The translations under genes and the position numbers were made by a program. Positions 1 to 34,385 of a stretch of DNA of 34,385 bases are shown here, piece after piece. The notes under the pieces were generated by a model. That model was not told the origin of the DNA. It was given only the letters and a program-made list of their open reading frames with translations, and did not search any database. Source of the stretch: an uncultured Candidatus Pelagibacter sp. (lineage in GTDB: Bacteria; Pseudomonadota; Alphaproteobacteria; Pelagibacterales; Pelagibacteraceae); the NCBI GenBank assembly GCA_905618805.1, contig CAJQSZ010000023.1, forward strand, positions 1 through 34,385, given 5' to 3'. Position 1 is the first letter of the stretch; each line of letters opens with the position of its first letter.

Positions 1-2
1 TA

Positions 3-89
3 GAATGGAATTATTTTGCGTTATTGCTTTTTTTTTATTTATTGTCTGCTCTCATGTGGAAAAAAATATATAAAAATCCTATTTTGTAA
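3..89 (+). CDS. C-terminal fragment of a membrane protein (truncated by window start)
   Basis: Open frame from position 3 to TAA 87-89: [28 protein letters not shown]; hydrophobic then basic tail; convergent overlap with mnmA stop. Confidence 0.5.
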
Positions 90-1194
90 TCCATCCACCA
101 CCAAGAACTTTATAACCATTGTCATCTTTAGAATAAAATACACATGCCTGTCCTGGAGCAATACCATACTCTTTTTCTAACAAATTAACATTTGCTGAAG
201 TTCTTTTTATATCAATTTTAGCTTTGATAAGTTTTCCAGTAGATCTTACTTTCACAAATAGCTCTTTTTCAAAATCATTTTTATCATTGGTTATAATATT
301 CAAATCTTTTAAATTGATTTGAGTTTTTACCAAATGTTCTTTGGCTCCAACTACAATTTCATTTTTATCAGCAACAATTTTTACTACATACAATGGTTTT
401 TCATCTGAAATACCAATTCCTTTTCTTTGTCCTATTGTGTAATTAATAATTCCATCATGCACACCTATAACTTTGCCTTTCATATCTTTTATATTTCCCT
501 TACTGATGGAGTTTGGTCTAAATTTTTCTATAACAGATACATAATCACCATTTGGCACAAAACAAATATCTTGGCTATCAGGTTTATCTGCAACATTAAG
601 ATCTAATTTTCTAGCAATCTCACGTGTCTCATCTTTAAGCAAATTTCCAAGAGGAAACCTTAAAAAATTAAGCTGGTCTTTTGTAGTATTAAATAAAAAA
701 TAACTTTGATCTCTATTTGAGTCTATGCCTCTATACATTTCAGTTTTATCTCCCTCTGTAATACTTTTGACATAATGGCCAGTAACTAAAGCATCTGCTT
801 TTAAATTTTTAGCTTCTTCAAATAAATCTGTAAATTTAACAGTTTGATTGCACTGAACACATGGTATGGGAGTTTCGCCATTTAAGTAACTATCAATAAA
901 ATTATCAATCACCCCTTCTTTAAACCTATCCTGATAATAAAGAATTTTATGTTCAATCTTTAATTTATCAGCAACACGTTTAGCATCCATAATATCTTGA
1001 CCAGCACAACATTGCTTAGATTGTGATGTCTCTTTAGTGTCATTATAAAGTTTTAAAGTAATTCCTATAACGTTGTAGCCTTCATTCTTCATCATCGCTG
1101 CAACTGTTGAAGAATCTACCCCACCAGACATGGCAACTACTATTAAAGTGTCTTTAGGTTCTTTTGCAATGCCAATAGAATTTAATTTATTCAT
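79..1194 (-). CDS. mnmA: tRNA-specific 2-thiouridylase MnmA (TrmU)
   Basis: N-terminal [12 protein letters not shown]-loop, [25 protein letters not shown] and APGQACVFY motifs. Confidence 0.97.
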
Positions 1195-1236
1195 ATTTAA
1201 TGATATTTATGCATATATTTTGTATAAGCAAATTAA

Positions 1237-1407
1237 ATGATTTTAGACTACGAACCAGGTGACAAAGTCACTAATCCAGCTAATAAAGATTGGGGTATAG
1301 GACAAGTTCAGTCAATAATTAATGGAAAGGCTACGGTTAATTTTGAAAATGTTGGAAAAAAAGTGATTAATATAAATATAATAGAACTAGAAAGACTTAC
1401 TAAATGA
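1237..1407 (+). CDS. Small DUF3553-like protein (56 aa)
   Basis: Missed by the ORF track: MILDYEPGDKVTNPANKDWGIGQVQSIINGKATVNFENVGKKVININIIELERLTK*; ATGA overlap with the next gene; PGD.V.NP...WGIGQVQS...G..TVNFEN pattern typical of the DUF3553 family. Confidence 0.8.
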   Translation: MILDYEPGDKVTNPANKDWGIGQVQSIINGKATVNFENVGKKVININIIELERLTK

Positions 1408-2174
1408 ATATTCAAGAAGCTAAAAAAATAACCCTGTCATTGATAGATACTTTCAACGAAGCAAGTCAAGTTGCACTAGACCTTCGAAAAGCAGGATTAA
1501 AAAAAGAAATTAAATCTGATAACACACCAGTGACCAATGGTGATATCGAAGTTAATAGAATATTAACAAAAAAAATATCTGAAATCACACCAAATATTGT
1601 AATTGTGTCTGAAGAAAATGCTGCTCATAAAAATGACAAAAATTTAGAAAATTTTTGGTTAATAGATCCTATTGATGGAACAAGAGATTACATAAGTGAT
1701 AGAGATGAATTTACTTTAAATGCGGCTTTAATAATAAATAAAAAACCAGCCATAGGTATTATTACAGTACCTGCCAAAAAAAGGGTTTTCTATTCATTTG
1801 GATTGTCAAATAGTTATGAGTTAATTAAAGATCAAGCAATTAACTTAATTGAAAAAAAAAAAGATTACAAAGAATTAAAAGCTGTTAGCTACTCTGATGA
1901 ACTAAAAACAGAAATTACAGAAGTACATAAAAAATATAATATTACATCACATCAAAAAATGAAAAGTTCATTAAAATTTTGTGTTGTTGCTGCAGGAGAG
2001 TTTGATTTATATGCAGCAGAACCACGAGCCTGTGAGTGGGATATAGCAGCTGGACATGCAATACTAGAGCATGCTGGTGGAAAAATAACTGATTTTAATG
2101 GTGATGAAATTTTATATGGTAAACCAGAGTTTAAAAATACTAGTTTAATTATAAGAAGTAAGAATATAATTTAA
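1404..2174 (+). CDS. cysQ: 3'(2'),5'-bisphosphate nucleotidase / inositol monophosphatase family (CysQ-like)
   Basis: IVSEEN, WLIDPIDGTRDYI, EWDIAAGHAILEHAGGKI motifs of the IMPase superfamily; DGT..Y....EFT layout favours CysQ. Confidence 0.8.
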   Translation: MNIQEAKKITLSLIDTFNEASQVALDLRKAGLKKEIKSDNTPVTNGDIEVNRILTKKISEITPNIVIVSEENAAHKNDKNLENFWLIDPIDGTRDYISDRDEFTLNAALIINKKPAIGIITVPAKKRVFYSFGLSNSYELIKDQAINLIEKKKDYKELKAVSYSDELKTEITEVHKKYNITSHQKMKSSLKFCVVAAGEFDLYAAEPRACEWDIAAGHAILEHAGGKITDFNGDEILYGKPEFKNTSLIIRSKNII

Positions 2175-2308
2175 TGGATGAACAATTAAGAATAGTTTTA
2201 ATAATAATTGTCTCTGTATCAATATTTGGTCTTTTAATTTTTGTGTTTGTTAAAAATTATATTAAAAATATTATTAATCACTTAGTAAAAAAAAAACAAA
2301 AAAATTAA
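2174..2308 (+). CDS. Small single-TM protein (44 aa)
   Basis: MDEQLRIVLIIIVSVSIFGLLIFVFVKNYIKNIINHLVKKKQKN*; start overlaps the cysQ stop, stop overlaps the convergent recX stop; TM helix plus basic tail. Confidence 0.5.
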   Translation: MDEQLRIVLIIIVSVSIFGLLIFVFVKNYIKNIINHLVKKKQKN

Positions 2309-2868
2309 AGTAATTTAATAATCTTTAAATACTCTGATTGGTCAATATCCATTATCCTTTTTGAAGTTCCAAAATCAAAGCCATTTCTGGCAAGAAGAGA
2401 GATATCTTTTTTATAAAATAAAGGTCTATTGTCTTCTGCTCTTGCAGGTCCTATCCTTTTTTTCTTACAGATTTTTATACCTGAGAAAAAATCTTGATCA
2501 GAGTTATCCTCTTTAATTTTTTCAAGCGACTCTTTGATATAAGTTTCATCTATACCCTTACCCATAAGATAATATCTAATCTTATTTATGGAGCTGCCTT
2601 TTTGAATTAAACTACGTGTCTTACTCTCAGAATAAAATTTATCACTAATAAATTTACTTTTTTCAAGATCGGGTAAAACAATGTCAATAAGGTCTGTAAT
2701 ATCTTGTTTTTTGACGTTAGGTATATTTGCTTTAAGGTATTTTTTTAATAGATAGGTTCTTAACTGTTGCTTTGAAGGTGCATATTTCTCAATGTAAGCA
2801 AAAGAAAAATTTCGCATTTCTTCCATGGTGACTTCTAGTGTTTTTTTTCTATTTCTCATTGGAATCAT
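2305..2868 (-). CDS. recX: RecX family regulatory protein
   Basis: AYIEKYAPSKQQLRTYLLKK, SKFISDKFYSESKTRSLIQKGSSINKIRYYLMGKGI: RecX-type helical repeats. Confidence 0.8.
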   Translation of the reverse strand: MIPMRNRKKTLEVTMEEMRNFSFAYIEKYAPSKQQLRTYLLKKYLKANIPNVKKQDITDLIDIVLPDLEKSKFISDKFYSESKTRSLIQKGSSINKIRYYLMGKGIDETYIKESLEKIKEDNSDQDFFSGIKICKKKRIGPARAEDNRPLFYKKDISLLARNGFDFGTSKRIMDIDQSEYLKIIKLL

Positions 2869-2896
2869 GTTATCTTCTAATATAATACACTATAAA

Positions 2897-3370
2897 ATGA
2901 TTGATCAAATTTATACATTCTTTACTGTAGAGATGGTTTACCTCTGGTTAAACATGGGTGTTTTACCTTTTTGGTTTGTTTTAGTAGTGTTTCCAAAGTC
3001 ACAGATATGTGGAGTATTTGTGGCTTCAATTTTCCCAATTTTTATTTTAAGTATAGCTTATGCTTATTTACTCTACGTTGCTCACATAGGTGGTTATGAT
3101 TTTTTACAAAATTTTAAGCTTTATTTAGGATTTGATGAAGTTTCTAATTTATTTAAAAATCAATCCTTTTTAATTTTATTTTGGATACATTTTTTGGCAA
3201 TGAATTTATTTTGTGGTAGCTGGATTGTTAATGACTCTCAAATGTTTGGTATGAATAAGTTTCTTGTATCAATTCCACTTATAGTTACTTATTTAATTGG
3301 TCCAGTTGGAATAGTTATTTACTGGATAATAAGAATATTTTACGCAAAAAGAATAAGGCTTTATGATTAA
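2897..3370 (+). CDS. ABA4-like family (DUF4281) integral membrane protein
   Basis: In-frame ATG at 2897 preferred to the track start 2825 (the longer version overlaps recX antisense). LAMNLFCGSWIVNDSQMFGMNKFLVSIPLIVTYLIGPVGIVIYWIIR matches the ABA4-like signature. Confidence 0.7.
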   Translation: MIDQIYTFFTVEMVYLWLNMGVLPFWFVLVVFPKSQICGVFVASIFPIFILSIAYAYLLYVAHIGGYDFLQNFKLYLGFDEVSNLFKNQSFLILFWIHFLAMNLFCGSWIVNDSQMFGMNKFLVSIPLIVTYLIGPVGIVIYWIIRIFYAKRIRLYD

Positions 3371-3947
3371 GTCAATAGACTTTTATTTTGATTTTATTAG
3401 TCCCTACTCTTACCTAGCTCATAAAAAAATAAAGATATTAAAAGAGAAAAAAAATATTAATTTTGATTATAAGCCAATTCTTGTTGGTGGCCTTCATAAT
3501 TTACAGGGAATAACTGCACCAGCTTTTATTGAGGCTAAACTAAAGCATATGATAAGTGATTGTAATTTAATTGCTAAAAAAAATAATTTTGCTTTTATGT
3601 GGAATTCTAAATTTCCTATTAACTCATTAAATATCATGCGTGGCTATCTTTTTATAAATGATAAATATAAAGATTTATATCTGGATGTAATGTTTGATGC
3701 TTATTGGAAAGATGATATAGACACTTCTAATGAAAAAATTTTAGAAACTCTTCTTAAAAAATACAAAATTAGTTTAAATGAGTTCTTTGATGGTATTAAA
3801 GATCCTAAGATTAAAGATAAATTAAAAGATATAACTCAAGAAGCTCATGATAAAGAAATATTTGGTACTCCCACATTTTTTATAAATGATAAAATATTTT
3901 GGGGACAAGATAGATTGGAATTTGCTTTAGACGAATATAATAGGTAG
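3363..3947 (+). CDS. 2-hydroxychromene-2-carboxylate isomerase / DsbA-family thioredoxin-fold protein
   Basis: IDFYFDFISPYSYLAHKKI N-terminus and GTPTFFINDKIFWGQDRLEF C-terminus. Confidence 0.88.
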   Translation: MIKSIDFYFDFISPYSYLAHKKIKILKEKKNINFDYKPILVGGLHNLQGITAPAFIEAKLKHMISDCNLIAKKNNFAFMWNSKFPINSLNIMRGYLFINDKYKDLYLDVMFDAYWKDDIDTSNEKILETLLKKYKISLNEFFDGIKDPKIKDKLKDITQEAHDKEIFGTPTFFINDKIFWGQDRLEFALDEYNR

Positions 3948-3948
3948 A

Positions 3949-4332
3949 TTAAATTATTTTAAAATCACTTTCGCTTATAGCTGCAAAACCACCTTCAATG
4001 TGAGAAACTTTTTCAAAACCCATATTTTTTAAAGATTTTGCAGCAAGAGCAGATCTTAATCCACCAGCACAAAATAAAACCATTTCTTTATTCATGTCTA
4101 TTTTACCACTTTTAAAGTAAGGACCATCAGGGTCTAACCAAAATTCCAACATTCCTCGAGGTATATGGCTTGAGTCTTCAATTCTTCCTAGATTATCCAA
4201 TTCACCTTTTTCTCTAATATCAATTAAAGTGCACTTACCCTCATTAGATAACTTTAATGCTTCTTCTGCAGTAATAGTTTTAACTTCTTTTAACGCTTCA
4301 GAGACTAGAGTTTGTGATGATTTAATAGGCAT
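3949..4332 (-). CDS. Rhodanese-like domain protein
   Basis: LIDIREKGELDNLGRIEDSSHIPRGML and VLFCAGGLRSALAAKSLKNMGF active-site loop. Confidence 0.9.
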   Translation of the reverse strand: MPIKSSQTLVSEALKEVKTITAEEALKLSNEGKCTLIDIREKGELDNLGRIEDSSHIPRGMLEFWLDPDGPYFKSGKIDMNKEMVLFCAGGLRSALAAKSLKNMGFEKVSHIEGGFAAISESDFKII

Positions 4333-4365
4333 AATATTGTAATAAAATTAACTATAAACTGTTAT

Positions 4366-5355
4366 ATGAAAAAAAGCATCATAAAAAAATTATTCATTAG
4401 ACTTTCAAAAATTCTTGGATATGAAATAATTGATCAAAGTAATTTTAATTCACCCACACTTCAAAAAGAGTTAAATGAAGATCTTTCAATTATAAATGAA
4501 AAGTCAATTGTTTTGCCATTAGGTGAAGTAAAGATTACTAAAAAGGTTAACACTGTACTTATTATATTTAGAACTAATACGGATGTAGAGATATGGGATC
4601 AAAATAAAAAGAGGCTATTTGAAGAACCAAAAATTGAATACTCATTAAGAGCTTTAAAGTCGCTATTAAGATCAGTCAATTTTTCTAAAGCAAAATACCC
4701 AAACATTAAATTTAAGAACATAATTGTTGATGATAAATCTAAAAAAGAAAATTTAAATAAGATTAAAAAGCTAATAGATGAAAGTGGTTTGGATATAAGT
4801 ATTACTCCTTTAAACCATGCCAAATATAAAGATATAATCAAACAACAAAAAAATGATCAAACTTTTTCAAATTTAGCAAGTTTGCTTCAATCTTTTGAAT
4901 TAGGAAAAGAACATGGGGAAGATTTAATCTTCTTTGTTGAGGATGATTACTTACATTTTGAACCTATGATGGAAGAAATGATTGCATCATACGAGAGAAT
5001 AGCTTCACAAATTAAGAAGGATATCTTTATGTGTCCTGCTGATTATCCATATCTGTATATGAATAATGAAAAAACGAATATTCTAATTGGAAATAAAAGA
5101 CATTGGAGAACAATCAATCAAACTCTATGTACATTCATGACTACAAAGTCATTACTAGATAAGTATTGGAATAATTTTTATAATACCTGTTTAGATAGGA
5201 ATGATCCTTTTGAAAAACACCTAAATGAAATTTATACAAAAGAATTTTGTATCTCACCTTTAAAAAGCCTTTCTTTACATCTCACGAATGTAAATTCAAG
5301 CTATGGTCTATCTCCATTTATCAATTACAAAAAACTTTGGGATGAAAATAAATAA
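4366..5355 (+). CDS. Glycosyltransferase-like protein of uncertain family
   Basis: Long ORF with NTVLIIFRTNT, IIVDDKS and DLIFFVEDDYLHFEPMMEEMI (DxD-like) motifs suggestive of a GT-A fold. Confidence 0.5.
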   Translation: MKKSIIKKLFIRLSKILGYEIIDQSNFNSPTLQKELNEDLSIINEKSIVLPLGEVKITKKVNTVLIIFRTNTDVEIWDQNKKRLFEEPKIEYSLRALKSLLRSVNFSKAKYPNIKFKNIIVDDKSKKENLNKIKKLIDESGLDISITPLNHAKYKDIIKQQKNDQTFSNLASLLQSFELGKEHGEDLIFFVEDDYLHFEPMMEEMIASYERIASQIKKDIFMCPADYPYLYMNNEKTNILIGNKRHWRTINQTLCTFMTTKSLLDKYWNNFYNTCLDRNDPFEKHLNEIYTKEFCISPLKSLSLHLTNVNSSYGLSPFINYKKLWDENK

Positions 5356-5787
5356 ACTTTTTGGGATCATATTTGTAGGTTTGTTATTGAGCTGTGTAGT
5401 TTACGCTGATGAGGATAATAATGGTTGCAATAAAGACAATTATTCGAAAGAAATGGTTACAAATGCCAAATATTTAATTAGTAATTCTAAAATAAAATAT
5501 CTGATAACACTAATGAAACATTATACTTAAATATTTTTACATCTAGTGGTGAAGAAACTAGCACTCCGATATGTGCATCACATTTAAAATTAAAAGTATA
5601 TAGTTATGGATACGTAGAAAACTCGGTTGGTCAAAAGAGATTTTCCACTAGATTATCTTATAACAAGAGTGCAATAGCTTGGCACACTGGCTCTACATAT
5701 GAAGACCGACATAGAGACTCTACAACACGACAGTTTGATTAATGGATTAAAGAATTTATTGTTGATTGGTCTGAGGCTCAAAATTAA
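5342..5787 (+). pseudogene. Decayed secreted-protein gene (frameshift plus internal stop)
   Basis: ATG at 5342 gives MKINKLFGIIFVGLLLSCVVYADEDNNGCNKDNYSKEMVTNAKYLISNSKIK then goes out of frame; the neighbouring frame continues ISDNTNETLYLNIFTSSGEETSTPICASHLKLKVYSYGYVENSVGQKRFSTRLSYNKSAIAWHTGSTYEDRHRDSTTRQFD*WIKEFIVDWSEAQN* with TAA at 5740 and final TAA at 5785-5787. Confidence 0.65.
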
Positions 5788-5808
5788 AAGGCCCCAATTA
5801 AGGGTCTT
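5788..5808. terminator. Hairpin between convergent genes, candidate terminator
   Basis: AAGGCCCC-aatta-AGGGTCTT (7 pairs including one G-T) just downstream of the pseudogene and 3' of amt. Confidence 0.45.
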
Positions 5809-5843
5809 GTTTATTCACTTATAGAGAAAGTTAAGTTATTTTA

Positions 5844-7145
5844 TTAGTCTCTAATTGCATAAGCTCTTACACCTATTTCTGCAACATCGGTTCCAAGTTT
5901 TTCAGCTTCTTTACTGATACGTAAGCCAACAGTTGCTTTCAAAGTTTTGAAGATAATGAATGAAAGTACAAAACTAAATGAGCAAACTGCTAACACACCT
6001 GTAAACTGTGTTCCAAAAGATGTATCTGGATTAGTAATAGGAGCTATTAATGTTCCAAATATTCCTGAGAACATATGAACTGGGATAGCACCAACAACAT
6101 CATCAAGTCCTCTTCTTTCTAAAAATTTTGTACCAAAGTACATTATTAAAGATCCAATTGAACCAATAGCTATTGCTAATCCTGGTGTGGGATTTAAAGG
6201 CTCAGCTGTAATTGCAACTAAACCAGCTAATGCGCCGTTCAACATCATGACCACATCTGTTTTACTATCTAACAATCTTGTAACTACGGCACCTGTTACA
6301 ACTCCACCAGCACCAGCAAGATGGGTGTTCATCGCAATTTTACTTATAGCTGTCACATCATCAAATGTTCCCATTTGAAGTTGGCTAAAGCCATTAAATC
6401 CAAACCATCCAAACCATAATAAAAATGTTCCAAGTGTAACTAGGGGAATACTTGAGGCTGCAAAAGGTACTAATGATTTGGTTTCTCCTTTTTTTCCAAA
6501 CCTTCCTTCTCTTGCACCTAAAACTATTACACCTGCTAAAGCTGCAGAACCACCACATGCATGCACTAGAGTTGATCCAGCAAAATCAGAAAATCCTAAT
6601 GTTGCTAGCCAACCACCACCCCACTGCCAACCCATTGAAATTGGGTAAATAAATCCACCCATCAATGCTGCAAAAATAAAAAAAGGCCATATTTTAATTC
6701 TTTCGGCAACTGCTCCTGAAACTATAGATACTGTTGCACAAACAAACATTGCCTGGAAAAACCAATCAGAACTATCTGAATAACCTTTTTCAATACTTGA
6801 ATTAGCACTCCAGATTTCAAAGGAACCTATAAAACCACCTTCTGGTATTCCATAGGCTAAATTATAACCAAATAAAAAAAATACGATTGAACAGATAGCA
6901 AATTTTCCTACATTTTTTGCTGCAATGGTGGATACACTTTTCGTAGTAACCAAACCACATTCAAGCATACAAAAACCTGCCGCCATTAATGCCACTAAAA
7001 CTGAACCTATATAAAATGCTAAAGTATTAAAGATATACTGGCCTTCTGCTGACATCGTTGTTTCAGCATTACTAGTATTACACATGTTTAGTAAAAATAT
7101 AAAACTAATAATTGGTGCTGCTATAATTTTAATTTTTTTTGTCAT
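5844..7145 (-). CDS. amt: Ammonium transporter Amt
   Basis: Signal peptide-like N-terminus; AAGFCMLECGLV, GWQWGGGWLATLGFSDFAGSTLVHACGG, FGWFGFNGFS, GAIPVHMFSGIFGTL Amt/MEP motifs. Confidence 0.97.
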   Translation of the reverse strand: MTKKIKIIAAPIISFIFLLNMCNTSNAETTMSAEGQYIFNTLAFYIGSVLVALMAAGFCMLECGLVTTKSVSTIAAKNVGKFAICSIVFFLFGYNLAYGIPEGGFIGSFEIWSANSSIEKGYSDSSDWFFQAMFVCATVSIVSGAVAERIKIWPFFIFAALMGGFIYPISMGWQWGGGWLATLGFSDFAGSTLVHACGGSAALAGVIVLGAREGRFGKKGETKSLVPFAASSIPLVTLGTFLLWFGWFGFNGFSQLQMGTFDDVTAISKIAMNTHLAGAGGVVTGAVVTRLLDSKTDVVMMLNGALAGLVAITAEPLNPTPGLAIAIGSIGSLIMYFGTKFLERRGLDDVVGAIPVHMFSGIFGTLIAPITNPDTSFGTQFTGVLAVCSFSFVLSFIIFKTLKATVGLRISKEAEKLGTDVAEIGVRAYAIRD

Positions 7146-7239
7146 TAAGATCTCCAGATTAAGTAATTACTTATATTCCGGTCTTAGTTTTATTCTAATG
7201 CTGATGTGTTAAAAGGGGTATGCTATATTTGCATATACT

Positions 7240-7272
7240 AACAGCCTTACTATATTTCTATAAAAGGCTGTT
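7240..7272. terminator. Perfect 9-bp hairpin between amt leader and HU gene
   Basis: AACAGCCTT-N15-AAGGCTGTT; downstream of the HU stop on the minus strand, but no clear T-tract. Confidence 0.45.
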
Positions 7273-7290
7273 AATTAATTTGAGACTTGA

Positions 7291-7566
7291 TTATTTGTTA
7301 AACATTTCTTTAAGCGACTTAGCTGGCAAGAACTTAACTTTTTGCGAAGCACCGATTTGGATCTGCTCTCCTGTTCTTGGGTTTCTTCCAACTCTAGCTT
7401 TTCTTTTTGCTACTTTATAAGTACCAAATCCAGCAATTTTCACTGTATCGTCACCTTTTAAAGCGTCCAGAATAGTGTTTGTAATTGTGTCAAAAGTACG
7501 CTCTGCATCAGCTTTACTTAAGTTTAAAGAACCTGAAAGTTGTGCAATTAATTGTTTTTTGTTCAT
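7291..7566 (-). CDS. hup: HU family DNA-binding protein
   Basis: MNKKQLIAQLSGSLNLSKADAERTFDTI...KIAGFGTYKVAKRKARVGRNPRTGEQIQIGASQKVKFLPAKSLKEMFN. Confidence 0.96.
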   Translation of the reverse strand: MNKKQLIAQLSGSLNLSKADAERTFDTITNTILDALKGDDTVKIAGFGTYKVAKRKARVGRNPRTGEQIQIGASQKVKFLPAKSLKEMFNK

Positions 7567-7729
7567 TTTTTAGCTCCAGTTTTGTGGGTTTTTTTCTCAT
7601 AATTGACATAAAAGCCTATAAATCAAGCTTTTTATTAGTGCCTGCTAAAATAAAATACCCAATATATAGTCATTTAGTTTAAAAGTGTTGTTTTTAAAGG
7701 TCTATTTAGCTTAGAAATAAATCAAGTAG

Positions 7730-8839
7730 CTAAAATAAACCAAGGTCTTTTAGGTCATTAAACGTTGTAAAAAACATCAATGATAGCAATAAGAACATAC
7801 CGATTCGAAAAAAACCTTCTTGAATCTTTTGGCTTAATGGACGTCCCAGTACCTTTTCAATACCATAAAACATCAAATGTCCACCATCTAACATTGGAAT
7901 TGGGAAAAGATTTATTAGCCCTAAACTTATTGAGATGTATGCCATCAAACTAACAAAAGGCAAAATACCAAATTCAGCTACTTGACCGCTAATTTTTGCT
8001 ATTCTAATAGGCCCTCCTAATTGTGAACTATCACCAGAACCTCTGATCATGCTTCCTATATACTTAAGAGAAGAAATACATACATAATAAACTTCATTAA
8101 CTGAGTAAAATAAAGCTTTTGCAGGACCAAGTTTTACGTGATTTACCTTATTATTGTAAGCACCTAATTTAATTCCAACCATTCGTTTAGTAATTTTATT
8201 GCCAAAATTATCCTCACTCTCAGTCATGTTTGGTTTTACTCTAAAAATTAAATCTTCATCAAATCTATTTACTGTAAAATTGATAAGTTCATCTGTAGAC
8301 ATTGTAATATATTTTGAGACGTCCATAATGCTTTTAACCTCATTGCCATCAATTGAGACTACTATATCATTATCTTTTAAGCCAGCAACCATGGCAGGGC
8401 TATCTTTTAAAACTTCATTAATTATAGCTGGTGTAAAATCTTTACCAGAAAAAGTATAAATTGAAAAAAATATGAAAATAGCCAGTATAAAGTTTGCTAA
8501 AGGCCCACCAAATACAATTAAAGCTCTTTGATATAAAGGCTTTAATACAAATAATTTATCTTGGTCTTCTTTACTATATTGCTTTAAAATTATTTTTTGA
8601 TCAGCTTGACTATAAACGTTTCTATCACCAAAAAATTTAACATAACCTCCAAGTGGAACAATGCAAAATTTCCACCTAGTACCTGATTTATCATTCCAAC
8701 CAAACAACTCTTTACCAAAACCTATGGAAAAATCAGTAACACCTACCCCAAACCGTTTAGCAAAATAATAGTGACCATACTCGTGGATAAATACCACTAC
8801 TAAAATTAAAATAAGAAAAGGAACTATATAACTCAACAT
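7730..8839 (-). CDS. rseP: RIP metalloprotease RseP (M50 family)
   Basis: VVVFIHEYGHYYFAKRFGVGV (HExxH), PDZ region, GLINLFPIPMLDGGHLMFYGIEKVLGRP. Confidence 0.95.
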   Translation of the reverse strand: MLSYIVPFLILILVVVFIHEYGHYYFAKRFGVGVTDFSIGFGKELFGWNDKSGTRWKFCIVPLGGYVKFFGDRNVYSQADQKIILKQYSKEDQDKLFVLKPLYQRALIVFGGPLANFILAIFIFFSIYTFSGKDFTPAIINEVLKDSPAMVAGLKDNDIVVSIDGNEVKSIMDVSKYITMSTDELINFTVNRFDEDLIFRVKPNMTESEDNFGNKITKRMVGIKLGAYNNKVNHVKLGPAKALFYSVNEVYYVCISSLKYIGSMIRGSGDSSQLGGPIRIAKISGQVAEFGILPFVSLMAYISISLGLINLFPIPMLDGGHLMFYGIEKVLGRPLSQKIQEGFFRIGMFLLLSLMFFTTFNDLKDLGLF

Positions 8840-9115
8840 GATGATTTTATTTTAACTGAATTTAAACACATACTCAATAGTAGATAGTAGATTAATAATA
8901 TTAAATAAATAAAATAATTTTTAATACATGTTTAGCTATAATAGATAGATCAAGCATATCTGTTGTTTTTTTTCTTCATTTTTATCTTTGAGTATTTAAT
9001 ATCTTTAAAAAGAATAATAAAAAAGAAAAGTGTGATATTTATTTTTTGAGATTTTTTTCTTGGTTAATTCAAAACTTTCTAAGGTACTTAAGCTATGTGG
9101 GTTTTAAGGGATTAT

Positions 9116-9343
9116 TTATCTTATAACTGATACAAATAATGCCATAAAACCTAAAATAAAAATCCCTAAGCTAAAAAAAATAAATTTGTGTTTTTTTTCA
9201 TTTTCTTCATCTATTTTTACTCTGTTCAATAATTTATTAATATCAACGTTTCTTTCTTTACTTATGTTATGTGAGTGAGATAATTTTTTTTTATCTAGTT
9301 TTTTTTCATTTAATTTAAAATTGTGAAAGAATGTGTTGGTCAT
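9116..9343 (-). CDS. Small membrane-anchored hypothetical protein (75 aa)
   Basis: Charged N-terminus then KHKFIFFSLGIFILGFMALFVSVIR TM helix; not overlapped by a better ORF. Confidence 0.5.
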   Translation of the reverse strand: MTNTFFHNFKLNEKKLDKKKLSHSHNISKERNVDINKLLNRVKIDEENEKKHKFIFFSLGIFILGFMALFVSVIR

Positions 9344-9385
9344 TAACTAGTTTAATCATTAATTAATTATGAGCACAATAAAGAA

Positions 9386-11830
9386 TTATAAATATCTAAC
9401 CTGTTTGTCTTTTAGAGGAGTCGCCTCTACTACAGCTTGATATTTTTTTTTAGCAACCTCTATATATAGATTCGTGCTCATCAGTTCTTCATTAGAGTAT
9501 TTTGAGTTTATGTAGCCAAAAGATATATTTTTTTTATAGTTAAATGAATAGTTTCCAGATGTAGTTTTGCCAATAATTTCATTTTTAAAATAAATTGGCT
9601 CTTCATGAATTAGCAACGGATGTCCTGCAATATTATCTTTTAATGAAAGCATAACAAATCTTTTACCTTGCTTTTTTTCTTTGATTTTTAACAAACTTTT
9701 TTTTCCTATAAAGTCAATTTCTTTTTTATAGCTAATTGCAAAATTTAATCCTGCTTCATATTGGTTCTCTTCCGGTGACATATCATGACCCCAATGAAGA
9801 AAACCACTCTCCATTCTCATAGTATCCATTGCATGCGCTCCGCAATGAGATAATTTATGATTTTTACCTTCTTCTATAATTAGTTGATAAATTTCTTTAG
9901 CATCATTGCTGTTTATGTAGATCTCAAAGCCTAATTCTCCGACATAAGACAATCTTTGTACCCAAACTTTTTTGGAACCTATTTGAATAAATTTTCCTCT
10001 ACCAAATTTTAAATTGTTATTCGAAAAATTATCTTTTGATATTCTGGAAATCAAGTTTCTACTTTTAGGACCAAAAATTCCTAAACAAACAAGCTCATCT
10101 GTTATGTCTTTTAATTTTAATTTTGATGATAAATGTTTTAAAATGTGTGCTTTATCATGTGTTCTTGTTGCTCCAGAACTTATTATTCTAAAATGATTTT
10201 CCTCAATACAAATAACTGTCACGTCTGTCTCAATCCCGCCTGCTTCATTAAGCATTTGAGTATAAGTTGAACTTCCAACTTTGTCTTTGATATTTGCTGT
10301 ACATATTCTTTGTAGTTCACTGTGGGCTACCTCACCTTTTATTTCATATTTTGAAAATGGAGATAATTCATACAACCCAACATTACTGACTGTATTTTTG
10401 GTTTCAAACTCTACTGATGGATACCAATTTTGATAATCAAAACTATATTTGTATTCTGGTACCTCACCATTCAACGCATACCACATTGGTCTTTCATACT
10501 CACCAGACACTCCAAAGCATGCTCCAGCTTTTTTTAATTCATCATGGTATGGTAGTAGTCTTTGATTTCTAGATGTTTGATGCTGCTTGTATGGCCAGTG
10601 CATTCCATACAGGTCACCTAATGTTTCAGTAACACGTTCCATAATAAATTTTTTAGATGAGTGGAATTTTTGAAATCTTTTTATATCTAATGAAAATAAA
10701 TCTTCACTCATATATCCATTGATCATCCATTCTGCTGTAACTCTACCGGCTCCACCAGAGCTCGCTATACCTATACTATTAAATCCACAGCAGGTAAAAA
10801 GATTATTTATCTCTGGCGTTTCACCTAATAGATACTGAGTATCTGGAGTAAAAGACTCTGGTCCTGAAAAAAATTTTCTAATTCCAGCTGTCTTTAACAT
10901 TGGTAATCTTTGAAATGATTTTATTAGATAAGGTTCAAAATGATCAAAGTCATCTGGAAATTCACCAAACGAAAAATTCTCTGGAACTACTCCTTTGTCT
11001 TTAAAAGCAGGTTTTGCATTAGGCTCAAAAATACCTACTAACATTTTCCCCGCATCTTCTTTCAGATAAAGACACGAGTTGTAATCTCTTAAGACAGGTA
11101 AATTCTTTGGTAATTTATCTAATGGCTCTGTTATTATGTAAAAATGCTCATTTGGATATAGGGGTATACTTACTCCAATATCTTCTCCAATTTGTCTTGA
11201 CCACATCCCAGTTGCAATTACAACATATTCACAGTCAATTTTACCGAATTTAGTTTGAACGCCAACAATTTTTTTACCATTAACTAATATTTTTTCTACT
11301 GGAGTTTTTTCAAATATTTGAGCCCCTTCCATTTTGGCAGCCTTAGCTAAAACATTTGTTACTCCCACCGGATCTGCTTGACCATCTTCAGGCATATAAA
11401 CGCCACCTAAAATATCCTCATTATTTATTACTGGGTAAAGCTCCTTAACTCTTTCTTTGCTGATAGCCTCAACATTAACATCAAATAATTGTGCAGCAGT
11501 AGCTTGTCTCAGTAACTCTTGTAATCTTTCTTCAGAACTTGCAATTGTGATTGCACCATTCTGTTTTAGTCCTGTTGATAACCCAGTTTTTTTTTCTAAT
11601 TCTTTATATAAATTTAATGAATATTTTCTAAGCTTTGTGATTGTCGCTGATGCTCCTAATTGACCCACAAGACCTGCTGCATGCCAAGTAGTTCCTGATG
11701 TAAGCTGATCTCGTTCTAAAAGGATAGTATCTTTCCATCCAAACTTTGCTAAATGATAAGCAACAGAACACCCTGCTATTCCCCCACCAATCACAACAAC
11801 TTTTGTGCTTGTTGGAATTTTTTTTTCCAT
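9386..11830 (-). CDS. FAD-dependent oxidoreductase with GcvT/aminomethyltransferase C-terminus (dimethylglycine/sarcosine dehydrogenase-like)
   Basis: VVVIGGGIAGCSVAYHLAKFGWKDTILLERDQLTSGTTWHAAGL Rossmann plus covalent-flavin-type motif; C-terminal LSYVGELGFEIYI, ETGF-like RMESGFLHWGHDMSPEENQYEAGLNFAI and DFIGKKSLL GcvT motifs. Confidence 0.9.
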   Translation of the reverse strand: MEKKIPTSTKVVVIGGGIAGCSVAYHLAKFGWKDTILLERDQLTSGTTWHAAGLVGQLGASATITKLRKYSLNLYKELEKKTGLSTGLKQNGAITIASSEERLQELLRQATAAQLFDVNVEAISKERVKELYPVINNEDILGGVYMPEDGQADPVGVTNVLAKAAKMEGAQIFEKTPVEKILVNGKKIVGVQTKFGKIDCEYVVIATGMWSRQIGEDIGVSIPLYPNEHFYIITEPLDKLPKNLPVLRDYNSCLYLKEDAGKMLVGIFEPNAKPAFKDKGVVPENFSFGEFPDDFDHFEPYLIKSFQRLPMLKTAGIRKFFSGPESFTPDTQYLLGETPEINNLFTCCGFNSIGIASSGGAGRVTAEWMINGYMSEDLFSLDIKRFQKFHSSKKFIMERVTETLGDLYGMHWPYKQHQTSRNQRLLPYHDELKKAGACFGVSGEYERPMWYALNGEVPEYKYSFDYQNWYPSVEFETKNTVSNVGLYELSPFSKYEIKGEVAHSELQRICTANIKDKVGSSTYTQMLNEAGGIETDVTVICIEENHFRIISSGATRTHDKAHILKHLSSKLKLKDITDELVCLGIFGPKSRNLISRISKDNFSNNNLKFGRGKFIQIGSKKVWVQRLSYVGELGFEIYINSNDAKEIYQLIIEEGKNHKLSHCGAHAMDTMRMESGFLHWGHDMSPEENQYEAGLNFAISYKKEIDFIGKKSLLKIKEKKQGKRFVMLSLKDNIAGHPLLIHEEPIYFKNEIIGKTTSGNYSFNYKKNISFGYINSKYSNEELMSTNLYIEVAKKKYQAVVEATPLKDKQVRYL

Positions 11831-11836
11831 TTTGGA

Positions 11837-12955
11837 TTAGATTGTTATTGCCTTTTCTGGTGAAACAAATTCATGTCCAAATACATTAGCTACTGCTTTA
11901 TAAGTAACCATTCCTTTATAAACATTTAGTCCAGCTAAGAAATTCTTATCTTCACCTAGGGCTTTTTCGTAACCTTTATTAGCAAGCTTTATTAGGTAAG
12001 GAAGTGTTGCAGTATTTAATGCAATAGTTGAAGTTCTTGGAACTCCACCTGGCATATTTGCTACACAGTAATGAACCACATCGTCAATAATATAAGTTGG
12101 ATCTCCATGAGTTGTTGGCCTACTGGTTTCAACACAGCCACCTTGATCAATTGCAACATCAACAATCACAGATCCTCTTTTCATTAATTTTAACATTGGT
12201 TTGGTAACTAGCTTTGGTGCTTCTGCACCTGGAATTAAAACGCCACCAATTAAAAGGTCTGCTTCAGACACTAATTTGTTTAAATCTATTTTATCACTTT
12301 GTTCTGGAATTATTTTATCACCAAACATTTCAACTAATTGCTTTAATCTCGCTTCTGATTTATCAACGATATGAACTTTAGCACCCATTCCAGTTGCGAT
12401 TACAGCAGCATTTTCCCCAACAACTCCACCACCTAAAATAACAACTGTACCTCCTTCTACTCCAGGAGCGCCTCCTAATAAAAGACCTCTACCCTTTTGA
12501 TTTTTTTCTAAACAATGAGCACCCGCTTGAACAGACATACGTCCAGCAACCGCACTCATAGGTGCAAGAAGTGGTAGTCTTCCATTATCATCTGTTACCG
12601 TTTCATAAGCAATACAAACACCTTTAGATTTAATTAGACCCTCAGTTAATTCTTTAGCAGCTGCTAAGTGAAGATAAGTGTATATAATCTGATTTTCCTT
12701 GATCATTTTAACTTCCTCAGTTTGAGGTTCTTTAACTTTAACAATGATATCTGCATCATTGAAAATATCTTCAGCTTTTTCAATTATTTTTGCACCAGCA
12801 TTAGTATATTGATCATTTTCAAAACCAGCTTCAAAACCACCGTTGTTTTCAACTAAAACTTCGTGTCCTTCTGATATTAAATTTTTAACACTATCGGGTG
12901 TTAACCCAATACGGTGCTCTTGCGGTTTTATTTCTTTAGGTACTCCTATTTTCAT
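11837..12955 (-). CDS. ald: Alanine dehydrogenase
   Basis: MKIGVPKEIKPQEHRIGLTPDSV; YTYLHLAAAKELT; VVILGGGVVGENAAVIATGMGAKV; VDVAIDQGGCVETSRPTTH. Start set to MKIG (track start 12976). Confidence 0.96.
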   Translation of the reverse strand: MKIGVPKEIKPQEHRIGLTPDSVKNLISEGHEVLVENNGGFEAGFENDQYTNAGAKIIEKAEDIFNDADIIVKVKEPQTEEVKMIKENQIIYTYLHLAAAKELTEGLIKSKGVCIAYETVTDDNGRLPLLAPMSAVAGRMSVQAGAHCLEKNQKGRGLLLGGAPGVEGGTVVILGGGVVGENAAVIATGMGAKVHIVDKSEARLKQLVEMFGDKIIPEQSDKIDLNKLVSEADLLIGGVLIPGAEAPKLVTKPMLKLMKRGSVIVDVAIDQGGCVETSRPTTHGDPTYIIDDVVHYCVANMPGGVPRTSTIALNTATLPYLIKLANKGYEKALGEDKNFLAGLNVYKGMVTYKAVANVFGHEFVSPEKAITI

Positions 12956-12999
12956 AACATAATTTCCTTTTTGCAAATGCCTTAATTTAATAAAGATTT

Positions 13000-14346
13000 T
13001 TAATTTTTTTGATTTTTCTGATAGTTGGTAATGCCCGTTCTTAACTTATCAATAATTTCATCAATATGTTTTTCTTCACAGATAAATTGAGGTGCAATAA
13101 TTAAACAGTCTCCTGTTGCTTTAAAATTAACACCAGCTTCATAACACTCTTTAAAGCACTCCAATCCAGCTTTACCAGGTTTTGTGTTTAATTTTATATC
13201 AATTCCACCCATCATTCCATATCCTCTAATATTATCCACAGATTCTAAATCTTGAAGAGAAAATAATCCTTTTTGAAAATAAGGAGCTAAATTTTTTGCT
13301 CTATTAAAAATATCATCTTTTTCAAAAATATCTTGCACGGCAAGAGCTGCTGCAACCGCAACTGGTATTCCTGAATAAGTATAACCATGAAATAATTCAA
13401 CAGCACCTTTTGGTGAAGCATCCATTACTGCTTCATAAATAAAATCATTGCACGCAACAACACCCATTGGCACTACTCCATTAGTGGTAGCTTTTGCCAT
13501 AGTCATAATATCTGGCGTTACACCAAATTCATCAGCACCGAATTTTGAACCTGTTCTACCCCAACCGGTAATTACTTCATCAAAAATTAAAAGTATTCCA
13601 TGTTTGTCACAAATTTCTCGAAGTTTTTTTAGATATCCTTTTGGTGGGACTAATGTTCCAGTTGATCCAGCAATTGGTTCAACTATACAAGCTGCAATAT
13701 TTTCTCCTCCAAAATTTGCACAAATTGATTCTAAATCGTTTGCTAGATAATCTCCTGTCTCTGGCTGACCACTTACAAACTTATGTTCTGGTAAATGAGT
13801 ATGTCTAATATGTTGGACACCTGGCATTAGAACGCTTGCAAATGCCTTAACATTATTAACCATGCCACCAACTGATATACAGCCAATATTCATGCCATGA
13901 TAACCACGTTCACGTCCAACAAATCTATATCTTTCTCCATGTCCTTTTGCTCTGTGGTATGCAATAGCAATCTTAAGTGCAGTCTCTACAGCTGTAGATC
14001 CGCAAATTGTGTAAAACATTTTATTTAAATCACCTGGAGTATGTTTTGCAATTCTAGTTGCTAGCTCAAATGATCCACCAAACCCTTGTTGAAAAGGTTG
14101 AGCGTAATCTAAAGTTTCTAATTGTTTTGTTACCGCTTCTGTAATTTCTCTTCTACCGTGTCCAAGTGGATTACAAAATAATCCTGAGCTTGCATCTATT
14201 TGTGTTTTACCATGGTGAGTTGTTAAATAAACTCCTTTTGCTGCAGTAATTAATCTAGGGTTTTCTTTAAAATCCTTATTTGATGTAAAAGGCATCCAAT
14301 GTTCGTTTAATGAATTGGGTACTGAAGATCTATTTTCTGAGCTCAT
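13000..14346 (-). CDS. Class III aminotransferase, omega-amino acid:pyruvate / taurine:pyruvate type
   Basis: EHWMPFTSNKDFKENPRLI, RERGYHGMNIGCISVGGM, LLIFDEVITGWGRTG, AKATTNGVVPMG, FHGYTYSGIPVA; strongly beta-alanine/omega-APT-like. Adjacent to ald and tauABC. Confidence 0.88.
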   Translation of the reverse strand: MSSENRSSVPNSLNEHWMPFTSNKDFKENPRLITAAKGVYLTTHHGKTQIDASSGLFCNPLGHGRREITEAVTKQLETLDYAQPFQQGFGGSFELATRIAKHTPGDLNKMFYTICGSTAVETALKIAIAYHRAKGHGERYRFVGRERGYHGMNIGCISVGGMVNNVKAFASVLMPGVQHIRHTHLPEHKFVSGQPETGDYLANDLESICANFGGENIAACIVEPIAGSTGTLVPPKGYLKKLREICDKHGILLIFDEVITGWGRTGSKFGADEFGVTPDIMTMAKATTNGVVPMGVVACNDFIYEAVMDASPKGAVELFHGYTYSGIPVAVAAALAVQDIFEKDDIFNRAKNLAPYFQKGLFSLQDLESVDNIRGYGMMGGIDIKLNTKPGKAGLECFKECYEAGVNFKATGDCLIIAPQFICEEKHIDEIIDKLRTGITNYQKNQKN

Positions 14347-14514
14347 ATTTTTTTTAAGTAAATTAGTTTAAAAACTTTTAGACTAAATTAATTCGTTTTC
14401 TACAATTATTTTCTTCCTTAACCCAACATATCATGGTGACTATAAGTGCTACAACCTCAGAGTGTACGATTCTTTTTTGTTTTACTTCTCTCTTAAATTG
14501 AATTTTAATGGCCA

Positions 14515-14530
14515 TAATTTAATTAAATTA
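14515..14530. promoter_or_regulatory. 16-bp perfect palindrome in tauA leader
   Basis: TAATTTAATTAAATTA equals its own reverse complement; ends 16 nt before the tauA ATG. Confidence 0.35.
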
Positions 14531-14546
14531 ACAAGAGGGAATAATA

Positions 14547-15533
14547 ATGAAAAAAATAGTAAGTTTTATTCTTGGAAGTATCCTTGCTCTTAACTTATCT
14601 GTATCAGTAGCAAATGCTGCTGCTAAAGAAGTTAGAATTGCATTCTTTTTAGAGTGGGCAAGTCCTAACCAAGAAGACAAAGTAAAAGGAACGTTTGCAA
14701 AAGCTTTCGGTGTTCCAGTTAAATGGACAAACTTTGCAACAGGTGGTGAAATGACCGAAGCTATGATGTCAGGAGATATTGATATCTCTTACTCACAAGG
14801 TCTTACTCCATTTGTAAATGCTGCAAACAGTAAAAAACCAATTACTCTAGTTGATGTTTCAATCCTTTATGGGATGAAAGGAACTACTTGTGTTGTTTCG
14901 AATGCTTCTGGAATTACAAAGGCAAATGCTTCTTCACTTGAGGGTAAAAAGGTAGCAGTTGCTTTAGGAACTATGGCTGATTACGTGTTCAGAGAAACTA
15001 TGAAAGTTGTTGGAGCTGATGCTTCAAAAATGACTATTGTTGACATGGTACCTGAAGATTCAGCAGTTGCTTTAGCAAACGGTGACGTTGCTATGTCATG
15101 TTTGTTCGGTAAAAAATCAATCGCAACAGCTCTTAAATCAGGTAAATTAATGTTATCTGTTAAAGAAGCTTCAGATAATGGTATTGCTGGTATCGATATT
15201 ACTTCAGTGACTAATAAATTTATGAAAGAAAACCCAGGTATGGTTAGAACTTTCTTAGAAATTACTCACGAAGCCAATGCTAGATACAAATCTGGTAAAT
15301 CAGACATGAATGTTATCTCTAAAGATGCGACTATGGATGTTAAATCTACTTCAGACCAAATGGCTAGCTTCGGCTTCCCATCTGTAGATGAGCAAATGAA
15401 TGACTACTTTGCTAAAAATGGAATACTTATGAAGTATTTAGCAATAATGGGTGAAATGTTTGCTACATCTGAGAATCCTATGCTTAAGGATTATTCAAAA
15501 GTAGTTAACACTAGTTTCTTACCAGGAAATTAA
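14547..15533 (+). CDS. tauA: Taurine-type ABC transporter substrate-binding protein
   Basis: Signal peptide MKKIVSFILGSILALNLSVSVANAA; EVRIAFFLEWASPNQ, GGEMTEAMMSGDIDISYSQGLTPFVNAANSKKPITLVDVS; upstream of tauB/tauC-type genes. Confidence 0.88.
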   Translation: MKKIVSFILGSILALNLSVSVANAAAKEVRIAFFLEWASPNQEDKVKGTFAKAFGVPVKWTNFATGGEMTEAMMSGDIDISYSQGLTPFVNAANSKKPITLVDVSILYGMKGTTCVVSNASGITKANASSLEGKKVAVALGTMADYVFRETMKVVGADASKMTIVDMVPEDSAVALANGDVAMSCLFGKKSIATALKSGKLMLSVKEASDNGIAGIDITSVTNKFMKENPGMVRTFLEITHEANARYKSGKSDMNVISKDATMDVKSTSDQMASFGFPSVDEQMNDYFAKNGILMKYLAIMGEMFATSENPMLKDYSKVVNTSFLPGN

Positions 15534-15548
15534 TAGTTAAAAAATTAA

Positions 15549-15583
15549 AGGCGCCAATTTTTAACAATTGGTGCCTTTTTTTT
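15549..15583 (+). terminator. Rho-independent terminator/attenuator between tauA and tauB
   Basis: AGGCGCCAATT-tttaac-AATTGGTGCCT (11 pairs, one G-T) followed by an uninterrupted run of T. Confidence 0.9.
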
Positions 15584-15612
15584 AATAAAAATTCTTATAT
15601 AAAGTTTCTGTT

Positions 15613-16410
15613 ATGAGTGAGCTAATTTCTCAAAATTTAAATATGATCTTTACATCTCCTAAGGGAGATACTGTTCATGCACTTAAAGATGTAAATTTCA
15701 CTCTTAAAAAAGGAGAACTTTTAACAGTTCTTGGTCCTTCTGGTTGTGGAAAAACAACTTTATTAAATATTACAGCAGGGTTTCTTAGACCAACTTCTGG
15801 AATAATTAGCCTGGGTGGTAATGAAATTAATGGACCTGGAGTTGAAAGAGGTATGGTTTTTCAACAGGGTGCCTTGTTCGAATGGTTAACTGTTGCTGAG
15901 AATGTAAACTTTGGTTTACGAATGAAAAAAGAAGATCCAATTAAAACTGCAAAAAAAGTTGATGAGTGGTTAGATATAGTTGGCTTACAAGGTTTTGGAA
16001 ATACCCCTACTTACCAATTATCAGGAGGTATGCAGCAAAGAGTTGCTCTCGCAAGATGTTTAATTAATGACCCAGATTTAATTTTAATGGATGAGCCTTT
16101 AGGAGCGTTAGATGCCCTAACAAGAGAAAAAATGCAGGGTTTAGTTTTAAAAATTTGGAAAGAAACAGGTAAAACAATTATTCTAATTACTCACTCTGTT
16201 GAGGAAGCACTTTTATTGGGTGAAAGAGTTTACGTCATGGCTCCAAGGCCAGGCCGTATACATAAAGAGTATAAACTGCCCTTCGCTTTAATGGGTTTAA
16301 ATCAAGATTTAAGAGAGATCAAAAATCACAAAGATTTTGTCAGTAAAAGAGAAGAAATACTTACGATGATTTGGGATATGGAAGAAGAAATTATGGGTAA
16401 AGATATCTGA
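15613..16410 (+). CDS. tauB: Taurine-type ABC transporter ATP-binding protein
   Basis: LGPSGCGKTTLLN Walker A, YQLSGGMQQRVALARCL signature, LILMDEPLGALDALTREKMQ Walker B. Confidence 0.92.
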   Translation: MSELISQNLNMIFTSPKGDTVHALKDVNFTLKKGELLTVLGPSGCGKTTLLNITAGFLRPTSGIISLGGNEINGPGVERGMVFQQGALFEWLTVAENVNFGLRMKKEDPIKTAKKVDEWLDIVGLQGFGNTPTYQLSGGMQQRVALARCLINDPDLILMDEPLGALDALTREKMQGLVLKIWKETGKTIILITHSVEEALLLGERVYVMAPRPGRIHKEYKLPFALMGLNQDLREIKNHKDFVSKREEILTMIWDMEEEIMGKDI

Positions 16411-16411
16411 T

Positions 16412-18307
16412 ATGGCTATAGGGTTTTTAACAATTGGAATTATTGTAGCAGTAATTGGATCTATTTTATATGGAAGAAAATTAGTTAAAACTGAAAAGAC
16501 TGATGCTGTATTCGGTAATCCAGAAAGAGCAAAAGGAGGAGCACACTGGGTTGTAGTTGGTGCTAGTTTTCTTGTTTTATCTTGGCTCTATTATTCATGG
16601 GATATTGCTAAAGCTTTTTACCCAAAGTCTGCAAATGAACTTTGTCAAGTAGGAAAGGTCACAGACTCGTTGATGTCGTTAAAATACCTGTTTCCGATTG
16701 ATGAGCGACAGCATAAAAGTACAGACATTATTGATCGAGAAAATAAAAATATTAAAAAATATATAATTGAAATAAAAAATCACCCTGAATTAAATAATCA
16801 AGATAAAACAATACTATTAAAGTTTATTAATAAAGCTAGCCTGACAATTCCATTTCTGACTAATGAAAAATACTTGGAAAATGAGACTAAAATTAAAATT
16901 AGCAATTTAACTAATAGAATTAATGGGTTAACTGAAGATTTTCAAAAAGATTCTTACCCACCAATAAAAAGTATTGAAGAAGAAAATAAAAGATTAGAAG
17001 CTTTAAAAAAACAAAAAGGATGGGGTTTTACTGGTGAAGAGGTTCCAACTCTAGCTGAAACAGCTATTGGCTTAAAGTTTGCCGCTTCAGCAAAAACATT
17101 AAATAAGATTAGTGATGAATTTTTTGCATTAAGAAATCACAACACCACATACCTAAAGGCTATAACAGAGCTAAGAGATGAGATAAAAGTTTATAGAAAA
17201 GAATTGCCAGAAGAAAAAGAGGTTGAAACACAATTAGCAAAAGAAATAGATAAACTTGCTAGAAGAATTCAATTTGCTAGTATTTTTCCTCCTAAAACCC
17301 TAGATGATATAGAGCAATCTATTATAGATTTTGATATAGTTCAAAATGAAGCTCAGGGAAATTTAAGATTTATTGATGCAGTATTTTTTCCTGGTGGAAC
17401 AATCCTTTCGAGTGGTCCTACTTGTTCAGAAGATGGTCCAGGAAGATGGCTACCAAAACCATCGGATACTTTTAGAATTTTTGGAGATCTTTTAAAACCA
17501 AGCGTAGGATTTAAATATGTTCCTATGATTTGGTATGAGATGATGGATGTTAGTAAAATAGTTGGATTTATACTTCCTGATTGGATTGCAGATTCTATGC
17601 CAGGTAAATACCCAGTTCATAACCAAGATGGGACAGTTACTCCTAATTTTAAAAGTAAAGTTTTAAATGTTGTAACCGGTGAATTTAAACTTTTCAAAAT
17701 ACCTATTCCATACGGACATATATGGGATTCTTTTTTAAGAGTATTTATGGGTTTAACTATAGGAATTATACTTGGAGTACCACTAGGTCTATTTATGGGT
17801 TTAAATAGATTTGCTAAAGGATTTTTTGATCCAATAGTTGAGCTATACAGACCTGTGCCGCCATTAGCTTGGGCTCCTCTTGTTATCACTGTATTTGGAA
17901 TTGATAACGTAGGAAAAGTATTCTTATTATTTATGGTTTCCTTTTCAATCATGATAATTTCAGCCAGAGCTGGTGCCTCGGGAACACAGTTATCTAAAAT
18001 TCACGCTTCTCATTCGCTTGGGGCATCAAGGTGGCAAATATTAAGACATGTTATATTTCCAAATTCTCTACCAGAAATTTTGACTGGTATTAGAGTTGCT
18101 GTTGGAATGTGTTGGGGAACGTTGGTTGCAGCAGAATTCTTAGCTGGAACAACTGGTATTGGTTTTGTTGAAAACGTTGCAAGAAAATATATGCAATATG
18201 AAGTTATATGGATAACAATATTTGTTATGGGTATGCTAGGTCTTTTATTTGATGTAACTATTAGAAAGATAATAGACAAAACTATTCCTTGGCGTGGAAA
18301 AGGATAA
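16412..18307 (+). CDS. tauC: Taurine-type ABC transporter permease with long N-terminal extension
   Basis: C-terminal BPD_transp_1 permease with EAA loop (GASRWQILRHVIFPNSLPEILTGIRVAVGMCWGTLVAAEFLAGTTGIG); about 430-residue N-terminal part with two TM segments and a charged helical region. Confidence 0.88.
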   Translation: MAIGFLTIGIIVAVIGSILYGRKLVKTEKTDAVFGNPERAKGGAHWVVVGASFLVLSWLYYSWDIAKAFYPKSANELCQVGKVTDSLMSLKYLFPIDERQHKSTDIIDRENKNIKKYIIEIKNHPELNNQDKTILLKFINKASLTIPFLTNEKYLENETKIKISNLTNRINGLTEDFQKDSYPPIKSIEEENKRLEALKKQKGWGFTGEEVPTLAETAIGLKFAASAKTLNKISDEFFALRNHNTTYLKAITELRDEIKVYRKELPEEKEVETQLAKEIDKLARRIQFASIFPPKTLDDIEQSIIDFDIVQNEAQGNLRFIDAVFFPGGTILSSGPTCSEDGPGRWLPKPSDTFRIFGDLLKPSVGFKYVPMIWYEMMDVSKIVGFILPDWIADSMPGKYPVHNQDGTVTPNFKSKVLNVVTGEFKLFKIPIPYGHIWDSFLRVFMGLTIGIILGVPLGLFMGLNRFAKGFFDPIVELYRPVPPLAWAPLVITVFGIDNVGKVFLLFMVSFSIMIISARAGASGTQLSKIHASHSLGASRWQILRHVIFPNSLPEILTGIRVAVGMCWGTLVAAEFLAGTTGIGFVENVARKYMQYEVIWITIFVMGMLGLLFDVTIRKIIDKTIPWRGKG

Positions 18308-18338
18308 TTTTTTTTATTACAAAAATTAATATTATTTA

Positions 18339-19223
18339 ATGAAAATATTTGATTGTACCACATATTATTCTGAAGATTTAATGCTTGATGTAAGATTTAA
18401 TATTCTGAACAATTATGTTCACAAGTTTATAATAGTAGAGTCTAAATATTCTCATAGCGGCAAAAAAAAAACATTAAATTTTAATATTAATAAATTTAAA
18501 AAATTTGAAAATAAAATTATTTATTTACCAATTGAAAATGAACCAGAAGATATTAAAGCAGTTTTGGATAATATAGATTCTTCTGCTGTAAAAAGAATGA
18601 ATAGCCTAAAAAGAATAGAGCAATCCTACAATTATATGATGAATGGAATTAAAGATGCTGCTGATGATGATCTTATTATTTTAAGTGATAATGATGAGAT
18701 TCCAAACTTAGAATCAAATCAATTTAAAGAATCTAAAAAAGACATTATGATTTTTAAACAATTATTTTGTCACTATAAATTTAACTTATTATATGATTTA
18801 CTACCTTGGTATGGCACAAGAGCTTGTAAAAAAAAAAAATTGAAATCTTTTTCTTGGTTAAAGAATATTAAGAATAAGAAATATCCTTTCTGGAGATTTG
18901 ATACTCTCTTCTCTAGTCATAAAAAAAGAAATATTGATATTATAGATGATGGAGGTTGGCACTTTACAAATGTTAAGAGTGCTGAAGATTTATTTGTTAA
19001 ATTAAATAATTTTGGACACCACAATGAATTTGAGTTATCTAATTTAACGGTGAAAGACCTCGAGCTACAAATTAGAAATAAGATAATTAACTATAACCAC
19101 TTTGCAGATAAAACCGATGAAAATAAATATAATTTTGAGTATAAACTAAAAAAACTTGATACTAATTTTTTACCAAAATATTTAGAATTAAATAAAACAA
19201 AATATAGTGAATGGTTTGATTAA
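18339..19223 (+). CDS. Glycosyltransferase family 17-like protein
   Basis: KIFDCTTYYSEDLMLDVRFNILNNYVHKFIIVESKYSHSGKKK and DDDLIILSDNDEIPNL typical of GT17. Confidence 0.8.
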   Translation: MKIFDCTTYYSEDLMLDVRFNILNNYVHKFIIVESKYSHSGKKKTLNFNINKFKKFENKIIYLPIENEPEDIKAVLDNIDSSAVKRMNSLKRIEQSYNYMMNGIKDAADDDLIILSDNDEIPNLESNQFKESKKDIMIFKQLFCHYKFNLLYDLLPWYGTRACKKKKLKSFSWLKNIKNKKYPFWRFDTLFSSHKKRNIDIIDDGGWHFTNVKSAEDLFVKLNNFGHHNEFELSNLTVKDLELQIRNKIINYNHFADKTDENKYNFEYKLKKLDTNFLPKYLELNKTKYSEWFD

Positions 19224-19245
19224 TTAATCTAAAGGCTAATTTTAC

Positions 19246-20253
19246 ATGAAAATAAAAAAACTTAACTTGGTAGTTAAAAAAATTTTTAAAAAATATGGTT
19301 TAAATCTTACTGATGCCAAAACCTGTACTGACGCTCTGATTAATGCAGAGTTGGTTGGTTCTCCTTCTCATGGCTTATCTAGACTAAAAATGTATTGTGA
19401 TCGAATTTCTAAAAAAGTAATCAACCCAAGAGCTAAAGTAAAAATTAAAAAAATTTCTCAATCAATTGCACATGTCGATGGGAATAATAGTATTGGCTTT
19501 GTTGCAGCAGATATTGCTATTAAAACTGCTATAAGTAATGCCAAAAAAACTGGGATTGGTTTGGTTGCAGTTAAAAATAGTGGCCACTATGGTTTGTCTG
19601 GTTATTATGCCGAACAAGCTGTTAAAAAAAATTTAATGGTTTTGGTGTTTACTAATGCACCCCCAGCTGTTGCACCTCATGGAGCATTAAAAAGTTTATT
19701 TGGAACAAATCCAATTTGTTTTGGAACTCCAACGGGATCTAAGGTTCCTTTTATCTTGGATACCTCTATATCAATGATTAATAGAGGAAAAATTAGAGTA
19801 GCTGCGAGAGAAGGTGAAAAAATTCCCGAAGGTGTTGCGTTAGATAAATTTGGCAAACCTACAACAAATCCTAAAAAAGCCCTAGAAGGTGTTCAATTAC
19901 CAATTGCTGGATTTAGAGGTTCAGGATTAGCTTGGATGGTTGATATTTTAAGTGGTGTTTTAACGGGTGGTAATCATGCTGGTCGAGTTAAAGATCCTTT
20001 TACAGATTTTAGTGGCCCTCAAAATATAGGTCATTTATTTTTTGTAATGAAGCCTAATTTGTTTGTGGGAAATTCTTTTAATAAAAGAATAAAAGATAAT
20101 ATTAAAACAATAAAAAAACTACCTAAAATTAAAGGTGTTAAGGAAATTCTTTATCCAGGGCAAAGTAAATACAATAGATATAAGGATAATCTTAAAAAAG
20201 AGATTAAAATTACCAAGAATGTATTGGAAGATTTAAATAGTTTAATAAGATAA
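19246..20253 (+). CDS. Malate/L-lactate dehydrogenase family (Ldh_2) oxidoreductase
   Basis: ALINAELVGSPSHGLSRLKMY, GLVAVKNSGHYGLSGYYAEQAV, FGTNPICFGTP motifs of the Ldh_2 family (which includes ComC sulfolactate dehydrogenase). Confidence 0.88.
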   Translation: MKIKKLNLVVKKIFKKYGLNLTDAKTCTDALINAELVGSPSHGLSRLKMYCDRISKKVINPRAKVKIKKISQSIAHVDGNNSIGFVAADIAIKTAISNAKKTGIGLVAVKNSGHYGLSGYYAEQAVKKNLMVLVFTNAPPAVAPHGALKSLFGTNPICFGTPTGSKVPFILDTSISMINRGKIRVAAREGEKIPEGVALDKFGKPTTNPKKALEGVQLPIAGFRGSGLAWMVDILSGVLTGGNHAGRVKDPFTDFSGPQNIGHLFFVMKPNLFVGNSFNKRIKDNIKTIKKLPKIKGVKEILYPGQSKYNRYKDNLKKEIKITKNVLEDLNSLIR

Positions 20254-20276
20254 AACTACTATAATAAAATTCTAAT

Positions 20277-20522
20277 ATGCGTCCAGTATTTAAAATTATT
20301 ATAGTATACGAAATCATTTTTTTTATTTTCTGGAACTTCCTATATTATTCTAATCCTGGTGTTGAAAGTTGGTTTAAACTAGAAAATCTAACAGCGATAT
20401 ATACTGTTCTATCAACTATGGCTTTAGGATTTGTTTTTGTGTATGTAGTTTTTATAACTGCAAAATTAACAGGTATACTTAATAAGATTAAAACCTTAAA
20501 GGATCCAAGAAAAAACTTTTAG
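20277..20522 (+). CDS. Small two-TM hypothetical protein
   Basis: Two hydrophobic segments (IIIVYEIIFFIFWNFLYY; IYTVLSTMALGFVFVYVVFITA). Confidence 0.5.
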   Translation: MRPVFKIIIVYEIIFFIFWNFLYYSNPGVESWFKLENLTAIYTVLSTMALGFVFVYVVFITAKLTGILNKIKTLKDPRKNF

Positions 20523-21665
20523 TTAACGAATAGTTCTAGCAAATTTTACTATATCTTTAATTAATAACTCTGGCTGTTCCATTGCAGCAAAATGTCCACC
20601 ACTTGGCATTTCCGTCCATTGGGTAATATTAAAAATTCTATCTACGTAGGAACGAGGTGGCCATTCCGACATTTCAGCTGGGAAAATTGCAGCCGCAGTT
20701 GGAATTTGTATCTTATGGAAATCTTTTGGAAAAAAACGTCCTCCCTCTTCTCTTCTTCCATAATAAATCCAAGAAGCTGTATTAAAAGTTTTTGTAACTA
20801 TATAAACCATAATATTTGCTAACAAAGCGTCCTTTGAATAAGCACTTTCAATATCACCATTCTTTAAATCAGACCATGAATACATCTTTTCAATAATCCA
20901 TGCTGCAATACCAACGGGACTATCCATCATTCCATAACTCAATGTTTGTGGCTTTGTTGCTTGTTGGGTTCTATAACCATCCTGCATAATCTGATCCTTA
21001 TCAAATCTTTTTTGCCACTCTTCTTCTTCTTTAGTTTTAGTTCCCTTTGGATGGCGCATAGTTAAACAATTAATATGAATTGCTTTACAGTTTTTAGAAT
21101 GATCATAACCAATCCAATTAGCAATAGTTGCTCCCCAATCACCTCCTTGAGCTAAATAATTTTTATACTTAAGTTTTTCTGTCATTAGTTTATTTAAGAT
21201 ATTAGCCATTTTTCTTGGACCCATTGGTTTAGACGGCTTACCTGAAAATCCAAACCCAGGTAAAGATGGGGCTATAACATCAAATGCATCTTCTACATTT
21301 CCACCAAACTTTTCTGGGTGTGCAAGTTTTTTAATTATATGTAAAAACTCTACAACTGATCCAGGCCAACCATGCATAAGAAGTAATGGTGTTGGATTAA
21401 GGCCACTACCTTTTTCATAGATAAAGTGTATTTCAATGTCATCTATAATAGTTGTAAAATTTGAAAATTTATTTATTTCTGCTTCATGTTTTCTCCAGTC
21501 AAAATTTGTAGTCCAATAATTTGATATCTCTTTCATATAATCAAGATTACTTCCATATTTCCAGCCACCATCCTCAGGCATTTCATGCCATGGATAATTT
21601 TTTACTTTAGTATAAATCTCTTTGAGTGCTTTATCTGGAATATCTATTTTAAATGGTTTAATCAT
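20523..21665 (-). CDS. Epoxide hydrolase (EHN N-terminal domain, alpha/beta hydrolase)
   Basis: IDIPDKALKEIYTKVKNYPW EHN domain; PLLLMHGWPGSVVEFLHII oxyanion loop; AQGGDWGATIANWIG nucleophile elbow. Confidence 0.93.
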   Translation of the reverse strand: MIKPFKIDIPDKALKEIYTKVKNYPWHEMPEDGGWKYGSNLDYMKEISNYWTTNFDWRKHEAEINKFSNFTTIIDDIEIHFIYEKGSGLNPTPLLLMHGWPGSVVEFLHIIKKLAHPEKFGGNVEDAFDVIAPSLPGFGFSGKPSKPMGPRKMANILNKLMTEKLKYKNYLAQGGDWGATIANWIGYDHSKNCKAIHINCLTMRHPKGTKTKEEEEWQKRFDKDQIMQDGYRTQQATKPQTLSYGMMDSPVGIAAWIIEKMYSWSDLKNGDIESAYSKDALLANIMVYIVTKTFNTASWIYYGRREEGGRFFPKDFHKIQIPTAAAIFPAEMSEWPPRSYVDRIFNITQWTEMPSGGHFAAMEQPELLIKDIVKFARTIR

Positions 21666-21713
21666 TGGTAAATTTCAGTATATACTTTTTAATAATTAAG
21701 CTAAATATACCTC

Positions 21714-22625
21714 ATGCTTTCAAATAAAGAAATCGTTTGTCCTAATAGCTTACTAGATCTTGCCCATAAGAAAAAAGGTGTGCCTGCTGCTATCGTTAAT
21801 GCAGGTTTACCTTTACCGATGCTCTCGGTTCAGGATGCTGTAAAAGAAAATCTTATTACACCTATTTTTATAGGAGATAAAAAAGAAATTTTAGAATGTG
21901 CCGAACAATTAAAATGGGATATTTCTGAATTTGAAATTATTGATGAACCTGTAGAAAATAATACAGCAGCTATTGCTGCAAAGCTAGCTAGTGAAGATAA
22001 AGTAAAAATTATTGTTAAAGGCCACATTCATACAGATGTATTGATGAAAGAAGTTTTAAAAAGAGAATATAATTTACTTGGAAAAACTAGACTTAGTCAT
22101 ATTTGGCACATGACTACTACAAAAGTTGATAATCCACTTATAATTACTGATGGTGCTTTAAATGTTTTACCTAATATAAAAACAAAAATGCATATTTTAA
22201 GAAATGTAATTGACTTTTCAAACCGCATAGGAATTAAAAGACCAAAAGTTGCGGTGCTTTCAGCTACAGAAGAAGTTTTAGATAGTGTGCCTAGCTCAAT
22301 TGATGCAAATGAAATTACAAAACTTGCAAAAGAAGATAATTTAAATGCTGATGTTTTTGGTCCTTTAGCATTTGATAATAGTATTTCAAAAAAATCTGCA
22401 GCTATCAAGGGTGTTAAAAATATTGTTGCTGGTGAAGCTGATGTATTGTTAGTTCCAAGTGTTGAAACTGGGAATAGTTTAGTTAAATTGATGATATATT
22501 TTATGGGTGCATGTGCAGCTGGTGTTGTTGTTGGTGGCAAGGTTCCAATTGTAATAACTAGTAGATCTGATGAAGCACAAGCAAGATTAGCATCTATTGC
22601 TGCTGCTGTAGTTGCTTTAGACTAA
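21714..22625 (+). CDS. Phosphate acetyl/butyryltransferase family (PTA_PTB)
   Basis: VKGHIHTDVLMKEVL, LSHIWHMTT, ITDGALNVLP, GPLAFDNSIS, AGEADVLLVPSVETGNSLVK motifs. Confidence 0.9.
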   Translation: MLSNKEIVCPNSLLDLAHKKKGVPAAIVNAGLPLPMLSVQDAVKENLITPIFIGDKKEILECAEQLKWDISEFEIIDEPVENNTAAIAAKLASEDKVKIIVKGHIHTDVLMKEVLKREYNLLGKTRLSHIWHMTTTKVDNPLIITDGALNVLPNIKTKMHILRNVIDFSNRIGIKRPKVAVLSATEEVLDSVPSSIDANEITKLAKEDNLNADVFGPLAFDNSISKKSAAIKGVKNIVAGEADVLLVPSVETGNSLVKLMIYFMGACAAGVVVGGKVPIVITSRSDEAQARLASIAAAVVALD

Positions 22626-22689
22626 TTCTTCATTGAAATAACTCTATTAATGCTTTAAATAAAAGCTTTCAAAATCAGAGAAAGAAACA

Positions 22690-23976
22690 ATGACTATAAC
22701 TTATTTAAAAAAATCACCTAAAACTTCATCAACAGATGACTCAAAAACAAAAGGAATTGTTCAAGATCTTTTAAAAAATATTGAAAGTACAAAAGAACAA
22801 GGATGTATAGATCTTACTAAAAAATTTGATAAATATGATGGTGATATTATTGTTTCTAAAGAAAGAATTGAAGAAATTAAAAAAACATTAGACCAAAAAA
22901 CTAAAGATGATGTTCAGTTTTCTTATGAAAGAGTAAAAAAATTTGCTGAAGCACAATTAAAAAATTATGGTCAAGATTTTGAAGTTGAACTTTCAGAAGG
23001 ACTGTTTGCAGGTCAAAGATTAATTCCCATTAACACTGCAGGATGTTATGTACCTGGTGGTCGTTACGCACACATAGCGTCTGCAGTAATGAGTGTTACT
23101 ACAGCAAAAGTTGCAGGTGTTAAAAATGTTATAGCATGCAGTCCTCCAAAAGAAGGCGTGGGCGCACATCCAACAATTATTTATACTGCTGATTTATGTG
23201 GTGCCGATGTAATTCTAAATCTAGGAGGTGTTCCTGCAATCGCTGCAATGACCAATGGTTTATTCAATAATCCTGCTGCAGACATTATAGTTGGACCAGG
23301 GAATCAATTTGTTGCAGAAGCTAAAAGAATTTTATTTGGAAAAGTGGGTATTGATTTATTTGCAGGTCCTACTGAAATTGCAATTATTGCAGATGAAAAA
23401 GCAGATCCTGAAATAGTAGCTGTTGATTTAGTTGGACAAGCAGAACACGGCTATAATTCTCCTTGCTGGTTGTATACCACAAGCAAAGAGCTCGCTGAAA
23501 AAGTGATGAAAAGAGTTCCTGAATTAATTGCTGATTTACCAGAAGTGCCAAGAACTAATGCTGATGCTGCTTGGAGGGATTATGGTGAGGTTATTCTTTG
23601 CGATACAGATGAAGAAATGGCAACTATTAGTGACGAATATGCTCCTGAACATTTAGAAGTTCAGACAGAAAATTTGGCGTGGTTTCATGAAAGGCTAACA
23701 AACTATGGTTCTTTATTTATTGGTGAAGAAACAACCGTTGCCTATGGGGATAAATGCTCTGGAACCAATCATATTCTTCCTACGAAAGGTGCTGGAAGGT
23801 ATACTGGTGGATTGTTTGTAGGTAAATTTGTTAAGACTTTGAGCTTCCAAAGAATGACAAAAGAGTCTACTGAATTAGTTGGAGCTGCAGCTGCTAGAAT
23901 TTCTAGATATGAGGGAATGGAAGCACATGCAAGAACAGGTGATGTTAGACTTAAAAAATACGGTTATTCAAATTAA
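22690..23976 (+). CDS. Histidinol dehydrogenase-family protein, probably an HpsN-like sulfopropanediol dehydrogenase paralog
   Basis: INTAGCYVPGGRYAHIASAVMS, GPGNQFVAEAKR, VGQAEHGYNSPCWL, DEYAPEHLEVQ, GDKCSGTNHILPTKGAGRYTGGLFVGKFVKTLS. Not in a his operon. Confidence 0.85.
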   Translation: MTITYLKKSPKTSSTDDSKTKGIVQDLLKNIESTKEQGCIDLTKKFDKYDGDIIVSKERIEEIKKTLDQKTKDDVQFSYERVKKFAEAQLKNYGQDFEVELSEGLFAGQRLIPINTAGCYVPGGRYAHIASAVMSVTTAKVAGVKNVIACSPPKEGVGAHPTIIYTADLCGADVILNLGGVPAIAAMTNGLFNNPAADIIVGPGNQFVAEAKRILFGKVGIDLFAGPTEIAIIADEKADPEIVAVDLVGQAEHGYNSPCWLYTTSKELAEKVMKRVPELIADLPEVPRTNADAAWRDYGEVILCDTDEEMATISDEYAPEHLEVQTENLAWFHERLTNYGSLFIGEETTVAYGDKCSGTNHILPTKGAGRYTGGLFVGKFVKTLSFQRMTKESTELVGAAAARISRYEGMEAHARTGDVRLKKYGYSN

Positions 23977-23999
23977 GCTGATAAAAATATAAGCTTTAA

Positions 24000-25052
24000 T
24001 TGGCTAAAATGAAAATCAAGAACTTAAAAAAAGATTTTTCTAATTACTGTAAAATCAATAAACTTGAAATTAATAATAATCAAATCAGTATTATAGTATT
24101 ACTTGTTAAATTTTATATCAGCTGTTTTGAAAAATCTTTTTTTAATTTTTTTAAAGATAAGAATAAAAAATTAGGATTCTATTTATTTGGTGATGTCGGT
24201 GTTGGCAAAACAATGCTTTTAGATTTTTTTTATGAAAATTTAGATATACCAAAACAAAGACTTCATTTTAATGAATTTATGATAAGTTTTCATGAATTTT
24301 CCCACACAAATAAAAAAGACAACATAATAGAATTATTTGTAAAAAAGATAAGTAAGCAATATGAGCTTATATATTTTGATGAATTTCAAGTAACTAATAT
24401 AGTAGATGCAATGATACTTGGAAAGTTGTTTGAGACAATGTTTGATGAAAATATCAAAATTATACTTACGTCTAATATTAAGATAAATGATTTATACAAA
24501 GATGGTCTTCAAAGAGATCAGTTCAAACCTTTTATTGATATAATGAATAAGGTATGTAATGAGGTAGAACTAATTATTCAAGAAGATTATCGAAAATCTT
24601 CCTCAAATATGCTTGATCGTTTTTTCTATCCATTAAATGAGGAAACAAATTTTAAGATTAATCAAATATTTAGGAAGTTAACTAAAAATAAAAAACAATC
24701 TTCAAAAAACTTAGAAATAAAAGGAAGAATATTTACAATTGAAAATTATTTTCAAAAAATAGCAAGATTTGATTTTGATAATTTATGTAATAAAAATATT
24801 GGAGCAGAGGACTATATAAAAATAGCAGAAGTGTGTGATTTTATTGTTATAGAAAATATTCCAAAATTTAATGATGAAAATATAAATAAACAACAAAGAT
24901 TCATTACGTTAATAGATATTCTATATGAAAAAAAAATTTCTTTGATGATAAGTTCGCACACAGATCTTGAAAACCTGGGATCTTCTAGGGCTTTGATTGG
25001 CCCATTCAAAAGAACATTAAGTAGATTGTATGAGCTTACCTCTATTAATTAA
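24000..25052 (+). CDS. zapE: AFG1/ZapE family ATPase
   Basis: LFGDVGVGKTMLLDFFY, RLHFNEFMISFHEF, YFDEFQVTNIVDAMILGKLFE, TSNIKINDLYKDGLQRDQFKPFI. TTG start at 24000 or ATG at 24009. Confidence 0.93.
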   Translation: MAKMKIKNLKKDFSNYCKINKLEINNNQISIIVLLVKFYISCFEKSFFNFFKDKNKKLGFYLFGDVGVGKTMLLDFFYENLDIPKQRLHFNEFMISFHEFSHTNKKDNIIELFVKKISKQYELIYFDEFQVTNIVDAMILGKLFETMFDENIKIILTSNIKINDLYKDGLQRDQFKPFIDIMNKVCNEVELIIQEDYRKSSSNMLDRFFYPLNEETNFKINQIFRKLTKNKKQSSKNLEIKGRIFTIENYFQKIARFDFDNLCNKNIGAEDYIKIAEVCDFIVIENIPKFNDENINKQQRFITLIDILYEKKISLMISSHTDLENLGSSRALIGPFKRTLSRLYELTSIN

Positions 25053-25659
25053 AATTTAAGATCTCTATTAAAATATATAGAGCGAGGATGCTCATAAATA
25101 TTATTATAAATAAATTTATTTTTCTCCAGACTCTTTGACTTTTAAGATATTTAGATAAGTATTTTGACATATATCCTATTGAGAAAAAAAAAATGAATGA
25201 TGAAATTGCAGCTCCAATTCCAAAATAGTATTTATCAATTATTAATAAATTTTTAGACAAATTTCCCAAAAAAAATACAGTGTCGGAATAAACGTGAGGA
25301 TTAAGATACGTAAAAGCTAGAGTTTTAGTTGTTATACTAGTTAATGAGATACTTTTTATTTCATGATTAAAATTAATCTTTTTCTTTTGAATGGATATCT
25401 TTTCATAGATAAAATGAACTAAAAATATGAATAAGAAAATATTTAAAATAAGCTCTATTGTAGAATTAAATAGATCACCAAAATATTGAAATAGAAAAAT
25501 ACCTAAAAAGATTAATATTAAATCAGATATGGAACAAATTAGGCAAACCAAAAATACATATTGTCTTTTTAATCCCTGCTCTATAACAAAAATATTTTGT
25601 GCACCAATTGCTAGAATCAAACTAAGTCCTGTAAAAAAACCTAGTATTAAAAAACTCAT
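25045..25659 (-). CDS. LysE/ArgO family amino acid exporter
   Basis: FFTGLSLILAIGAQNIFVIEQGLKR and LAFTYLNPHVYSDTVFFLG; 8-bp convergent overlap with zapE. Confidence 0.9.
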   Translation of the reverse strand: MSFLILGFFTGLSLILAIGAQNIFVIEQGLKRQYVFLVCLICSISDLILIFLGIFLFQYFGDLFNSTIELILNIFLFIFLVHFIYEKISIQKKKINFNHEIKSISLTSITTKTLAFTYLNPHVYSDTVFFLGNLSKNLLIIDKYYFGIGAAISSFIFFFSIGYMSKYLSKYLKSQRVWRKINLFIIIFMSILALYILIEILNFN

Positions 25660-25672
25660 GATTTACTTGTAA

Positions 25673-27154
25673 TTATGAATGACTAATCCAAATAGTCTTA
25701 GTTTGAAGGTATTGGTCCAGTGCTTCTGTACCTTGATCTCTACTTAATGAGCCTGATTGTCTATATCCACCAAAAGGTGTTTTGATATCACCCTCTGAAA
25801 AAGTATTAACAGAAACAGTTCCACACGGAAGACTTTTTGCCATATGAAATGCCCTATCTATATCCTGTGTAAACACACTGGCATGTAATCCATATTTTGA
25901 ATTACTTGCAATTTTCAAAGCTTCTTCGTCACTGCCGATTGTAAGAACTCCTAATACTGGACCAAAGATCTCTTCCTGAGCAATTGTCATATTTTCTTTT
26001 AAACCATCAAAAAGAGTTGGTTTTGCATAAAATCCTTTTTGCTCTCCACCAGAGACACCACCAAATAAAAGCTTAGCACCTTCATCAATACCTTTTTGAA
26101 TATAACCATCTACTGTTGCTAAATGTTTTTTAGAAATCATGGAACCCATATTGCTCTCTGGATCTAATGGATCTCCAGCCTTAAGAACTTTAACTTTTTT
26201 TGAAACTTTGTCTAAAAATTCATCTTTAACTTTACTATGAATTATCTGTCTCATATTTGCAGAACAATTTTGCCCACCATTCCAAAAAGCAGAGTTAATT
26301 GCATTATCAATTAAATCATCTGTAATTTTTGCATCTTCCAAAACTATGAATGGGCTTTTTCCTCCCATCTCTAATCCAATTGTTTTTAAATTACTTTCAC
26401 CTGAATATTTCATAAATAAACCACCAACTTCAGTTGACCCAGTAAATGAAATCGCATCGACATCATTGTGTCTGCCTAAAGCCTCTCCTACATCACCAAA
26501 ACCTGGAACTATGTTTAAAACACCATCTGGTATTCCCGCTTCTTTGGCAATTTGAGCAACTCTAATTGCTGTTAATGGTGTGTCTTCCGCTGGTTTAATT
26601 ATTACAGAACATCCCGCAGCTAAAGCTGGAGCCATTTTCCATACTGCCATCATCAAAGGGAAGTTCCACGGAACAACGCCTGCAACAACACCAATTGGCT
26701 CTTTAACAATTAAACTAGTTAGTGATGGTTCCGTTGGTCCAACTTTACCAAATACTTTATCTATTAATTCTCCATACCATTGAAAATGCATTGGAGCATC
26801 ATTTGCAACTTCATTAATACAATCTCCAATTAATTTTCCAGTATCCACACATTCAAGAACTGAATTTTCCTCACCAGTTTGTCTTAATAATTCTGCAAAT
26901 TTAAGTAATATATCTTTTCTAAATTCTGGAGAAGTTCTAGACCAAACACCACTGTTAAATGCTTTTCTTGAAACTTTAACTGCTAAATCTACATCTTTAT
27001 GATTACATTTTGCTACAGAGCAAAGAGTTTCACCAGTTGCAGGATTTATATTTTCAAATTTTCCACCATCGATAGCATCAACGTATTTTCCATCAATGAA
27101 GGCTCTGCCTTCAAATTTTAGTTTAGCTGCAATTGATCTGTAATCTGAACTCAT
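25673..27154 (-). CDS. NAD(P)-dependent aldehyde dehydrogenase
   Basis: GVVPWNFPLMMAVWKMAPALAAGC, FTGSTEVG, LEMGGKSPF, GQNCSA, EEIFGPVLGV motifs. Confidence 0.96.
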   Translation of the reverse strand: MSSDYRSIAAKLKFEGRAFIDGKYVDAIDGGKFENINPATGETLCSVAKCNHKDVDLAVKVSRKAFNSGVWSRTSPEFRKDILLKFAELLRQTGEENSVLECVDTGKLIGDCINEVANDAPMHFQWYGELIDKVFGKVGPTEPSLTSLIVKEPIGVVAGVVPWNFPLMMAVWKMAPALAAGCSVIIKPAEDTPLTAIRVAQIAKEAGIPDGVLNIVPGFGDVGEALGRHNDVDAISFTGSTEVGGLFMKYSGESNLKTIGLEMGGKSPFIVLEDAKITDDLIDNAINSAFWNGGQNCSANMRQIIHSKVKDEFLDKVSKKVKVLKAGDPLDPESNMGSMISKKHLATVDGYIQKGIDEGAKLLFGGVSGGEQKGFYAKPTLFDGLKENMTIAQEEIFGPVLGVLTIGSDEEALKIASNSKYGLHASVFTQDIDRAFHMAKSLPCGTVSVNTFSEGDIKTPFGGYRQSGSLSRDQGTEALDQYLQTKTIWISHS

Positions 27155-27199
27155 TTTATAAATGAAAAACTATTCTAAAAATTCTTTATAGTAAAGCTA

Positions 27200-27610
27200 C
27201 TAATCTGGATTAGCTGTAAGTGTTTTGATCTCTAGAACATTGTTATTTGGATCCTGAACAAACATTGTTTCCTGTTCATATTCAGTACCTTTGAATCTCA
27301 AGTAAGGTTCGTCATGATACTTAACTTTTTTTTCTTTAAGTCTATTTTTAAGATCATCAAAATTTTTTCTTGATAAATGGACACCAAAATGAGGTACAGA
27401 AACGTTGCCCATATCAACATCATGTCTCTCATTTTCCAGTTTATGTTCACTTGCATGAAGAGTTAGCTCATTTCCCCAGAAATCTACATCAGCCCATTCC
27501 TGAGCAGAATTATCTAATCTACAGCCTAAAATCTCATTATAAAAATGTTTAGCTTTTTCTAAATCACCACACGGTATTGCTAAATGAAAGCAATTAGTAT
27601 TTTTGTACAT
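27200..27610 (-). CDS. VOC (glyoxalase/dioxygenase) family protein
   Basis: FHLAIPCGDLEKAKHFYNEILGC and PHFGVHLS..., FVQDPNNNVLEIKT. Confidence 0.88.
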   Translation of the reverse strand: MYKNTNCFHLAIPCGDLEKAKHFYNEILGCRLDNSAQEWADVDFWGNELTLHASEHKLENERHDVDMGNVSVPHFGVHLSRKNFDDLKNRLKEKKVKYHDEPYLRFKGTEYEQETMFVQDPNNNVLEIKTLTANPD

Positions 27611-27693
27611 TATTTTTTTCTCTTTAAATTACACATTTAATCATTATATAAATCATAACTAATTATTAATCAATAGGTGAACAAAAGTGTACT

Positions 27694-28272
27694 ATGAGTG
27701 ATTTTTTACAATCTATAATTGATAGAGACCCTGCTGCTAAATCTAAATTAAGTTTAATTTTAACTTATCCTGGAGTTAAGTCAGTTTTTTTTCATAGAGT
27801 TGCTAATTTCTTTTATCTGGCAAAATTTGATCTTGTGGCTAGATTTATTTCTCAACTGTCTCGGTTTTTAACAGGTATAGAAATTCACCCAGGAGCTAAA
27901 ATTGGAAAAAATTTATTTATTGACCATGGTATGGGAGTTGTAATTGGTGAAACTTCCGAAATTGGAGATAACGTAACTATTTATCATATGGCAACACTAG
28001 GTGGTATTGCACCAAGTATTAATTCAAACCAACAAAGAATGGTTAAAAGACACCCAACATTAAATGACTGTGTTGTAGTTGGTTCTGGAGCTCAAATATT
28101 AGGACCAGTAACAATTGGGGCAAATGCTAAAGTTGGGGCTAATGCTGTAGTTACTAAAGATGTTCCTAAGAATGCAGTAATGGTTGGGATACCCGCAAAA
28201 AATGTTGGAACTGCCACAAAAGAATTTAAACCTTATGCTGTTGAAGAGGCAGATAAAGACACTTCTAATTAA
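27694..28272 (+). CDS. cysE: Serine O-acetyltransferase
   Basis: [44 protein letters not shown] left-handed beta-helix. Confidence 0.95.
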
Positions 28273-29273
28273 TGAAAAATTCTCATGACAATTTTATTTC
28301 AGGTATTGGTAATACACCACTTATAAAACTGAGAGCAGCTTCAGAAATTACTGGTTGTAATATTTATGGTAAAGCTGAATTTATGAATCCAGGTGGCTCA
28401 GTTAAAGATAGAGCTGCACTAGCTTTAATTAAAGATGCTGAAAATAAAAAACTAATTTCAAAAGGTGGAATTATTGTTGAAGGTACAGCTGGTAATACTG
28501 GTATAGGCTTATGTCTCCTTGGTAATTCACTTGGTTATAAAACAATAATTGTAATGAATGATAATCAAACTCAAGAAAAAAAAGATCTACTTAAAAATAT
28601 GGGTGCTGACTTACGTCTGGTTCCTGCAAAACCATATAAAGATGATGCTAATTTTGTAAAAATTGCAGCAAAAATTGCTGACGAACTAAGACCATCAAAT
28701 AACAATGGTGTTGTTTGGGCTAATCAGTTTGACAATGTTGCAAATGCTAAAGGCCATTATGAAGGTACTGGACAAGAAGTTTGGGAACAAACTGAAGGTA
28801 AGGTTGATGGCTTTGTCTGTTCATCTGGAACTGGTGGAACAATTTCAGGTGTAAGCAATTATTTAAAAGAGAAAAATAAGAATATTAAGATATATTTATC
28901 AGATCCTAAAGGTTCAGCTCTTTACAATTATATAAAAAATGGTGAGTTAAAGTCAGAAGGTGGTTCAATTACTGAAGGGATAGGTTCTAGCAGAATCACT
29001 AAAAATTTTGAAAATGCAAAGATTGATGACGCCTACTCTATTGATGATCATGAAGCACTCCCTATACTTTATGACTTAATAGAAAATGAAGGTTTAAGTC
29101 TTGGTACAAGTTGTGGAATTAATATCGCTGGAGCTATTAGAATGGGTAAAGAGCTTGGACCAGGTAAAACTATTATCACAATCCTTTGTGATAGAAGTGA
29201 TAAATACTCTACTAAGATGTTTAATATGAAGTTTTTAAAAGAAAAAGGCTTGCCCTTTCCTTCGTGGATTTAG
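28272..29273 (+). CDS. cysK: Cysteine synthase (O-acetylserine sulfhydrylase)
   Basis: GNTPLIKLRAASE, NPGGSVKDRAAL, EGTAGNTGIGL, GTGGTISGVSNYLKE; overlaps the cysE stop by one base. Confidence 0.95.
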   Translation: MKNSHDNFISGIGNTPLIKLRAASEITGCNIYGKAEFMNPGGSVKDRAALALIKDAENKKLISKGGIIVEGTAGNTGIGLCLLGNSLGYKTIIVMNDNQTQEKKDLLKNMGADLRLVPAKPYKDDANFVKIAAKIADELRPSNNNGVVWANQFDNVANAKGHYEGTGQEVWEQTEGKVDGFVCSSGTGGTISGVSNYLKEKNKNIKIYLSDPKGSALYNYIKNGELKSEGGSITEGIGSSRITKNFENAKIDDAYSIDDHEALPILYDLIENEGLSLGTSCGINIAGAIRMGKELGPGKTIITILCDRSDKYSTKMFNMKFLKEKGLPFPSWI

Positions 29274-29313
29274 ACCTTGAATATTTTAATTAAAAGAAAT
29301 AAAAATCCATAAT

Positions 29314-29451
29314 ATGAAAAAAATATTAATTATATTGGCTTTTTCATTTACTTTAGCTTCTTGTGCTACTGTAAAAGATAAAATCCCTAAACTTAAAACG
29401 TGTGACGGAAGTAACAAAACTGTTGCTGATGTACTTTGTAAAAAGAATTAG
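29314..29451 (+). CDS. Small lipoprotein (45 aa)
   Basis: Missed by ORF track: MKKILIILAFSFTLASCATVKDKIPKLKTCDGSNKTVADVLCKKN*; lipobox LASC. Confidence 0.75.
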   Translation: MKKILIILAFSFTLASCATVKDKIPKLKTCDGSNKTVADVLCKKN

Positions 29452-29467
29452 TAATTTCTAATTTATT

Positions 29468-29497
29468 AAGTACCATTTTTTTAAAGTGGTACTTTTT
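29468..29497 (+). terminator. Terminator after the small lipoprotein gene
   Basis: AAGTACCA-N11-TGGTACTT perfect 8-bp stem followed by T residues. Confidence 0.75.
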
Positions 29498-29506
29498 AAA
29501 AATAAT

Positions 29507-29938
29507 TTAAGAGTAAATTTTATCTGCCAATCCATAACAAAGAATTGCACTAAGCAAAGTTAATATTCCTAGAGCAATAATACCTTCTACAGAAGTTTTT
29601 TCATTATTACCCAGTTTGCTTATTTTGATACTGTAAAATCCAACTAAGAAGGCTGATAAGTTTTGTAAGAAAATTAAATTAAAAAATGCCCATGTATTTT
29701 CTAAGCCAATATCACCGTGAATTATTGGTCTTATAAAAATAATATATAATGCCATTATAACTGAGCCCAAAAACATAGCTCCAAAAAATCTAGTCATTGT
29801 AGCTGCTGAGTGATCAACGCCATATTGATCTAAGAAAGATTTGGTGGATGCGATACACCTGTATGCATAAACTGTATAAGTTAAAAAATGTACTGCAAAA
29901 ACAATTAGATAAATAATTCCATTAAAGTGTTCAATCAT
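29507..29938 (-). CDS. Conserved-looking four-TM hypothetical membrane protein
   Basis: Four hydrophobic segments; non-overlapping good-length ORF. Confidence 0.6.
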   Translation of the reverse strand: MIEHFNGIIYLIVFAVHFLTYTVYAYRCIASTKSFLDQYGVDHSAATMTRFFGAMFLGSVIMALYIIFIRPIIHGDIGLENTWAFFNLIFLQNLSAFLVGFYSIKISKLGNNEKTSVEGIIALGILTLLSAILCYGLADKIYS

Positions 29939-30078
29939 AATTAAACATTATCAATAACTTAAGTTTAATAAAAGTTTTAATTATAGTTCAAAAACGCACA
30001 CAGACCTTTCTAGAATTGCACTAGTTCTTTAGATCAACTACAGTAAATACTAATAAAGTTAAAAATTAAAAAAAATTA

Positions 30079-30288
30079 ATGACTGGAAAAAGACGTTGGT
30101 TAAAAATATGGGCTAGAACAGTTGGAATGCCAATTGGCATTAATGATGAAGATAAGCCTGAATTTTTACCTATTAAACAAACTGATGTGAAAAAAGCATT
30201 GGCTTTCAGAACATTCTGGGTTCTGCTTCACGTCCTAACCTGCCTATTAATTATTGCTGGTAATGGCAGAGTAATGGGTTGGTGGTAG
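30079..30288 (+). CDS. Small single-TM hypothetical protein (69 aa)
   Basis: MTGKRRWLKIWARTVGMPIGINDEDKPEFLPIKQTDVKKALAFRTFWVLLHVLTCLLIIAGNGRVMGWW; ORF in gap with TM helix. Confidence 0.55.
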   Translation: MTGKRRWLKIWARTVGMPIGINDEDKPEFLPIKQTDVKKALAFRTFWVLLHVLTCLLIIAGNGRVMGWW

Positions 30289-30342
30289 TCAGAAAATTAA
30301 TAGATGAACTAGTTTGTCACGGTAAAGCTTCTTGTATTACTC

Positions 30343-30404
30343 AACCACTTAAATTGCTAAATAAATAACCCTTAATAATAGAGTTGAATTAATCTTAAGT
30401 GGTT
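30343..30404. promoter_or_regulatory. Long-range 10-bp inverted repeat upstream of ABM-domain gene
   Basis: AACCACTTAA (30343-30352) and TTAAGTGGTT (30395-30404), perfect complement with 42-nt spacer. Confidence 0.45.
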
Positions 30405-30435
30405 CAGCTCTAAATAATTAAATCAAAGTAGATAT

Positions 30436-30765
30436 ATGTATTTAGCAATGAGTAGACTTAAAGTTTTATCAGGAAAAGAAGATGAATTTGAATCGTCCTG
30501 GAAAAGTCGTGAAACAAATACTGATGGTATAAAAGGTTTTAAAAAATTTAACTTAATCAAAGGAATTGTAAATAAAGAATTCTCTCTATATATTGTTCAA
30601 AGTGAATGGAATTCTGAGAATGACTTTATTAACTGGACAAAATCAGATTTATTTAAATTAGATCATAAAAATCCCACCCAACAAAAAAACTTATGTCTAG
30701 GACCACCTGATTTTGATGGGTACCAAGAACGGCCAGATTTTGAAGGTTATAAATTAATTATATAA
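30436..30765 (+). CDS. Antibiotic biosynthesis monooxygenase (ABM)-domain protein
   Basis: YLAMSRLKVLSGKEDEFESSWKSRE...GFKKFNLIKG...YIVQSEWNSENDFINWTKSDLFK. Confidence 0.8.
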   Translation: MYLAMSRLKVLSGKEDEFESSWKSRETNTDGIKGFKKFNLIKGIVNKEFSLYIVQSEWNSENDFINWTKSDLFKLDHKNPTQQKNLCLGPPDFDGYQERPDFEGYKLII

Positions 30766-30795
30766 TTTTAAAGAATTTTCATTTAAAGTTACAAA

Positions 30796-31128
30796 ATGAA
30801 CATGACAACTTCATATTTATTTTTAATCTTGGCTGTAGTGCTAGGGGTTGCTTCAAATAGTTTTGCAAAAAGTGCTGAGGGCTTTACCCTTTTTTACCCA
30901 AGTATCATTACAGCAATAACAATTGTTTTGTGCATGTATGCACTTTCGATGGTAATGAAAAATATCCCTATAGGAGTGACTTACGCTTCCTTTGCTGGCC
31001 TTGCGATTATTGCAACAGTTATTGTTGGTGTAATCAAATACAATCAAGTTCCTAACTTTTATTCAATAATAGGTTTGATTTTTATTATTGTAGGTGTGTT
31101 GATGGTCAACTTGTTAGGAAATAATTAG
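30796..31128 (+). CDS. Small multidrug resistance (SMR/EmrE) family protein
   Basis: Four TM helices; AEGFTLFYPS, IPIGVTYASFAGLAIIATVIVGVIKYNQ, IIGLIFIIVGVLMVNLL. Confidence 0.85.
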   Translation: MNMTTSYLFLILAVVLGVASNSFAKSAEGFTLFYPSIITAITIVLCMYALSMVMKNIPIGVTYASFAGLAIIATVIVGVIKYNQVPNFYSIIGLIFIIVGVLMVNLLGNN

Positions 31129-31299
31129 TACTGACAGAATTTTAAATTTTTTTACGGGAAAAAAAATTGTAAGAAGTGTTTCTTAAATTATTGAAACCCT
31201 ATTACTATGTTAATTTGTATTCAATATATTTATTTATCAAAAAGTAAAATAAATATTTTGATATTAAACTTTCAAAGTATTATTATTGATTATCAATAT

Positions 31300-31469
31300 A
31301 AAGGAGGATGATGATCAATAGTTTATCACCACCTGACACATAACTGGTGTGATCTAAGTAACCTAAAGCAAGAAGCCAAAAAAACATAAATCCATTATTA
31401 TGGATTTTAGCGTATACCGCTAACTTATAGGGGAACTCTTTTGGGGTTTACTCAAAGGGTGACCCCCTT
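31300..31469 (+). ncRNA. Candidate structured RNA (series of hairpins, no credible ORF); strand uncertain
   Basis: Hairpins ATCA(C)CACC/GGTGTGAT (31325-31353), AATCCAT/ATGGATT (31389-31406), TTAGCG/CGCTAA (31407-31423), AAGGG/CCCTT (31455-31469) in an otherwise noncoding gap. Confidence 0.4.
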
Positions 31470-31812
31470 AAAAATTAGCTGGTAAAGTGCAAGAACCATC
31501 ATCACTTAAAATAATTTCAAATTCATCAACAACATTAGATATATCTAAAGAAGAATATAAGTGAGGAAACAAATTTCCATCAGATGCCTGTTCCCACAGT
31601 AAATGATCAAGTTTTAAAGTGTCCACTTTTAATAAAATTAAATTTTTTTGGTTTTTATAAAAATTTTTAAGCGTTCCATCAACTTGCTCTTTTCCTGAAA
31701 AATGAATATACCCATCCTCCAAATCTTTTTTAGAGGGGATAAATTGATTTTTTTTCTTAGCTTCTAACCATTCAAGTTTGGTGCATATTTTATAAACAAA
31801 TTTTAAATTCAT
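31468..31812 (-). CDS. DUF952 family protein
   Basis: VYKICTKLEWLEAKKKNQFIPSKKDLEDGYIHFSGKEQVDGTLKNFYKNQKNLILLKVDTLKL...WEQASDGNLFPHLY. Confidence 0.88.
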   Translation of the reverse strand: MNLKFVYKICTKLEWLEAKKKNQFIPSKKDLEDGYIHFSGKEQVDGTLKNFYKNQKNLILLKVDTLKLDHLLWEQASDGNLFPHLYSSLDISNVVDEFEIILSDDGSCTLPANF

Positions 31813-31851
31813 TTAAATTTATAGTATTCGAGAAAGATTTTAACAATAAGA

Positions 31852-31875
31852 AACTTCCCTCTTTCGAGGGAAGTT
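31852..31875 (-). terminator. Perfect 10-bp hairpin with GAAA loop (minus strand)
   Basis: AACTTCCCTC-TTTC-GAGGGAAGTT on the plus strand; the minus strand reads AACTTCCCTC-GAAA-GAGGGAAGTT, a GNRA tetraloop. Confidence 0.5.
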
Positions 31876-32032
31876 AATATTAACTAATCTAATTGGGAGA
31901 GAAGATAATGTTAATTTTTTAAAATTTTGTTAAGGCTTTATAAAACTAGAATTATTAATGATAACATGACAAATTGTCACTTCTCTTATGCCTTTCTAAT
32001 TTTTTTCTTATATTTTTAATGAATGCATTACT

Positions 32033-32596
32033 TTACCAAGATGAGTTATGAGTATTAAGAAAATCTATTTCTTCAGGTGTAGATTGTCTATCTAGTATCT
32101 TATTTCGGTGGGGATATCTTTTAAATTTTTTGATGACTTCAGTGTGCTCTTTCCAGGAATTTTTAATTAATACTATTTGTGTATGATCCTTCAAGTGAGC
32201 ATTGGATAGATTATGTACATAAGTATGATCACTAATTTCTTCACTATGCAAAAGAGGTAGTAAGAAGAATAGTTTTTCGTTAATATCTAATTTTTCAAGG
32301 TCCCCCCTATCGATAGCTTCATTAACAATTAATCTACATTTATGATCTTGCTCAAATGCTTTCTTATTATTTCTAAATAAGTTACGAGAAAATTGATCTA
32401 ATAAAATGATTAAAGCTAAGCAGGATTTTGCTTTATCCTGCCAATCGTCAAATTCATTTATTATTGCTTTTTTATAATCATTAAAAAATTTATGTCTTAT
32501 TTTTTTATCAAAAGAAACTTTTTGTCTAAAAAGCTCCTCTGGTAGAGATTCTTTAAACCAGAAATCTAATATATTTTGTGCTTTTTTTGTAATCAC
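32033..32596 (-). CDS. DUF924 family protein
   Basis: ILDFWFKESLPEELFRQ, ALIILLDQFSRNLFRNNKKAFEQD, FLLPLLHSEEISDH, HRNKILDRQSTPEEIDFL. Confidence 0.9.
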   Translation of the reverse strand: MITKKAQNILDFWFKESLPEELFRQKVSFDKKIRHKFFNDYKKAIINEFDDWQDKAKSCLALIILLDQFSRNLFRNNKKAFEQDHKCRLIVNEAIDRGDLEKLDINEKLFFLLPLLHSEEISDHTYVHNLSNAHLKDHTQIVLIKNSWKEHTEVIKKFKRYPHRNKILDRQSTPEEIDFLNTHNSSW

Positions 32597-32599
32597 TTA

Positions 32600-33409
32600 T
32601 TAATATTTTGATACAGGTTTTAAAAGTTTAAGCATCTTATTGTGTATAGACTGATTGGCTGAAACTAGAATACTACCAGCATTAATAGCATCTTTATTGT
32701 CCCAAGTTGTTACAACTCCACCTGCAGCTTTTATAATTGGCATTAATGGATGAATATCCCAAATCTTGTTTGTACATTGTAAAACAACATCGATTTTACC
32801 CTCACATAAATGAGAATAGCTTAATGCGTCAGTGCAAGGAAATTGCATTAATTTTAAAACTTTAGGAATTTTTATTTGTTGTTTAAAAGAAAGATGTCCA
32901 TGAAAGGCTCCAGATACTTTTATTTGGTTTAAGGAAATATTTTTTGAAACAGAAATTTTTTTTTTTTTACCTCTTTCAATAACAAAAGAGTTTTTATTAT
33001 CAAAATTTAAATAGTATTTATTTAGAATTGGAAAATTTGCTAACCCTACAACAGGGTTGCCTTTAAAATTTAAAGCAATCAAATTACTCCATGATGGATT
33101 ACCTATTACAAATGATCTTGTTCCATCTATGGGATCTATGACCCAGGTATAATCACTAATTGATTTTTTATGACCAAACTCTTCTCCTATAATTTGATGA
33201 TTAGGAAATTGTTTATTTATCTTTAATCGTATAAATTTTTCAAAAGCTTTGTCTGAAGTTGTAACAGGGTCATAACCCTTCCCCTTAATCTTATTTGATA
33301 CTTTAAATGTTTTATTTAATTTCAAAAAATAAAACTTATTTAAATCCTTCGCTAAATTATTTAAAAAATTTGAATATATCGTATATTGTTTTACATTTAA
33401 TAAGTTCAT
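32600..33409 (-). CDS. hisN: Inositol monophosphatase family, histidinol-phosphatase-like
   Basis: DPVTTSDKAFEKFIR, IIGEEFG, TWVIDPIDGTRSFVIGNPSWSNLIAL, WDIHPLMPIIKAAGGVVTTWDN. Confidence 0.78.
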   Translation of the reverse strand: MNLLNVKQYTIYSNFLNNLAKDLNKFYFLKLNKTFKVSNKIKGKGYDPVTTSDKAFEKFIRLKINKQFPNHQIIGEEFGHKKSISDYTWVIDPIDGTRSFVIGNPSWSNLIALNFKGNPVVGLANFPILNKYYLNFDNKNSFVIERGKKKKISVSKNISLNQIKVSGAFHGHLSFKQQIKIPKVLKLMQFPCTDALSYSHLCEGKIDVVLQCTNKIWDIHPLMPIIKAAGGVVTTWDNKDAINAGSILVSANQSIHNKMLKLLKPVSKY

Positions 33410-33441
33410 TCTAAAAAAACACGTTATTTAATTCATATTGA

Positions 33442-34026
33442 TTAAAGCTTAATTTTATCAATTTGATCTTCAGCAGATTTAATAGACTTTTCGTAGTCTA
33501 TAGCTAATTGATCAGCAGCAATAATGTCTATTTTTTTTATTCCGAAAAAATTTAACACATGAGTTAACCAAGGTGTTAAAAAATCATCCTTACTGTTAAT
33601 CTTTGTACCACCAGAAGTAATTATCAGATAAACTTGCTTGTCCTCAAGTAACCCCACTCTACTACCATCTTCATTATATTTAAAAGTTTCTTTAACTCTA
33701 GCAGCTAAATCTGCCCAGGCTTTTAATGTTGCTGGTGGCCCGAAATTATAAATTGGTACTGAAATTATTATTTTATCACTCTCTTTCAATTCTAAGACTA
33801 ATTTATCAGATAACTCAAACATCTTTTTATGTTGGTCTGATTGTTGACCTTCTGGAATTTTCATGCCAGATTCAGTTAAATTTGATATAAAAATCATCTC
33901 ATCATTAAGATCTCTATATACAATATTATCCTCTGGTTTTTTAATTTTATCTAATAACTTTTTAGCTAAAGCTCTTGAGGTAGAGCCTTCTTTTCTAGCA
34001 CTGGTGTCGATTTGATATATTTTCAT
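33442..34026 (-). CDS. azoR: FMN-dependent NADH-azoreductase / flavodoxin-fold NAD(P)H dehydrogenase
   Basis: IYQIDTSARKEGSTSRALAKKLL, IIISVPIYNFGPPATLKAWADLAAR, YLIITSGG. Confidence 0.88.
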   Translation of the reverse strand: MKIYQIDTSARKEGSTSRALAKKLLDKIKKPEDNIVYRDLNDEMIFISNLTESGMKIPEGQQSDQHKKMFELSDKLVLELKESDKIIISVPIYNFGPPATLKAWADLAARVKETFKYNEDGSRVGLLEDKQVYLIITSGGTKINSKDDFLTPWLTHVLNFFGIKKIDIIAADQLAIDYEKSIKSAEDQIDKIKL

Positions 34027-34051
34027 AATTTATCTACTATCTATTATCCTA

Positions 34052-34384
34052 TTAACCAAAGTTTTGCAAAAAAGGTAAGTAATTTAAAATATAGTAACCA
34101 AGAACCTGCAATTGGTTTGTTAAAATCAAAATCCCAGTAATTAAAAGTGTTACACCACCAATTTTAGAAACTAAATTAATATTCTTTTTAAAGTTTTTAG
34201 AAAACATTAAAAATTTTTGCATTAAGTAACCTGACAAAACAAAAGGAATTGCAAGTCCTAATGAGTAAAATGCTAGAAGTATTATTGCTTTTAAAATAGC
34301 TTCTTCTGTTGAGGCTAAAGCTAAAATCGATCCTAAAATTGGACCAATACAAGGTGTCCATCCAAAGCCAAAAGCCATACCCAC
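34052..34384 (-). CDS. ccdA: CcdA-like cytochrome c biogenesis membrane protein (truncated by window end)
   Basis: GMAFGFGWTPCIGPILGSILALAS ... SLGLAIPFVLSGYLMQKFL typical of the CcdA/DsbD membrane domain. Confidence 0.88.
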   Translation of the reverse strand: MGMAFGFGWTPCIGPILGSILALASTEEAILKAIILLAFYSLGLAIPFVLSGYLMQKFLMFSKNFKKNINLVSKIGGVTLLITGILILTNQLQVLGYYILNYLPFLQNFG

Positions 34385-34385
34385 A

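Follow-up and report, generated by a model that had tools for sequence, protein, structure and literature searches.

Comparison with its homologs indicates that the block at positions 31300-31470 on the plus strand of the window (the whole analysed stretch of 34,385 nucleotides from an uncultured Candidatus Pelagibacter sp.) belongs to a conserved RNA family confined to the SAR11 family Pelagibacteraceae. At the 5' end of the RNA lie a strong predicted ribosome-binding site and a conserved open reading frame (mini-ORF) of 6-10 codons ending in PP(D/E)T-stop, and comparative sequence analysis shows selection on the RNA as well as on its three hairpins. It is a genuine SAR11 RNA family, apparently undescribed, with a conserved mini-ORF and putatively of the dual-function or arrest-peptide kind. 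As a possible explanation, which we favour tentatively, it may be a dual-function regulatory RNA of about 175 nt (about 31293-31470, plus strand) whose mini-ORF would be translated and in which a pause at Pro-Pro-Asp could shape folding, stability or availability. SAR11 bacteria rank with the most numerous cells of the ocean. Their genomes are streamlined, the gaps between genes are very short, and few regulators are known in them. An accessory unit of about 270 bp with its own promoter in a large share of SAR11 would represent an unrecognised layer of control, and its conserved mini-ORF is too short for gene callers.

The RNA lies in a gap of 339 bp between an SMR gene ending at 31128 and a DUF952 gene with its stop codon at 31468 on the minus strand, the two flanking genes being convergent. 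The initial annotation had reported in this gap a Shine-Dalgarno-like string followed by a possible ORF of 11 codons, several stems including two perfect ones, and GGGG/CCCC-rich sequence. All of these were recovered in place (Table 1), the last of them being the long GGGG...CCCC hairpin. It had also proposed an sRNA gene, which is supported by our analysis, with the RNA and a short peptide predicted in one transcript.

Table 1. Features of the RNA locus and its upstream region, in window coordinates.
Feature	Position	Strand	Sequence	Remark
Upstream dyad	31212..31265		AATTTGTATTCAATATATTTATTT (31212-31235) + AAATAAATATTTTGATATT (31247-31265)	
Predicted promoter	31258..31286	+	TTGATA-17-TATTAT	consensus scan, 10/12 matches
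Shine-Dalgarno (SD)	31300..31307	+	AAAGGAGG	kept in 92/92 loci with intact ORF
Mini-ORF	31308..31343 (start 31308 or 31311)	+	MMINSLSPPDT-stop	C-terminus PP(D/E)T conserved
Competing pairings	31324..31352	+	ATCACC(A)CC with GGTGTGAT after the stop codon, or CCACCT (Pro-Pro codons) with SD AGGAGG	
Hairpin H2	31388..31407	+	AAATCCAT-TATT-ATGGATTT (arms 31388-31395/31400-31407)	compensatory variants AUCC/GGAU, GUCC/GGAC, UUCC/GGAA, UCU/AGA
Hairpin H3	31407..31423	+	TTAGCG-TATAC-CGCTAA (arms T(T)AGCG/CGCTA(A), 31407-31412/31418-31423)	GCC-AAAGA-GGC in most congeners
Hairpin H4	31430..31467	+	GGGG, asymmetric internal loop, ACTCTTTTGG/CTCAAAGGGT, CCCC(C)	strong covariation, both segments

Folding of 31300-31470 gave -46.7 kcal/mol for the plus strand (z = -3.5; none of 200 shuffles was as low), and the minus strand folded more weakly (z = -1.7). 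Conservation among homologs is far stronger evidence for an RNA than a single folding score. The covariance analysis of SAR11 homologs, which had been proposed as a check, revealed that hairpins H2-H4 covary and that both sequence and structure are conserved. In 40 diverse members 92.5% of the cells of H2-H4 were paired, with nine doubly changed pairs, compared to at most 62% in slid controls. Similar results were obtained for 80 loci that had been fetched by the ORF pattern only and thus form a separate test of the hairpins: 97.2% of the cells were paired (99% in H3), eight pairs were doubly changed and slid controls were far lower; this alignment was fitted to the covariance model R2 (described below) and some of its genomes overlap the 40-member set. 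Moreover, G-U pairs exceeded A-C mismatches (33 vs. 13), which favours the plus strand.

The asymmetric internal loop of H4 is kept among relatives, and in most loci 0-25 nt separate the end of the hairpin from the stop codon of the convergent gene. H4 is probably both the 3' end of the RNA and a two-way terminator shared with the convergent gene. For the 3' domain a three-way junction was also considered; the long hairpin was preferred, as the changes found in genome G001 keep it paired. At the 5' end ViennaRNA ensembles yielded competing pairings, of which the preferred one differs by clade, and a universal 5' hairpin was looked for across the clades and not found. These predicted pairings round the ORF are only suggestive.

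The arrangement of SD, ATG and an ORF of 6-10 codons ending in (P)P-D/E-T-stop was present in 92 of 94 loci, with a distance of 3-11 nt between AGGAGG and ATG in nearly every copy of the family. Homologous peptides comprise MNLSPPDT, MLRITPPDT, MLILSPPDT, MNQMPPDT, MLKLPDT and MSPPET, and their N-terminal residues are unconserved. Towards the end of the ORF the codons vary (CCA/CCG with TTG in one clade, CCT/CCA, GAC/GAT with GAA in one clade, ACT/ACA, TAG/TAA/TGA), almost all changes being synonymous at the wobble position; the sole replacements are leucine for proline and glutamate for aspartate. The spacing between ATG and the Pro codon ranges from 9 to 21 nt, yet both are in frame in all 42 distinct sequences (1/3 expected; binomial 9e-21, an optimistic value since the sequences are related). 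In the window the start of the ORF is shifted upstream compared to its relatives and the frame is retained.

PP(D/E)T-stop is a conserved C-terminal slow-peptide-bond motif in all clades but one, and this LPDT clade indicates that a double proline is not absolute in the family. Pro-Pro-Asp/Glu slows ribosomes when EF-P is missing. Since EF-P is encoded in 12 of 12 genomes checked, carriers and non-carriers of the RNA alike, pausing at Pro-Pro-Asp would be conditional. Copies from the sister genus g89 (L122-L125) combine the hairpins with the 6-codon ORF MSPPET and a TGA stop and are devoid of the conserved CTG after the stop codon; the upstream dyad is absent there as well. Another copy (L121, G171:C6:25787-25937) has no good Shine-Dalgarno sequence or ATG and weakened hairpins, and is probably decayed.

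A DNA search of 150 relatives identified four clear congener homologs (76-84% DNA identity), each located between DUF952 and an SMR-type or similar small membrane-protein gene. The alignment of these five sequences keeps the promoter region, AGGAGG, the end of the ORF and every hairpin. Short blast matches (L007-L017) were rejected as homologs, being chance AT-rich pieces. Of 345 relatives, 92 gave full-length matches to the covariance model R1, which was built from the window and the four homologs; 91 of these belong to the genus of the window, its own genome included. The sole match in another family (G094, L107) was marginal, had no ORF, overlapped coding sequence and was rejected. With R2, built from 40 diverse members, 163 of 398 Pelagibacterales genomes (about 40%) were matched; all but five are of the window's genus and the five come from two further genera of its family, Pelagibacteraceae. 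A class-wide sample of 386 genomes contained three matches, all from the window's genus, and none that was convincing outside Pelagibacteraceae.

All 80 loci fetched by the ORF pattern carry the R2 RNA (78 at full length, two cut by the locus end), and in these comparisons a search for either the ORF pattern or the hairpin body recovers the other. The 80 named ORF-pattern matches, among the matches listed, were all from SAR11 (Pelagibacteraceae, Pelagibacter or Pelagibacterales records), and no match to the pattern was obtained in viral contigs. R2 matched 78 of 151 near-complete Pelagibacterales genomes; as about half of them are without a match, the RNA is dispensable. Its absence is probably real, because 22 near-complete genomes in which the model found no match are devoid of the ORF pattern, too. 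The RNA is single copy, most second matches being opposite-strand echoes of the palindromic hairpins or weak chance matches.

Congeners keep a TTGAAT-like -35 and a TAnnTT-like -10 box spaced approximately as in the window, and from the predicted promoter the transcript would be expected to start near 31292-31295. The dyad further upstream has in congeners the form AGGTTGTATTCAA..AAATAAATT..TTGAATACAACCT, with two inverted arms of which the right one overlaps the -35 box. It was found upstream of nearly all own-genus copies of the RNA in differing genomic contexts, and in 10 genomes AGGTTGTATTCAA...TTGAATACAACCT (at most 3 mismatches) was essentially confined to the RNA locus. The dyad is a probable regulator site or divergent promoter, and the RNA's own promoter is probably regulated. 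The dyad resembles back-to-back promoters, each TTGAATACAACCT arm being a possible -35 box, and on its minus side a TAGATT-like -10, after which comes CTCGATATC, is conserved as well. On this minus-strand side no conserved product was identified.

In 79 of 82 loci the gene that follows the RNA is encoded on the other strand, and in the named loci it is convergent in 74 of 74 testable cases, 71 of them within 25 nt. The neighbours form 16 right-hand and 16 left-hand clusters, some of which are fragments of one family, and include DUF952, a CxxCH cytochrome-like protein, an aminotransferase, an MFS transporter and an acetyltransferase (names apart from DUF952 were assigned by inspection). Because the downstream gene is convergent and stems from many families, the RNA is read as a free-standing transcription unit and not as a cis leader. 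Judged by this gene context it is without a cis target, there being no downstream gene to control, and the unit behaves as an accessory cassette of about 270 bp, consisting of the dyad promoter, the RNA with its ORF and a terminator hairpin set against the end of a convergent gene. Linkage to one neighbour gene was considered and rejected, as in G351 that gene has neither the RNA nor a remnant of it at its side. This locus (L271, G351:C1:1144297-1144818) holds the convergent neighbour of one RNA clade, and G351 carries the RNA elsewhere, at 673873-674032 on the minus strand.

From these sequence features we infer transcription, translation, Pro-Pro-Asp pausing and trans action of the RNA. Ribosomes would translate the mini-ORF and pause at Pro-Pro-Asp/Glu just ahead of the stop codon. 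The paused ribosome could cover or free the Pro-Pro codons, which may pair with the SD or with the bases after the stop codon, and this pairing would decide on the stability of the RNA and its freedom to act. The hairpin body might then regulate in trans, so that the dual-function RNA would resemble an arrest-peptide sensor without an attached operon.

Several other explanations have to be weighed against this one. The initial annotation had also suggested a leader with an upstream peptide, of which the peptide is supported. The order of SD, short ORF, alternative hairpins and terminator is the classic one for a cis-acting leader or attenuator of a downstream gene, but a same-strand gene is absent downstream and the convergent genes counted above belong to differing families, which renders the probability of such a leader practically negligible. 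It is very improbable that the block belongs to the 3' end or terminator of the convergent neighbour and is read on the minus strand. In nearly all loci H4 does adjoin the stop codon of the convergent gene, and several loci have T runs after the minus-strand copy of the hairpins; against this stand the many unrelated neighbours, the promoter, SD and ORF conserved on the other strand, and the G-U asymmetry in favour of the plus strand. A shared terminator is likely, yet it accounts for H4 only.

Quite improbable, too, is a purely non-coding trans-acting sRNA whose ORF is a by-product of SD/anti-SD pairing (AGGAGG with CCACCT). The SD was predicted to be mostly paired in 39 of 40 sequences and CCACCT is able to pair with AGGAGG, but such pairing leaves GAY-ACW-TAR and the invariably in-frame ATG unexplained, and changes from CCT to CCA retain proline while a pair is lost. 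The main rival of the dual-function reading is a plain message for a bioactive micropeptide 6-10 residues long, in which PP(D/E)T would be the functional part and the hairpins would only stabilise and terminate the transcript; we regard it as somewhat unlikely. Conservation of the last residues at the peptide level, including the TAG/TAA/TGA switches and the D/E exchange, agrees with it, as do the very strong Shine-Dalgarno sequence and the RNA's own predicted promoter. The variable N-terminus and length do not, and H2 and H3 are conserved beyond the needs of a terminator. C-terminal-only conservation would equally result from an arrest motif, which it appears to suit, and a C-terminally acting micropeptide would look alike. 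A bolder proposal, which we consider unlikely, is a free-standing ribosome-arrest RNA with an arrest motif of 6-10 residues as its only coding content, a translation-state sensor acting in trans without an operon, carried as an accessory cassette head-on to the 3' ends of many genes. EF-P activity and proline/threonine charging are examples of what might be sensed. The locus would make a clear case for testing if a stand-alone RNA can be served by an arrest-type peptide.

The dual-function sRNAs SgrS/SgrT, Spot 42/SpfP and RNAIII/delta-haemolysin have ORFs of about 15 codons or more that are conserved over the whole peptide. The new RNA would share with them a free-standing transcript, an ORF and a structured, terminator-ended body, whereas its ORF has 6-10 codons and is conserved at the C-terminus alone. 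The leader peptides TnaC, SpeFL and Erm sit upstream of the operon that they control. Common to these leaders and the new RNA are a tiny ORF after a strong SD, conserved C-terminal residues at the stop codon and possible alternative hairpins; in contrast to them, the new RNA is followed by no gene.

That the block might be a rearranged known RNA was not supported, since a scan of the window with Rfam 15 gave no match at gathering score and chance-level matches only at relaxed limits. No well-known RNA family was thus found that would explain it fully. The RNA in 14 homologous loci did not match Rfam either, the only match in these loci being to an unrelated TPP riboswitch at L043:2068-2156, just under the gathering score (49.3 of 54.3 bits). 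The Listeria RNA rli52 (RF01480) overlapped weakly with the hairpins (20 bits, E = 2), far below its gathering score of 70 bits, and kinship is not supported. Neither a tRNA nor a tmRNA was found in the window by ARAGORN, and Rfam gave no tmRNA match.

A survey of 'Ca. P. ubique' described the motifs rpsB, rpsL, ffh, SAM-V, rhtB, pntA, bablM and SAR11_0636 and proposed one of its candidate RNAs as separately transcribed (PMC2704228). Compared by description only, none of these motifs fits the new RNA, and what SAR11_0636 and the other candidates have in common with it is being a SAR11 RNA. SAR11_0636 is described as a junction of three stems whose doubly bulged P2 is conserved (PMC2704228), whereas the new RNA has serial hairpins and a mini-ORF; neither the described junction nor the bulged P2 was seen in two alignments of the family. 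Promoters of HTCC7211 have been mapped in a Red Sea primary transcriptome (PMC5069720). We found no paper on the RNA, its motif or its expression in the open-access literature, a scope outside which most subscription journals fall. Besides, a strong terminator-like hairpin, AACTTCCCTCGAAAGAGGGAAGTT, is located at 31852-31875 on the minus strand of the window between the DUF924 and DUF952 genes.
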